64,000 bases of DNA, taken from NCBI GenBank assembly GCA_029979505.1, contig JAPOHH010000004.1, forward strand, positions 19,850-83,849. Reading direction: 5' to 3'. This DNA is from a bacterium (GTDB taxonomy: Bacteria > Pseudomonadota > Gammaproteobacteria > GCA-002705445 > GCA-002716945). The notes below the pieces were generated by a model. The model saw only the letters and a list, made by a program, of their open reading frames with translations. It made no database searches and was not told the DNA's origin. Of the stretch, positions 1 through 64,000 are shown piece by piece. Made by a program: the position numbers and the translations under genes. Position 1 is the stretch's first letter. Each line of letters opens with the position of its first letter.

Positions 1-382
1 CTGTAAACACTACTGTACCTATGACAAGTGAATTTGCTAAAGATGGAAATATCCCAATCATTCCTAGAAGTGTTACAACAAATTGTAAGTAACCCTCCCA
101 AGTGAGCCAGATAAGCAGCATTGTCAAAATAGCGTACTTTGTTGCTCTTTTTTCATTAACGTCATAAGCGCTTCTTTTATACAGAAGCTTATACATAGCT
201 ACAATTGCAACAAGATAGTATATTATCAAAGCAAATGTTTGAGACGATAATGCCTCAGTGAGATGGTCGATAATCATGGCTAAATGATTTTCTACCGTTA
301 ACCACACTATTAATGTAGCAATTGTTGCATTTACATATGCTTGTACACCTCTAGGTGTAATCGACTTCCATGGATCACCCAT
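1..382 (-). CDS. Hypothetical multi-pass membrane protein (3' end beyond window start)
   Basis: Manual translation of the reverse strand from ATG at 382: MGDPWKSITPRGVQAYVNATIATLIVWLTVENHLAMIIDHLTEALSSQTFALIIYYLVAIVAMYKLLYKRSAYDVNEKRATKYAILTMLLIWLTWEGYLQFVVTLLGMIGIFPSLANSLVIGTVVF..., open to the window edge. Shine-Dalgarno-like AGGAGAGG upstream. Several hydrophobic segments. Confidence 0.7.
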   Translation of the reverse strand, partial: MGDPWKSITPRGVQAYVNATIATLIVWLTVENHLAMIIDHLTEALSSQTFALIIYYLVAIVAMYKLLYKRSAYDVNEKRATKYAILTMLLIWLTWEGYLQFVVTLLGMIGIFPSLANSLVIGTVVFT

Positions 383-437
383 TTTCCTCTCCTCTGAAAC
401 TTATGATAAACTATGATTTTCTAATTTAACAGGTTAT

Positions 438-1040
438 ATGTCGAATATTTTTATTATAAGTGCTCCTTCTGGATGTGGTAAGACTTCATTAGTTAGAGAG
501 ATATCACGTACTTATGATTTCCTGGAATTAACAGTCTCATGTACCACCAGAAAAATGCGTAGAGGAGAGGTTGATGGAGAGGATTATCACTTCATGACTG
601 CAGAGCATTTTATGACCAAGATTAGTAATGGAGAATTTATAGAACATGAGTCAGTTTATGACAACTATTATGGTACGACATTTAGCTCAATTATTGATAT
701 TACAAATACAGGAAAAGATGCGCTTTTAGAGATAGACTATAAAGGCATGTTGGCTATAAAAAGAATTATTCCTAATGCCATATCAATTTACATATTACCT
801 CCAAGTTTAGAAGAATTAAAAAACAGGCTTATACAGCGGGGATTGGATACACAAGAGGTGATTAACAATAGAGTCTCAAAAGCCGAGAATGAACTCAGAT
901 ATTCTAGATTTTCAGATTTTACTGTAATAAATGATGATTATAATTTAGCTCTAAGTTCACTAAAATCATTAATCTTATATAAAAAAATTAACCAAAATAC
1001 TGACCTAAATAGACTAAATAGACATTTTGAATCTTGCTAG
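438..1040 (+). CDS. gmk: Guanylate kinase
   Basis: P-loop SAPSGCGKTSL, SCTTRKMRRGEVDGEDYHF, followed by rpoZ-spoT. Confidence 0.95.
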   Translation: MSNIFIISAPSGCGKTSLVREISRTYDFLELTVSCTTRKMRRGEVDGEDYHFMTAEHFMTKISNGEFIEHESVYDNYYGTTFSSIIDITNTGKDALLEIDYKGMLAIKRIIPNAISIYILPPSLEELKNRLIQRGLDTQEVINNRVSKAENELRYSRFSDFTVINDDYNLALSSLKSLILYKKINQNTDLNRLNRHFESC

Positions 1041-1069
1041 GTAGTAATATTCTGATATACTCATTGTCC

Positions 1070-1459
1070 ATGGCAAGAGTAACAATAGAAGATTGTTTAA
1101 AAAGAATAGATAATGCTTACGATATAGTATCTCTTGCAAGTCAGCGAGCTAAAGATCTTCTAGATGGCTCAGAATCTAAGATTGATTATCAAGGCAAACC
1201 TACTGTTATCGCTCTCAAAGAAATTGCAGAAGGTTTGATAGATATGTCTTATTTCGAAACACGAAGAAAGCAGAAAATTGAGGATCAATTATCTGATGCT
1301 ATAGCTGAAGAAGAAGCAATAGCTGATATAGCAGCTGAAACTCAGCAACTTATCCAAGAAAATAATAGATCTACAGAAGAACTTCAAGCAGATGATGCTG
1401 TCATTTCAGATAGCATAGAAGAAGACGCATCAGAAAATACTGAAGACAAACCACTATAA
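1070..1459 (+). CDS. rpoZ: DNA-directed RNA polymerase omega subunit
   Basis: MARVTIEDCLKRIDNAYDIVSLASQRAKDLL; start moved from 1034 to the internal ATG that matches the omega N-terminus. Confidence 0.93.
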   Translation: MARVTIEDCLKRIDNAYDIVSLASQRAKDLLDGSESKIDYQGKPTVIALKEIAEGLIDMSYFETRRKQKIEDQLSDAIAEEEAIADIAAETQQLIQENNRSTEELQADDAVISDSIEEDASENTEDKPL

Positions 1460-1477
1460 AAATCTTATTCTAGGTGT

Positions 1478-3604
1478 ATGGCAATACCTAGAACGATAAA
1501 AAACACTGAAGATATTACATTTGCTAAGTTTAAAAAACAGCTACAAAAGTATCTTAATTCATATCAGATAAAGAAAATTGAAAAAGCTTTTAATGTTGCT
1601 AGAGATGCGCACGATGGCCAGAAAAGAAAATCTGGAGAAAATTATATAACTCACCCACTCAATGCCGCAGCTTATCTAGCCGAATACGAGCTAGACCATG
1701 AAACTATTATGGCGGCGATACTCCATGATGTTGTTGAGGATACGAATATACGCTTGGAAAATCTTGATAAAATTTTTGGTAAGAAAGTTGCTGAACTTGT
1801 TGATGGTGTCAGCAAACTAGATAAGATAAATTTTAACTCCAAAGAAGAAGCTGATGCTGCAAACTTAAGGAAAATGATTCTAGCGATGAGTAATGACATA
1901 AGGGTGTTATTGATTAAGTTAGCTGATAGACGCCATAACCTTACTACCATAAGTGTTCTTAAGAAAAGTAAAGCCAAAAGAATTGCAAGAGAAACGCTTG
2001 AAATATATGCACCGCTCGCATTGAGACTAGGCATTCATAATCTATCTACCGAATTAGAAAATTTATCTTTTCAAACTTATTATCCCCTCAGACACTCAAT
2101 TCTTACTGAAAATATAGACAAAGCTAGAGGTAATCGGAAACTTTTAATGAATAAAATTCAGTCTGAAGTAACTAAGAAACTAAACTCAGAATCTATAAAA
2201 AGCCAAACTAAAGCGAGAGAAAAACATGCCTATGGAATATATAAAAAAATGAAATCCAAAGAATTAAGATTCTCTCAAATTCATGACATATTTGGCGTAA
2301 GGATTATTACCGAATCAGTAGATTTATGTTACAGAGCTCTCGGTTGTATTCATAATCTCTATAAGCCTATCCCAGGTAGGTTTAAAGATTATATCGCAAT
2401 ACCTAAGTCAAATGGATATCAATCACTGCACACTGCAGTTCTTGGTCCTCATAATTTACCTATGGAGTTTCAAATAAGGACTAATGATATGGATTATCTA
2501 GCACAGTCTGGTATCGCAGCTCACTGGGTATATAAATCTAAAACATCAATAACTAAACTATCAAGAGAACAGCAATGGTTAAATAATCTTCTGGATATTC
2601 AAAAACAAGCTGGTGACCCTAGTGAACTTTTGGGAAGTATCAGGGAGGACTTAAATCCAGGAAAAGTTTATGTATTTTCATCTAAAGGACAAATTATAGA
2701 GCTTCCTAAAAAATCAACATTGATAGATTTTGCATATTCTATACATACTGACTTAGGTAACAAGTACTTGAAAGGATCAGTAGATGGCGAATTTAAACCA
2801 CCTGATACGATACTTAAAAATGGGCAGAGAATTATAATAAAAAAATCAGAAGTCTCTAAGCCAGATCCAGCTTGGTTAAATTTTGTTATATCAGTTAAAG
2901 CGAGAACCTCTATTAGAAACTATCTGAGGAGTATGCATGAAAATGATGCAATTAAGCTAGGGGAAAAACTGCTTAAAACATCATTAGCCGAGCTTCAAAT
3001 CTCCATTACTGATGTGCCTAAAAAGACATTAGAATTTATATTATCAGAACTGAAATACACTACTATTAACGAACTTTTTAGAGAGATTGGTTTGGGTAAT
3101 AAAATACCTAAACTAATTGCATTAAGAATGGCACCATCGTTTAAGAAAAATAATCACAATGTTGCGTACGATATTGAAGGCTCCGAGGGTTTAGTAATGT
3201 CTTATGCAAAATGTTGTCATCCTATTCCCGGTGATATGATTATTGGATATGCTAGTCAAGGTAAAGGTATAGTTGTTCACAGAAGTAGTTGTAAAAGTAT
3301 AAAGCACACCAAACCTAATGAGGATAATATTGAATTAAGATGGAGTGAAAATGTTGATAATAATTTCAGTGCCTCTATTATTATAGAAGTAGAAAACGAG
3401 AGAGGTGTGCTCGCACAGGTTTCATCAGTTATTGCTCAGAATAATCATAATATAGAGAGTGTTAATTATACTGATAGTCATGATACAGGGCACAATACCA
3501 TGTTAATCGTAGTTTCTGTTAAAAATACGAATCAGATAAAAAAATTACTTGATAGAATTAAAAAAATTAAAAACGTTTATAAAGCTGAGAGAAAAAGAAG
3601 TTAG
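1478..3604 (+). CDS. spoT: Bifunctional (p)ppGpp synthetase/hydrolase, RSH family
   Basis: HD hydrolase region (ILHDVVEDT), synthetase region (SNGYQSLHTAVLGP), TGS and C-terminal ACT; gmk-rpoZ-spoT order. Confidence 0.95.
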   Translation: MAIPRTIKNTEDITFAKFKKQLQKYLNSYQIKKIEKAFNVARDAHDGQKRKSGENYITHPLNAAAYLAEYELDHETIMAAILHDVVEDTNIRLENLDKIFGKKVAELVDGVSKLDKINFNSKEEADAANLRKMILAMSNDIRVLLIKLADRRHNLTTISVLKKSKAKRIARETLEIYAPLALRLGIHNLSTELENLSFQTYYPLRHSILTENIDKARGNRKLLMNKIQSEVTKKLNSESIKSQTKAREKHAYGIYKKMKSKELRFSQIHDIFGVRIITESVDLCYRALGCIHNLYKPIPGRFKDYIAIPKSNGYQSLHTAVLGPHNLPMEFQIRTNDMDYLAQSGIAAHWVYKSKTSITKLSREQQWLNNLLDIQKQAGDPSELLGSIREDLNPGKVYVFSSKGQIIELPKKSTLIDFAYSIHTDLGNKYLKGSVDGEFKPPDTILKNGQRIIIKKSEVSKPDPAWLNFVISVKARTSIRNYLRSMHENDAIKLGEKLLKTSLAELQISITDVPKKTLEFILSELKYTTINELFREIGLGNKIPKLIALRMAPSFKKNNHNVAYDIEGSEGLVMSYAKCCHPIPGDMIIGYASQGKGIVVHRSSCKSIKHTKPNEDNIELRWSENVDNNFSASIIIEVENERGVLAQVSSVIAQNNHNIESVNYTDSHDTGHNTMLIVVSVKNTNQIKKLLDRIKKIKNVYKAERKRS

Positions 3605-3606
3605 TT

Positions 3607-4344
3607 ATGGATAAAGCTAAATTTGGGTACAAGGACGTTAACAAATCAGACAAGCCTAGTCGAGTAAATAAGGTTTTTACATCTGTCTCAAATAGATATG
3701 ATTTAATGAATGATTTCATGTCTTTTGGATTACATAGAATTTGGAAAAAACAATTTATAAAATTATGTCATGTCCAATCAAAAAGGAAAGTTCTGGATAT
3801 TGCTTGTGGTACTGGTGATATATCAATATCGCTTCATAAAGAAAATCCAAAAATTGATTTGACATGCTTAGACCCTAACCCTGACATGATTAATCTTTGT
3901 AAACAGAAGTTTATTAATAAAGGTAATGTTGATATTAATTATGAAATAGAAGGTATTGAAGATTTCCTGCCAACAAAAAAGCAAAGATTTGATTTAATTA
4001 CAGTTGCATTTGGTTTCAGAAATTTTACTGATCATGATAAAGCATTAGAAAACATCTTTAGTTTATTAGAGCCTGGCGGTTCATTTATAATAATGGATTT
4101 CAAGAAACCCAGAGGAAAACTCTTCTCTAAAATATTTGAATTTTATACATTAAATGTTATTCCTAAAATCGGAAAAGTTGTAGCTAACGATGAAAGTAGT
4201 TACAGATACTTAGGAGAATCTATACAGACTTACTTTTCACCTGAAGAAATAAAAGATATGCTTAACAAGGTAGGGTTTGTGAATACTAAGATAATTAACT
4301 TGCTTGAGGATGTTGCAACTATTCATATCGGACAAAAATCATGA
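3607..4344 (+). CDS. ubiE: Ubiquinone/menaquinone biosynthesis C-methyltransferase
   Basis: SAM motif VLDIACGTGDIS, NRYDLMNDFMSFGLHRIWK signature. Confidence 0.95.
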   Translation: MDKAKFGYKDVNKSDKPSRVNKVFTSVSNRYDLMNDFMSFGLHRIWKKQFIKLCHVQSKRKVLDIACGTGDISISLHKENPKIDLTCLDPNPDMINLCKQKFINKGNVDINYEIEGIEDFLPTKKQRFDLITVAFGFRNFTDHDKALENIFSLLEPGGSFIIMDFKKPRGKLFSKIFEFYTLNVIPKIGKVVANDESSYRYLGESIQTYFSPEEIKDMLNKVGFVNTKIINLLEDVATIHIGQKS

Positions 4345-4910
4345 AAGACAAGATAATTACAAGAATAAATAAAATCTTAGAGAATGAAACCTCAAAGAAT
4401 ATATATATTAGTTTATTTAAAGATAAGTTGGCCCAAAAAAAAATTAAGATTAATATTAATGATATAGAATTCGCCATATGCTTAAATTTTGATAGTGACA
4501 ATATAGTTTTATCTGAGGATGAAGATAAAGTTGATGTTGAGATTACGGGATCATTGGCATCATTTATATTGTATGCATCTACTGGGAGCGAGTTACTCTC
4601 ATCTAAAATAAAAATTAGTGGAGATGTGGAGACTGCAAATACAATAAATGAGCTGTTCAAGAAAACTGATATTTTAAGGGATATTATTGTTCAAATGATA
4701 GGCCAAAAATCTGCCTCTTCATTGTTCTCGATTTTAGATCCCATTAAATCAAAAATAGATCAATCAAGTGCTAAGAATAAAGACGCACTCTCTAAATTTT
4801 TAAAATATGATATTGATTTAATACCAACGAAAGAAGATATTAATAATTACATCGATCAAGTTGATGAGATAAAAAGTCGTACTGAAAAACTCTTGGCTAA
4901 GATTAAATGA
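4341..4910 (+). CDS. ubiJ: Ubiquinone biosynthesis accessory factor UbiJ (SCP2-like)
   Basis: Lies between ubiE and ubiB; SCP2-like pattern in the middle, helical C-terminus. Confidence 0.8.
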   Translation: MKDKIITRINKILENETSKNIYISLFKDKLAQKKIKININDIEFAICLNFDSDNIVLSEDEDKVDVEITGSLASFILYASTGSELLSSKIKISGDVETANTINELFKKTDILRDIIVQMIGQKSASSLFSILDPIKSKIDQSSAKNKDALSKFLKYDIDLIPTKEDINNYIDQVDEIKSRTEKLLAKIK

Positions 4911-6529
4911 GTAATATTCTTAGAGTTTTTAAAATAATATATCTATTTTTCAAGTATGATATTGATAAATGCTTGATGAGATCACCTAGAATAGGTAATA
5001 AAAAATATCTCTTCTTACTTTTACCTTGGAATCTTCTAAGGTTTAATAAGTCTATTGATTTGGCAACGAATATTCGACTTATTTGTGAGGACTTAGGGCC
5101 TATATTCGTGAAACTTGGGCAGATGATATCTACTAGGAAAGATTTACTTAGTGATGATATAGCTACAGAACTTGCTAAGTTACAAGATCACGTAAAACCT
5201 TTTGATGGTGCAACTGCAAAAAAAATTATTGAAGAAGAATTAGGTCAAAATACAAAAGATATTTTCTTATCATTTCAAACAAAACCTATGGCCTCAGCAT
5301 CAATAGCTCAAGTACATCCAGCTAAACTTAGAACCGGAGAGGATGTAATTGTTAAAGTTGTAAGACCTGATATTAAAGTCAAGATTATGCAAGATATTTC
5401 TCTAATGAAAAAAATTGCATCTTACTTAGATGGTCTATCAAGCGATTTTAAAAGGATGCATCTAATAGATATAGTTAATGATTATGAAATGGTAATTTAT
5501 GACGAATTAAATCTTATTAAGGAAGCTGCAAATGCAAAACAGATTAGTAAAAACTTTCATAATTCTGATTTTATATATATTCCAACTGTTCACTGCACTT
5601 ACTTAACCAGTAAGGTAATGGTTATGGAGAGAATTTACGGAACTCCTATTAATGATAAAACCAAATTATCCGAACAAGGAATTTCATTTACAGAGATTGC
5701 CGAGAAGTCTGTCGAGTTATTTTTTGTTCAAGTTTTTGAACATAACTTTTTTCATGCAGATATGCATCCAGGTAATATATTTATCCAGAAACATAATCAC
5801 TCTTTTAGATTTGTACTTGTAGACTTTGGAATTATGGGATCACTGAGCGAGTTCGACAAAAAATATTTAGCAGAAAATTTCATAGCTTTTTTTAATCGTG
5901 ATTATGCCAGTGTAGCTAGACTTCATGTTGAATGCGAGTGGGTACCAAAAGATACAAACATACCATCACTTGAAAGTGCAATCAGAGAGAATTGTGAATG
6001 CATGCTCGATAAACCAATAAAAGATGTCTCACTTAGTGACATAATAGTAGGACTTTTCGATACTGCAAGAAGATTTAAACTTGAAGTACAACCTCAATTA
6101 ATTTTAATGCAGAAGACACTTCTATATACAGAGGGACTGGGAAGGGAATTTAATCCAGAATTAGACTTGTGGAAAACATCCAAACCTATATTAGAGCAGT
6201 GGATGAAAGAGCAAAAAGGACCTAAAGTGATAGCGAAGAAAATTATGAACAATCTTGATGATTATTTAGAAATAATCCCAGAGATACCATCATTTTTTAG
6301 AAGAATATCAAACCATTATAGTGGCAACTCCTCTGATCTTACTAAAAACTTCGATCAGTTGAGAGTCATAGAAAAAAAACTTAATTCTAATAAAATAAGA
6401 AACCACTATTATTTTTCAATTATTCTTCTTGTAATTATATTTGTTGCTCCTCTGGGTTTTCTTGATATCTATAAAGGAGAAGTTCTGCTATTATTGGCTT
6501 CTCTAATGTACATCTCAAAACCTAAATGA
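4907..6529 (+). CDS. ubiB: Ubiquinone biosynthesis kinase-like protein UbiB
   Basis: LGPIFVKLGQMISTRKDLL and FFHADMHPGNIF motifs; two hydrophobic C-terminal segments. Confidence 0.95.
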   Translation: MSNILRVFKIIYLFFKYDIDKCLMRSPRIGNKKYLFLLLPWNLLRFNKSIDLATNIRLICEDLGPIFVKLGQMISTRKDLLSDDIATELAKLQDHVKPFDGATAKKIIEEELGQNTKDIFLSFQTKPMASASIAQVHPAKLRTGEDVIVKVVRPDIKVKIMQDISLMKKIASYLDGLSSDFKRMHLIDIVNDYEMVIYDELNLIKEAANAKQISKNFHNSDFIYIPTVHCTYLTSKVMVMERIYGTPINDKTKLSEQGISFTEIAEKSVELFFVQVFEHNFFHADMHPGNIFIQKHNHSFRFVLVDFGIMGSLSEFDKKYLAENFIAFFNRDYASVARLHVECEWVPKDTNIPSLESAIRENCECMLDKPIKDVSLSDIIVGLFDTARRFKLEVQPQLILMQKTLLYTEGLGREFNPELDLWKTSKPILEQWMKEQKGPKVIAKKIMNNLDDYLEIIPEIPSFFRRISNHYSGNSSDLTKNFDQLRVIEKKLNSNKIRNHYYFSIILLVIIFVAPLGFLDIYKGEVLLLLASLMYISKPK

Positions 6530-8679
6530 ATGAAATAGATTTTAATGAGTCATTAAACAAGCAACAGCTAACTGCAGTAAATTGTGATGAGGGAAACAAG
6601 CTTGTCCTTGCCGGCGCAGGAAGCGGGAAAACAAGAGTTCTTACTTATAGGGTTGCAAAACTTATTAAAGATTTTAATGTTAGACCATCTGATATTCTTG
6701 CCCTAACATTTACAAATAAAGCTTCTAGAGAAATGAAAGAGAGGATTGAGTCCCTACTTAAGATATCATCACAAGGTCTTTGGTTTGGGACGTTCCATGG
6801 AATCTGTAGAAGAATATTAAAAATACACTGGAAAGAAGCAGAACTCTCTGAAAGATTTACAATATTAGATTCACAAGACCAACTAAGATTAATTAAAAGA
6901 ATAATTAAGACCAATAATTTTGATGAAAAGCTATATGATGCTAAATCTATTCAATCATTCATTAATAGAAAAAAAGACAATGGTATAAGAAGTCATAAAA
7001 TAAATGAAAAAGATGATGAAATATATGTGCTCATCTACAAAGAGTATGAGTCTATTTTAAAGCAGACCCTATCAGTAGATTTCGCTGATTTGATTTTAAA
7101 AACATATGAACTACTGTCAAAACATGAAAGCATACTTTCATATTATGTAAAAAGATTTAAACATATCATGGTTGATGAATTTCAAGATACAAATTTATTA
7201 CAATTTAAATTATTGAAAATTCTCAACAACGATAGTGGATCTATGTATGCAGTTGGAGATGATGATCAGTCTATATATGGTTGGCGAGGAGCTCTAAGTA
7301 AAAATATAAAAAATTTTACTGACCAATTTATTGATGTTGAAATTTTTAAGCTAGAACAAAACTATAGATCTACAGATAAAATTCTTGAAGTAGCTAATAG
7401 TTTGATAACTCATAATAAAAATAGACTTGGCAAAGAATTATGGACAAATACAAGCAGAGGAGAACAGGTAAAACTTTTTGAAGCTTATAACAACGACGAA
7501 GAATCTTCATTTATTGTTGATAAAATAAAAATGCTTGAAAGGGACGGTTACAAGAAGTCTGAAATTGCAATTCTATATAGAAATAATTTCTTATCAAGAA
7601 GACTTGAGGAAGAGCTAAATGGTCGAGGTATTCCTTATGTTATATACGGAGGTTTTCGTTTTTTTGAGAGAGCTGAAATAAAGGATATGATTGCATATCT
7701 AAGAATAATTGTTAATCCTGATGATGATGCAGCTTTTGAGAGAACTATTAATAATCCACCAAGAGGTATAGGTCAGAAGACTATCGATATCATTAGGACT
7801 ACTGCAAAAGAGAAGAATTTATCTTTATGGAAAACTATAAAAAACTTTGAACAACAAGACTGTAGCGATATCACAACTAGGGTTAAAATCTCTATCTCAA
7901 ACTATATTAAAATTATAGAGAGTATAGCTTTAGATATTAATGACTTATCATTAGATGAAATTCTAAAAAGAATATACGAAGATTCAAAATTAAAGTTATA
8001 TTTTTCAGAACAAAAAGGCGAAGAAGCTATTTCTAAACAGGAGAATATAGAGGAACTTTTTGTGACAGCAGAAAACTTCATAAGAAATAATATTGATAGC
8101 GAGAATATTGTAGACGAGTTTCTTGATAATGCTGCTCTAGAAGCTGGAGATTATCAGGCTAAACTTAGTGAAGATCCTATTCAATTGATGACTATTCACT
8201 CTGCTAAGGGATTAGAATTTCCAGTAGTATTCCTGACAGGTCTAGAGGAGGGAATATTTCCTAATGAAAATAGAAAAAGTGGTAATGATTTTTTAGAGGA
8301 AGAGAGACGACTTTGTTATGTAGCTATCACCAGGGCAATGAAATTACTCTACATTACCCATGCTAATGCAAGATATCTACATGGTTCTTATAATTATTTA
8401 ATGCCATCTAGATTTATCAATGAAATTCCTTCAGAATTGTTAGATATTATAAAAACTGATAGTCATCACCAAGTTAAAAAAAAATATCCTTCAGATATAA
8501 ATAGTACCCGCAACACTTCGGGTTTTAAAATTGGACAAAGAGTTAAGCATCAAAAATTTGGTAATGGTGTCATACTAAGCTATGAAGGAGAGGATGATAA
8601 TCTAAAATTATATATTAATTTTGAAGATTATGGATCAAAATGGTTAGTACTTACATATGCGCATTTAGAATTTTTATAA
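6526..8679 (+). CDS. uvrD: UvrD/Rep-family superfamily 1 DNA helicase (UvrD-like C-terminal domain)
   Basis: AGAGSGKTRVLTYR, VDEFQDTN, QNYRS, TIHSAKGLEFPVVF, AITRA; C-terminal GQRVKHQKFGNGVI element. Confidence 0.88.
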   Translation: MNEIDFNESLNKQQLTAVNCDEGNKLVLAGAGSGKTRVLTYRVAKLIKDFNVRPSDILALTFTNKASREMKERIESLLKISSQGLWFGTFHGICRRILKIHWKEAELSERFTILDSQDQLRLIKRIIKTNNFDEKLYDAKSIQSFINRKKDNGIRSHKINEKDDEIYVLIYKEYESILKQTLSVDFADLILKTYELLSKHESILSYYVKRFKHIMVDEFQDTNLLQFKLLKILNNDSGSMYAVGDDDQSIYGWRGALSKNIKNFTDQFIDVEIFKLEQNYRSTDKILEVANSLITHNKNRLGKELWTNTSRGEQVKLFEAYNNDEESSFIVDKIKMLERDGYKKSEIAILYRNNFLSRRLEEELNGRGIPYVIYGGFRFFERAEIKDMIAYLRIIVNPDDDAAFERTINNPPRGIGQKTIDIIRTTAKEKNLSLWKTIKNFEQQDCSDITTRVKISISNYIKIIESIALDINDLSLDEILKRIYEDSKLKLYFSEQKGEEAISKQENIEELFVTAENFIRNNIDSENIVDEFLDNAALEAGDYQAKLSEDPIQLMTIHSAKGLEFPVVFLTGLEEGIFPNENRKSGNDFLEEERRLCYVAITRAMKLLYITHANARYLHGSYNYLMPSRFINEIPSELLDIIKTDSHHQVKKKYPSDINSTRNTSGFKIGQRVKHQKFGNGVILSYEGEDDNLKLYINFEDYGSKWLVLTYAHLEFL

Positions 8680-8680
8680 T

Positions 8681-9763
8681 ATGAAACAAAATAGAAGAAA
8701 ATTTTTTAAAACAATTGGATTAGCTACGGCAGCGTCAATGCTAGGAGTACTAAATCCAAAACAAGTGTCTGCGAGTAAAAAAATAAAATGGAAAATGGTT
8801 ACTTCATGGCCAAAAAACTTTCCTGGACTTGGTGCTGGAGCTGAGACACTCGCAAGTTATATTAATCAATTATCAGGTGGTAGTTTATCTGTAAAAGTAT
8901 TTGGAGCGGGAGAATTAGTGCCTCCGCTTGGTGTGTTTGATTATGTATCATCTGGCGGAGCAGAGATGGGACACTCTGGAGCGTATTACTGGAAAGGTAA
9001 AACGGCAGCTGCACAGTTTTTTTCATCTGTTCCGTTTGGTATGACCGCACAAGAAATGAATTCATGGTTATACTACGGTGGCGGCTTACAACTCTGGGAA
9101 GAAGTTTATAAGGATTTTGATTTAGTACCAAGACCTGCTGGCAATACTGGTGTTCAAATGGGGGGTTGGTTTAACAAGGAAATTAATTCAACTGATGATT
9201 TAAATGGTTTAAAAATGCGTATACCAGGATTAGGAGGAGAAGTTTTAGCAAGAGCTGGCGGCACACCATTTACACTTGCAGGTTCAGAAATATTTACATC
9301 ACTTCAAACTGGTGTTATCGATGCTACCGAATGGGTTGGACCCTATAATGATCGTGCATTTGGCTTACATAGAGCAGCACAATATTATTATTATCCAGGA
9401 TGGCATGAGCCAGGGCCTACTCTGGAGTGTATTATAAATAGACAAGCATATAATAAGTTGTCAAAGCAGCTACAACAAATAGTAGATATTGCTTGCAAAG
9501 CTGCAAATATTGATATGCTTTCAGATTACACGTCTAAAAATTATCAAGCTCTTGAATTTTTTCAAAAAGAGAAAATTTCAATTAAACAATTTCCAAGAGA
9601 AGTACTAGTTAAGCTCAATAAAATTAGTGATGATGTTTTACTTGATTTAAGTCTTGAAAATAATATTTCAAAAAAAGTTTATGACTCATATACAAGCTTT
9701 TTAAAAAGAGTAAGACCTTGGACGCTTATATCTGAAGACGGATATTTAAGTTCACTTAAGTAA
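8681..9763 (+). CDS. TRAP transporter solute-binding protein (DctP family, TakP-like)
   Basis: Twin-arginine type signal (NRRKFFKTIGLATAAS), KWKMVTSWPKNFPGLGAGAE, TGVIDATEWVGPYND. Confidence 0.9.
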   Translation: MKQNRRKFFKTIGLATAASMLGVLNPKQVSASKKIKWKMVTSWPKNFPGLGAGAETLASYINQLSGGSLSVKVFGAGELVPPLGVFDYVSSGGAEMGHSGAYYWKGKTAAAQFFSSVPFGMTAQEMNSWLYYGGGLQLWEEVYKDFDLVPRPAGNTGVQMGGWFNKEINSTDDLNGLKMRIPGLGGEVLARAGGTPFTLAGSEIFTSLQTGVIDATEWVGPYNDRAFGLHRAAQYYYYPGWHEPGPTLECIINRQAYNKLSKQLQQIVDIACKAANIDMLSDYTSKNYQALEFFQKEKISIKQFPREVLVKLNKISDDVLLDLSLENNISKKVYDSYTSFLKRVRPWTLISEDGYLSSLK

Positions 9764-11089
9764 AAGTTGAGGAAGATTTGTTGCGAGTCCTGGTAACATA
9801 AACACAGCAACAACTAATAAAATTTGTATTATCAAGAAAGGAAATATACCTTTATAGATGTCAACTGTCTCTACGCTTTTCGGTAGCACACCTCTTAAGT
9901 AAAATAGTGAAAATCCGAATGGTGGAGTGATAAATGAGGTCTGAAGAACTAAAGCAATTAATATGCCTACCCATAATGGGTCAAAGCCAAGTGTGAAAAG
10001 AGCAGGACCAATTAACGGGATTACAATAAAAATTATTTCTATAAAATCCAAAATAAATCCTAATAAGAACATTATTAGAAGAACAATAGCTAAAGTTAAA
10101 AATTTATTATTAGGCAGTTCTATCAGAAATTTATGAATAAACTCCTCACCCTCTAGACCTCTAAAGACAAGAGAAAATAACATAGCGCCAATCAATATCA
10201 TAAAAACCATACTTGTTAATTTAATAGATTCGTATACACATTTATCAAGAATATTTTTTGATAATGTTTTTTGGAAAAAAGATAATACTATTGCTCCTAA
10301 TGCCCCAATACCAGCAGCTTCCGATGGTGTAGCTATACCGAATATAATAGATCCTAGTACAATAAACATTAGGCCAAGTGGATATACAATAGATGAAATA
10401 CTTGTATTTTTTTCAGATGAAATATGTTCAGTTTTTACACATAGCATTTTTAAATAAACAATATATAAAATCGGAAGTATAAGCCCTGGTAAGAGGGCAC
10501 CTAAAAATAAGTCTGCTATCGTTATACTCTCTGGACTAAAAATTCCCATATTCAGTTGGGCTTGTTGATAAGATGATGACAAAACATCAGCAAGAAGGAT
10601 TAATACTAGTGATGGAGGTATTATTTGTCCGAGTGTTCCAGCAGCACATATTGTACCAGTAGCTATACTATTAGAATATCCATTCTTAACTAGAACAGGG
10701 TAAGTTAGTAATCCTAGTGTAACAACGCTGGCTCCAACGATACCTGTGCTAGCAGCCATAAGCGCTCCAACAACGACTACAGAAATTGCTAGACCGCTAT
10801 CAGTATTTTTAAAAAGAGCATTCATATCTTTAATAAGATTTTCAGCAATTTTTGTTTTTTCTAAAATTAGTCCCATAAATATGAATAGAGGTACTGCTAG
10901 AAGATTTTGATTTCCCATCACACCAAATAATCTATTCGGAAATGCCATAAGGTATGAATAATCAAAAAAATCAAAAGATATTCCAATTAAACCAAAAATA
11001 AGCGATACTCCAGCCAATATAAAAGCTACTGGAAATCCACTCAGTAGCAGTAAGAATGTCAAAAGTAGAAAAATTATTACTATGTCCAT
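9752..11089 (-). CDS. dctM: TRAP transporter large permease (DctM family)
   Basis: Highly hydrophobic; LAVPLFIFMG, GTLGQIIPPSLVLI, ITPPFGFSLFYLRG motifs. Confidence 0.92.
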   Translation of the reverse strand: MDIVIIFLLLTFLLLLSGFPVAFILAGVSLIFGLIGISFDFFDYSYLMAFPNRLFGVMGNQNLLAVPLFIFMGLILEKTKIAENLIKDMNALFKNTDSGLAISVVVVGALMAASTGIVGASVVTLGLLTYPVLVKNGYSNSIATGTICAAGTLGQIIPPSLVLILLADVLSSSYQQAQLNMGIFSPESITIADLFLGALLPGLILPILYIVYLKMLCVKTEHISSEKNTSISSIVYPLGLMFIVLGSIIFGIATPSEAAGIGALGAIVLSFFQKTLSKNILDKCVYESIKLTSMVFMILIGAMLFSLVFRGLEGEEFIHKFLIELPNNKFLTLAIVLLIMFLLGFILDFIEIIFIVIPLIGPALFTLGFDPLWVGILIALVLQTSFITPPFGFSLFYLRGVLPKSVETVDIYKGIFPFLIIQILLVVAVFMLPGLATNLPQLLLK

Positions 11090-11093
11090 TTAA

Positions 11094-11558
11094 TTATCTA
11101 TTTGTTAACTTATCTAACACCTGGATGAATATTAATAAAGAGAATATATATATTGAAGACTTCAATAAAAATACAATTGGTAAGCCTCCCGGTTCGCTAG
11201 AACCTTCCAACATAATCCATGATCTTGTAATCATTTCTGTACTTTCATAGAGAACAAATAAACAAAAGGGTATTACAAAAATGTAGAGCCCAATCTTATC
11301 AATTAATTTTCTATTATCTCTACTTAACTTGCTCGACACTATATCAATTCTGACATGCGCATCATCTTTTAAACACAATGAGACTCCAAAAAGAAAAATA
11401 AAAGCATGCATATACATAACTAGCTCTTGAAGAAATATAAAGTTGATATTGAACAAATATCTCATAACAATATTTATTAAAACAACAGTAAACATTAAAT
11501 AAAAGAAGTTAATTGTAAGGTATTTTGTGTAATTATTGACTAGTTGTGTGAATTTCAT
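11094..11558 (-). CDS. dctQ: TRAP transporter small permease (DctQ family)
   Basis: Four hydrophobic segments, immediately upstream of dctM; VRIDIVSSKLS pattern. Confidence 0.85.
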   Translation of the reverse strand: MKFTQLVNNYTKYLTINFFYLMFTVVLINIVMRYLFNINFIFLQELVMYMHAFIFLFGVSLCLKDDAHVRIDIVSSKLSRDNRKLIDKIGLYIFVIPFCLFVLYESTEMITRSWIMLEGSSEPGGLPIVFLLKSSIYIFSLLIFIQVLDKLTNR

Positions 11559-12481
11559 TTACAAGCAATCCTGCTTTTAATTATTCTCTCAAAAGTTGTA
11601 GGATCTTTTATATGTGTAATCTCTCCTACTTTTGGGAAAATCATATCTACTAATCTAGATAAATAAAATCTTAGTCCAGCCGCAATCATCGCGCTATTAA
11701 GATATTTCCTCTCATTGGACGTAAGGCATCTTATACTATTATAACTATCAAGAAGGCTATTGTACTTTCCATTATTAATGGATCCATCTTTATTTGTGCA
11801 CCAGTCATTTATGATCACAGCCAGTTCATATATAAAAGGACCATGGAATGAATAATAATAATCTATTATTCCCGTAACTTTATTACTTCTCCCCAAAACA
11901 TTATCTCTGAATAAATCTGAATGGATTATTCCTTGGGGGAGGTTTAATTCAAATATTTTCTTAAACGCTCTGCGTGACTTACTTAAAAGTTTATATTGAT
12001 TTTTTGATACATGAGTTTTTATTTTATTCATATTTTCATCAACCCATTTAACATCTCTGCTATTTGAAATTTTATTATTATAGTTTTTACTAGCAAGATG
12101 AAAGCTCCCTACAATATTACCAATTGATTTGCACAGAGAAATATTTGTTGAAGTAATAGTCTTACCATTTAATCTTTCCATAATTGAACAAGGTTTTGAT
12201 TTAAATGTAGATATAACCTCACCTTTTTTTGTAAGCATTATCTCAGGAGAGCATAGGCCATTAATTGAAAAGAAATTCATCAATTTAAGGTATTTTTTGG
12301 CTTTAGCTTTAGTTATGTCCTCAAATATTGTTATTACATATTTACCTTTTGTTGTGACTAAAAAATAATTTGTATTAGTTATTCCGTCAGAAATACCCTT
12401 GTAGGATACTAACGACCCAATATTATATCCGGACAGTAGCTTTGAAACTTCTTTAGCACTGAGATTTGTGTATACAGACAT
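11555..12481 (-). CDS. thrB: Homoserine kinase, type II (choline/aminoglycoside kinase fold)
   Basis: MSVYTNLSAKEVSKLLSGYNIGSL..GITNTNYFL, GIIHSDLFRDNVL, GIIDYYYS. Start moved to 12481 from the ORF start at 12541. Confidence 0.85.
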   Translation of the reverse strand: MSVYTNLSAKEVSKLLSGYNIGSLVSYKGISDGITNTNYFLVTTKGKYVITIFEDITKAKAKKYLKLMNFFSINGLCSPEIMLTKKGEVISTFKSKPCSIMERLNGKTITSTNISLCKSIGNIVGSFHLASKNYNNKISNSRDVKWVDENMNKIKTHVSKNQYKLLSKSRRAFKKIFELNLPQGIIHSDLFRDNVLGRSNKVTGIIDYYYSFHGPFIYELAVIINDWCTNKDGSINNGKYNSLLDSYNSIRCLTSNERKYLNSAMIAAGLRFYLSRLVDMIFPKVGEITHIKDPTTFERIIKSRIACK

Positions 12482-12529
12482 GTAATTATGATATATAACT
12501 TTTAATGAACAAACGATATCTAAATTCAA

Positions 12530-15214
12530 ATGGTTTTCCAAGTAAAAAATAAAGATAATTTTATTATTGTTGATGGCTCATCTTATCTGTATAGGGCTTA
12601 TTATGCATTACCTAACCTCAAAACATCCTCAGGGCTTCACTCTGGAGCTATTCATGGTTTTGCAAATATGCTAAATCGAATAATAAGTGAATGTGATCCC
12701 AAATATTTACTCATGGTATTTGATGCTAAAGGAAAGAACTTTAGACATTCTATATATGATTTATATAAAGCAAATAGGAGTCAAATGCCAAGTGAATTAT
12801 CTGAACAAACTGGACCTATAATAGATTTAGTAAAAGCATATGGAATTAAAGTTTTACAAGAGGAGGGTGTTGAAGCAGATGACGTTATTGCTTCTGCTGT
12901 GAAACAAATAAATATAAAAAATACACAAATAATAGTTTCATCTGGAGATAAAGACTTAGCTCAACTTGTTACAAAGGATGTTGTCTTAATGAATAATTTT
13001 GACTCCAGGATTTTAGATATTGAGGGTGTTGTTGAAAAATTCGGTGTTAAGCCAGAACAAATATTTGATTATTTATGTTTAGTAGGTGACACATCAGATA
13101 ATATTCCCGGTGTTCCAAAAGTAGGACCTAAGACAGCAACAACTCTTCTAACCAAATATAAAAACCTAGCTGGTATTTTTAAAAATATAAATGAACTCAA
13201 GGGTAAGTTAAAAGAAAATATTGTAAATTCTAAAGAAACAGTTGAGTTAGCAAAAAAGCTTGTAGCTCTAAAATCTAACCTTCCGTTGAACTTGAAAGAG
13301 AATCAATTACTTTTTGGCAAGCAAGATAAAGCATCGTTAGAGAAAATAATCACTAAATATGAGCTTAAATCATTATCTAATCAATTGAAAATAAAAGCTG
13401 TTAAAAAGAAAATTAAAAAAAATTATCAATTAGTTAGTTCAATTGATCAAGTAAGAACGATTATTGAAGAGTGTAAAAAAGAGAAACTATTTGCATTTGA
13501 TACTGAAACAACATCATTGGCTTTTAATGAAGCTGAGTTAGTAGGTTTTAGTATCGCTTATAAAAATAATCATGGGTTCTATTTTCCATTAGGACATAAT
13601 TGTTCACCTGAAAGAAATTTACCTTTCAATGAGACTATTGCAATTTTACAAGAATTATTTCGTGATAAGAATATTACCGTCATCGGCCAGAACTTTAAAT
13701 ATGATATGAATGTTATGAAAAAATATTCTATTGAGATAAAGAGTTCTGTTGAGGATACTATGCTGATGTCGTATGTCCTTAATTCATCAGGGAAGCATGA
13801 TCTAGGAACTTTATCATCAGTATTACTTGACCATTCCGCAATATCATATGAGGACGTTGTCGGCAAAGGTAAAGATCAAGTTTCATTTGCAGATATTGAT
13901 CTTGATAAAGCTAAAGAATATGCTTGCGAAGATGCAGATCTTACTTTTCTTTTATTTGAAAAATTGAAGGACAAACTCACAAAAGATAAACGACTGTACG
14001 AAGTTTATCAAAACATTGAAATTAAATTAATGAAGATTATCGCTGAAATGGAATATTTGGGCGTATCTATAGATAATCATGAGCTTGAAAAACAATCAAA
14101 AGACTTAGCTACAAGAATTGATAAGATTGAGAAAAAAATATATAAACTATCTGGGCGTGAATTTAATATAAGTTCGCCTAAGCAGATTCAAGAAATATTT
14201 TATGATGAACTAAAACTACCTGTACTTAAGAAAACTCCAAAAGGGCAACCTTCTACAAATGAAGATGTTATGACTCAGTTGGCTGAGGAACATGAATTAC
14301 CAAGCTTAATTCTGTCTTTTAGAAATCTTTTAAAATTAAAAAACACATATACCGATAAACTAGGAGCAGAAGTATGTACAATTTCAAAAAGGCTTCATAC
14401 ATCATACAACCAGACCATTACTATCACGGGTAGATTATCATCATCCTCTCCGAATCTTCAGAACATACCAATAAAAACAGTTGACGGTAAAAAAATACGA
14501 TCTGCTTTTGTACCCAGGAAAGGATTTAAGATATTTTCAGCTGATTATTCACAAATTGAGCTAAGAATTATGGCACATTTATCAGATGACCCTGAGATGA
14601 TTAAAAGTTTTGTCAACGGTGAAGATATTCATTCTTCAACTGCTCAAAAAGTTTTTAATACAAAAGGGGATCCAAATCCTGATGAAAGAAGAGCTGCAAA
14701 AGCAATTAACTTTGGTCTTATTTATGGAATATCTGCATACGGTTTAGCTCGCCAGTTGAAAATTGATAATGTAGAGGCTAAAAACATTATTGATACATAT
14801 TTCTCAAAATACAAAAGAGTTAGGCAGTATATGGACGAGCTGAAAGAGACTGCCAAAAATCAAGAGTATGTGGAGACTATGTATGGAAGAAGAATCTTTC
14901 TTCCTAATATATCACATTCTAATTTTCAAGTAAGAAGTGGTGCTGAGAGAACTGCCATCAATGCTCCAATACAAGGAACAGCAGCTGATATTCTCAAGCT
15001 TGCAATGATTAGAATAAATAATTGGTTTGATGAAGAAAAAATATCAAATGTTTTTATGATTATGCAAGTTCATGATGAGCTTGTTTTTGAAATTAAAAAG
15101 GATGATATTCCAAGCTCGGGTTTAAAAATATCCAACTTAATGACTAATGTTGAGGCTTTAAAAGTTCCTTTGGTTGTAAATACATTTCACGGCAACTCTT
15201 GGAGGGATATCTAA
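12530..15214 (+). CDS. polA: DNA polymerase I
   Basis: 5' nuclease, 3'-5' exonuclease (FAFDTETTS) and polymerase (DYSQIELRIMAHLS, QVHDELVFE) domains. Confidence 0.97.
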   Translation: MVFQVKNKDNFIIVDGSSYLYRAYYALPNLKTSSGLHSGAIHGFANMLNRIISECDPKYLLMVFDAKGKNFRHSIYDLYKANRSQMPSELSEQTGPIIDLVKAYGIKVLQEEGVEADDVIASAVKQINIKNTQIIVSSGDKDLAQLVTKDVVLMNNFDSRILDIEGVVEKFGVKPEQIFDYLCLVGDTSDNIPGVPKVGPKTATTLLTKYKNLAGIFKNINELKGKLKENIVNSKETVELAKKLVALKSNLPLNLKENQLLFGKQDKASLEKIITKYELKSLSNQLKIKAVKKKIKKNYQLVSSIDQVRTIIEECKKEKLFAFDTETTSLAFNEAELVGFSIAYKNNHGFYFPLGHNCSPERNLPFNETIAILQELFRDKNITVIGQNFKYDMNVMKKYSIEIKSSVEDTMLMSYVLNSSGKHDLGTLSSVLLDHSAISYEDVVGKGKDQVSFADIDLDKAKEYACEDADLTFLLFEKLKDKLTKDKRLYEVYQNIEIKLMKIIAEMEYLGVSIDNHELEKQSKDLATRIDKIEKKIYKLSGREFNISSPKQIQEIFYDELKLPVLKKTPKGQPSTNEDVMTQLAEEHELPSLILSFRNLLKLKNTYTDKLGAEVCTISKRLHTSYNQTITITGRLSSSSPNLQNIPIKTVDGKKIRSAFVPRKGFKIFSADYSQIELRIMAHLSDDPEMIKSFVNGEDIHSSTAQKVFNTKGDPNPDERRAAKAINFGLIYGISAYGLARQLKIDNVEAKNIIDTYFSKYKRVRQYMDELKETAKNQEYVETMYGRRIFLPNISHSNFQVRSGAERTAINAPIQGTAADILKLAMIRINNWFDEEKISNVFMIMQVHDELVFEIKKDDIPSSGLKISNLMTNVEALKVPLVVNTFHGNSWRDI

Positions 15215-15225
15215 AACTAGATAGA

Positions 15226-15253
15226 TTGCACTATATTAATATTTCGTTATAAT
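15226..15253 (+). promoter_or_regulatory. Predicted sigma-70 promoter of cytochrome c4
   Basis: TTGCAC (15226-15231), 16-bp spacer, TATAAT (15248-15253), 7 nt before ATG 15261. Confidence 0.65.
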
Positions 15254-15260
15254 TAGCCCA

Positions 15261-15875
15261 ATGAAATTTCACAGCGGACTAATAAGTTACATATTTTTAG
15301 CTATTATCCTTATAAACCCTGCATATTCTGATGTTGAAAAGGGGAAAGAGTTATCTGCGTCATGTGCCGCGTGTCATGGCAATGAGGGCGTATCATTAAA
15401 CCCAGTCTGGCCCAAATTAGCTGGTCAGAACCCTAAATATCTAGCATCCCAATTACATGAATTCAAAAAAGGTCCTGAAGGTAATAGAAATAATGCAGTT
15501 ATGTATGGAATAGCAGTCAACCTGTCTGAACAGGACATAAACGATCTTTCTGAATACTATTCATCTTTAAAATCATCAGTAGGTTTAACAAAAGATGAAT
15601 ATTTAGACTTAGGACGAAATCTTTATCGTGGCGGTAACATGGAAATTAAAATGCAAGCCTGTATGAGCTGTCACGGTCCAAATGGACAAGGAAATTATGC
15701 TGCGGCAATTCCAATGCTATCAGGTCAACATGCTCAATACACATATCAACAACTTAAAAATTTTCAAACATCTATGAGGTCAAACGATTATAATAAGATG
15801 ATGAGAAACATTGTCCACAGAATGACTGATGAGGAAATGAAAGCTGTAGCAAGCTATATTGAAGGCCTTTACTAA
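15261..15875 (+). CDS. Diheme cytochrome c4
   Basis: Signal peptide; two CxxCH motifs (CAACHG, CMSCHG). Confidence 0.92.
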   Translation: MKFHSGLISYIFLAIILINPAYSDVEKGKELSASCAACHGNEGVSLNPVWPKLAGQNPKYLASQLHEFKKGPEGNRNNAVMYGIAVNLSEQDINDLSEYYSSLKSSVGLTKDEYLDLGRNLYRGGNMEIKMQACMSCHGPNGQGNYAAAIPMLSGQHAQYTYQQLKNFQTSMRSNDYNKMMRNIVHRMTDEEMKAVASYIEGLY

Positions 15876-16486
15876 TGTTTAAAATTAAACATTTTATCTA
15901 TGTATTATTTCTCTCTGTGCTTATGGCGCAAGGCGCATATGCTCAGAAGTACATTCAAATCTCTACAGAAAAACAACAAGAATCAAAAGATATAATCATT
16001 TATGAGTTCTTTTGGTATGGTTGCCCTCACTGTTATAATCTCGAACCTACGATGGATAGAATTGAAGCGGACCTAGATAAAGATACGAAAATTGTAAAAG
16101 TACCTGTTGCACTAAGGGACAGTTGGCTTCCACATGCAAAACTTTATTATGCTTTAAAACAAATGGGAAAAATTGATGATATTCATAACTTAATTTTTGA
16201 GGAAATTCACATCGAAAATAATCGCTTAAGTAGTGAGCAGCAGATAGTAGACTTCTTAAGCAAGTTTGATATAAATATAGATGAATTTAAACAGCTGTAT
16301 AATAGCTTTGGAACTGAAGCGCGTGTAAAGAAATCTAGTAACCTTGCTAGAAAATATCAAATTAATTCAGTACCTACTATTATAGTGAATGGAAAATTCT
16401 TAACTAGTGGTTCATATGTCTCAAGTTATGATGAATTATACAGCGTTGTTAATTTATTAGTTGAACGAGAAAGAAACAGTTTATAG
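15875..16486 (+). CDS. dsbA: Thiol:disulfide interchange protein DsbA
   Basis: Signal peptide; FFWYGCPHCYNLEP active site; cis-Pro region VPTIIVNGKF. Confidence 0.92.
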   Translation: MFKIKHFIYVLFLSVLMAQGAYAQKYIQISTEKQQESKDIIIYEFFWYGCPHCYNLEPTMDRIEADLDKDTKIVKVPVALRDSWLPHAKLYYALKQMGKIDDIHNLIFEEIHIENNRLSSEQQIVDFLSKFDINIDEFKQLYNSFGTEARVKKSSNLARKYQINSVPTIIVNGKFLTSGSYVSSYDELYSVVNLLVERERNSL

Positions 16487-16497
16487 GAGAGTAAAAA

Positions 16498-17352
16498 ATG
16501 ACAGCAAAAATTATTAGCGGAAGAGAGACTGCAGAACACATACTTGAAAAGGAGCTTTCTAAAAAAGTAGAAGTTTTAAAAACTAAAAATATTATCCCTA
16601 ATCTAGTTGTGATATTAGTTGGAGATATGAAAGCTTCTGCTAGTTATGTTAAGCAAAAAGAAAAATTCGCTGAAAAAGCTGGAATTAAATCTGAAGTAAG
16701 AAGATTTGAGTCAGATATAAGTGAGAAAGATATACTCTCTGAAATAGATAAAATAAATAATGATCCACTCATACATGGTGTAATTGTCCAATTACCATTA
16801 CCTGATCATATTTCCGTTGCTAAAGTATTAAACAGTATTCATCCAAGTAAAGACGTTGATGGCTTCACTCCAAATAATGTTGGAAAGTTATTCCTTGGCG
16901 AAGACACACTGGTATCTTGTACACCAAAAGGAATTATGCAAATGTTAAGAATTTCAGGAACAGACCTAAATGGTAAGAACGTAACAGTGATCGGAAGATC
17001 TAATATTGTAGGAAAGCCAGTTTCTATATTATGTCAATCGGAGAATGCGACAGTAACTATGTGCCATTCACGTACTAAAGATTTAAATCATAAACTTTCT
17101 GATGCCGATGTAATTATCGTTGCTGTAGGTGTACCCAAGTTTATTTCAGGTGATCAAATACCTAATGGCGCAGTTGTAATAGATGTTGGTATTCATAATA
17201 TAGACGGTAAACTTTGCGGTGATGTAGATTTTGATTCAGCCAAGGAAAAAGCCTCGGCTATAACACCGGTTCCGGGAGGAGTAGGACCAATGACAGTATG
17301 TGCCTTAATTGAAAATACTATCATTGCAGCTGAGAGAATACATAGCGCCTGA
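16498..17352 (+). CDS. folD: Methylenetetrahydrofolate dehydrogenase/cyclohydrolase
   Basis: VGDMKASASYVKQKEK, KDVDGFTPNNVGKL, VIGRSNIVGKPV, TPVPGGVGPMT. Confidence 0.96.
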   Translation: MTAKIISGRETAEHILEKELSKKVEVLKTKNIIPNLVVILVGDMKASASYVKQKEKFAEKAGIKSEVRRFESDISEKDILSEIDKINNDPLIHGVIVQLPLPDHISVAKVLNSIHPSKDVDGFTPNNVGKLFLGEDTLVSCTPKGIMQMLRISGTDLNGKNVTVIGRSNIVGKPVSILCQSENATVTMCHSRTKDLNHKLSDADVIIVAVGVPKFISGDQIPNGAVVIDVGIHNIDGKLCGDVDFDSAKEKASAITPVPGGVGPMTVCALIENTIIAAERIHSA

Positions 17353-17417
17353 GAAGATTCGAACTTCTGACCTTTAGCTTCGGAAGCTAACGCTCTATCC
17401 AACTGAGCTACAGACGC
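17344..17417 (-). tRNA. tRNA-Arg (anticodon CCG)
   Basis: Reverse complement folds as GCGTCTG TA GCTC AGTTGGATA GAGC G TTAGC TTCCGAA GCTAA AGGTC AGAAG TTCGAAT CTTCT CAGGCGC T; anticodon loop TT-CCG-AA; 74 nt without CCA. Confidence 0.93.
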
Positions 17418-17482
17418 AAAAAAATATTCAAATAAGTTACTTTTCAAGTATAATCTACTGGAAATAAAAATTGAGGGAAAAT

Positions 17483-17962
17483 ATGAGCGGTACAACATCA
17501 GATAAAGAATTCTATAAAATATTTAGTTATGTAAGTTTATTCATCATTGCTCTAGCTATAATCATAGCTATTCTATCTAATGTTTTTGCTTCATCTGTCG
17601 AAAATGATAACTATAATAAAGTTAAGGAAAAAGCTATCCAAGAACGCTTAGCATCACCGGAAAAAATAAATTTAGCAAGTAACCCTACATTTAAGTCTGA
17701 GGTAATAGAAGTTTCTTCAGCTAAATCTGGCAAGGATATTTATAATTCAGTATGTATGTCATGTCATATGAGTGGTGCTGCAGGTGCACCTATAACTGGA
17801 AAAGCCGACCAGTGGTCTGAAAGATTAGCAAAAGGAAATGATACTTTATACAGCAATGCGATTAATGGAATAGGTGTGATGCCTGCTAAAGGTGGACTGA
17901 TGTCACTTACTGATGATGAGGTAAAGTCTGCTGTTGATTATATGCTTGAACAATCAAACTAG
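17483..17962 (+). CDS. Cytochrome c5-type monoheme cytochrome
   Basis: N-terminal TM anchor, one CMSCH motif, class I c-type pattern (GVMPAKGGLMSLTDDEVKSAVDYML). ATG at 17483 preferred to TTG at 17471. Confidence 0.87.
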   Translation: MSGTTSDKEFYKIFSYVSLFIIALAIIIAILSNVFASSVENDNYNKVKEKAIQERLASPEKINLASNPTFKSEVIEVSSAKSGKDIYNSVCMSCHMSGAAGAPITGKADQWSERLAKGNDTLYSNAINGIGVMPAKGGLMSLTDDEVKSAVDYMLEQSN

Positions 17963-17963
17963 T

Positions 17964-18188
17964 TCATTTATTTAACTTCTCTTCTAATTCTTCCAATTTT
18001 TTTCGTGTTTTAAGGAGAACCTCTTTTTGGATATCAAATTCCTCTCGTGTCACTACTTCGATTCTTCTGAGATAATCGTTTAAAAGAATTTTAAGATTAT
18101 CCTTCAGGTCATCTTTTACAGCCTCTGCATTTTTGGGAATTATACTAAGGATACCATCAACCAATTCTTTAAATTTATTATTTTTCAT
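17964..18188 (-). CDS. ubiK: Ubiquinone biosynthesis accessory factor UbiK (BMFP family, YqiC)
   Basis: MKNNKFKELVDGILSIIPKNAEAVKDDLKDNLKILLNDYLRRIEVVTREEFDIQKEVLLKTRKKLEELEEKL; typical VTREEFDxQ and coiled-coil C-terminus. Confidence 0.85.
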   Translation of the reverse strand: MKNNKFKELVDGILSIIPKNAEAVKDDLKDNLKILLNDYLRRIEVVTREEFDIQKEVLLKTRKKLEELEEKLNK

Positions 18189-18190
18189 TT

Positions 18191-18220
18191 TGCACTCCTT
18201 TGATGCACATTTTTTGTGCA
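18191..18220. promoter_or_regulatory. Two overlapping NtrC-type enhancer palindromes
   Basis: TGCACTCCTTTGATGCA (18191-18207) and TGCACATTTTTTGTGCA (18204-18220), both 17-mers of the TGCAC-N7-GTGCA form. Confidence 0.75.
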
Positions 18221-18354
18221 AGATTTAGATCCTATACTCATTATAAAGAAATTTACGAATGTTTACTTTACTACTTGTATTATTAATATATCATACACCC
18301 AATATTATTAGGGAAACACTCATATTTTTATATGTAAATAATAATATTAACAGT

Positions 18355-18370
18355 TGGCACAGTTTATGCA
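18355..18370 (+). promoter_or_regulatory. Sigma-54 (RpoN) -24/-12 promoter
   Basis: TTGGCACAGTTTATGCA: GG and GC separated by exactly 10 nt. One mismatch to the YTGGCACNNNNNTTGCW core. About 150 bp downstream of the NtrC-type sites. Confidence 0.8.
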
Positions 18371-18463
18371 TATCTACTATTGATAGCTTTACTATTTGTC
18401 ATTGATAAATGTCGACTATCACAAAATAACTAAATATAACCATTTTACGAAAGGGAGATATAA

Positions 18464-19147
18464 ATGAAAAAATTAATTAAATCATCTCTATCTGTTGCAC
18501 TAGCGACATTGATGTCAATTTCAATGTTTGCACAAGCTGGTGAAGCAGTTGCAGATGATCACAGTAGCGCAGTAAGCTATAACATAGGTTACATGTCTGA
18601 ATACTGGTACAGAGGATACTACATGTCAGAATCATCAGTAAGTTTTGGTGCTGATGTTGAAATGGGTAATTTCTATGTTGGTACTTGGTGGGCCGATGTT
18701 GATAAAGGTGTAGAATATGATATCTATGGTGGATATAATTTCTCACTAATGGGCATTCCAATGTATGCTGGATTTACTGGATATTACTATTCAGATAATT
18801 TTGATAGTGATTACCAAGAGATTAACATAGGTGCTGATATGGGCTTTATGTCTATTGATGCTGCTGTTGATGGTGAGTATCAACTTGATGCTGGTGATCA
18901 AGGTTATCAACACTATACAATTACTGTTCCACTATCTTTTGTTGGTTTACCTATTGATTACCAATATCAAACATGGACCGGTGAGGCAATTACAGGACAT
19001 AACCACGAACTCCATTATGGAATGACAGTAAGCGGAGTTGATGTTGGACTTATGGTTGGAAGAAACATAGATACAAGTCATGCTGCCGGCCTAACGGACA
19101 ATGATGATTCAACATATGCAAACTTTACTTTAGGGTATAGTTTCTAA
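18464..19147 (+). CDS. TorF-family (TIGR02001-like) outer membrane beta-strand protein/putative porin
   Basis: Signal peptide (SVALATLMSISMFAQAGEA), SYNIGYMSEYWYRGYYMSESSVSFGADVEM, terminal aromatic FTLGYSF; upstream of glnK-amtB. Confidence 0.8.
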   Translation: MKKLIKSSLSVALATLMSISMFAQAGEAVADDHSSAVSYNIGYMSEYWYRGYYMSESSVSFGADVEMGNFYVGTWWADVDKGVEYDIYGGYNFSLMGIPMYAGFTGYYYSDNFDSDYQEINIGADMGFMSIDAAVDGEYQLDAGDQGYQHYTITVPLSFVGLPIDYQYQTWTGEAITGHNHELHYGMTVSGVDVGLMVGRNIDTSHAAGLTDNDDSTYANFTLGYSF

Positions 19148-19186
19148 ATAATTTAGTTTATAATTTGTGATAGGAGACATTTAACA

Positions 19187-19525
19187 ATGAAATTAGTAAT
19201 AGCAATTATCAAACCATTTAAATTAGATGAGGTAAGAGAAGCTCTATCAGGAATAGGGGTTACTGGAATTACCGCAACTGAAGTAAAAGGGTTTGGAAGG
19301 CAAAAGGGCCATACGGAACTTTATAGAGGTGCTGAATATGTGGTTGATTTTCTACCGAAAATTAAGCTTGAAATTGCTGTTAATGATAACCTTGTTGATC
19401 AAACAATCGAGACTATCTTGTCATCTGCCAGTACAAGTAAAATTGGCGATGGAAAGATTTTTGTTCTTGATATTCAAGAAGCAATACGTGTTCGTACCGG
19501 AGAAAAAGGTCCAGAAGCTCTTTAA
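19187..19525 (+). CDS. glnK: Nitrogen regulatory protein P-II
   Basis: [21 protein letters not shown]-loop [12 protein letters not shown] with conserved Tyr, adjacent to amtB. Confidence 0.95.
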
Positions 19526-19552
19526 TTAAACTTTTTTAATTAGGAGATTGCA

Positions 19553-20830
19553 ATGGAAGCTTTAGAAGGTAAAGTAATTGAACTTGCTTATGCTTTAGAT
19601 ACATTCTATTTTCTAGTCATGGGAGCCTTTGTCATGTGGATGGCTGCAGGTTTCACCATGTTAGAATCCGGTCTTGTCAGAGCAAAAAATACAGCTGAAA
19701 TTCTTACAAAAAATATTTCGTTATATTCAATATCGGTAATCATGTATATGATTGTGGGATATAATTTAATGTATCCAGGTGGAGGCACAGGTGTTATTCC
19801 TGAGCTATCATTTTTTCTAGGTGCAGACAATACAGCTGAGGCTGTGATCGCGAGTGGTGGAGATGTTTATTACTCATCAATATCGGATCATTTCTTTCAG
19901 GTAGTATTCGTAGCAACAGCCTGTTCAATTATATCAGGCGCAGTAGCGGAAAGAATGAAACTATGGCCATTTCTACTTTTTTGTGTAGTAATGACAAGTG
20001 TTATTTACCCGGTTCAAGGTTACTGGAAATGGGGTGGCGGGTTCTTAGATGAAGCTGGCTTCTCTGATTTTGCTGGATCTGGTGTCGTACATTTATGCGG
20101 TGCAGTTGCAGCTTTAGCTGGTGTACTTGTACTAGGTTCTAGAAAAGGTAAATACACAGATGGTAAAGTAAACGCTATGCCAGGTGCTAACCTGCCACTT
20201 GCTACTCTTGGAACATTTATTTTATGGTTAGGTTGGTTCGGGTTTAATGGCGGCTCTGAATTAATTATCTCTAATGTTGCAGAGGCTAATGCGGTATCTA
20301 TGGTATTTGTTAATACCAACTTAGCAGCAGCTGGTGGCGTCATGGGAGCATTATTACTATCCAAGGTAATGTTTGGTAAATCAGACCTGACAATGGCATT
20401 AAACGGTGCTATAGGCGGCTTAGTATCTATTACAGCTGAACCATTAGCTCCAACACCAGGACTTGCTTTAATCATAGGAGCAATTGGTGGATTATTAGTA
20501 GTAATGTCAATTGTTATGCTTGATAAAATGAGAATAGATGATCCTGTTGGCGCAATTTCTGCACATGGAACTTGTGGTATTTGGGGATTATTGGCCGTAA
20601 CTCTTACTGGTGGATCTCTAGGAACTCAAATCTATGGCGCTTCAATGATTATACTTTGGACATTTGTTACAAGTGTAATTGTTTGGTACGTCATAAAAAT
20701 GTTCTTTGGTTTAAGAGTAACAGAAGAGGAAGAACAAGATGGTGTAGACATATCTGAGTGTGGATTAGAGGCATACCCAGAATTTAGTAAAGCTACAGGC
20801 ATTAAACCTTCGGTTTACCCTGAGCAATAA
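19553..20830 (+). CDS. amtB: Ammonium transporter
   Basis: Polytopic; GFTMLESGLVRAKN, GWFGFNGGSEL, DDPVGAISAHGTCGIWG. Confidence 0.96.
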   Translation: MEALEGKVIELAYALDTFYFLVMGAFVMWMAAGFTMLESGLVRAKNTAEILTKNISLYSISVIMYMIVGYNLMYPGGGTGVIPELSFFLGADNTAEAVIASGGDVYYSSISDHFFQVVFVATACSIISGAVAERMKLWPFLLFCVVMTSVIYPVQGYWKWGGGFLDEAGFSDFAGSGVVHLCGAVAALAGVLVLGSRKGKYTDGKVNAMPGANLPLATLGTFILWLGWFGFNGGSELIISNVAEANAVSMVFVNTNLAAAGGVMGALLLSKVMFGKSDLTMALNGAIGGLVSITAEPLAPTPGLALIIGAIGGLLVVMSIVMLDKMRIDDPVGAISAHGTCGIWGLLAVTLTGGSLGTQIYGASMIILWTFVTSVIVWYVIKMFFGLRVTEEEEQDGVDISECGLEAYPEFSKATGIKPSVYPEQ

Positions 20831-20845
20831 TCATATATCCTAAGG

Positions 20846-20871
20846 GAGCGTAGCGATAGCTACGCTCTTTT
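20846..20871 (+). terminator. Rho-independent terminator of the porin-glnK-amtB unit
   Basis: GAGCGTAGC-GATA-GCTACGCTC perfect 9-bp stem followed by TTTT; overlaps the 3' end of convergent speE. Confidence 0.75.
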
Positions 20872-21582
20872 AGCTTTCAAGAAACTCCATGTCCCAGTAG
20901 GATACAATGGCATTGGAAAGCTAGAAATAATGATATCTCTGAGACCAATACTTTCATATTTTTCAACTAATGGCTTGATAACAGTTTTCATATCTTTTAT
21001 TGGTGAACCTGATTGTTGAATTAAGACTCCATTTTTCTTAAGAGAATCATTACATACTCTTATAAATTTTTTAGAAAATAAGACTTTTGCATCACCTACA
21101 GGATCGGTGGAATCAACAATTATAGAGTCGTATTTGATTTTATTATTCTTTAGAAAAATCATTCCATCATCAATAACCAGTTTGATTTTTTTTAACTGCT
21201 TTTTTGTGAGCTTAAAGTTTTCAGGGAAATATTTTTTTGAGATATTTACTACTGTATTATCTATTTCAACAACTGTTACTTCTGTGATATTTTCTTTTCG
21301 TGCCAACATACTTGCAATACCATAATCTCCTCCACCTATAATCAGTATTTTCCTTGCATTTTTTGGTGTTAGACTAAGGGCTTCATTGTGATAAAAATCT
21401 TGGTTCTTTTGAGACAACATAAAACATCCATCGAGATATAGCACATTCCCATACTTGTTTGTCTTTATGATTTCAATATTTTGATATTTACTTTGACATT
21501 GATATAAATATTTCTCATACTTTATACCAATTGATATGCCGCTTGCATCATCATACTCATAATATATTTTTTTTATGCTCAT
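20860..21582 (-). CDS. speE: Spermidine synthase (polyamine aminopropyltransferase)
   Basis: YHNEALSLTPKNARKILIIGGGDYGIASML, DSIIVDSTDPVGDAKVLFS. Confidence 0.9.
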   Translation of the reverse strand: MSIKKIYYEYDDASGISIGIKYEKYLYQCQSKYQNIEIIKTNKYGNVLYLDGCFMLSQKNQDFYHNEALSLTPKNARKILIIGGGDYGIASMLARKENITEVTVVEIDNTVVNISKKYFPENFKLTKKQLKKIKLVIDDGMIFLKNNKIKYDSIIVDSTDPVGDAKVLFSKKFIRVCNDSLKKNGVLIQQSGSPIKDMKTVIKPLVEKYESIGLRDIIISSFPMPLYPTGTWSFLKAKRA

Positions 21583-21631
21583 TAACTTGTCATTTTTAAA
21601 TTTATATTGATTATATTTAACTTTTTATATT

Positions 21632-22015
21632 ATGCAATTAGACCATAAACATCTTGTTTTAAGAGCTGAAGTAAATGACTGCCCTGCCGAGGATTCTCTC
21701 CATGAAATACTTGATTGGATGAAAACCTTAATAAGAAAAATTGATATGAAACTAATGCAGGGGCCTGCAATTAGTTATGTTGATCAACCTGGTAACCGCG
21801 GGACAACATGTATGGCATTAATAGAAACTAGTCATATTGTTATACATATATGGGATGAACCTAATCCAGGATTAATACAATTGGATATCTACAGCTGTAA
21901 GGAATTTAATTTAGAGATTGTCATGAATCATATTAAAGAATATTTTAATGTTTTAAATATGCAGTATAAATTTCTTGATAGAACAACTGGTATGAAAATT
22001 ATTGATGAGAGCTAA
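21632..22015 (+). CDS. speD: S-adenosylmethionine decarboxylase proenzyme-like protein (SpeD family)
   Basis: About 127 aa; SHIVIHIWDEPNPGLIQLDIYSCKEFN; divergent from speE. Confidence 0.75.
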   Translation: MQLDHKHLVLRAEVNDCPAEDSLHEILDWMKTLIRKIDMKLMQGPAISYVDQPGNRGTTCMALIETSHIVIHIWDEPNPGLIQLDIYSCKEFNLEIVMNHIKEYFNVLNMQYKFLDRTTGMKIIDES

Positions 22016-22016
22016 A

Positions 22017-22847
22017 TTAAGATACTGCATTTGTATATTTTATCCTTGCGCTTATCATGTCTATTAGAAGACACATTTTTCTATACAAAACACCGTTCAC
22101 TTTATAGTTTGCTTCAGATATAAAATCAACTCTATTAGCTGACAGTAATTCAGCACAAACCTTTTTTTGTTCTGCGCTATTTTTAGGATACACTGAAATA
22201 GCATGTCCATTCTGCTTTTTTATTAACGCCATACTTGGAACATCTGTGAGGCCGTCACCAATGTAAATCATATTTTCAAATGGTATAGGTCTAGCCTCTT
22301 CGGGCATATGACTATTAATTGACTCTGAAAGCCTCTCTTTTCCTTTATTTATTCTAAAAAGGAATTGTGTCTTTGCTGTATCTGTAACTACTATTTTTGG
22401 AAAAGTAGCATTTCCATCATTATCAAAATAATATTGTGAACCAAAAATGTTTGTTAATTCTTTTCTTATAGCTATAGCATCTAATATTTCATGATGCCCA
22501 GCTGAAATCACATAATGTGAGATATTAATATTCTTATGATTAGTTTTTATATATTTATTGATGTTTTTAAACCAATCTTTTACACCAGCAAAATATTTTA
22601 TTTTATCTGCCATAGCAATAAACTCTTCTTTTGTAATCTTAATACCAATCTTTTCAGCATGACTAATTAGCTCTCTCATATATATCATCATAATTTCACC
22701 ATCTGTTTTTTTTGCTTCAAGTAAAATCTTTGCCCAAAATTCTTTTGAATTAATTTTTAGTCTTGGAATTATTGTATATTCTTGCATTGTCTTAGGAGTT
22801 AATGTCCCATCAAAATCATAGACCAGTGCTATAGTATTCTGTTTCAT
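22017..22847 (-). CDS. HAD-superfamily phosphatase (phosphoserine phosphatase-like)
   Basis: VYDFDGTLTP motif I, IYIGDGLTDVPSMALI motif III/IV. Confidence 0.8.
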   Translation of the reverse strand: MKQNTIALVYDFDGTLTPKTMQEYTIIPRLKINSKEFWAKILLEAKKTDGEIMMIYMRELISHAEKIGIKITKEEFIAMADKIKYFAGVKDWFKNINKYIKTNHKNINISHYVISAGHHEILDAIAIRKELTNIFGSQYYFDNDGNATFPKIVVTDTAKTQFLFRINKGKERLSESINSHMPEEARPIPFENMIYIGDGLTDVPSMALIKKQNGHAISVYPKNSAEQKKVCAELLSANRVDFISEANYKVNGVLYRKMCLLIDMISARIKYTNAVS

Positions 22848-24547
22848 TACATTCTATCCATTGGTTTTATATCCAGCACTTCGAGACCGCTGATTATAAT
22901 TTTATCTACACATTTTATTAGGGTAACTTTTTCACCTTTCGTAGAAGATGCAATGATTTTAGTCTCTGCATAGTATGAGTGAAATGTCTGAGCAACTTTA
23001 TATAAATAGTTTGTTATTATGTCTGGCCTTATCATATTTATAGCTTTATCCATTGTATTCTGAAAACTATTGATTAATTCGATAAGCTCAATTTCATTTT
23101 TCGTATTTAAGTTATCAAGATTGTCCTTTTCAACAGAAGCATTATCCAAATCATTAATAATTTTTGTAATCCTAGCATGAGCATATTGAATGTAATAAAT
23201 TGGATTATTTTTATTTTTTTTGATTGCAAGATCTACGTCAAATTCTAAATGCTGCTCCTTCTTTTTTGTTAAATAAAAGTATTTCGTAGCATCAGGTCCA
23301 ATTTCATTAACTAAATCTTGTATTGGATAAAAATCACCACTTCTCGTAGACATTGAGATAGACTTGCCAGACATAATAAGATTAGCAAATTGTACCAGAT
23401 GTATTTGCAATCTATTTTCTACATCATATTCCAATGCTTTCATGGCGTTTGTAAGTCTTACTGCGTAATCATGGTGATCAGCTCCCCAGATATTTATAAG
23501 AATGTCATGATTTTCAAACTTGTGAACATGGTAGGCAATATCAGTTGCAAAGTATGTCATATCACCATTACTTTTAATGAGAACCCTGTCTTTGTCCTCA
23601 CCAAAAGACGTATTTCTAAACCATAAAGCTCCATCCATTGTATAGCTTAAATTACTATCATCTATTTTTTTTAGGACAGTCTTTAATAAGCCCGATTCAT
23701 ATAAATCACTTTCATTAAACCAACTATCAAAATTAATATTAACCGAAGATAAATCTTTTTTAATATAGTTTTCTATAATCTCATTAACTAATGACTTTCT
23801 TATCTTTAAGTAACTATCGATACTTTTGATATAAGTAATTAATTCATCTATCGGATTATCTAATAAAGATAAAACTTTCTCTTTATCAATATTTTCAAGA
23901 TTATTTTTTATTAATTTTGATACGTCATTAACATATGAGCCCTTATATGTTACTAATCGACCTTCAGAGTCATCTCTTTCATCACTAAAAATATGATCTT
24001 TCTTTCCAAGGTGGCATAAGATAGTACTTATTAATAATAAATCTATTTGTCTTCCAGCATCATTGACATAATATTGGCGAGTAACATTATGTCCTATTAA
24101 TGACATAAACCTAGCTGTGGTATCACCCACAATCATGCCCCTTCCATGCCCAATATGCAATGGTCCTGTTGGATTAGCTGAGACATACTCGACATGAATA
24201 TTTTTTCTATTTTTCACCTTATCGAAAATTAAATTATTTTTAATTATTCTATTGAGTTCTTGAAATTTATTTGATTTTGTAATGAAGAAGTTTATATATC
24301 CAGGAGAGGCTATGTCGATTTTTTCAACATCAATAATATTTTCTAAATGATTAACTATTTCTTTTGCTATGAGCATTGGATTCTTTTTAAGAATCTTTGC
24401 CAGCCTCATAGCTATATTTGTGTAAAGGTCACCATGGGAACTATCAGTAGTTTTATTAACTTCAATATTTATCTTGTTAATATCATTATAAGATTCATAA
24501 AGCTTTTTTAGAGCTTTATTTATTTCAATAATTATATGTTCTTTCAT
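22847..24547 (-). CDS. argS: Arginyl-tRNA synthetase
   Basis: VEYVSANPTGPLHIGHGRG, class I HIGH; anticodon-binding C-terminus. Confidence 0.95.
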   Translation of the reverse strand: MKEHIIIEINKALKKLYESYNDINKINIEVNKTTDSSHGDLYTNIAMRLAKILKKNPMLIAKEIVNHLENIIDVEKIDIASPGYINFFITKSNKFQELNRIIKNNLIFDKVKNRKNIHVEYVSANPTGPLHIGHGRGMIVGDTTARFMSLIGHNVTRQYYVNDAGRQIDLLLISTILCHLGKKDHIFSDERDDSEGRLVTYKGSYVNDVSKLIKNNLENIDKEKVLSLLDNPIDELITYIKSIDSYLKIRKSLVNEIIENYIKKDLSSVNINFDSWFNESDLYESGLLKTVLKKIDDSNLSYTMDGALWFRNTSFGEDKDRVLIKSNGDMTYFATDIAYHVHKFENHDILINIWGADHHDYAVRLTNAMKALEYDVENRLQIHLVQFANLIMSGKSISMSTRSGDFYPIQDLVNEIGPDATKYFYLTKKKEQHLEFDVDLAIKKNKNNPIYYIQYAHARITKIINDLDNASVEKDNLDNLNTKNEIELIELINSFQNTMDKAINMIRPDIITNYLYKVAQTFHSYYAETKIIASSTKGEKVTLIKCVDKIIISGLEVLDIKPMDRM

Positions 24548-26508
24548 TATTGTGTCGGATCAATATCGATATACCATTTAATTTTACTATCTATGCTGGC
24601 TAAGTATAACTTAATTCTAGTTATATGTTCCGATAAAAGCTTGTGACTTTTTGATCCAACTATTATTTGATAGGAATATGTATTATTTTTTTTGAATGTT
24701 TCAGCTGGAGAAGGCCCATAAACAAATACAGATTTATTTTTTTTAAATTTCACTATTTCTGCAAGTAGCGACTTAGGCTTAAATCTATTGGCAGCTGATA
24801 TATTTATTATTCCTATATGACTATAGGGTGGCAGATTAACGCTTTCACGTTCTTTAAGAGCAACTTTGCTGAATTCTTCGTATCCCTCTTTAAGAATCTT
24901 TAATAATAAACTATGCTTGGGATTGTTAGTTTGAATGATTACATTTCCTTGTGATTTTTGTCTACCTGCTCTTCCAGAAACTTGTGTAATTAACTGTCCT
25001 GTCTTTTCTAGTCCCCTAAAGTCTGTGCTATATAATCCAGCATCAATATTAATTATTCCAACGAGTGATATATTTGGAAAATCATGTCCTTTAACAATCA
25101 TTTGTGTTCCTACGAAGATATCAATTTTATTATTAGTAGCACTTTCAATAAAACTTGTTAAGTCCTTCTTAGATGAAATATTGTCACTATCTATTCTTAA
25201 TACCCTTTTATTTGGAAATAATTCTTTTACTTTATTTTCTAATCTCTGTGTACCAACACCTAGAGGTACTAAAGATGGGTTTTCACAACAAGTTTTAACA
25301 GATTCAAAATTCTGACTAAATTCGCATTGATGACATATTAGCCTTTCAACATTTTTATGATATGTCATGATAGTATTGCATTTTGGACATTTAACAATAG
25401 TTTTACATTCACTACAAAGCACTGTATTACTAAAACCTCTTCTACCAATAAAAAGTATTATTTTCTTGTTTTTACCTAATTCAGATTTCATTTTATCCTT
25501 AAGAGTTTTTGATAAACCTTCATCTGGTTTATCGACAGAGGTATCAACAATTGTAATTAATGGCATTTTTGATTTATGAAATCGATTAAGTAATTTATAT
25601 TGCTTATATTTTTTTATATTAATATTATGAAGGGACTCAAAAGATGGGGTAGCACTTCCAAGAATAACAGGACAGTTAAAATTTTTAGCTCTAACAATAC
25701 TTATGTCCCTAGCATTGTATTTAAATTTTTCATTTTGTTTATATGATTGATCATGTTCTTCATCAACGACAATCAGTTTTAAATTTTTAAATGGTAAGAA
25801 AACTGCTGATCTCGTTCCAATAACTACTAGCTTTTCTTCCTCTCTACATGCTTGGCAAACTCTAAACTTTTGTGTTGGTGTCAAGTGTGAATGATATTCA
25901 ATCGGCTTTGTTGTCATATATTTTTGAAACCTTGCTACAGTCTGGGGGGTTAGATTAATTTCAGGAACTAATATTAGAACTTGAGCATTTTCTTCAAGTA
26001 AAGATGAAGTAAGATATGTGTAAATTTCTGTTTTGCCTGAACCTGTTACTCCCTGAATATAGTTAACTTGATATTTGTTGATATTTTTATTAATACTTTT
26101 TGCAACTTTGAACTGCTCATCATTAAGGACTAAACTGTCTGGTTTTAATATTTCACTATGTTCATATTTACTCTTCGGCTCAGGTTTGTTTTTTCGTTTT
26201 ATGGGCGTTAAAGCACTAAATAGAACTTGACCTAGGGGATAATGGTAGTAATTTGAAGCCCATCTTGAAGTTTTTAGCAACTCCGATGACAGTGTTGGTG
26301 TATGATCAAGTAGTTCTTGGATATCTTTAATTTCATAGGAGCCTTTTCTATCTACATTATCAAAAAACTTAACAATGATACCTATTCTAATTGACCTGCC
26401 AAACGGAACGACTACTCTTGAACCTACTTTGGCATTGACATGGGTGCATCTATAGTCAAATAGTTTGTTAACTGGGACATCTAATGCTACAGATACAAAT
26501 TTATACAT
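24547..26508 (-). CDS. priA: Primosomal protein N' (replication restart helicase)
   Basis: GVTGSGKTEIYTYL, DEEHDQSYKQ, Zn-binding CSECKTIVKCPKCNTIMTYHK...CHQCE. Confidence 0.95.
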   Translation of the reverse strand: MYKFVSVALDVPVNKLFDYRCTHVNAKVGSRVVVPFGRSIRIGIIVKFFDNVDRKGSYEIKDIQELLDHTPTLSSELLKTSRWASNYYHYPLGQVLFSALTPIKRKNKPEPKSKYEHSEILKPDSLVLNDEQFKVAKSINKNINKYQVNYIQGVTGSGKTEIYTYLTSSLLEENAQVLILVPEINLTPQTVARFQKYMTTKPIEYHSHLTPTQKFRVCQACREEEKLVVIGTRSAVFLPFKNLKLIVVDEEHDQSYKQNEKFKYNARDISIVRAKNFNCPVILGSATPSFESLHNINIKKYKQYKLLNRFHKSKMPLITIVDTSVDKPDEGLSKTLKDKMKSELGKNKKIILFIGRRGFSNTVLCSECKTIVKCPKCNTIMTYHKNVERLICHQCEFSQNFESVKTCCENPSLVPLGVGTQRLENKVKELFPNKRVLRIDSDNISSKKDLTSFIESATNNKIDIFVGTQMIVKGHDFPNISLVGIINIDAGLYSTDFRGLEKTGQLITQVSGRAGRQKSQGNVIIQTNNPKHSLLLKILKEGYEEFSKVALKERESVNLPPYSHIGIINISAANRFKPKSLLAEIVKFKKNKSVFVYGPSPAETFKKNNTYSYQIIVGSKSHKLLSEHITRIKLYLASIDSKIKWYIDIDPTQ

Positions 26509-26515
26509 ATCGAGT

Positions 26516-26521
26516 AGTATA
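26516..26521 (-). promoter_or_regulatory. Candidate -10 element of priA
   Basis: TATACT on the minus strand, 7 nt upstream of the priA ATG; -35 not convincing. Confidence 0.4.
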
Positions 26522-26561
26522 AACTATGTTTAACAGGGCTTTTATCATTATAAGAAGTGAG

Positions 26562-26597
26562 TTTATCCACAGAATCTGTGGATAAATCTGTGGACAA
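26562..26597. promoter_or_regulatory. DnaA-box cluster (candidate oriC element)
   Basis: TTATCCACA (26563-26571), inverted TGTGGATAA (26577-26585), and TGTGGACAA (26589-26597, one mismatch). Confidence 0.6.
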
Positions 26598-26867
26598 ATC
26601 TCATTTAAAATGAAAATCCCTAAACGTAATACTGCTCCCCTCAAATTGTTCAATTTATAGTCAAATTAATATTCCTATATATATCAATAATATATAAAGT
26701 AAATAATTAGTTTGATTTATATAAATGATTATAAACATATGATTATAGTTATCGTTATACTGTCAGCTTACACTGTTAATAAATGCTCTATAATGGGGCT
26801 ATTTATAGTTAAATTTAACATTCGTCTATGTATATCACATGATGTATTCTTGTAATATTAGATAAAT

Positions 26868-27452
26868 ATGGATATTACTAAACAAATTCTTAGATTAAAT
26901 TATGCTGGATTGCCAATTGGATGGGTTTCCTATCAAACTGCAGTTAGGCTGTATTGTAATAATCAAGTCACTTATGAATGTGGTAATAGTTCACTGCTTA
27001 TAAGAGGAGGCTCCAGTAGGATATCTGGGGCACAAAGTACTATTCTTATAAATTCCATTGTTGCAACAAAGAACTACAATAAAATTTCATATTCTGATTA
27101 TATACCTCCATTAACTAATACTACTCTTTTTAAGAGAGATGCATCAACTTGCTTATATTGTGGAGAATCCTTTTCACTTAAAAGTTTATCTAGAGATCAT
27201 ATTGTACCCTTATCTAAAGGGGGACAAGATAGCTGGATGAATACTGTTACTGCATGTAAAAGATGTAATAATCATAAAGCTAATAAGACTTTGGATCAGT
27301 CTGGAATGGCCTTACTTGCAGTTCCTTTTGTACCCTCAAGAATAGAATATTTAATCCTCAGAGGAAGAACAATTCTGGCAGACCAGATGGAATTTTTATT
27401 GTCACATGTACCTAAATCTAGTTTAATACGCAAAAGGTATACACAAGGGTGA
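26868..27452 (+). CDS. HNH endonuclease domain protein
   Basis: CLYCGESFSLKSLSRDHIVPLSKGGQDSWMNTVTACKRCNNHKANKT (C-x2-C, DH, N, C-x2-C). Confidence 0.88.
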   Translation: MDITKQILRLNYAGLPIGWVSYQTAVRLYCNNQVTYECGNSSLLIRGGSSRISGAQSTILINSIVATKNYNKISYSDYIPPLTNTTLFKRDASTCLYCGESFSLKSLSRDHIVPLSKGGQDSWMNTVTACKRCNNHKANKTLDQSGMALLAVPFVPSRIEYLILRGRTILADQMEFLLSHVPKSSLIRKRYTQG

Positions 27453-27456
27453 ACAG

Positions 27457-28443
27457 ATGTCTAAAATAACTATCTTGGTTAATCTAGGTACGCCAGATCA
27501 GCCATACGAGAAACAGGTTAGAACATATTTGAAAGAGTTCTTGTCTGATAAATTCGTTATTAGACTACCCCGCATTTTTTGGCTAACATTATTAAATCTT
27601 GTAATATTAAGAACAAGACCTAAGAAGAGTGCTGAATTATACAGAAAAGTCTGGACCGAGTGGGGATCACCTCTGCTTTTTCATACATATGCTCAGACAG
27701 GGCAATTAAGAAAACTAAGCGAAAAAATGGAATTAGACTCTCACTTTGATACAGCAATGAGATATGGCAATCCATCTATTAAAAAAGTACTCTACCGAGC
27801 AATTGACAATGGCTATAAAGAAATTACTATACTACCCATGTTTCCTCAATACTCAACTACCACGACTTTATCAATTTTCGAACTTATAAAAACATTAATA
27901 AAAAAAGATAAAAAAAAGTTTTCTGGAATTAAAATAAATGCTGTAAACAGTTTTCATGATCATAAACTATATATAAAAGCATGTGCACAAAAAATTATCT
28001 CTACACAAAAGACCTTAGATAAACCTGATGTTCTTTTATTTTCTTTTCATGGTATTCCAGAATCATATATTGGTGATTATGAACCTTATCAAAAAGAATG
28101 TATAAAAACTGCAAAGCTGATTGCAACAGAATTAAATCTTAATAATAATGAATATGAGATTGCTTTTCAGTCAAGGTTTGGAAAAGCAGAATGGATTAAA
28201 CCCTATTTGTCTTCAAGACTAGAGGAACTTCCAAAAGAGGGCATTAAGAATATACATGTTTTTTGTCCTGGATTTTCATCTGACTGTTTAGAGACAATAG
28301 ATGAAATAGGCAGGGAATCAAAAGAGGATTTTATGGAGCATGGAGGTGAGAACTTTAATTTTATTCCATGTCTCAACAGTGATGAAATATTCATAGAAGC
28401 ATTAATGGATATACATACATCACCCGATGTAATTATTTTATAA
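27457..28443 (+). CDS. hemH: Ferrochelatase
   Basis: ILVNLGTPDQP, LLFSFHGIPESYI, FCPGFSSDCLETIDEI. Confidence 0.95.
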   Translation: MSKITILVNLGTPDQPYEKQVRTYLKEFLSDKFVIRLPRIFWLTLLNLVILRTRPKKSAELYRKVWTEWGSPLLFHTYAQTGQLRKLSEKMELDSHFDTAMRYGNPSIKKVLYRAIDNGYKEITILPMFPQYSTTTTLSIFELIKTLIKKDKKKFSGIKINAVNSFHDHKLYIKACAQKIISTQKTLDKPDVLLFSFHGIPESYIGDYEPYQKECIKTAKLIATELNLNNNEYEIAFQSRFGKAEWIKPYLSSRLEELPKEGIKNIHVFCPGFSSDCLETIDEIGRESKEDFMEHGGENFNFIPCLNSDEIFIEALMDIHTSPDVIIL

Positions 28444-29697
28444 CTTATATGATTTAAGCTTCTTTTTAATGGTATTACACTTTAAGTTTGCATATTTAGG
28501 ATATCCATCATGATAACTAGGATAATCCTCGCCTTGTATTAAATTTGATATGTATTTGTTACAAGTTTTTGTTATTTCTATTCCATTTGCTCTAATATAA
28601 TTAGTAGGTAATTTTTTTTCGATATTTGCTACATTATCGAGTTTTGTAGATCCTATTGACCAATTATATTTACTTTTGCTGGTCGTAGCTTTTATAGTCA
28701 ACATAATGTCACCTATGTTTTTTTTTGCATAAGCTATTGATGACAAACCCAGTTTATATGCTTGATCTACGTCAATTTTTGATGCAATGTGCCTCGCTGC
28801 TCTTTGTAAGTAATCAGCGACTGCCCAATGAACTTTGTAGTCAAGATTAGTATTAATAATAGAGGATAATACTGGTGCAACTCCACCTAATTGTGAATGC
28901 CCTAAACTATCTTTAAGACCACTGTCACTTAAAAATTGACCCTTTCCATTTTTGATACCTTCTGATGCAACTATTACGCAATATCCGTACTTATTGACGG
29001 CTTCTTTCACTTTTTTTAGGAAATATTTTTCATTAAATTTAATTTCAGGAAACAATATTATATGAGGTGGATCTCCTGCTTTGTTCTTAATTACGCCTGC
29101 AGCAGCAGCTAGCCATCCAGCATGCCTGCCCATTACCTCTAAAATAAACACCTTTGTAGATGTTTCAGACATCGATTTAACATCTAATGATGCTTCTAGT
29201 GTCGATGTTGCAATGTATTTAGCAACAGATCCAAATCCTGGACAATTAGCAGTAATTGGTAAATCATTATCAATAGTCTTTGGAAGACCAATGCATGTTA
29301 TTGGATAATTCTTATCTTTAAAAAATTTGCTAATTTTATTTGTTGTATCTTGAGAATCACCTCCTCCATTATAAAAGAAGTACCTTATATTATGTTTTTT
29401 AAAAACATCATAAATTCTTATAAAATTTTTTTCAGATTTTTTAAAATCGTTCAATTTCAGTCTACATGATCCAAATGCACCACCAGGTGTTTGTTTTAAA
29501 AGTTTTAGTTCTGATTGTGATTCTTTAGAAATATCAATCAATTCTTCTTTCAATGCTCCGAGTATTCCATTTTTACCAACATATAATTTCCCAAATACAT
29601 TCTTATTTTTTTGATATGCATCTATTACTCCTGCGGCTGTTGCATTAATTACAGGTGTTACACCACCAGACTGTGCATAAAAAATATTTCCTTTCAT
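28438..29697 (-). CDS. pfp: Pyrophosphate-dependent 6-phosphofructokinase
   Basis: FYNGGGDSQDT and GLPKTIDNDLP (GGDS and Lys in PKTIDND are PPi-type; ATP-PFKs have GGDGS and PGTIDND); EVMGRHAGWLA. Confidence 0.85.
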   Translation of the reverse strand: MKGNIFYAQSGGVTPVINATAAGVIDAYQKNKNVFGKLYVGKNGILGALKEELIDISKESQSELKLLKQTPGGAFGSCRLKLNDFKKSEKNFIRIYDVFKKHNIRYFFYNGGGDSQDTTNKISKFFKDKNYPITCIGLPKTIDNDLPITANCPGFGSVAKYIATSTLEASLDVKSMSETSTKVFILEVMGRHAGWLAAAAGVIKNKAGDPPHIILFPEIKFNEKYFLKKVKEAVNKYGYCVIVASEGIKNGKGQFLSDSGLKDSLGHSQLGGVAPVLSSIINTNLDYKVHWAVADYLQRAARHIASKIDVDQAYKLGLSSIAYAKKNIGDIMLTIKATTSKSKYNWSIGSTKLDNVANIEKKLPTNYIRANGIEITKTCNKYISNLIQGEDYPSYHDGYPKYANLKCNTIKKKLKSYKL

Positions 29698-29699
29698 AA

Positions 29700-31184
29700 T
29701 TACTCCACTATTTTTATTAGATTACCGACTTCAGGCGTTCCACTAGGATAATGACCATTTAGTAGCCTAAGTTTACCCTCAGCATATTTGCCAAGTGGGC
29801 TATTTGCAGCTAATTTCTTATATGACATTCCTTCTCTAAATCTTATTACCTTAATCATTAAACCTTTTGATTTACTTATCTCCTCTTGAGTCATCTTCTG
29901 AAATGTTTCCTCTATAATTTTTGTAATATTATCATCATCTACTTCTTTAAACTTTTTTATAAATATCCATGCTTTTGGTTTTTTATCATTATTATCAACA
30001 TCAAAAAATACGGAATACCTTGAATAAGTTACATCAGCTACAGACGTAGTTTTATATAAATAAGTATAACCAGACATTTTATTTTTATTTAGAGGTTTTT
30101 GCTCAATCAACTTATTAGTAGATAAAAATGAAGTTTTATCAATGTTTTGATCTAAATAATCTTTTGGTGTTAAACCATTATCTATGTCATCTCTAAGAAG
30201 GTTGTTAGTCATCAGAATTATTTCTGACTTATTTTTGGTGATAATTAGCTTATCAGGTAAGTTCTTTAAATCCCATCCATCAGGGATAGTAAATTTTATA
30301 GCGAAAAAAGGATGATAAAAAGTATTGTATCTCATATAACCCTCTTCATCACTCGTACCATAAGGAAGGCCGTCAATCATCTTAAGAAATTCATCCTTAT
30401 TTTTTTTTCCAGCAATAGTATCAGTTTCATTCATTGCTTTAATTCTATTTTCTGTAGAGGGATGTGTTGAAAAAATATTATGATATCCAGCGCTTACAGG
30501 TCTACCTTCTTTTTTTGCAATCTCATTTTCAAGATCATCAGCACTTTTCATGGTTTTTAGAAACTTTGCCATAGCACCTTGGTTATAACCATTTCTACCA
30601 AGATATTCTTTTGCTATTTCATCAGCTTCTGATTCATATTTCCTACTGTAACCCTTATTAGCTAAGTGATTAAGGAGGTTAAATCCACTGTTAGAAATTG
30701 ATCCACCGGGGACATTTGAAGCCGCAAGACTTATTAGTAAGTTCGTAACTTGAGCAGCACTCATACCTCTGACAGCATGCCTAGCAGTAATATGTGCAAT
30801 TTCATGACTAAGTACACCAGCTAGCTCAGCTTCAGAATTAAAATGAGCTAGCAATCCTCTATAAAAATAAACATACCCACCAGGAGTAGCAAACGCATTA
30901 AAAGTTGGATCATCGATTATTGTAAACTTCCAATCCAAGTTTGGTCGATGACTTGATTTTGCTATTTTCTGCCCTAGCTCTTCGTAATACTTGGTAAGTT
31001 CTTTATTATCTAATACCTTAGAATTTTTAAGTATCTCTCTGTGATAGGCTCTTCCCATTTCAATTTCTTGCTGTTCTGTGATAGTCACAAAATCTGGCAT
31101 ACCTGATACAGGATTTTTTGCACATGATGATATAAAACAGAATAGTATAATAAAATATAGTTTTGACTTAAGAATTTTTAACAT
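29700..31184 (-). CDS. M48-family zinc metalloprotease, predicted lipoprotein
   Basis: Lipobox-like FISSCAKNP, VLSHEIAHITARHAV (HExxH). Start moved to MLKILKSK. Confidence 0.85.
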   Translation of the reverse strand: MLKILKSKLYFIILFCFISSCAKNPVSGMPDFVTITEQQEIEMGRAYHREILKNSKVLDNKELTKYYEELGQKIAKSSHRPNLDWKFTIIDDPTFNAFATPGGYVYFYRGLLAHFNSEAELAGVLSHEIAHITARHAVRGMSAAQVTNLLISLAASNVPGGSISNSGFNLLNHLANKGYSRKYESEADEIAKEYLGRNGYNQGAMAKFLKTMKSADDLENEIAKKEGRPVSAGYHNIFSTHPSTENRIKAMNETDTIAGKKNKDEFLKMIDGLPYGTSDEEGYMRYNTFYHPFFAIKFTIPDGWDLKNLPDKLIITKNKSEIILMTNNLLRDDIDNGLTPKDYLDQNIDKTSFLSTNKLIEQKPLNKNKMSGYTYLYKTTSVADVTYSRYSVFFDVDNNDKKPKAWIFIKKFKEVDDDNITKIIEETFQKMTQEEISKSKGLMIKVIRFREGMSYKKLAANSPLGKYAEGKLRLLNGHYPSGTPEVGNLIKIVE

Positions 31185-31770
31185 AGTCCGTGAAATAATT
31201 TGAAAATTTAGTAAGAGCTTTCCCTCTGTGACTAATTTTATGTTTATCATCAGGCTCTAATTCTGCTGATGTTACATTTCTATCAGGTAAGAAAAAAATA
31301 GGGTCGTAACCAAAACCATTTTGTCCTACATGTTTGTCATTTATCTTCCCCTTCCATGAATCTTGGGCAATAAATGGGAATGGATCATTTGAAAATCTCA
31401 TAAAAACTATTACACATCTGTAACATGCTCCTCGTTTATCATCTGGAACCCCATTAAGTTCTTGTAGAAGTTTTTCATTATTCATTTCGTTTGTAGCATT
31501 CTCACCAGCATATCTTGCTGACCATACTCCTGGCCGACCATTCAAGTAATCTACTTCTATTCCAGAATCATCCGCTATAGACGGAAGAGATGTAAAACTT
31601 GCTGCACTCCTGGCTTTCAATATTGCATTTTCAACAAATGTTGAACCTGTCTCTTCAACATCCGGAATATCAATATCTTTACAAGTCACTAATTCAACAT
31701 TCATTTTAGATAGGATTTGTTGAAACTCAGTTATTTTACCTTTGTTTTTAGTTGCTAAAAAAATTTTCAT
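31168..31770 (-). CDS. rdgB: Non-canonical purine NTP pyrophosphatase (dITP/XTP)
   Basis: MKIFLATKNKGKITEFQQIL, IADDSGIEVDYLNGRPGVWSARYAGE, GFGYDPIFF. Start moved from 31851. Confidence 0.93.
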   Translation of the reverse strand: MKIFLATKNKGKITEFQQILSKMNVELVTCKDIDIPDVEETGSTFVENAILKARSAASFTSLPSIADDSGIEVDYLNGRPGVWSARYAGENATNEMNNEKLLQELNGVPDDKRGACYRCVIVFMRFSNDPFPFIAQDSWKGKINDKHVGQNGFGYDPIFFLPDRNVTSAELEPDDKHKISHRGKALTKFSNYFTDYVKNS

Positions 31771-31827
31771 AAAACACCAAGTGAATATATTTGCTATACT
31801 ATTGTAATATAAATATGTTGGTAAACA

Positions 31828-32301
31828 ATGAAGAATAATCACATTAACCATTCAGGTGATCTACATATGATTGACATTAGTTCAAAGGAAGTGACTGAGA
31901 GAATCGCTCAAGCACGAGGGTCTATCATACTTAATGATAAGGCATTTGGGTCTATAATTGCTATGAATAATAAAAAAGGAGATGTTTTAAATACCGCTCG
32001 AATAGCAGGTATCAACTCTGTTAAACAAACAGCTAGTCTTATACCACTTGCACATGTAATTCCAATAAATTCTGTAATAGTAGATTTTGAAATTATTGAA
32101 ACTGAGAATAAAATTAATTGTACCGTATCTGTAAAGTCTGAAGGTAAAACAGGAGTTGAAATTGAGTCACTTGTTGGTGTAGAGATTGCATTGATGACAA
32201 TTTACGACATGTGTAAATATTTAGATAAAGGTATGACTATCACTGACATTAAACTAGTTTCTAAGACCGGAGGAAAGTCAGGTGATTACTTGGCGAAATA
32301 A
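31828..32301 (+). CDS. moaC: Cyclic pyranopterin monophosphate synthase
   Basis: NHINHSGDLHMIDISSKEVTER, LIPLAHVIPI, KTGVEIESLVGVEIALMTIYDMCK. Confidence 0.94.
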   Translation: MKNNHINHSGDLHMIDISSKEVTERIAQARGSIILNDKAFGSIIAMNNKKGDVLNTARIAGINSVKQTASLIPLAHVIPINSVIVDFEIIETENKINCTVSVKSEGKTGVEIESLVGVEIALMTIYDMCKYLDKGMTITDIKLVSKTGGKSGDYLAK

Positions 32302-32303
32302 TA

Positions 32304-33101
32304 ATGGTTAAAAAAATTTTGTATTTTTTTGCATCTTTATTTGCAGTTTTTATTATTTATTTAACTTTTATATTTGACATTAATAATTATAAAAGTGATC
32401 TCGAAAATATTATTTCTAATCGTGCAAATATTGAATTCAAGATAGCAGGGGATTTAGAGTTAGACATTGGGATACATACACATGTTAGAGCAAAATCATT
32501 ATCTGTTAGTAAAAATAACGTCTTACTATTTGAATCAGAAACTTTTAATTCTTCAGTTTCATTATCTCAAATACTCCGAGGAAGATTTGATATAAACTCA
32601 TTAGGTTTAACAGAGACGAAACTTTATGGTATTAATATTGATGAGTCAATTATTAAGTCATATAATTTGCTTGCAGGAAAATCATATAATATAAAAAACA
32701 AAACGTATTCTATTATTAATCTAATTGAAGCCAGAGGTTTTTTTGAAGATGGAATATTAGAAATAGAAGATATTTTATTAGAAACAGAGCTCATTCAAGG
32801 AGATGGTTTTGGTAAAATTAATACTCTGAATGAATCTGTTAATGTCTCGACAACTGCTTCTATTAAAAAAGATGATTCATTAAAAAGTAAATATAATGAG
32901 TTTTATCCGAAATATCTTTTAGATACACAGTTGCCCATACTTATTTCAGGTAACTTTATCAATCCGAATATTACCATTAATGTTTCTGATATAATCACAG
33001 AAAAGCTTAAAAAAGAGATTAAGGATAAAGCTATTAATTCTATTAAAGATAAAATAAAAGAGAAAATTAAATCAGAAATTAATATCAAACTTCCTTTCTA
33101 A
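32304..33101 (+). CDS. Short AsmA-like protein (N-terminal domain only)
   Basis: N-terminal TM, DINNYKSDLENIISNRANIEFKIAGDLELDIG, typical of AsmA N-termini; only 265 aa. Confidence 0.65.
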   Translation: MVKKILYFFASLFAVFIIYLTFIFDINNYKSDLENIISNRANIEFKIAGDLELDIGIHTHVRAKSLSVSKNNVLLFESETFNSSVSLSQILRGRFDINSLGLTETKLYGINIDESIIKSYNLLAGKSYNIKNKTYSIINLIEARGFFEDGILEIEDILLETELIQGDGFGKINTLNESVNVSTTASIKKDDSLKSKYNEFYPKYLLDTQLPILISGNFINPNITINVSDIITEKLKKEIKDKAINSIKDKIKEKIKSEINIKLPF

Positions 33102-33104
33102 AAA

Positions 33105-34148
33105 ATGTCACACAATATTTCTGAAAACGTCCTGAACTGGTACGATAAATTTGGTAGAAAAGATTTGCCTTGGAAAGTAGATGATCCGTATAAAATTTGG
33201 ATATCTGAAATTATGTTACAACAAACACAGGTACAAACTGTAATTCCATATTATTTAAAATTTATAAAAAAATTTCCAAATGTAAAAGTCTTGTCAAAAT
33301 CTAGCCTCGATGATTTACTATTAATATGGAGTGGTCTCGGTTATTATAATCGAATTAAAAATATACATCTAGCTTCTCAAATTATCTCTAAAGACTATAA
33401 TTCAATATTCCCTAATTCATTTGATGAAATTTTAATGTTACCTGGAATAGGTAAAACTACCGCATCTGCAATATCAACGTTTTCTGGTTTTTCAAGCAGA
33501 GCAATATTAGATGGAAATGTTAAAAGGATATTAATCAGGCTTTTTGACATAAATGGTACATATACTAAATCTCAATTAGATAAAATCTTATGGGAAAAAT
33601 CGGAACACATAACACCACAAAAAAGAACATCTGATTTTATTCAAGGCTTAATGGATATAGGCTCAATTATTTGCAAGCGTACACAACCCAATTGTAAAAT
33701 ATGCCCACTTAAAAGTTGCGGATGCCTTTATAAGCCAAGTTCACAAAAGAAAAAATATATAAAAAAACCAATCATAAAAATAATGTCAATTCTAACTGTT
33801 ATAATTAACGATAATAGTCAAATATATCTAGAAAAGATTACAACAGGTAAACTATGGCTTGGTTTGTTTAGTAGTCCTAACTTTAGTTCAGAAAATTCAA
33901 AAAATAATTGGATGTCAAATAATAATCTATCTCATATAAATGTAAAATATGAATCTTCATTTACTCATCGAGTCACTAATAAAATATATAATTTCAATGT
34001 TGAATTTTATTTTTTGAAAAACAACAAAAATGTTAGTTTATCAACTAAGAATTGGTATAATCTATCTGACATTAATGTTGGCGTACCAAAGTATCTAGAA
34101 AAAGCACTAACTATATATAGGTCTGAATATGAAAAAGATAATGTGTAA
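33105..34148 (+). CDS. mutY: A/G-specific adenine glycosylase
   Basis: [44 protein letters not shown]-x6-C-x2-C-x4-C-like FeS cluster. Confidence 0.93.
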
Positions 34149-34395
34149 GAAGCTTAATAAAGAAGCAGAAGCGCTTGATTATCTCCCTTATCCTGGGGAT
34201 TTGGGTAAAAAAATTCAAGAAAGCATATGCAAAGAAGCTTGGGAGCAATGGGTCAGTCATCAAACTATGTTAATTAATGAAATGAGACTTACTCCAGTTG
34301 ACCCTAAAGCAAGAAAATTTTTGGAAGAGGAAATGGAAAAATTCTTTTTCGGAGATGGCTCTCAGGCTCCACAAGGGTTTGTACCAGAAAAATAA
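34129..34395 (+). CDS. yggX: Probable Fe(2+)-trafficking protein YggX
   Basis: [46 protein letters not shown]; follows mutY as in many gammaproteobacteria. Confidence 0.92.
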
Positions 34396-34400
34396 TATAT

Positions 34401-34473
34401 GGCCAGGTAGCTCAGTCGGTAGAGCAGTGGACTGAAAATCCTCGTGTCGGCAGTTCGATTCTGTCCCTGGCCA
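34401..34473 (+). tRNA. tRNA-Phe (anticodon GAA)
   Basis: GGCCAGG TA GCTC AGTCGGTA GAGC A GTGGA CTGAAAA TCCTC GTGTC GGCAG TTCGATT CTGTC CCTGGCC A; perfect acceptor stem, GAA anticodon. Confidence 0.95.
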
Positions 34474-34479
34474 CATAAT

Positions 34480-36012
34480 ATGAAAGAACTTAACTTAAAT
34501 AAAGCATTATCAAAAGCCTTAGATCTACATAGAAATGGTAGCCTTGATAAGGCTGATGAAATCTATCTAGAAATCCTAAAAAATAATCCTAATGATTTTG
34601 ATTCTAATCATTTACATGGCGTTGTTCTTGCTCAAAAAAAAGATTATCAAGCATCTATAAATTATTATGAAAAAGCTTATAAAATAAATAAAAGTAATTG
34701 TGAATTATTAAATAATTATGGAATTTCACTTAAAAATTTAAAAGAATATGATAAAAGTATAAATATCCTAAATAGCGCCATTCGTAGTGATGAAAAATTT
34801 ATAAAATCATATATTAATCTGGGTAACTGTTATGCTGTTCAAAAAAAGTATGATGAGGCTTTGGAAATCTTTAATCAAGGTAGAAAGATTGATCCATCTG
34901 AAAACAGATTTATCAGAAATATAATTGATATATACATTGAGAGATTTAGTAAATATAAAAACAAAGATGACTTAAAATATTGTATTGAAAATTTAAATAA
35001 AATTCATATTAATGAAACATTCGATCAAAAAACAATTGGAAAATATGCACTCTCATATCTTTGGAATAATGATCTAGATAAATCTTATGATTTATTTAAA
35101 ATTGCAGAAAAAAAATCGCAAACAACTCCAAGTTTAGAAACACTTAATAAAATGGAAGATAAAAGTGTACTCAGTTATTTAGTTAAACATGAATATGAAC
35201 AAATCTGTCATATTGATTCTGATATCGATGGAATACGAAACATGAAAATTACTCAAGAATTTTTTGATTCTTTACAAGAAGTTAAAAGTAAAAATCATAC
35301 CGACTATACTCAAGATGATTTAGGATTTATTTCTTCTTTACACACAATTAAATACAATAAACCTCCTAAAACCAAAACGCCTCTGATAAATCCTAATTTG
35401 GATTTTGAATCAATTCAAAATCAGTATATTACATCTGAGCCAAGTATTTGTATAGTTGATAATCTACTATCTGACACATTACATAAAGATTTAAATATTT
35501 TCTTCCGCTGTGCAAATATTTTTAAACGCCCATATCCCAGAGGTTATATAGGAACATTTTTGGGAACTGGAATGGCAAATAATACTATTTTACAATTTAG
35601 TCTAGATTTAAAACAGCAGTTGCCAGCAATATTTGAAGGATATAATCTTTGTCAAGCTTGGGCTTTTAAATATGATAGTAAAGAAAACGGTATTAATATT
35701 CATGCTGATGACGCTAAAGTTAACGTGAATTTATGGCTAACACAGAATGATGCAAACCTTGATAAGGATTCTGGAGGTTTAATTATTTGGAAAAAAAAGC
35801 CAAATGAATTTGCTAACTTTGATGAATATAACTCTGCACTTCATTCAGAAAAGATGCTAAGAGATGTAAGCGGGTCTGATTTTATTAGAGTTCCATACCG
35901 AGCTAATAGAGCTGTTATTTTTGATTCAAAACTGTACCATGCAACGGATGCTATCAATTTTGATACAAAATATATAAACCGTAGATTAAATGTTACTTTT
36001 CTTTATTCATAA
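34480..36012 (+). CDS. TPR-repeat protein with C-terminal 2-oxoglutarate/Fe(II)-dependent oxygenase domain
   Basis: N-terminal TPR repeats (NNPNDFDSNHLHGVVLAQKKDYQASINYYEKAY...); C-terminal HADDAKVNVNLW, LYHATD, NRRLNVTF. Start moved from the GTG inside tRNA-Phe to ATG 34480. Confidence 0.8.
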   Translation: MKELNLNKALSKALDLHRNGSLDKADEIYLEILKNNPNDFDSNHLHGVVLAQKKDYQASINYYEKAYKINKSNCELLNNYGISLKNLKEYDKSINILNSAIRSDEKFIKSYINLGNCYAVQKKYDEALEIFNQGRKIDPSENRFIRNIIDIYIERFSKYKNKDDLKYCIENLNKIHINETFDQKTIGKYALSYLWNNDLDKSYDLFKIAEKKSQTTPSLETLNKMEDKSVLSYLVKHEYEQICHIDSDIDGIRNMKITQEFFDSLQEVKSKNHTDYTQDDLGFISSLHTIKYNKPPKTKTPLINPNLDFESIQNQYITSEPSICIVDNLLSDTLHKDLNIFFRCANIFKRPYPRGYIGTFLGTGMANNTILQFSLDLKQQLPAIFEGYNLCQAWAFKYDSKENGINIHADDAKVNVNLWLTQNDANLDKDSGGLIIWKKKPNEFANFDEYNSALHSEKMLRDVSGSDFIRVPYRANRAVIFDSKLYHATDAINFDTKYINRRLNVTFLYS

Positions 36013-36055
36013 TTAGAGAAAGTCGGTTGGAAAAATATAATTAAAGTCATATAAT

Positions 36056-36391
36056 ATGAGTATGTCTGAATTATCACCAAAGAATGCAAAGTTTAGCCTC
36101 GGTCAAATCGTATACCACTCTAAATTCAAGTATCGTGGTGTTATAGTTGATGCAGACCCAAATTTTCAAGGCACTGATGAATGGTATGATTCTGTAGCTA
36201 AATCTAAGCCTGATAAAAACAAACCATGGTACCATGTTCTTGTCCATGGCCAGGGAAACGAGACATATGTTGCGGAGTCTAATCTAACAACAGATCAGAA
36301 TAATGACCCTGTTGATCATCCCTTTGTAGACATATTCTTCTATGAATACGATAACAGTGGGCAATATTCACTAAAACAAACATTCAACTAA
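36056..36391 (+). CDS. hspQ: Heat shock protein HspQ
   Basis: KFSLGQIVYHSKFKYRGVIVDADPNFQGTDEWYD, PWYHVLVHG, TYVAESNL. Confidence 0.93.
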   Translation: MSMSELSPKNAKFSLGQIVYHSKFKYRGVIVDADPNFQGTDEWYDSVAKSKPDKNKPWYHVLVHGQGNETYVAESNLTTDQNNDPVDHPFVDIFFYEYDNSGQYSLKQTFN

Positions 36392-36394
36392 GAA

Positions 36395-36835
36395 TTGAAT
36401 ATTTTCAACAAACTTTTTAATAACTCAATCAATTCCTCACAAGATGATAATGAAGAAGAAAGCCTTCAGCTTGCAACATGTATTCTTCTTATTGAGGTAT
36501 CAAAAAGTGATGATGATTTTGATTGTGATGAACAAAAAAAAATTCAATCGTTAATTAAATCTAAATTTAATTTATCGGATAATCAAATAAATCATTTATT
36601 TGAACTTAGTAATGATAAACATAATGAAATGACATCACTTTTTGAATGGACAGATATCATCAATAAAGAGTGTAGTTATGATCAAAAATTAATAATTATT
36701 GGTTTCATGTGGGATATTGCTTATACAGATGAAAAATTGGATAAGTATGAGGATTATACTATAAGGAAAGTTTCAGATTTGATACATATTAAACATACTG
36801 ATTTCATAAACCTGAAAAATAAAAGAGCTACTTAA
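36395..36835 (+). CDS. TerB-like (tellurite-resistance family) protein
   Basis: ATCILLIEVSKSDDDFDCDEQKKIQSLI ... MWDIAYTDEKLDKYEDYTIRKVSDLIHI; TTG start. Confidence 0.75.
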   Translation: MNIFNKLFNNSINSSQDDNEEESLQLATCILLIEVSKSDDDFDCDEQKKIQSLIKSKFNLSDNQINHLFELSNDKHNEMTSLFEWTDIINKECSYDQKLIIIGFMWDIAYTDEKLDKYEDYTIRKVSDLIHIKHTDFINLKNKRAT

Positions 36836-37415
36836 TTTTAAAAATTGCAGATTCACCTAGCAAATTACTCAGAAACTTAGTTGGAACACTCTCATTTCTA
36901 TTACTACTAATCACCTCATCAACAATTGTAAATTGATTAAGTTCACACATTTCTCTAAAATCATTTATTGTGCATAAATGTATATTCGGTGTTGAATGCC
37001 AGCTGAATGGTAATTCATTTGTAACGGGCATCTTTCCTCTCAGGAATAGATAAAGTCTAGATTTCCAATATCCCATATTGGGGAATGAAATAATAACTTC
37101 ATTTCCAATCCTTAACATTTCATTGATTAGATTGATTGGATTATCAACCACTTGTAATGATTGTGCCAAAATCACATAGTCAAAGCTTTTATCTGTAAAG
37201 TAGTCTAATCTGTTATTTATATCTGTATGGACTACATTTATATTATTGTCTAATGATTTAATTATTTTATCTACTGATAGATCAACACCATAACCCGTGA
37301 CATTTCTTTCTTCATTAAGTATCTTAAGAAGACTTCCATCTCCACATCCGAGATCTAGTACTTTAGAGTCTGCTTTTACCCAATTAGAAATTATTTTAAA
37401 ATCTTTTCTAGTCAT
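36828..37415 (-). CDS. metW: Methionine biosynthesis protein MetW
   Basis: KVLDLGCGDGSLLKIL, YGVDLS, downstream of metX. Confidence 0.92.
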   Translation of the reverse strand: MTRKDFKIISNWVKADSKVLDLGCGDGSLLKILNEERNVTGYGVDLSVDKIIKSLDNNINVVHTDINNRLDYFTDKSFDYVILAQSLQVVDNPINLINEMLRIGNEVIISFPNMGYWKSRLYLFLRGKMPVTNELPFSWHSTPNIHLCTINDFREMCELNQFTIVDEVISSNRNESVPTKFLSNLLGESAIFKIK

Positions 37416-38511
37416 CTATATTATTCTCTATAAAATTTCTCATAACTTCAAAATAATTATCATTCTTCATTAGAAAAGCATCATGGCCACCATCAGAATT
37501 TATACATGCATAAGAAACATTCTTATTATGATTTATGAGAGTCTTAACAATGTCCTCTGACCTACTCGGCGGGAATCTCCAATCAGAGGTGAAAGATAGT
37601 AATAAATATTTAGATTTACTAGTAGCTATTTTTTTTTCAAAGTCTACTTCATTAAAAGGGTCATAATAATCTAAAGCTTTTGTCATTAGAAGGTATGTAT
37701 TTGCATCAAAGGAATCAACAAACTTTTCTCCTTGATATCTTAGGTAGCTTTCTATTTGAAATTCTACATCAAAGTTGAAGTTGAACTTTTTTTCTTTAAG
37801 ATCTCTTCCAAACTTTTTCGCCATAGATTTATCGGATAGGTAAGTGATATGTCCCAACATTCTTGCTAAAGCTAATCCTCGTTTAGGTATCTTTTTACTT
37901 TTAAGATAATTTCCATTACACCAATCTGGGTCACCCATGATAGCCTGTCTAGCAACTTCATTAAACGCAATATTTTGAGCGGTCAATTTTGGTGCTGCAG
38001 CAATTATGATGGAGTTACTTACATATTCAGGATAATCAAGAGTCCATTGAAATGCTTGCATTCCACCCAAGCTGCCCCCTATAACAAACTGCCACTTAGA
38101 AATCTCTAATGCATCCATAAGAACTTTTTGAGTTCTTACCCAATCTTGAACAGTAACTATAGGAAAATCAAATCCAAATTCACTACCTGTTTCTTTATTT
38201 ATACTTACAGGTCCAGTAGTGCCATGACAACCACCTAAATTATTCATGCATACAACAAAAAGTTTGTCCGTATTTATAGGTTTACCGGAGCCAATCATAT
38301 TATCCCACCATCCAGGTTTATTATCACCCTCATGAAAGCCGGCCACATGGTGGTTACCTGAAAGAGCATGACAAATTAAAACAGCATTATCTTTTTTAGT
38401 ATTTAGCTGACCATATGTTTCGTAAGCAAGTTCATATGTCTTTAGAACATTACCGCATTTTAAATGTAGCGGTTCAGTTACTTTTAGTTTTTGTTCAATG
38501 ACTGTATCCAA
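37408..38511 (-). CDS. metX: Homoserine O-acyltransferase MetX
   Basis: LAYETYGQLNTKKDNAVLICHALSGNHHVAG, VIGGSLGGMQAFQW nucleophile elbow, DGGHDAF. Confidence 0.93.
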   Translation of the reverse strand: MDTVIEQKLKVTEPLHLKCGNVLKTYELAYETYGQLNTKKDNAVLICHALSGNHHVAGFHEGDNKPGWWDNMIGSGKPINTDKLFVVCMNNLGGCHGTTGPVSINKETGSEFGFDFPIVTVQDWVRTQKVLMDALEISKWQFVIGGSLGGMQAFQWTLDYPEYVSNSIIIAAAPKLTAQNIAFNEVARQAIMGDPDWCNGNYLKSKKIPKRGLALARMLGHITYLSDKSMAKKFGRDLKEKKFNFNFDVEFQIESYLRYQGEKFVDSFDANTYLLMTKALDYYDPFNEVDFEKKIATSKSKYLLLSFTSDWRFPPSRSEDIVKTLINHNKNVSYACINSDGGHDAFLMKNDNYFEVMRNFIENNIDD

Positions 38512-38512
38512 A

Positions 38513-39061
38513 TTACAATAGACTCGTTAAGTTAAAAATTCTTGGGATAAATACTATCTCTAAAACCTGTAATATTACAAGAATTATTATAGGAGAGAAA
38601 TCGATACCTGAAATTGATGGAATAGCAGATCTGGTGTATTTATATATTGGCTCACATAATTCATCTATGAGGCTAAAAATTGGGTGACTTACAAAAACAT
38701 TAAACCAACTCTTAACTGCAGATATAACAATTAAATACCAATAAATATTAATTAAATCTCTTAATAAATATCCAAAAGCTATTATAGAGAGACTATCTAA
38801 AGGATAAGTTTGATTATTAACTAACAGTGGTAGGTAGAGTTTTAGGAAGGTAAATCCATATAAAAGTATAAATAATACGTAAGAGCTTATTGTAATCCCA
38901 ATGATATCAAAAGGTTTTATTAAGAAGCCGCTAAGCTTAGCTATTGATTGCGTCACAGGGTTATAATAGTTTACATCACTTACCTGACAAATATACCTTA
39001 GCAAAATTACAAATTGACATGCACTAAGAAGTAAATATGTAATTGAAGATATTCCAGACAT
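38513..39061 (-). CDS. yggT: YggT family membrane protein
   Basis: Hydrophobic; YYNPVTQSIAKLSGFLIKPF repeated motif; next to proC/yggS. Confidence 0.88.
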   Translation of the reverse strand: MSGISSITYLLLSACQFVILLRYICQVSDVNYYNPVTQSIAKLSGFLIKPFDIIGITISSYVLFILLYGFTFLKLYLPLLVNNQTYPLDSLSIIAFGYLLRDLINIYWYLIVISAVKSWFNVFVSHPIFSLIDELCEPIYKYTRSAIPSISGIDFSPIIILVILQVLEIVFIPRIFNLTSLL

Positions 39062-39858
39062 TATTTTTTCAAAATATTTTTGGATTTCTTATATGCCTTA
39101 ACAATAGATTTAGAAATAATACTATTCAATTTATTATTATTTAGCTCCGATAAAGCAGCCTGGGTAGTTCCTCCTTTGGATGCAATCTTGTTTATAAGAT
39201 TGTCACTTATTTTGTTTTCTTTTATTATGTTTGCCGATCCTGATATTAAATCATTTGTATAATCAATAGCGTCTTTTTTCTTAAAACCCATTTTTATAAA
39301 CGAGTCTCTAATAATTTGATTAAAATAAACATAGTATGCAGGACCACTTCCGTATAGTGCTGTTATTTTGTTAATATCCTCTTCTGTTTTACACTTTTTT
39401 AATATAGAAAACTTATTAAAAAATTTACTTAATTTTGTATCTGATTTTTTATTAAAAGATTTCATGAAGTAAAAGATATAAGATATGTCAGTACTAATTG
39501 TGATGTTTGTCATACACCTTATTATTGGAACATTAATATTAATTTCTTTTTTCATTTCTGCAATAGTAATACCAGCCATAAAACTTAAAATTATATTCTT
39601 ATTTGATAAGAAAGGATTGATAGCACGTATAACATCTTTATAGTTATTTGGCTTCACCATAAGGATTATTAAATCAGATTTGCAAAGTATATCTGTAAAT
39701 GATGAGTAGAAACTTACGTTAAATTTCTTTGCGATTGACTGTTTTTTTTTATCAATATCAATTACATTTATTTTGTAATTATGTTTTATTTTATCAATTC
39801 CAGTAAGCATGGAGGTTGTAAGATTTCCTAAACCTATAATACTTACTTGGCTACTCAT
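39061..39858 (-). CDS. proC: Pyrroline-5-carboxylate reductase
   Basis: IIGLGNLTTSML, MVKPNNYKDV, LYGSGPAYYVYF, SKGGTTQAAL. Confidence 0.92.
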   Translation of the reverse strand: MSSQVSIIGLGNLTTSMLTGIDKIKHNYKINVIDIDKKKQSIAKKFNVSFYSSFTDILCKSDLIILMVKPNNYKDVIRAINPFLSNKNIILSFMAGITIAEMKKEININVPIIRCMTNITISTDISYIFYFMKSFNKKSDTKLSKFFNKFSILKKCKTEEDINKITALYGSGPAYYVYFNQIIRDSFIKMGFKKKDAIDYTNDLISGSANIIKENKISDNLINKIASKGGTTQAALSELNNNKLNSIISKSIVKAYKKSKNILKK

Positions 39859-40511
39859 TTTCTCTTCCCAAATATTTGTTGTCCGATTCTTATCATATTG
39901 GCATCATTTTCAATTGCAGTTAAATAATCATTACTCATACCCATAGATAGTGTATCTAAATATGTACAGCTATTATACAAATCTTTCATCTTTCTAAAAG
40001 CATTTGAGCATGATTTATTTGGGTTTGGTAATGCCATTATTCCTCTTAGCTTAATATTTTTCAATTGTCTAATAATGACAGAAAGTTCGGCGTATTTTTG
40101 AATATCAATGCCTCCTTTTGATGACTCGTTATCAATATTAATTTGTATACAAATATTCATGACTTTATTAATCTGAGCACAGAAATTATCTATTCTTCTT
40201 GCATGTTTCTCTGTATCAACTGTATGTACCCATGAGAAATATTCTGAAATCTTTTTGATTTTATTTGACTGAATCTTGCCAGTGAAATGCCATTTTATTT
40301 TCTGATTATTAATTTTGTTAATTTTAGATTCAGCCTCATCAACATAGTTCTCACCAAAATCATTCTGACCTTCTTTATGTAGTTCAATAATTTTTTTGTA
40401 ATCCTGAGTTTTAGAGACTACTACTAGCTTTATATCTTTATTAAATTTTTGTTTATAGCTGCTAACTAAACGAGTTAATTTTTTATAGTTGTTAATATAA
40501 TCACTAGACAT
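39855..40511 (-). CDS. yggS: YggS-family PLP-homeostasis protein
   Basis: LVVVSKTQDYKKIIELHKEGQNDFGENYVDE, KWHFTGKIQSNKIK, LSMGMSNDYLTAIE. Confidence 0.93.
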   Translation of the reverse strand: MSSDYINNYKKLTRLVSSYKQKFNKDIKLVVVSKTQDYKKIIELHKEGQNDFGENYVDEAESKINKINNQKIKWHFTGKIQSNKIKKISEYFSWVHTVDTEKHARRIDNFCAQINKVMNICIQINIDNESSKGGIDIQKYAELSVIIRQLKNIKLRGIMALPNPNKSCSNAFRKMKDLYNSCTYLDTLSMGMSNDYLTAIENDANMIRIGQQIFGKRK

Positions 40512-40513
40512 GT

Positions 40514-41452
40514 TTAGTTGTTATCAAACAATATTGACATGATAGCCATTCTCACCGATATACCGTAGGATACTTGATTAAGAATTACAGAATTAGGACC
40601 GTCAGCTACAGAGGATTCTATTTCTATACCTCTATTAATAGGCCCAGGGTGCATAACAATTACATCATTATTAGCATGTTTTAATCTTTCTCGACTCAAT
40701 CCATAATCAACATAATACGAATCCATTGAAATCAATGCATCATGCATTCTCTCTTTTTGGAGCCTAAGCATTATAATTACATCTGAATCTTTAATGCCTT
40801 CATTCATATTTGAAAAATAGTTAACATTCATATCTGAGTAATTATCGGGTATTAACTTCTTTGGTCCAACAATATTAATCTCTTTAGTCTCTAAAGTATT
40901 CAGTGCATAAATTAGTGATTTTGCAACACGAGAATGTAAAATATCTCCGACGATAGAAACTTTTAGATTTTCAAATTCACCTTTGTGTTTTTTAATGGTA
41001 AACATATCAAGCATCGCTTGTGTTGGATGTTCATTTGATCCGTCACCAGCATTTATAACAGATATTTTATCACTGACAGACTCAGCAATATAATGCGCAG
41101 TACCTGGCACTGAATGCCTGACTACAAACATTTGGCAGCTCATTGCTTCAATTGTTTTTATCATGTCTAGAATTGACTCACCCTTTAGAGTGGAGGAATT
41201 AGCAATATCTATATTTATAAAATCAGATGAAATTTTTTTAGACGCCAATTCAAATGTAGTTTTTGTACGAGTGCTCGGTTCGAAAAATAAACTAGCTACG
41301 ACTTTATCTAGATATTTAGGTAAAGATCCACCTTTGTGAAATTCTTCTGCTCTGTTGATTATATCTATAATGTAAGACTTGGGGAGGGATTTAATATTAA
41401 GGAAGTGTTTAAGTTTATTATCTTGAAGTTGAATATTGTGATTTATCTTCAT
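40514..41452 (-). CDS. pyrB: Aspartate carbamoyltransferase catalytic subunit
   Basis: SLFFEPSTRTKTTFELASK, GDGSNEHPTQAMLDMF, VMHPGPINRGIEI. Confidence 0.95.
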   Translation of the reverse strand: MKINHNIQLQDNKLKHFLNIKSLPKSYIIDIINRAEEFHKGGSLPKYLDKVVASLFFEPSTRTKTTFELASKKISSDFINIDIANSSTLKGESILDMIKTIEAMSCQMFVVRHSVPGTAHYIAESVSDKISVINAGDGSNEHPTQAMLDMFTIKKHKGEFENLKVSIVGDILHSRVAKSLIYALNTLETKEINIVGPKKLIPDNYSDMNVNYFSNMNEGIKDSDVIIMLRLQKERMHDALISMDSYYVDYGLSRERLKHANNDVIVMHPGPINRGIEIESSVADGPNSVILNQVSYGISVRMAIMSILFDNN

Positions 41453-41872
41453 TTACACAATAATATTTTCATTGATCCAGCTTTGCAAGATAATAGATGC
41501 AGATATATCATCATAATCGCCTAATTTCTTTTTTGTAATCCTCTTTTTTCTCATTTCTGCGTAGCTACATTTAGCCATCTCACTAGTTAATGCTTCATTA
41601 TGAAATACTACATCTATTTCTGTAGATATTCTTTTCTTAATTTCTTGAGATAATATCTTTATTTCTTTTTGTATGAGACTTGCTTTCTTATATTCTGGAT
41701 AACCAATAATTATTATTTTTACATCCCACTCATGAATGGTTGATTCAATCTCATCTAGTAAATTATTATATATTATTCTTAGAGGGCGGCAGCTTTTTGT
41801 AATACTTTGACCTATAGCTAAACCTGACTTCTTTTGGCCATAATCAACGCCTAATAAAAAATAATTTTCCAT
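41453..41872 (-). CDS. ruvX: Holliday junction resolvase-like protein (YqgF/RuvX)
   Basis: LGVDYGQKKSGLAIG, VVFHNEALTSEMA, DDISASIILQSW. Confidence 0.9.
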   Translation of the reverse strand: MENYFLLGVDYGQKKSGLAIGQSITKSCRPLRIIYNNLLDEIESTIHEWDVKIIIIGYPEYKKASLIQKEIKILSQEIKKRISTEIDVVFHNEALTSEMAKCSYAEMRKKRITKKKLGDYDDISASIILQSWINENIIV

Positions 41873-42817
41873 CTATTTAGTATATTCATGAAACATTCTT
41901 ATTTTCTGTAACAACTTATTAGATATCTTGTTAGGAAGTCCTTTGCCAATTTGTTGAAGGCCTGTAGGCGAAGTTATATTAATCTCTGTAACATATTTCC
42001 CTATCATATCTATACCAGCAAAAAAAATTCCATGATATTTTAAAAAAGATGCTATTTCAGTCATCAATGGCAGACAAGATTTATCTATTTCTTTTATTTT
42101 ATAACTACCACCACACGCTAAATTAGCTCTAAATTCTCCTTTACTTGGATAGCGTATCATTACCTTATCATGAATTATACCGTCGTATATTATTATCCTG
42201 GTGTCACCATTTTTTATTTCATCTAAATATTTCTGGGCAATTATTATTTTGTATTTTTCTAAATATTCATTTATTTTTTTGATAGAGTCCTTGCTATTTT
42301 TCAATTTTACAATACCTTTTCCAGCCATCATGTTCATAGGCTTAAGTACAATCTCTTTGTGATTATCTAATAAAGCTTTTATTTTTTTAAAGCTTGAACC
42401 TATTACAGTTGGTATTTTAGGATGTGATAATTCATGACCAAGTATTTTTTCATTGAATCTAATAAGACTATCAGGAGAGTTCAAAATAAGTGTATTTTGG
42501 TATTCAAGCTGTTTTAATATTTGAAGAAGAGAAATATAGTTACAATCAACTGGAGGATCTTTTCTAAAAAAAATACAATCAAACTTATTAAGATTTATAT
42601 TCTTTTTTTTATGAAGCGTATATTCTGACTTTCTTATAGAATTGATTTCAACATCATATACCGTGCCATAAACATTACTTGAATCTCGGTATATTGATTC
42701 AGGATTTATAAGTTTAATATTAGATTTATTTTGAAGACATTTTATTATACTTATAGTTGAATCAGACCTGAAATCTATTAATTCAATTGAGTCCATTAAG
42801 ATTCCAATATCAAACAT
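41873..42817 (-). CDS. gshB: Glutathione synthetase
   Basis: FFRKDPPVDCNYI, VLKPMNMMAGKGIVKL, EINITSPTGLQQI. Confidence 0.93.
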   Translation of the reverse strand: MFDIGILMDSIELIDFRSDSTISIIKCLQNKSNIKLINPESIYRDSSNVYGTVYDVEINSIRKSEYTLHKKKNINLNKFDCIFFRKDPPVDCNYISLLQILKQLEYQNTLILNSPDSLIRFNEKILGHELSHPKIPTVIGSSFKKIKALLDNHKEIVLKPMNMMAGKGIVKLKNSKDSIKKINEYLEKYKIIIAQKYLDEIKNGDTRIIIYDGIIHDKVMIRYPSKGEFRANLACGGSYKIKEIDKSCLPLMTEIASFLKYHGIFFAGIDMIGKYVTEINITSPTGLQQIGKGLPNKISNKLLQKIRMFHEYTK

Positions 42818-42818
42818 A

Positions 42819-44054
42819 CTAATCTAAATTAAATAATTCTTTTGCAGCTGCTAAAATAGCAAGTCGTGCAATGACACCATATACATAATATTTATTTATT
42901 TGTGAATCAATTGGAAGTTTCAAATCTGGTGCAATGCAAATATCATTTAGTGGTATTGGATGAAAAACCATACCAGGCGAATTCAAGTTTTCATTATTAG
43001 CTTTATTCTCATGAGTCCTATAGAATCCTCCTATGAGAAAATTTGAAAAAGAGTATATTACTGGTTCTGCTACATCAGATGATTCTCTTGTTTGTTCAAA
43101 TGAGTAAACACCTTCTTGTAAAATAACCTTATCTAAAGAATTGTTACCCTTAGTTGATAGCATCTTATTTCTTTGCTTTCTATTAAGATTTTTTATCTGG
43201 TCTATATGACTAATAGAAATAATACCCATTCCGTAAGTTCCTGCATCTGCTTTGATAATAATAAATGGCTTCTCATTAATATTATACCTCTCATATTTAT
43301 CAGTTATTATTTTAAAGAGCTTCTCAGCATGATAAATTAAACAATCTTCGCCCTGTTTTGTTTTAAAATTAATTTCACCACAGTTTCTAAATTCTGGCTC
43401 AATTAACCATGGGTCAATCTTAAGAAGATTACTAAAGTTACTACAAACATTGCTGTAATAATTAAAGTGATCTGATTTTGATCTTTTTGTCCATCCAATA
43501 TTTTTAGAGGGTAAAATAAGTTGTTTAAGATTATCTAAGAATGAGGGAATACCCGAAGATAAGTCATTATTTAAAAGAATTGCATCAGGAACAAATCCAT
43601 CATACTCAAGCATTGAGTTGATTATTTTAAAATCAGCATTATCTACAATGGTCGGTTTAGAAACTTTTACCTCATAACCCGCTTTCTCGATTAGACTTGA
43701 TAAATATTCTAAACTTTTTAGGTAATGTAAGTTTCTTGTATGGTCCTCTGGAATTATTAAAATCTTATCAATGCTTGTTTTAAAGCTATCAAGAGAGTGC
43801 TTTACAGCAGTTATGTATAATGATTCAAAATCATTATTAAGGTTATTGAAACCAGCGGGAAATAAATTTGTATCTATAGGCGATATCTTAAATCCAGAAT
43901 TTCTTATATCTATGGACGAATAAAAAGGCGCTGGATATTTAAGCCATTGATTTCTGAACCAACTCTCTATTATCTGATAATTAGCTATTATACATTCATG
44001 AATATTTTGATGACTTTTTCGATCACTATATACTATGTCTTGAGAAGCTTTCAT
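42819..44054 (-). CDS. gshA: Glutamate-cysteine ligase, Acidithiobacillus-type GshA
   Basis: NSGFKISPIDTNLFPAGFNNL, IIKADAGTYGMGIISI; adjacent to gshB. Confidence 0.88.
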   Translation of the reverse strand: MKASQDIVYSDRKSHQNIHECIIANYQIIESWFRNQWLKYPAPFYSSIDIRNSGFKISPIDTNLFPAGFNNLNNDFESLYITAVKHSLDSFKTSIDKILIIPEDHTRNLHYLKSLEYLSSLIEKAGYEVKVSKPTIVDNADFKIINSMLEYDGFVPDAILLNNDLSSGIPSFLDNLKQLILPSKNIGWTKRSKSDHFNYYSNVCSNFSNLLKIDPWLIEPEFRNCGEINFKTKQGEDCLIYHAEKLFKIITDKYERYNINEKPFIIIKADAGTYGMGIISISHIDQIKNLNRKQRNKMLSTKGNNSLDKVILQEGVYSFEQTRESSDVAEPVIYSFSNFLIGGFYRTHENKANNENLNSPGMVFHPIPLNDICIAPDLKLPIDSQINKYYVYGVIARLAILAAAKELFNLD

Positions 44055-44766
44055 AATTATTTACCAATGTTATTGCAGATATACATGCTGTTTCAGTTCT
44101 AAGTATATTCTCACTAATTTTTTTTATTTTCCATTTATTTATTGCAAATAGTTCTAGTTCACTCTCATCAAAACCACCTTCAGGTCCAACAAAAAAAGAA
44201 ATACTTTTATCAGATAGCTCTTTAGATGTAAATGACTCTCCATTTTGATGAAGAAGATATCTTGGTATTGATTTATTTAATGCAACATGTTCTTCAAGAG
44301 AGGTAGGAGTATGAATACTCATTAATTCATATCTTCCGCATTGTTCACTTGAGTGAATAATTATTTTCTTCCAATGTTCAATTTTTTTATTAACATCAGT
44401 ATATTGACTTCTTTTGGAATAAATAGGATAAAAGTTTTTAACTCCTAACTCGACAGATTTCTGAATGATTAAATCCATTATATTCATGCTAACTATTGCT
44501 ACTGATAAAGAAATATTTATTTGTGAGATACTTGTACTTACAATCTCATTATTTATCTTGAGAAGTATTGCATTATTCTTTTTAATTTCTAAGTTACATA
44601 AAAATTGTTTCTTTTTATGATTAAAAATAATTATTTCATCATTTTGTTTGATTCTTAATACATTTACTAATCTATGAGCTAAATAATCAGAACATTCATA
44701 TGAATCATCGATAAAGTCAGACTCTATGTATATTCTATGAATTTTTTTTTGTTGCTTCATTAACAC
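44026..44766 (-). CDS. rsmE: 16S rRNA (uracil-1498-N3)-methyltransferase
   Basis: HRLVNVLRIKQNDEI, ISFFVGPEGGFDESEL, ENILRTETACISAITLV. Confidence 0.92.
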   Translation of the reverse strand: MLMKQQKKIHRIYIESDFIDDSYECSDYLAHRLVNVLRIKQNDEIIIFNHKKKQFLCNLEIKKNNAILLKINNEIVSTSISQINISLSVAIVSMNIMDLIIQKSVELGVKNFYPIYSKRSQYTDVNKKIEHWKKIIIHSSEQCGRYELMSIHTPTSLEEHVALNKSIPRYLLHQNGESFTSKELSDKSISFFVGPEGGFDESELELFAINKWKIKKISENILRTETACISAITLVNNYESFSRHSI

Positions 44767-46090
44767 CTTCTTTCATAATCTCTGATACAAATGATATCTC
44801 TTTTTTCGAAATAACATAAGGCGGCATAAAATAAAGTACATTACCAAGAGGTCTCATAAGAACATTATTCTTCAAACCATGGAGATAAGCTCTTATACCT
44901 CTTCTCTCTTTCCAGTCATAAGATGTACGATTCTTTTTATTTTTAACCATCTCAATTGCAAGCACCATACCTGTTTGTCTAACATCAGATACATGTGGAT
45001 GATCTTTTAATGATTCAAATGATTTTTTCATATGAGAGGATAACGCTTTATTTTTTTCTATAGTTTTTTTAGTTTTGAATAATTCTAATGTTGCATTCGC
45101 CGCAGAGCATGCAATAGGGTTCGCGGTATAGCTGTGTGAATGTAAAAATGCATTGAGTTTTTCATACTCATCATAGAAGGCTTCATAAATATCATCTGTA
45201 GTTAGGATAGTAGATAGTGTCATATATCCCCCTGTTATTCCTTTTGATAAACAGATTATATCAGGAGTTATCTTGGCCTGCTCAAAGCCAAACATAGTTC
45301 CTGTTCTTCCAAAACCAACCGCAATTTCATCTGCTATTAGATGAATATTGTATTTCGTGCAAGTCTCTCTTAAAAGTTCTAAATATCTGGGATGATACAT
45401 CCTCATATATCCAGCACATTGTATTAATGGCTCAACTATAACAGCGCAAACATTTTTATGATTTTTCTTAATTGTTTGATACATCTTATCAAACATCAAT
45501 TCTGCGTGTTGTGCTTCAGATATATTATCTTTTTTATTATAATTATCAGGTGATTCGACAATTATTGTGTCTTTGAGAATGTTTTCATAGGTTTTTTTGT
45601 ATAAATCAATATTACTTACTGATAGCGAACCCAACGTTTCTCCATGATAGCTATTAGACAATGCAATAAAACTTTTTTTAGATCTCTTACCTTTGTTTTG
45701 CCAATAGTGATAACTCATCTTCATTGCTGCATCCACAGATGATGATCCGTTATCTGTAAAGAAACACTTAGTAATTTTCTTTGGAGTAAGCGATATCAAA
45801 TTTTCAGCAAGATTTATCGCTGGCTCATGAGTGAAACCAGCTAACAGTACATGCTCAAGTTTTGATAACTGTTTTTTAATGCTGTCATTAATAAAGGTAT
45901 TAGAATGACCAAAGATATTTACCCACCAAGAACTTATAGCATCAAGATATTTATTGTCATCATAATCATATAGCCAAACACCTTTACCTGATTTTATTGG
46001 AATCATAGGAATTTTTTCATGATCCTTCATTTGAGTGCATGGGTGCCATACAACTTTCAAGTCTTTTTTTACTAACCTAGAGTGTTTCAT
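44735..46090 (-). CDS. bioA: Adenosylmethionine-8-amino-7-oxononanoate aminotransferase
   Basis: VWHPCTQMKDHE, SSWWVNIFGHSN, ADEIAVGFGRTGTMFGFEQ. Confidence 0.95.
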   Translation of the reverse strand: MKHSRLVKKDLKVVWHPCTQMKDHEKIPMIPIKSGKGVWLYDYDDNKYLDAISSWWVNIFGHSNTFINDSIKKQLSKLEHVLLAGFTHEPAINLAENLISLTPKKITKCFFTDNGSSSVDAAMKMSYHYWQNKGKRSKKSFIALSNSYHGETLGSLSVSNIDLYKKTYENILKDTIIVESPDNYNKKDNISEAQHAELMFDKMYQTIKKNHKNVCAVIVEPLIQCAGYMRMYHPRYLELLRETCTKYNIHLIADEIAVGFGRTGTMFGFEQAKITPDIICLSKGITGGYMTLSTILTTDDIYEAFYDEYEKLNAFLHSHSYTANPIACSAANATLELFKTKKTIEKNKALSSHMKKSFESLKDHPHVSDVRQTGMVLAIEMVKNKKNRTSYDWKERRGIRAYLHGLKNNVLMRPLGNVLYFMPPYVISKKEISFVSEIMKEGVNEATKKNS

Positions 46091-46106
46091 AATTAGATTA
46101 AACTAA

Positions 46107-47420
46107 TTAGTATCGATACGTATCTTTTTTGAAAGGCCCTGCTATTTTAACGCCTATATAGTTTGCTTGCTCTTCTGTAAGATTAGTAATCTTAGCATCA
46201 AGTTTCTCAAGGTGTAATAGCGCAACTTTTTCATCAAGATGCTTTGGTAACACATAAACGTCTTTTTCATATTTACTATTATTTTCCCAAAGTTCTATTT
46301 GAGCCATTACTTGATTTGTAAATGAACAAGACATTACAAAGCTTGGGTGACCTGTAGCGCAACCAAGATTAATAAGTCTTCCTTCCGCCAATAATACAAT
46401 TTTTTTACCATCAGGGAACTCAATCTCATCAACTTGGGGTTTTATATTAGTCCACTCATAGTTTTTGAGACTTGCTACATCAATTTCATTATCAAAATGT
46501 CCAATATTACAAACAATAGCTCCACTTTTCATATTTTTCATATGTTCATGGGTAATGACGTTGTAGTTACCGGTTGCTGTACAGAAGATATCTATATCAC
46601 CAATCTTATCCTCAAGTCTTACTACATCATAACCTTCCATGCATGCTTGAAGTGCACAGATAGGATCTATTTCAGTAATCATAACTTTTGCACCAAGAGC
46701 TCTAAGTGACTCAGCTGAACCTTTCCCTACGTCTCCAAATCCACAGACGATACAATGTTTTCCTGCAATCATTGTATCTGTTGCTCTTTTAATACCATCT
46801 ACAAGCGATTCTCGACAGCCATACAAATTATCAAATTTTGATTTAGTTACAGAGTCATTCACATTTATTGCTGGCATCTTAAGGGAGCCTTCTTTTGCCA
46901 TGTCATATAATCTCAGAACGCCTGTAGTAGTCTCTTCTGAGACGCCTTTGATGTCCTCAATCAAATGCGGGTATTCTTTATGTATCATGCTTGTTAAATC
47001 TCCGCCGTCATCAAGCAATAAGTTTGGTTTCCAGTCTGGGTTACCCTCGATGGATTGTTTTAGACACCATACATATTCTTCTTCTGTCTCTCCTTTCCAA
47101 GCAAATACAGGAATATTTTGATCAGCTATAGCTGCTGCCGCATGATCTTGAGTAGAGAAAATATTACAAGATGACCATCTGACATCTGCTCCTAATTCAA
47201 CTAAAGTTTCAATTAACACAGCTGTTTGAATCGTCATATGTAAACAGCCAATAATTCTAGTTCCTTCAAGTGGTTTTTGAGAACCATATTCTTTTCTAAG
47301 CGCCATGAGACCAGGCATTTCTGTCTCAGCAATTCTGATTTCTTTGTGCCCAAAACTTGCAAGACTCATATCTGCAACTTTGTAATCATCCTTAATTTTT
47401 TTAACTTTATCTAATTCCAT
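46107..47420 (-). CDS. ahcY: Adenosylhomocysteinase
   Basis: [49 protein letters not shown]-terminal KKDTYRY. Confidence 0.97.
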
Positions 47421-47433
47421 ATTTAACCTCTAT

Positions 47434-48594
47434 TTAAATTGCAGATTTAAGTATATCAACCTTATCTGTTTGTTCCCATGTAAAATTCTTATCATTTCGA
47501 CCGAAATGCCCAAATCCTGCAGTTGGTTTATATTTAACATTTAATAAATCCAATGAAGTGGTAATTCCATATGGTGTTAAGTCAAAAACATTATTAATAA
47601 TGCTAGATAGTTTTTCATCGGATATAACGCCTGTTCCAAAGGTATTTACTAATGTGGATGTAGGCTCAGCTACACCGATTGCATAAGATAGTTGAATCTC
47701 GCATCTTGTTGCTAAATTGGCTGCAACAATATTTTTTGCAATATATCTTGCAGCGTAAGCTGCTGATCTATCAACTTTTGATGGATCCTTTCCTGAGAAT
47801 GCTCCGCCACCATGCCTTGCCATTCCTCCATAAGTATCAACGATAATCTTTCTACCAGTTAATCCTGAATCTCCAAGAGGTCCACCATCAACAAAGTTCC
47901 CTGTGGGATTAATAAATATTTTTGTTTTCTCATTGATAAGTGAACTGGGTATCACTCTAAATATAATCTCATTCTTTACAAATTCTCTTAATTCTTCAAG
48001 CTCTATCTCTGAGGAATGTTGCGTAGATAGAACAACAGTATCAACAAAAGTTGGCTTATCATTTTCATACTGAAAAGTAACTTGGCTTTTAGCATCTGGT
48101 CTAAGCCAAGATACTTTTTTTGATTTTAATAGCTCAGTCTGTTTTTCAACTAACCGATGAGAGTAATAAATAGGTGAGGGCATTAGAAATTCAGTTTCAT
48201 CTGATGCATAACCAAACATCAAGCCTTGATCACCAGCACCTTGCTTTTTTTGATCTGAGCGATCAACGCCCATCTGTATATCTGGGGACTGTTTAGTTAA
48301 TAATTTTATAATTTCGCATTCATTGCCGTTGAAGCCTAGTTCATTCGAATTATAGCCAATCTCTAGAATTGTCTCTCTAATTAAATTATCAATATCTAAG
48401 TTACCATTTGTGGTTATTTCACCACCAACAACTACTGTACCTGGTTGATTTTCTTTTCCTTTAACAAATGTTTCGCAAGCTACTCTAGAATGTTTATCTT
48501 GTTCTAATACATGATCAAGAATAGAATCTGAAAGATGGTCACATAATTTATCAGGATGTCCAGGGGATACACTTTCTGAAGTAAAATAATACAT
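47434..48594 (-). CDS. metK: S-adenosylmethionine synthetase
   Basis: [62 protein letters not shown]. Confidence 0.97.
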
Positions 48595-48661
48595 TTTAAG
48601 AAGTCTATACGAGAATTAATCTGGAATAAAGAATATTGTCAGTATTATACTAATTCATGCT

Positions 48662-50341
48662 TTATTTTTTGAAATTTTTAATAAATTCTCTTTCGTCATG
48701 CGTTAACTGCTGCCCTGTTGAATATCTATTAAGCAAATCAAAATAAACTTTTTCATCTGAATTCTTCTTAAGTTGATTAATAATTTCATTAACAGTCAAT
48801 TTTGCAGAATCCTCAGATTTTTCATTAGATTCCATCGTAACTATTTTATGAATAATATGATTTTCAGGATATTTATTAATGAGATTTACAGCCTTAAAAG
48901 CTTCATTCATTTTTCTTCCCTCTAATGCGGATAAATATATTTCTTTTAATATATGATTAGATATGTAATCTGAATAATTGCTTTCTTTAAGTAAGTTTGG
49001 ATATTCAAGTAATAAGTTCATCAAGGTAATTTCTTTAATATCAAAGTTACTTTCATCAGCTTGTTCTGTCTTTTTTTTATCTAAACTAGGAGATGAGACA
49101 CTATTTATTTGACTCCCACCTATATTTTCGAGCTCATCTTTTAAAATAGCCGTGTACGTGATATTTGGCATCTGATCAATTAATTTTTTAGCATTTAAAG
49201 AAAATGTTGTGCGCCCTTCAACAGTATTGATGTCAAGACCTGCCTTCAGAGATTGAATAATATATTCTGATAAAGGCATTGCATCGTGTATTAAGTTTAA
49301 AAACATATCTTTTTCATCATGCACATATGTGTCGGGGTCACTTCCTTCTGGTAGAAAAATAAGATATATCTGTATTCCATCTTTTAATTCAGGTAAACAA
49401 TTATTAATAGCCTTCCATGCAGCAGATTTTCCAGCGGTATCTCCATCAAAACAAAAAACAATATTATTTGTATATCTTATTATTTTCTTAAAGTGATATT
49501 TGGTAAATGCTGTCCCAAGTGTAGCAACACAATTTCTAATATCTGAATTATGAAGACCAATCACATCAGTGTATCCTTCAACAATTAAAACTTTATTTTC
49601 TTGAGTAATATATTTTTTGCTTTCATATAATCCGTAAAGTTCATAGCTTTTATGAAAGAGTTTAGTCTCTGGAGAGTTAAGGTATTTAGCTCCATCTTGT
49701 TTATTATATACTCTTCCTCCGAAACCGATAATATTTCCCGTTGAATTTCTAATCGGAAACATAATTCTATTTCTGAATCTATCATAAATCTTATTATTCG
49801 ATTTAATCAAGAGTCCAGCCTCAATTGCATTTTCTATTAACTTAAGTTGAGAAAATATCTTTGATAAATCATCCCAACTATCATTCGCTAATCCTAATTG
49901 AAAAGTTTCTATCATAGTTTCACTAATATTTCGTTTTGATAAATAACTCATAGCTTCTTTATTTCTTTCTAATGTCTTGCTATAAAAATCAGATGCTTTT
50001 TTATTTGATATAAAAAGATTATATGATGAATCATTTTTTTTTGTACTATCCGGCAATTCAAGATTTGCTGCTTGTGCAAGCTTACTCAATGCTTCAATAA
50101 ATGTTAAGTGATCATGTTCTGTCAAAAACTTAATAGCATCGCCAGATGCGCCACAGCCAAAGCAATGGTAAAACTGCTTCGTAGAGGAAACATTGAAAGA
50201 AGGAGTTTTTTCGTTATGAAAAGGGCAAAGACCTTTATAATTTGTTCCATTTTTTGAGAGTGATACTCTCTCTTTTATCAATTCAACAATATCTGTAGAT
50301 GCTAGAACCTGATCAATAAACGCTCTATCTATGCTTGCCAT
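48662..50341 (-). CDS. dnaG: DNA primase
   Basis: Zn-finger CPFHNEKTPSFNVSSTKQFYHCFGCGASGD, TOPRIM VEGYTDVIGLH. Confidence 0.95.
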   Translation of the reverse strand: MASIDRAFIDQVLASTDIVELIKERVSLSKNGTNYKGLCPFHNEKTPSFNVSSTKQFYHCFGCGASGDAIKFLTEHDHLTFIEALSKLAQAANLELPDSTKKNDSSYNLFISNKKASDFYSKTLERNKEAMSYLSKRNISETMIETFQLGLANDSWDDLSKIFSQLKLIENAIEAGLLIKSNNKIYDRFRNRIMFPIRNSTGNIIGFGGRVYNKQDGAKYLNSPETKLFHKSYELYGLYESKKYITQENKVLIVEGYTDVIGLHNSDIRNCVATLGTAFTKYHFKKIIRYTNNIVFCFDGDTAGKSAAWKAINNCLPELKDGIQIYLIFLPEGSDPDTYVHDEKDMFLNLIHDAMPLSEYIIQSLKAGLDINTVEGRTTFSLNAKKLIDQMPNITYTAILKDELENIGGSQINSVSSPSLDKKKTEQADESNFDIKEITLMNLLLEYPNLLKESNYSDYISNHILKEIYLSALEGRKMNEAFKAVNLINKYPENHIIHKIVTMESNEKSEDSAKLTVNEIINQLKKNSDEKVYFDLLNRYSTGQQLTHDEREFIKNFKK

Positions 50342-50343
50342 TT

Positions 50344-53300
50344 TTAAGCAACTTTATTGATTGTATTTTTTATAATGTCTTCCATTGACGCGTTAATTGG
50401 CTTGATTAGTTTAAAATGTTTAATTTCATTATTTAAATTTTTCATTATCTCTTTTGCATTTATGCTGTTTGTCTCATTAATATAGTCTTTCATTATGGTT
50501 TTGAAATATTTTAAAGTAATTTTATCAGCACTTGATAAATCAACATACTCAACGGAACTATCATTTATATTTTTATGAAGAGTTTTGTTTTTATCATACA
50601 TAAAAGCTACTCCACCGGTCATCCCGGCACCAAAATTGTTTCCAACTTCACCTAATATTATTGAACAACCTCCGGTCATATACTCGCAACAATGATCTCC
50701 AGCTCCCTCTACAACAGCTACTGCTCCTGAATTTCTAACAGCAAATCGCTCACCTGCTTTTCCTTCAGCATACATTTTTCCTCCAGTAGCACCGTAAAGA
50801 CAAGTATTTCCAATTATGCTATTTTTATCAGCAACCTTTTTAAAATGTTTTGATGTCTTAATTATTATTTTTCCACCTGACATTCCTTTGCCTACATAAT
50901 CATTAGCATCACCAGTAAGATATATATCAACTCCACCAGCGTTCCATACACCTAAACTTTGTCCTGCTGTTCCAGTTAAATTCAGGATTATTGGTGTTTT
51001 TGAAAACCCGTGATTTCCATATAATTTTGCAATTTCACCAGATAAACTTGCACCAATAGATCGATCAAGATTTTTAATATCATAATTAAGAGTTTTACTC
51101 ATTCGATTCAATATTGCATCTTTTGAATCTCTAAGAATTCTCTTAGCAAGAATACCTTTGTCATATGGTTTATTAGATTTTACATTACAATATTTCGGTG
51201 ATTTTTTATCTGAGATTGTTAACATTTTTTTAAGGCTTAAAGATTTTTGTTTTTGAGTGATTCCTTTACTTATAGATAAATATTGAGTTTGTCCTATAAG
51301 TTCGTCAATAGACTTAACACCAATAGATGCCATAATTTCTCTAACATCCTGTGCGATAAATTTAAAATAATTTACTACTCGTTCTGGGCTACCTGAAAAA
51401 TGTTTCATCCTTAAAAGTTTATTTTGAGTTGCTACACCTGTAGCACAATTGTTGAGATGACATATACGAAGATATTTACAGCCTAAAGCTACCATCACTG
51501 AAGTACCAAAACCATAACTTTCTGCTCCAAAAATTGCAGCTTTGATAACATCTAATCCAGTTTTTAGACCTCCGTCAGTTTGTATTCGTACTTTTTGCCT
51601 GAGTTTATTAAGCATGAGGGTTTGTTGTGTTTCTGCAATACCCATCTCCCATGGAGCACCTGCATATTTAACCGATGTAAGAGGACTCGCGCCAGTACCT
51701 CCATCATATCCAGATATTGTGATTAAATCTGCATATGCTTTTGTTACACCAGCAGCTATAGTTCCAACCCCTTTTTGCGATACTAATTTAACAGATATAA
51801 GCGCTTTGTTATTAACTTGTTTTAAATCGTATATAAGTTGAGCTAAGTCTTCAATGCTATAAATATCATGATGAGGCGGAGGAGAAATTAGTGTAACTCC
51901 TGGTACAGAATATCTGAGTTTAGCAATATATTGATCAACTTTATCACCGGGCAGCTGCCCGCCTTCACCTGGTTTAGCTCCTTGAGCAATCTTAATTTGT
52001 ATTACATCAGCATTTACTAAGTAATGAGGAGTTACACCAAATCTACCAGAGGCTACTTGTTTAATTTTAGATGTTTTTGGTGAGTTATATCTTTTGATAT
52101 CTTCCCCGCCTTCACCAGAGTTAGATCGACCTCCAATTGTATTCATTGCAATAGCTAAAGCTTCATGAGCTTCTGGAGATAGTGCACCAAGAGACATTCC
52201 AGCTGTGTCAAATCTTTTTAATATTTTTTTAGAAGATTCAACCTGTTCTAAAGCAATTGGTTTTTTGTTTTTAACATTAAATAAATCTCTAAGAAAACTT
52301 GGATCTCTTGAATTAACTAATGAAGCAAACTTTTTATAATCTTCATATTCACCGCTAGTTACACATGCCTGTAATGATTTAACAACATCAGGATTATAAT
52401 CATGATATTCACCACCAGCTGTAAATTTAAGAAGTCCACCTTTATTAATACCCTCAGATATTTTTAGAGAGTAAGCTTTATTTTTTTCTAAGTCTCTCTC
52501 TATATCTTCAAAGCCTACTCCTTCTATTCTTGAAATGTTGTTTCTAAAACAGAGGTCAATAACATCAGAATTAATTCCTATAGTTTCAAACAGTTGTGCA
52601 CCTCTATAACTAGAAATACAAGAAATTCCCATCTTAGACATAATCTTCAGTAAACCTTTATTAATACCTTTGATAAAGTTTTGGACGTGAGATGGGTAAG
52701 AATTTTTATCAATACTGTTCCTCATAAGTAAATCGTTAATAATATTAAATGCAAGATAGGGGTATATAGCAGATGCGCCATAACCCAATAACACAGCAAA
52801 GTGATGTGAATTCCATGCTGATGCCGTCTCGACAATAATATTACAATCACATCGCAATCCCTCTGTAATTAGCCTATGATGAACTGCACCAACTGCCATA
52901 GCAGCTGGAATAGTAAGCTGATCCTTGTTTAATTTTTGATCAGATAAAACAATCAATACATTTTTTTTCTTAACGCTTCTTACAGCTCTATCACAGATTG
53001 TATTAATAGCTTCTTCAAGATCAATATTATTATCATAGTGAAGACTTAGAGTATCACTTGGAAAACCTTTTTTCCTGTAGTTGACTATTTTTTCAAATAC
53101 CTGATTAGATAATACTGGAGAATCCAAAACTAGTCTGCCCGCATGAAGAGACGACTCTTCAAAGAGGTTTCTTTCAACGCCAAGACATGTCTCAAGCGAC
53201 ATGACACTTGTTTCCCTGAGGGAGTCAATTGGAGGATTAGTTACTTGTGCAAACTGCTGTCTAAAATAGTCATAAAGAGATCTTGATTGTTTCGACAATA

Positions 53301-54795
53301 CGGGCATTGGAGTGTCATCTCCCATAGAGCCAGTACCTTCGACAGCCAGTTTAGCAAGAGGGAGTATTACATCAACTTCTTCTTCAAGAGAAACTCCATA
53401 GAATTTTTTGTATGCTATTAACTCCTCATTGCTATATTTTAAAGGCTTTTCTTTTTTTAATTCATATCCGCCTATGTCTAAAGAATTTTTATTTAGCCAT
53501 TCATCATATGGATGTCTGTCTTTTAATATTTTATTAATATCGTCGGAAAGTAATACTTCGCCATTTAGTGTATCAACAGCGAGCATATCACCAGGAGCAA
53601 GTCTACCTTTTTGTAACACATCAGAATCGTCATAGTCATACACACCTACCTCGGAGGCAAGTGTTATATGCCTGTCTTTGGTAATAATGTATCTTGCAGG
53701 CCTTAAACCATTTCTATCTAGTACGCATGCTGCATATCTTCCGTCTGTGAGTACTATCCCCGCTGGCCCGTCCCATGGTTCCATATGCATGGAGTGATAT
53801 TCAAAACAGGCTTTTAATTTTTTATCAATCTTATTATTGTTTTGCCATGCAGGAGGAACAAGAGTTCGCATAGCTCTAAATATACCCATATCACCAGCCA
53901 GGAGGTATTCGAGCATATTATCCAGTGAATAAGAATCGGAATCACTCATCGAGACAACTGGATGCATATCATTAAGTTCAGGCAAATCTTTTATATCGAG
54001 TTTATTTCTTCTTGCCATGTACCAATGTCTATTACCTTGAATAGTATTAATTTCACCGTTGTGGGCTAAGTGCCTAAATGGTTGGGCTAGTTTCCACTGA
54101 GGTAATGTGTTTGTAGAGAATCTTTGATGAAATACGCACAAAGATGTTTTCATTTTTGGGTGAACTAAATCAGGATAAAATTTTTGAATATTTTCAGATA
54201 CTATTAAACCTTTATATGATATTACTTTGGATGACATGCTGCAGACGTATAAATCAGGATCATTTAATATTTTTTCAACCTGAAGCCTTGCTACATATAG
54301 TTTTTTTTCGAATTCATTTTCATGTAAATCATCTGATCCGGAAATTATTATTTGTTGTATATCAGGAAGCGATTTTAAAGCATCATCACCACAAACCTTT
54401 TTATTTATTGGTACATTTCTCCAACCTAAAACTTCCATCCCTAATTTTTTTATTTGGAAGAAAAATGTCTCTTTGATTTTTTTATGCTTAGTTTTATTTC
54501 TAGGCATAAATATTGTACCAAATGCATAATTATTTCTGAGCTCAATACCAATTTCTTCTGCACAAAAATGGAGAAATTCATTTGGTTTTTTTATTAGTAG
54601 TCCACATCCATCACTTGATTTACCATCATCAGACACTGCACCTCTATGCTTAAGTCTATTTAATGCCTCTATACTTGTGTCGATTATCCAGCTTGATGGT
54701 TTATCATCCATGTTTGCTATAAGACCAAAGCCACAATTATCCCTTTCAAAAGTAGGAGAATACATGGTGTTTTTTGAATTGTGTCCATTATTCAT
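50344..54795 (-). CDS. gltB: Glutamate synthase large subunit
   Basis: N-terminal Cys in ERDNCGFGLIANMD, SGYDGGTGASPLTSVKYAG, C-terminal GXGXG repeats. Confidence 0.96.
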   Translation of the reverse strand: MNNGHNSKNTMYSPTFERDNCGFGLIANMDDKPSSWIIDTSIEALNRLKHRGAVSDDGKSSDGCGLLIKKPNEFLHFCAEEIGIELRNNYAFGTIFMPRNKTKHKKIKETFFFQIKKLGMEVLGWRNVPINKKVCGDDALKSLPDIQQIIISGSDDLHENEFEKKLYVARLQVEKILNDPDLYVCSMSSKVISYKGLIVSENIQKFYPDLVHPKMKTSLCVFHQRFSTNTLPQWKLAQPFRHLAHNGEINTIQGNRHWYMARRNKLDIKDLPELNDMHPVVSMSDSDSYSLDNMLEYLLAGDMGIFRAMRTLVPPAWQNNNKIDKKLKACFEYHSMHMEPWDGPAGIVLTDGRYAACVLDRNGLRPARYIITKDRHITLASEVGVYDYDDSDVLQKGRLAPGDMLAVDTLNGEVLLSDDINKILKDRHPYDEWLNKNSLDIGGYELKKEKPLKYSNEELIAYKKFYGVSLEEEVDVILPLAKLAVEGTGSMGDDTPMPVLSKQSRSLYDYFRQQFAQVTNPPIDSLRETSVMSLETCLGVERNLFEESSLHAGRLVLDSPVLSNQVFEKIVNYRKKGFPSDTLSLHYDNNIDLEEAINTICDRAVRSVKKKNVLIVLSDQKLNKDQLTIPAAMAVGAVHHRLITEGLRCDCNIIVETASAWNSHHFAVLLGYGASAIYPYLAFNIINDLLMRNSIDKNSYPSHVQNFIKGINKGLLKIMSKMGISCISSYRGAQLFETIGINSDVIDLCFRNNISRIEGVGFEDIERDLEKNKAYSLKISEGINKGGLLKFTAGGEYHDYNPDVVKSLQACVTSGEYEDYKKFASLVNSRDPSFLRDLFNVKNKKPIALEQVESSKKILKRFDTAGMSLGALSPEAHEALAIAMNTIGGRSNSGEGGEDIKRYNSPKTSKIKQVASGRFGVTPHYLVNADVIQIKIAQGAKPGEGGQLPGDKVDQYIAKLRYSVPGVTLISPPPHHDIYSIEDLAQLIYDLKQVNNKALISVKLVSQKGVGTIAAGVTKAYADLITISGYDGGTGASPLTSVKYAGAPWEMGIAETQQTLMLNKLRQKVRIQTDGGLKTGLDVIKAAIFGAESYGFGTSVMVALGCKYLRICHLNNCATGVATQNKLLRMKHFSGSPERVVNYFKFIAQDVREIMASIGVKSIDELIGQTQYLSISKGITQKQKSLSLKKMLTISDKKSPKYCNVKSNKPYDKGILAKRILRDSKDAILNRMSKTLNYDIKNLDRSIGASLSGEIAKLYGNHGFSKTPIILNLTGTAGQSLGVWNAGGVDIYLTGDANDYVGKGMSGGKIIIKTSKHFKKVADKNSIIGNTCLYGATGGKMYAEGKAGERFAVRNSGAVAVVEGAGDHCCEYMTGGCSIILGEVGNNFGAGMTGGVAFMYDKNKTLHKNINDSSVEYVDLSSADKITLKYFKTIMKDYINETNSINAKEIMKNLNNEIKHFKLIKPINASMEDIIKNTINKVA

Positions 54796-54831
54796 AGTAT
54801 GAACATATTACCATAAATATTTATTTTAGGA

Positions 54832-55908
54832 TTAACTGATGAAGTTTTTGGATAAATCTTTTAGATATTTATTTTCTAATTTATCAGTAATAAATGCTGC
54901 ACCTATATTTTTCAAAAGAATAAATCTATTCTTTCCGGATAATTTTTTCTTATCGTGACCAAGATGTTTCATTATATTTGTTGATGTAATCTTTTTTGGT
55001 ATCATTGTAGGCAAACCTAGATTTAGAATCATGTCTTCTATTTCGCAATATTGTTCATGAGTTAAAAAGTTCTGATCAGCTGATATTGCAGATGCTATAT
55101 TCATTCCTATACTTACTGCTTCACCATGAAGAATACCTTTGTAGTTTTTTGATGCCTCAATAGCATGTCCGAATGAATGACCAAAATTTAGTAAGGCTCT
55201 AATGCCGCCTTCTAATTCATCCTCTTTTACTATTTGTGATTTAATTTGTACACAGGTAGTAATCATTTTGATAATACAAGAATCATTGAAATTATATATT
55301 TTTCTGTAGTTATTGTTTAAAAAGTTAAAGAATGTTTTATTTTTAATAAGTCCGTACTTTATAACTTCTGCCATCCCGGCCAAAAACTCTCTTTTAGGTA
55401 ATGATTTAAGAACTGTTGGATCTATTAGTACAAGTTTTGGATGTTTGAATGATCCAATTAAATTTTTTCCTAACGAATGATTGATTCCACATTTTCCTCC
55501 AATAGAAGAATCAACTTGGGACAAAAGTGTTGTAGGAATGTGTATAAGAGAAATGCCTCTCATGAAAGTGTCTGCAGAAAAAGCTGCAATATCTCCTATG
55601 ACACCTCCGCCTAAAGCAACGATGGTTAGCGATCTATCATAATGATTTTTTACTAGAAAATCATAGATTTTATGAAGAGTTATACTATTTTTATATCTCT
55701 CACCATCTGGAAGAACTAGCGTATTTACATTAAATTCACGAAAGAGTTTTTTTGTCCTATTTAAATAAAGTTTGCTTACTGTAGTGTTTGTTATAATCAA
55801 AACATCTTTATTATTTACGTATTTCGAAGGGTCAAAATTTTTAAGAAGATCATTGCCAATACATATAGGTATTTTTTTATCAGATGTATTTAGAATTACT
55901 TTTTTCAT
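54832..55908 (-). CDS. aroB: 3-dehydroquinate synthase
   Basis: VLPDGERYKN, ALGGGVIGDIAAFSADTFMRGI, NFGHSFGHAIE. Confidence 0.95.
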   Translation of the reverse strand: MKKVILNTSDKKIPICIGNDLLKNFDPSKYVNNKDVLIITNTTVSKLYLNRTKKLFREFNVNTLVLPDGERYKNSITLHKIYDFLVKNHYDRSLTIVALGGGVIGDIAAFSADTFMRGISLIHIPTTLLSQVDSSIGGKCGINHSLGKNLIGSFKHPKLVLIDPTVLKSLPKREFLAGMAEVIKYGLIKNKTFFNFLNNNYRKIYNFNDSCIIKMITTCVQIKSQIVKEDELEGGIRALLNFGHSFGHAIEASKNYKGILHGEAVSIGMNIASAISADQNFLTHEQYCEIEDMILNLGLPTMIPKKITSTNIMKHLGHDKKKLSGKNRFILLKNIGAAFITDKLENKYLKDLSKNFIS

Positions 55909-55914
55909 TTGGCA

Positions 55915-56414
55915 TTAATTTAGTTTGTTTATAATATTAGATACTACATCTTCTTTGGTTAAATTTGAAACATCGACTTCAATATTAGAAACTTTTTGAT
56001 ATATTTCTCCCCTTATATTATCAAGTTTTTTTATTGTAGTTTTAATATTCTTATTTTCTAATAGTGGTCTATGGGATCTATTTTTAATTCTATGATATTG
56101 AGTCTGTAGTGAGATGCGCAGATATACAACACATCCTATTTTAAATATTTTTTGATTATCTTTTCTCAGAATAGCCCCACCACCTGTAGAGACTATAAAC
56201 TCATCTAACATGGAATATTCCATTAATACTTTCGATTCAAGATTTCTAAAATGTTCCTCATTATATTCTTCGAAGATTTCTGAAATTGTTTTGCCTTGTT
56301 CTTTTTCAATAATTGCATCTAAGTCATAATGAGGTAGTTCAAGTCTTTTTGCTAATAGTCGGCCGATAGTAGATTTGCCGGAACCCATTGGACCAACTAG
56401 AAATATTTTCTTAT

Positions 56415-56418
<4 letters not shown>
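55915..56418 (-). CDS. aroK: Shikimate kinase
   Basis: FLVGPMGSGKSTIGRLLAKRL, DLDAIIE, VSTGGGAILR. Confidence 0.94.
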
Positions 56419-58873
<2,455 letters not shown>

Positions 58874-58907
58874 TTATTACTATTTAGCGATATTTGTGGA
58901 AAAAGGT

Positions 58908-59360
58908 TTAGTTCAAAAGCTTTTTTATAAGACTACTAACAAGAGACATATCAATATTATCACCGTGGTTATTTTTGATTGAGCTCATAGCTTTTCCCAT
59001 TTCTTTCATAGAGGAAATCTCAAGATCCTCAATTACCTTTTTGACTATATTTTCCGTTTCTACTTCACCGAGAACTTCTGGCAGATATTTACCGATTAAT
59101 GTCATTTCTTTTTTTTCTTTGTCAGCTAACTCTTGTCTATTAGCTTTGATGAATTGATCATATGAATCTTGATTTCTTTTGATTATAGATTTCAAAATCT
59201 TTACCACTGATGAATCATCAAGTTCAATTTTTTTGTCTTTTTCTTCTTTGTTAAGAAATGATAGTGCAAATCTTAGAGTGGAGGAATCTTCTTTGTTTCC
59301 ATTTTTTAAAAATTTTATCTGATCACTTTGGATACTATCTTTGATAGCTGATTTTGACAT
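58908..59360 (-). CDS. yqeY: GatB/YqeY domain protein
   Basis: IKDSIQSDQIKFLKNGNKEDSSTLRFALS, YLPEVLGEVE, downstream of rpsU. Confidence 0.88.
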   Translation of the reverse strand: MSKSAIKDSIQSDQIKFLKNGNKEDSSTLRFALSFLNKEEKDKKIELDDSSVVKILKSIIKRNQDSYDQFIKANRQELADKEKKEMTLIGKYLPEVLGEVETENIVKKVIEDLEISSMKEMGKAMSSIKNNHGDNIDMSLVSSLIKKLLN

Positions 59361-59366
59361 TACAAA

Positions 59367-59591
59367 TTAAAATTTTTTGTATGGAGGTTTTTTTCTGAGA
59401 GTATCCATACTAACTTTTCTTTTACATCTCTTAGTTGCAGCTGCTATTTTTCTTTTTCGCATAGCCGTAGGTTTCTCATAAAATTCTCTTCTGCGTGTTT
59501 CTGTTAAGATACCGGCTTTTTCACATCCCCTCTTAAATCGTCTTAGCGCGATTTCAAATGGTTCATTATCTCTTACTTGTACACTTGGCAT
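59367..59591 (-). CDS. rpsU: 30S ribosomal protein S21
   Basis: [48 protein letters not shown]. Confidence 0.96.
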
Positions 59592-59634
59592 AAATTTCCT
59601 TTATTATTCAAATATTGCGTAATATTACTCGATA

Positions 59635-59664
59635 TTGTCTATAAAGCAAGTTTTAACTTATAAT
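59635..59664 (+). promoter_or_regulatory. Predicted sigma-70 promoter of tsaD
   Basis: TTGTCT (59635-59640), 18-bp spacer, TATAAT (59659-59664), 6 nt before ATG 59671. Confidence 0.65.
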
Positions 59665-59670
59665 ATAACT

Positions 59671-60660
59671 ATGATTACACTAGGCATTGAATCTTCTTGC
59701 GACGACACTGGCTTAGCGATTGTAAATTCTGATGGCAAAATTATAGATCATATAACTAGTTCTCAACATGAAATTCATGCACAGTATGGTGGTATAGTCC
59801 CCGAGCTAGCCTCCAGAGATCATGTTAAAAAATTTATACCATTGCTCGATATCTTACTGAAAAGAAATTCTCTAACAATTAGCGCCATCAATTTGATTGC
59901 ATTCACTAATGGTCCTGGTTTGTTGGGCCCACTACTAGTAGGTGCTTCACTATCTAAATCGTTAGGATGGAGTAATAATATTCCAACAATAGAAGTGAAT
60001 CATCTTGAGGCACATATATATTCACCTATGATAACTGAAGAAAATTTAAGACCGCCCTTTATTTCATTACTAGTGTCTGGAGGTCATACAATTTTGTCAG
60101 CTGTAGATGTTAATTTTAATATACAAACATTAGGAGCAACATTAGACGATTCTGCTGGGGAGTGTTTTGATAAAATTGCACGTAAATTGGGTTTATCATA
60201 CCCAGGTGGACCTCAAATTTCGAAAAGAGCGGAGAATTCTATTGATAATACATTTATCTTTCCAAGACCTATGATTAAAAGTAATAACTATGATTTCAGT
60301 TTTAGTGGATTAAAGACACATGTTATAAACGTTGTGAACCAAACTGATTTAACAGATGAAAATATAAACAATATATCCTTTGAATTACAAAACGCTATTG
60401 TTGAGACTCTGATTAATAAGTCGAAAAAAGCATCTGATGATTTGGGTATTAATAATATTGTAATTACTGGTGGTGTTAGCGCAAATCAAAAACTAAGAGA
60501 TGACTTTTCTTTATTGAAGGGATGTAAGGCTTATTTTCCTGATGTTAAGTTTAGTACTGACAATGGCGCTATGATTGCATATGCTGGTCTTTTGAAATCA
60601 AAAACATGTAAATTCAAAAATAATTATAAAATTAAACCTAACCCCTCTTTAACCTTGTAG
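59671..60660 (+). CDS. tsaD: tRNA N6-adenosine threonylcarbamoyltransferase
   Basis: MITLGIESSCDDTGLAI, GGIVPELASRDH, LLVSGGHT, VITGGVSANQKLR. Start moved from 59635. Confidence 0.95.
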   Translation: MITLGIESSCDDTGLAIVNSDGKIIDHITSSQHEIHAQYGGIVPELASRDHVKKFIPLLDILLKRNSLTISAINLIAFTNGPGLLGPLLVGASLSKSLGWSNNIPTIEVNHLEAHIYSPMITEENLRPPFISLLVSGGHTILSAVDVNFNIQTLGATLDDSAGECFDKIARKLGLSYPGGPQISKRAENSIDNTFIFPRPMIKSNNYDFSFSGLKTHVINVVNQTDLTDENINNISFELQNAIVETLINKSKKASDDLGINNIVITGGVSANQKLRDDFSLLKGCKAYFPDVKFSTDNGAMIAYAGLLKSKTCKFKNNYKIKPNPSLTL

Positions 60661-61218
60661 TAATTCGCGAATATTGCTCCGATGATTCAATAAAATAATC
60701 AATGTATGAAGTAGAGTCATTAAAAATAAGATAAAGTTATTGAGTGTTACAAGTGCCACAATTGGTAAAAACATGAAGCTTACAATTGCAGATAAACCTG
60801 AAATTCTTTTAAACATGAAAACTAACGCCCAAATAATTAATATTGATAAACCGATTAACAAATCCATAGCAAGAATAAAACCAAACGATGAAGCCACTCC
60901 TTTTCCTCCTTTAAATTTATTAAAAACTGGAAACATATGACCAAATAAGATGAAAAAGGAAAATATATATAAGACATGAATGTCTTGGTCTCCTAACAAA
61001 TATATAGGAATAAATCCTTTTAGAAAATCTCCAAGAAATGTCAAGACACCAGGAAGCGGGCCTGCAATACGATACATATTTGTTGCACCGGGATTAGTCG
61101 ATCCAAGCATTCTCGGATCTCCGGTAGTCATAATCTTATGGGTTAATATGGCGAACGGTATGGAACCAATTAAATAAAATAAAATAATTATTAGAAAATT
61201 ATTGAGAATAGCTTCCAT
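60649..61218 (-). CDS. plsY: Glycerol-3-phosphate acyltransferase PlsY
   Basis: YLIGSIPFAIL, GSTNPGATNMYRIAG, FGHMFPVFNKFKGGKGVASSFG. Confidence 0.94.
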   Translation of the reverse strand: MEAILNNFLIIILFYLIGSIPFAILTHKIMTTGDPRMLGSTNPGATNMYRIAGPLPGVLTFLGDFLKGFIPIYLLGDQDIHVLYIFSFFILFGHMFPVFNKFKGGKGVASSFGFILAMDLLIGLSILIIWALVFMFKRISGLSAIVSFMFLPIVALVTLNNFILFLMTLLHTLIILLNHRSNIRELLQG

Positions 61219-61260
61219 TTATAAAGCATACACCAGAGATTTATATTATTCTAATCTGTA

Positions 61261-61953
61261 ATGCCGATAGAAAAGATACATAGAATTACTTATATTCATG
61301 GATGGTTGTTTGGTTCATATATATGGGATGATGCAATAAACTATTTTAGTAAATCTTTGATACATAATTACATTACGTTGTCAGGCTATGGAGAAAAAAG
61401 TAATGTAACTAATACTACAAAGATAGATCATTTGCTGTCTTCTGCAAATAAGGAAGACATGATTATTGCTTACTCCTACAGCGCATCAATGATATTGAAC
61501 TCTAATAAATTGAGTTCATGTCTCGGAACAATGATTCTAATAAATCCCTTTTTTAAGCCTAAGGAAGGTACTATTGAAAGCTTATACGCAGAAATTAAAA
61601 GTAATCCAAGAGAAGCGTTACGAAAATTTATGTTTAATTGCATTAAAAGTAGAACTAATAATAAAGAAAAATTTATCCGATTAACAAATCTCCTTAATAA
61701 TAATTTCATTCCGTCAATAGATATACTTTGCCTTGGATTAGAGGATTTAAAAAAAATTAACAAAACCAATAAAGATATCTCAAGTACAAAGAATGTTCAT
61801 ATCATTCAATCATCTCATGATCAAGTCACTAGCTTAGACAAATATAATCAACTTAAAAAAAATAAATTTTCTACGTATACACTTGATGACAGTCCTCATT
61901 ATCCTTTTTTTGAATTTGAAAAAATCTATGACATTATAAAAAAAATATTATGA
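61261..61953 (+). CDS. Divergent alpha/beta hydrolase, predicted pimeloyl-ACP methyl ester esterase (BioH-like)
   Basis: YIHGWLFGSYIWDDAI, nucleophile-elbow candidate AYSYSA, SSHDQVT (acid), SPHYPF (His); adjacent to bioC. Confidence 0.7.
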   Translation: MPIEKIHRITYIHGWLFGSYIWDDAINYFSKSLIHNYITLSGYGEKSNVTNTTKIDHLLSSANKEDMIIAYSYSASMILNSNKLSSCLGTMILINPFFKPKEGTIESLYAEIKSNPREALRKFMFNCIKSRTNNKEKFIRLTNLLNNNFIPSIDILCLGLEDLKKINKTNKDISSTKNVHIIQSSHDQVTSLDKYNQLKKNKFSTYTLDDSPHYPFFEFEKIYDIIKKIL

Positions 61954-62771
61954 ACAAAAAAATTATTGAATCATTCTCCAATCGAGCTTACAGCTATGAT
62001 GATTACTCGTTTATTCAAAAAAATGTTAACGAAAGATTATTGAATAGGCTTAATCTCATTAAACATGATAAAAAAAATATACTCGAGATAGGATCTGGGA
62101 CTGGTGATTTATCTCAAACTCTTCTAGATAAGTATCCTGAATTAAATATAGTTTCCATTGATTTATCACATGAGATGATTATGGCTCATAAGGATAAAAA
62201 CCCTTCTGCAATATGTATTCAAACAAAAGGAGAAACTCCACCGTTTAAAAATGAATCTTTTGATACGATTTTATCCAGCTTGACGTTGCATTGGTGCGAT
62301 CTAAACGAAAATGTATTCAAGAGATACTCAAACCTACTTAAACCAAATGGACTTCTTCTATTTTCTGCAGCTGGCCCAGATACTTTTAGAGAGTTCAAAA
62401 AATGCCCCGAGACTATTTATAAGAAGCTCAGATTTAATAATTTCATAGATATGCATCACTACGGTGATTTTATGCTTAATGCAAACCTTAAAGATCCAGT
62501 TGTTGATAGTGAATTCATTACACTTGAGTTCACTTCTCTTAAACAGCTTCTGAACTCTCTTAGACTGACTGGGACAAACGTAACGAACATTGATCAGACT
62601 CAATATATTAATAGGCGTGAGTATAGGATAATAGCTGATAGCTTGTACAACGGGACATCAGATTCATTTGAATTAACATATGAAATAATTTTTGGATATG
62701 CCTTAAAAGAAGCAAAAACCCTTGATAAATCAGGCAAATTGATTCCAATCAAAGAAGTAAAAAAAGAGTAA
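61950..62771 (+). CDS. bioC: Malonyl-ACP O-methyltransferase BioC
   Basis: SFSNRAYSYDDYSFIQKNVNERLLNRL, ILEIGSGTGDLSQTLL, LTLHWCDLNENVFK; overlaps the BioH-like gene. Confidence 0.85.
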   Translation: MNKKIIESFSNRAYSYDDYSFIQKNVNERLLNRLNLIKHDKKNILEIGSGTGDLSQTLLDKYPELNIVSIDLSHEMIMAHKDKNPSAICIQTKGETPPFKNESFDTILSSLTLHWCDLNENVFKRYSNLLKPNGLLLFSAAGPDTFREFKKCPETIYKKLRFNNFIDMHHYGDFMLNANLKDPVVDSEFITLEFTSLKQLLNSLRLTGTNVTNIDQTQYINRREYRIIADSLYNGTSDSFELTYEIIFGYALKEAKTLDKSGKLIPIKEVKKE

Positions 62772-62858
62772 ATTAGAAATTCCATAAGTACTAATATTTT
62801 GTTAATATTGGGTTGCAAAAAAGTTGTTATTGAAGGATCAATAACCATATATTAGGGA

Positions 62859-63665
62859 ATGAAAATGAATAGATTATCAATATTAATAGTATCAATGTTA
62901 GCTCCGCTAACAACCTTTGCTGATTGGGAAGTAAATATGCCAAGAGGTGTATCACCAACTGCTAATGCTGCATACGACTTACACATGCTAATTTTCTATA
63001 TCACTGTAGTGATAGGTATAGTTGTATTTGGAGTAATGTTTTACTCAATATACCATCATAGAAAATCCAAAGGCGCTAAGCCGGCATCATTTCACGAAAG
63101 CACAACGGTTGAAGTTATTTGGACTGTGATTCCTTTTGTAATACTTGTTGGAATGGCTATACCAGCTACTAAAACATTAATAATGATGGAAGATACTAGG
63201 AATTCTGAAATAACTCTCAAAGTAACAGGTTACCAATGGATGTGGAAATATGATTATGTCGAAGATAACGTTTCTTTCTTTAGTAAACTAGCCAACGATA
63301 GCAACGAAGCTAGACAACTAGGATCTAAAATAGATGTAAATAAAGTTGATAACTATTTACTAAATGTTGATAACGAAGTGGTATTACCTACAAATACTAA
63401 AGTAAGAATATTGCTGACAGCAAGTGATGTAATACACGCATGGTGGGTTCCTGAGATTACAGGTAAAAAAGATGCTATACCGGGATACATCAATGAATTA
63501 TGGGTAGACATAAAAGAACCAGGTGTATATCGAGGCCAATGTACAGAATTATGCGGTAAAGACCATGGCTTCATGCCAATTGTGGTCCGAGCAGTACCTA
63601 AACAGGAATATACAAAATGGGTATCACTAAATCAAAAAAATCGCGTAGCAGATAAATCAAAATAA
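62859..63665 (+). CDS. coxB: Cytochrome c oxidase subunit II
   Basis: Signal peptide, two TM helices, CuA motif CTELCGKDHGFM, followed by coxA. ATG 62865 is an alternative start. Confidence 0.95.
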   Translation: MKMNRLSILIVSMLAPLTTFADWEVNMPRGVSPTANAAYDLHMLIFYITVVIGIVVFGVMFYSIYHHRKSKGAKPASFHESTTVEVIWTVIPFVILVGMAIPATKTLIMMEDTRNSEITLKVTGYQWMWKYDYVEDNVSFFSKLANDSNEARQLGSKIDVNKVDNYLLNVDNEVVLPTNTKVRILLTASDVIHAWWVPEITGKKDAIPGYINELWVDIKEPGVYRGQCTELCGKDHGFMPIVVRAVPKQEYTKWVSLNQKNRVADKSK

Positions 63666-63675
63666 GGAAATTAAA

Positions 63676-64000
63676 ATGAGCGCAAATATAGATCACTTAA
63701 AAGAAGAACATCATCAACCGTCAGGTTTGATGAGATGGATAACAACTACTAACCATAAAGACATTGGTTCACTTTATTTATGGTTCAGTCTACTAATGTT
63801 TTTCGTAGGCGGACTCATGGCACTAGTGATTCGTGCAGAGTTATTTCAACCTGGATTACAATTTGTAGTTCCTGGTTTCTTTAATCAAATGACTACCATG
63901 CATGCATTAATAATGATTTTTGGTGCAGTTATGCCTGCATTTGTTGGTTTAGCAAACTGGCAGTTGCCTATGATGATAGGAGCACCAGATATGGCTTTAC
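63676..64000 (+). CDS. coxA: Cytochrome c oxidase subunit I (3' end beyond window)
   Basis: Manual translation from ATG 63676: MSANIDHLKEEHHQPSGLMRWITTTNHKDIGSLYLWFSLLMFFVGGLMALVIRAELFQPG...NQMTTMHALIMIFGAVMPAFVGLANWQLPMMIGAPDMA. Confidence 0.95.
   Translation, partial: MSANIDHLKEEHHQPSGLMRWITTTNHKDIGSLYLWFSLLMFFVGGLMALVIRAELFQPGLQFVVPGFFNQMTTMHALIMIFGAVMPAFVGLANWQLPMMIGAPDMAL

Follow-up and report, generated by a model that had tools for sequence, protein, structure and literature searches.

The window analysed here (the whole stretch of 64,000 nucleotides) belongs to a gammaproteobacterial assembly of 917 kb in 15 contigs, probably from SAR86 in view of its size, AT content and a marine ammonium-transporter subtype, and the locus under study is a gap of 359 nt (26509-26867) between priA and a gene with an HNH_5 endonuclease domain. 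A preliminary description of this DNA had given the gap as the longest intergenic one in the window, which holds among ORFs of at least 80 aa; the runner-up is shortened by a small ORF (17964-18221) that is a real BMFP-family gene. Three DnaA boxes stand at the priA end of the gap. The features of the locus are as follows, with offsets counted, here and below, from the start of box I:

24547-26508, minus strand: priA (primosomal protein N'; PF17764, PF18074, TIGR00595)
26563-26571, plus strand: DnaA box I, TTATCCACA, the exact consensus, in the position of box I of E. coli DARS1/DARS2
26577-26585, minus strand: DnaA box II, TGTGGATAA (TTATCCACA on the minus strand), facing box I head-to-head across a 5-nt gap
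26589-26597, minus strand: DnaA box III, TGTGGACAA (TTGTCCACA on the minus strand), 3 nt from box II
26642-26664, no strand assigned: block between core and IHF motif, conserved in the alignment of 22 sequences of the order
26682-26694, plus strand: IHF-like site TATCAATAATATA at +119, one mismatch to WATCAANNNNTTR
26774-26782, minus strand: fourth DnaA box, TTATTAACA on the minus strand, at +211
26868-27452, plus strand: HNH_5 endonuclease-domain gene (PF14279), flanking the element opposite priA

Boxes I and II lie in an inverted repeat whose 12-nt arms (26562-26573 and 26575-26586) are 100% complementary around a 1-nt centre, slightly better than the 11-bp repeat with two boxes first proposed, and the 12-nt step from the start of the second box to that of the third agrees with the spacing given before. 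Box III runs in the direction of box II and has one mismatch to TTATNCACA; most relatives in the order carry TTATNCACA or TTTTCCACA at this position. With up to two mismatches allowed, the three-box pattern has a single match in the window, against none in 100 dinucleotide shuffles. The cluster is real and strongly conserved, and the earlier claim of a DnaA-binding regulatory locus is well supported. The boxes adjoin AT-rich DNA, in which both copies of ATGATTATA and the TATATA tracts of the preliminary description were found; the fourth conserved box and the IHF-like motif were absent from that description. The conserved block overlaps what may be a second IHF-like motif (26659-26671), which has two mismatches in the window; at +96, several relatives have an IHF match with one mismatch or none. 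Directly past the fourth box, and still within the gap, there is a terminator-like hairpin with a weak stem (26785-26799). Elsewhere in the window (36056-36391) lies a gene for a YccV/HspQ-like hemimethylated-DNA-binding protein.

The E. coli DnaA-reactivating sequences (DARS), DARS1 and DARS2, whose founding paper is reportedly Fujimitsu 2009, served for comparison with the locus. The box offsets 0 (+), 14 (-) and 26 (-) are identical in the window and in both E. coli elements, whose common feature has been described as three boxes spaced alike in the two elements, with box I reversed relative to II and III (PMC5742627). ADP release has been proposed to follow when DnaA molecules on boxes I and II touch head-to-head (PMC8682772). 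The core of DARS1 (bioD-uvrB) reads TTATCCACT-N5-TGTGGATAA-N3-TGTGTATTA and that of the window TTATCCACA-N5-TGTGGATAA-N3-TGTGGACAA, the two being almost identical in boxes I and II, whereas DARS1 has neither an IHF motif nor a consensus distal box at the window's offsets. DARS2, located upstream of mutH where the window has priA, combines a core of the same spacing (TTATTCACC-N5-TGTGGATAG-N3-TGTGAAGAA) with a plus-strand IHF motif downstream and a further DnaA box at +211. This distal box, however, has the opposite direction to that of the window, and the IHF motifs of DARS2 stand at +93 (-) and +109 (+), the window's +119 being about one helical turn further out. Fis sites (FBS2-3) are a further feature of the DARS2 type. 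Species proximal to E. coli are reported to conserve the layout of DARS2 (PMC4245941, PMC8682772), and its conservation has also been given as beta- or gamma-proteobacterial (PMC5742627). The E. coli DARS2 region (L251:1952-1974) holds a second head-to-head pair, TTATCCCAG-N5-TGTGGATAA, 316 nt from box I of DARS2. A scan of the E. coli priA-rpmE gap gave no DARS core. Our literature search found no report of a DARS beside priA or in distant Gammaproteobacteria, an earlier notice of wide conservation being possible, and no activity measurement for any DARS member outside E. coli.

The preliminary description had proposed to check whether relatives conserve the box cluster, and the outcome was positive. 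Among 25 genomes of the order, two of which were left unscored as they had no assembled priA, the full core (at most two mismatches over the three boxes) lies upstream of priA in 22, and in the 23rd (G016) the inverted pair stands 67 nt from the PriA N-terminal match, which brings the count to 23 of the 23 genomes with an assembled priA start. The exact inverted pair TTATCCACA-N5-TGTGGATAA occurs in 12 of the 25 genomes, once in each, and its reversed control in none. The alignment of 22 order sequences shows divergent AT-rich surroundings in which three parts are kept: the IHF-like motif, the fourth DnaA box and the block at 26642-26664. The fourth box is inverted; its offset is +200/201 in the order, but +211, one helical turn longer, within the genus of the window. 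In the relatives G014 (1.09 Mb) and G017 (880 kb) the core is the only cluster of at least three listed boxes. A PriA search of the genome contigs returned three close relatives, the other matches being to distant bacteria. In one genome (G002:C1:107024-108972) priA is broken into two matches, an in-frame stop interrupting the first, through assembly error or decay.

The same core is widespread in the class: 110 of 369 gammaproteobacterial genomes and 89 of 273 genera carry a match, and the reversed control gave none. Across a sample of the phylum, counted by hand, it was present in 22 of 89 genomes of the same class and in 6 of 160 of other classes, these six (G403, G412, G425, G439, G451 and G476) falling into three families only; the matches include sites spelled as E. 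coli-type cores of DARS1 and of DARS2, which serve as a positive control for a pattern applied blindly. One of the six, G425, carries two overlapping cores on opposite strands. When inverted TTATCCACA pairs were searched in the class with any gap of 0-25 nt, the gap was 5 nt in 70 of the 75 pairs among the matches listed (hand count), and two further pairs were the box I/III pairs of a core. PriA lies on the left in 22 of the 70 class loci read and always reads away from the core; three of these 22 belong to the window's order and 19 do not. Among the latter, 14 of 19 have an IHF motif in a single 4-nt bin near +119 (mean per bin, 0.27) and 18 of 19 the inverted fourth box at +201 to +207. In seven class loci (L283, L295, L297, L320, L325, L337 and L338) the core adjoins a HemW-like radical-SAM gene, assigned by eye from translations, which makes it a second recurrent neighbour.

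The preliminary description had put forward an oriC displaced from dnaA, where the boxes would recruit ATP-DnaA and the AT-rich stretch would unwind, a reading that we now consider improbable. Like the oriC of E. coli, the site has DnaA boxes, AT-rich DNA and an IHF motif; the contigs read show no other compact cluster of DnaA boxes, near dnaA or elsewhere, and the distance of the site to dnaA (123-128 kb) is conserved in three relatives. It differs from E. coli oriC in box arrangement and in chromosome position, DnaA being set head-to-head as in DARS and not in the head-to-tail arrays of oriC (PMC5742627). Skew was analysed in the relatives G014, G017 and G003, read in stretches. The claim on position comes mainly from one genome, G014 (99% complete, contigs of 781 and 310 kb), which was read almost whole, with its contigs joined in number order (an assumed order) and one small contig left out. 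Its cumulative GC skew has a minimum at 52.2 kb and a maximum at 596.7 kb; dnaA is located at 52.8-54.1 kb, and the priA-linked core at 181.4 kb, 129 kb from the minimum. A dif-like 28-mer (G014:C1:599462) lies at most 3 kb from the skew maximum, and the two arms leading to it measure 546 and 545 kb from dnaA versus 418 and 673 kb from the priA site, so that in G014 the core is neither at the skew minimum nor opposite dif. A third-position skew fit with separate gene-strand and replication-strand terms places the origin at about 30-70 kb, 180 kb being worse by about 47 units. G017 has a near-identical dif-like 28-mer (G017:C4:359197), likewise within 3 kb of its raw skew maximum at 357.6 kb; its strand-corrected skew was uninformative and its origin region was read non-contiguously, and in G003, of the window's own genus, the skew is weak and favours neither origin. 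The order dnaA-dnaN is the usual one, beside a divergent series of yidC-mnmE-mnmG size (judged by ORF size and order only). In the dnaA-dnaN gap of G000 (C6:1908-1940, L122), a TTATCCACA and a TTATTAACA box lie 24 bp apart; the pair recurs in relatives at a spacing of 24 or 34-35 bp, and may be part of the real oriC. The most likely arrangement, for which G014 is the main witness, is thus an oriC at dnaA, about 125 kb from a core that is not the replication origin of the chromosome, and the AT-rich stretch is better read as the spacer of a DARS IHF site than as an unwinding element.

About as improbable as the displaced origin, and ranked by us just below it, is a DnaA-regulated promoter of priA or of the HNH gene, which would couple the capacity for replication restart to the state of DnaA. 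Box I is 54 nt from the priA start codon, and the 22 priA-linked loci of the class all show the gene beside the core in the same orientation. The distance from the core to the priA ORF varies, on the other hand, from about 15 to 174 nt, whereas the core-IHF-box distances are nearly fixed; the IHF motif falls in the same bin near +119 in 36 of the 48 cores without PriA as a detected neighbour (mean 0.82), and promoter matches in the gap are at background (7 versus 4.9 in shuffles, sd 2.6). Control of priA, also raised in the preliminary description, may occur as a side effect, but cannot alone explain the geometry, because the three-part layout recurs at cores away from the gene; it appears to be the element and not priA regulation that is under selection, because the layout is fixed regardless of the neighbour. 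The least credible alternative is a site of the datA kind, which would either titrate DnaA or stimulate hydrolysis of its ATP. In its favour, DnaA boxes lie on both sides of the IHF motif, and there is one such site, some 125 kb away from the predicted origin. Against it, the essential datA boxes are all co-directional (PMC5742627), boxes II, III and the fourth face against box I in the window, and E. coli datA holds no DARS core, its best match having 6 mismatches against 1 in the window.

The core geometry, its conservation, the fixed offsets of the IHF motif and the fourth box, and the partner genes are best explained by a DARS, and we consider it probable that the element is one, converting ADP-DnaA to ATP-DnaA. 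Three boxes with box I opposed to II and III at DARS1/DARS2 spacing, an intergenic position, lying in G014 away from the predicted oriC, and, as in DARS2, an IHF site at a set distance (+119 here, +109 in E. coli) are all present. Against this reading, the accessory part differs from that of DARS2, DARS1 has no IHF motif at all, and the window's box III and IHF motif have one mismatch each. Hda makes ADP-DnaA in E. coli, and a reactivation route would be expected for this reason. In the proposed scheme, every biochemical step of which is carried over from E. coli DARS1/DARS2, Hda would produce ADP-DnaA after initiation, and ADP-DnaA would then bind boxes I-III. The head-to-head boxes I and II would make two AAA+ domains of DnaA face each other, loosening ADP, and an IHF bend at +119 would carry the distal DnaA box, and perhaps also a Fis-like protein, near the core, thereby stimulating release. 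The apo-DnaA would depart, rebind ATP and be ready to fire oriC elsewhere. As for the partners, the genome encodes IHF-alpha, with a score above the NCBIfam cut-off, together with IHF-beta-like, Hda-like and Fis-like (87 aa) proteins whose scores lie below the NCBIfam equivalog cut-offs, a further point against the DARS reading.

Beyond the single locus, we see evenly balanced chances that DARS is an ancestral gammaproteobacterial device, made of the core, an IHF site at about +119 and an inverted box at about +203 and commonly placed beside priA, from which DARS1 and DARS2 of E. coli are derived, and of which streamlined marine bacteria such as the present one use a single copy to run their DnaA cycle. 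A compact DnaA-box cluster of this kind can be mistaken for oriC, and the core geometry would give a simple sequence handle for finding DARS. If bacteria of about 1 Mb indeed carry only one core, and about one third of the sampled Gammaproteobacteria share its geometry, DnaA reactivation would be a general feature of the class.
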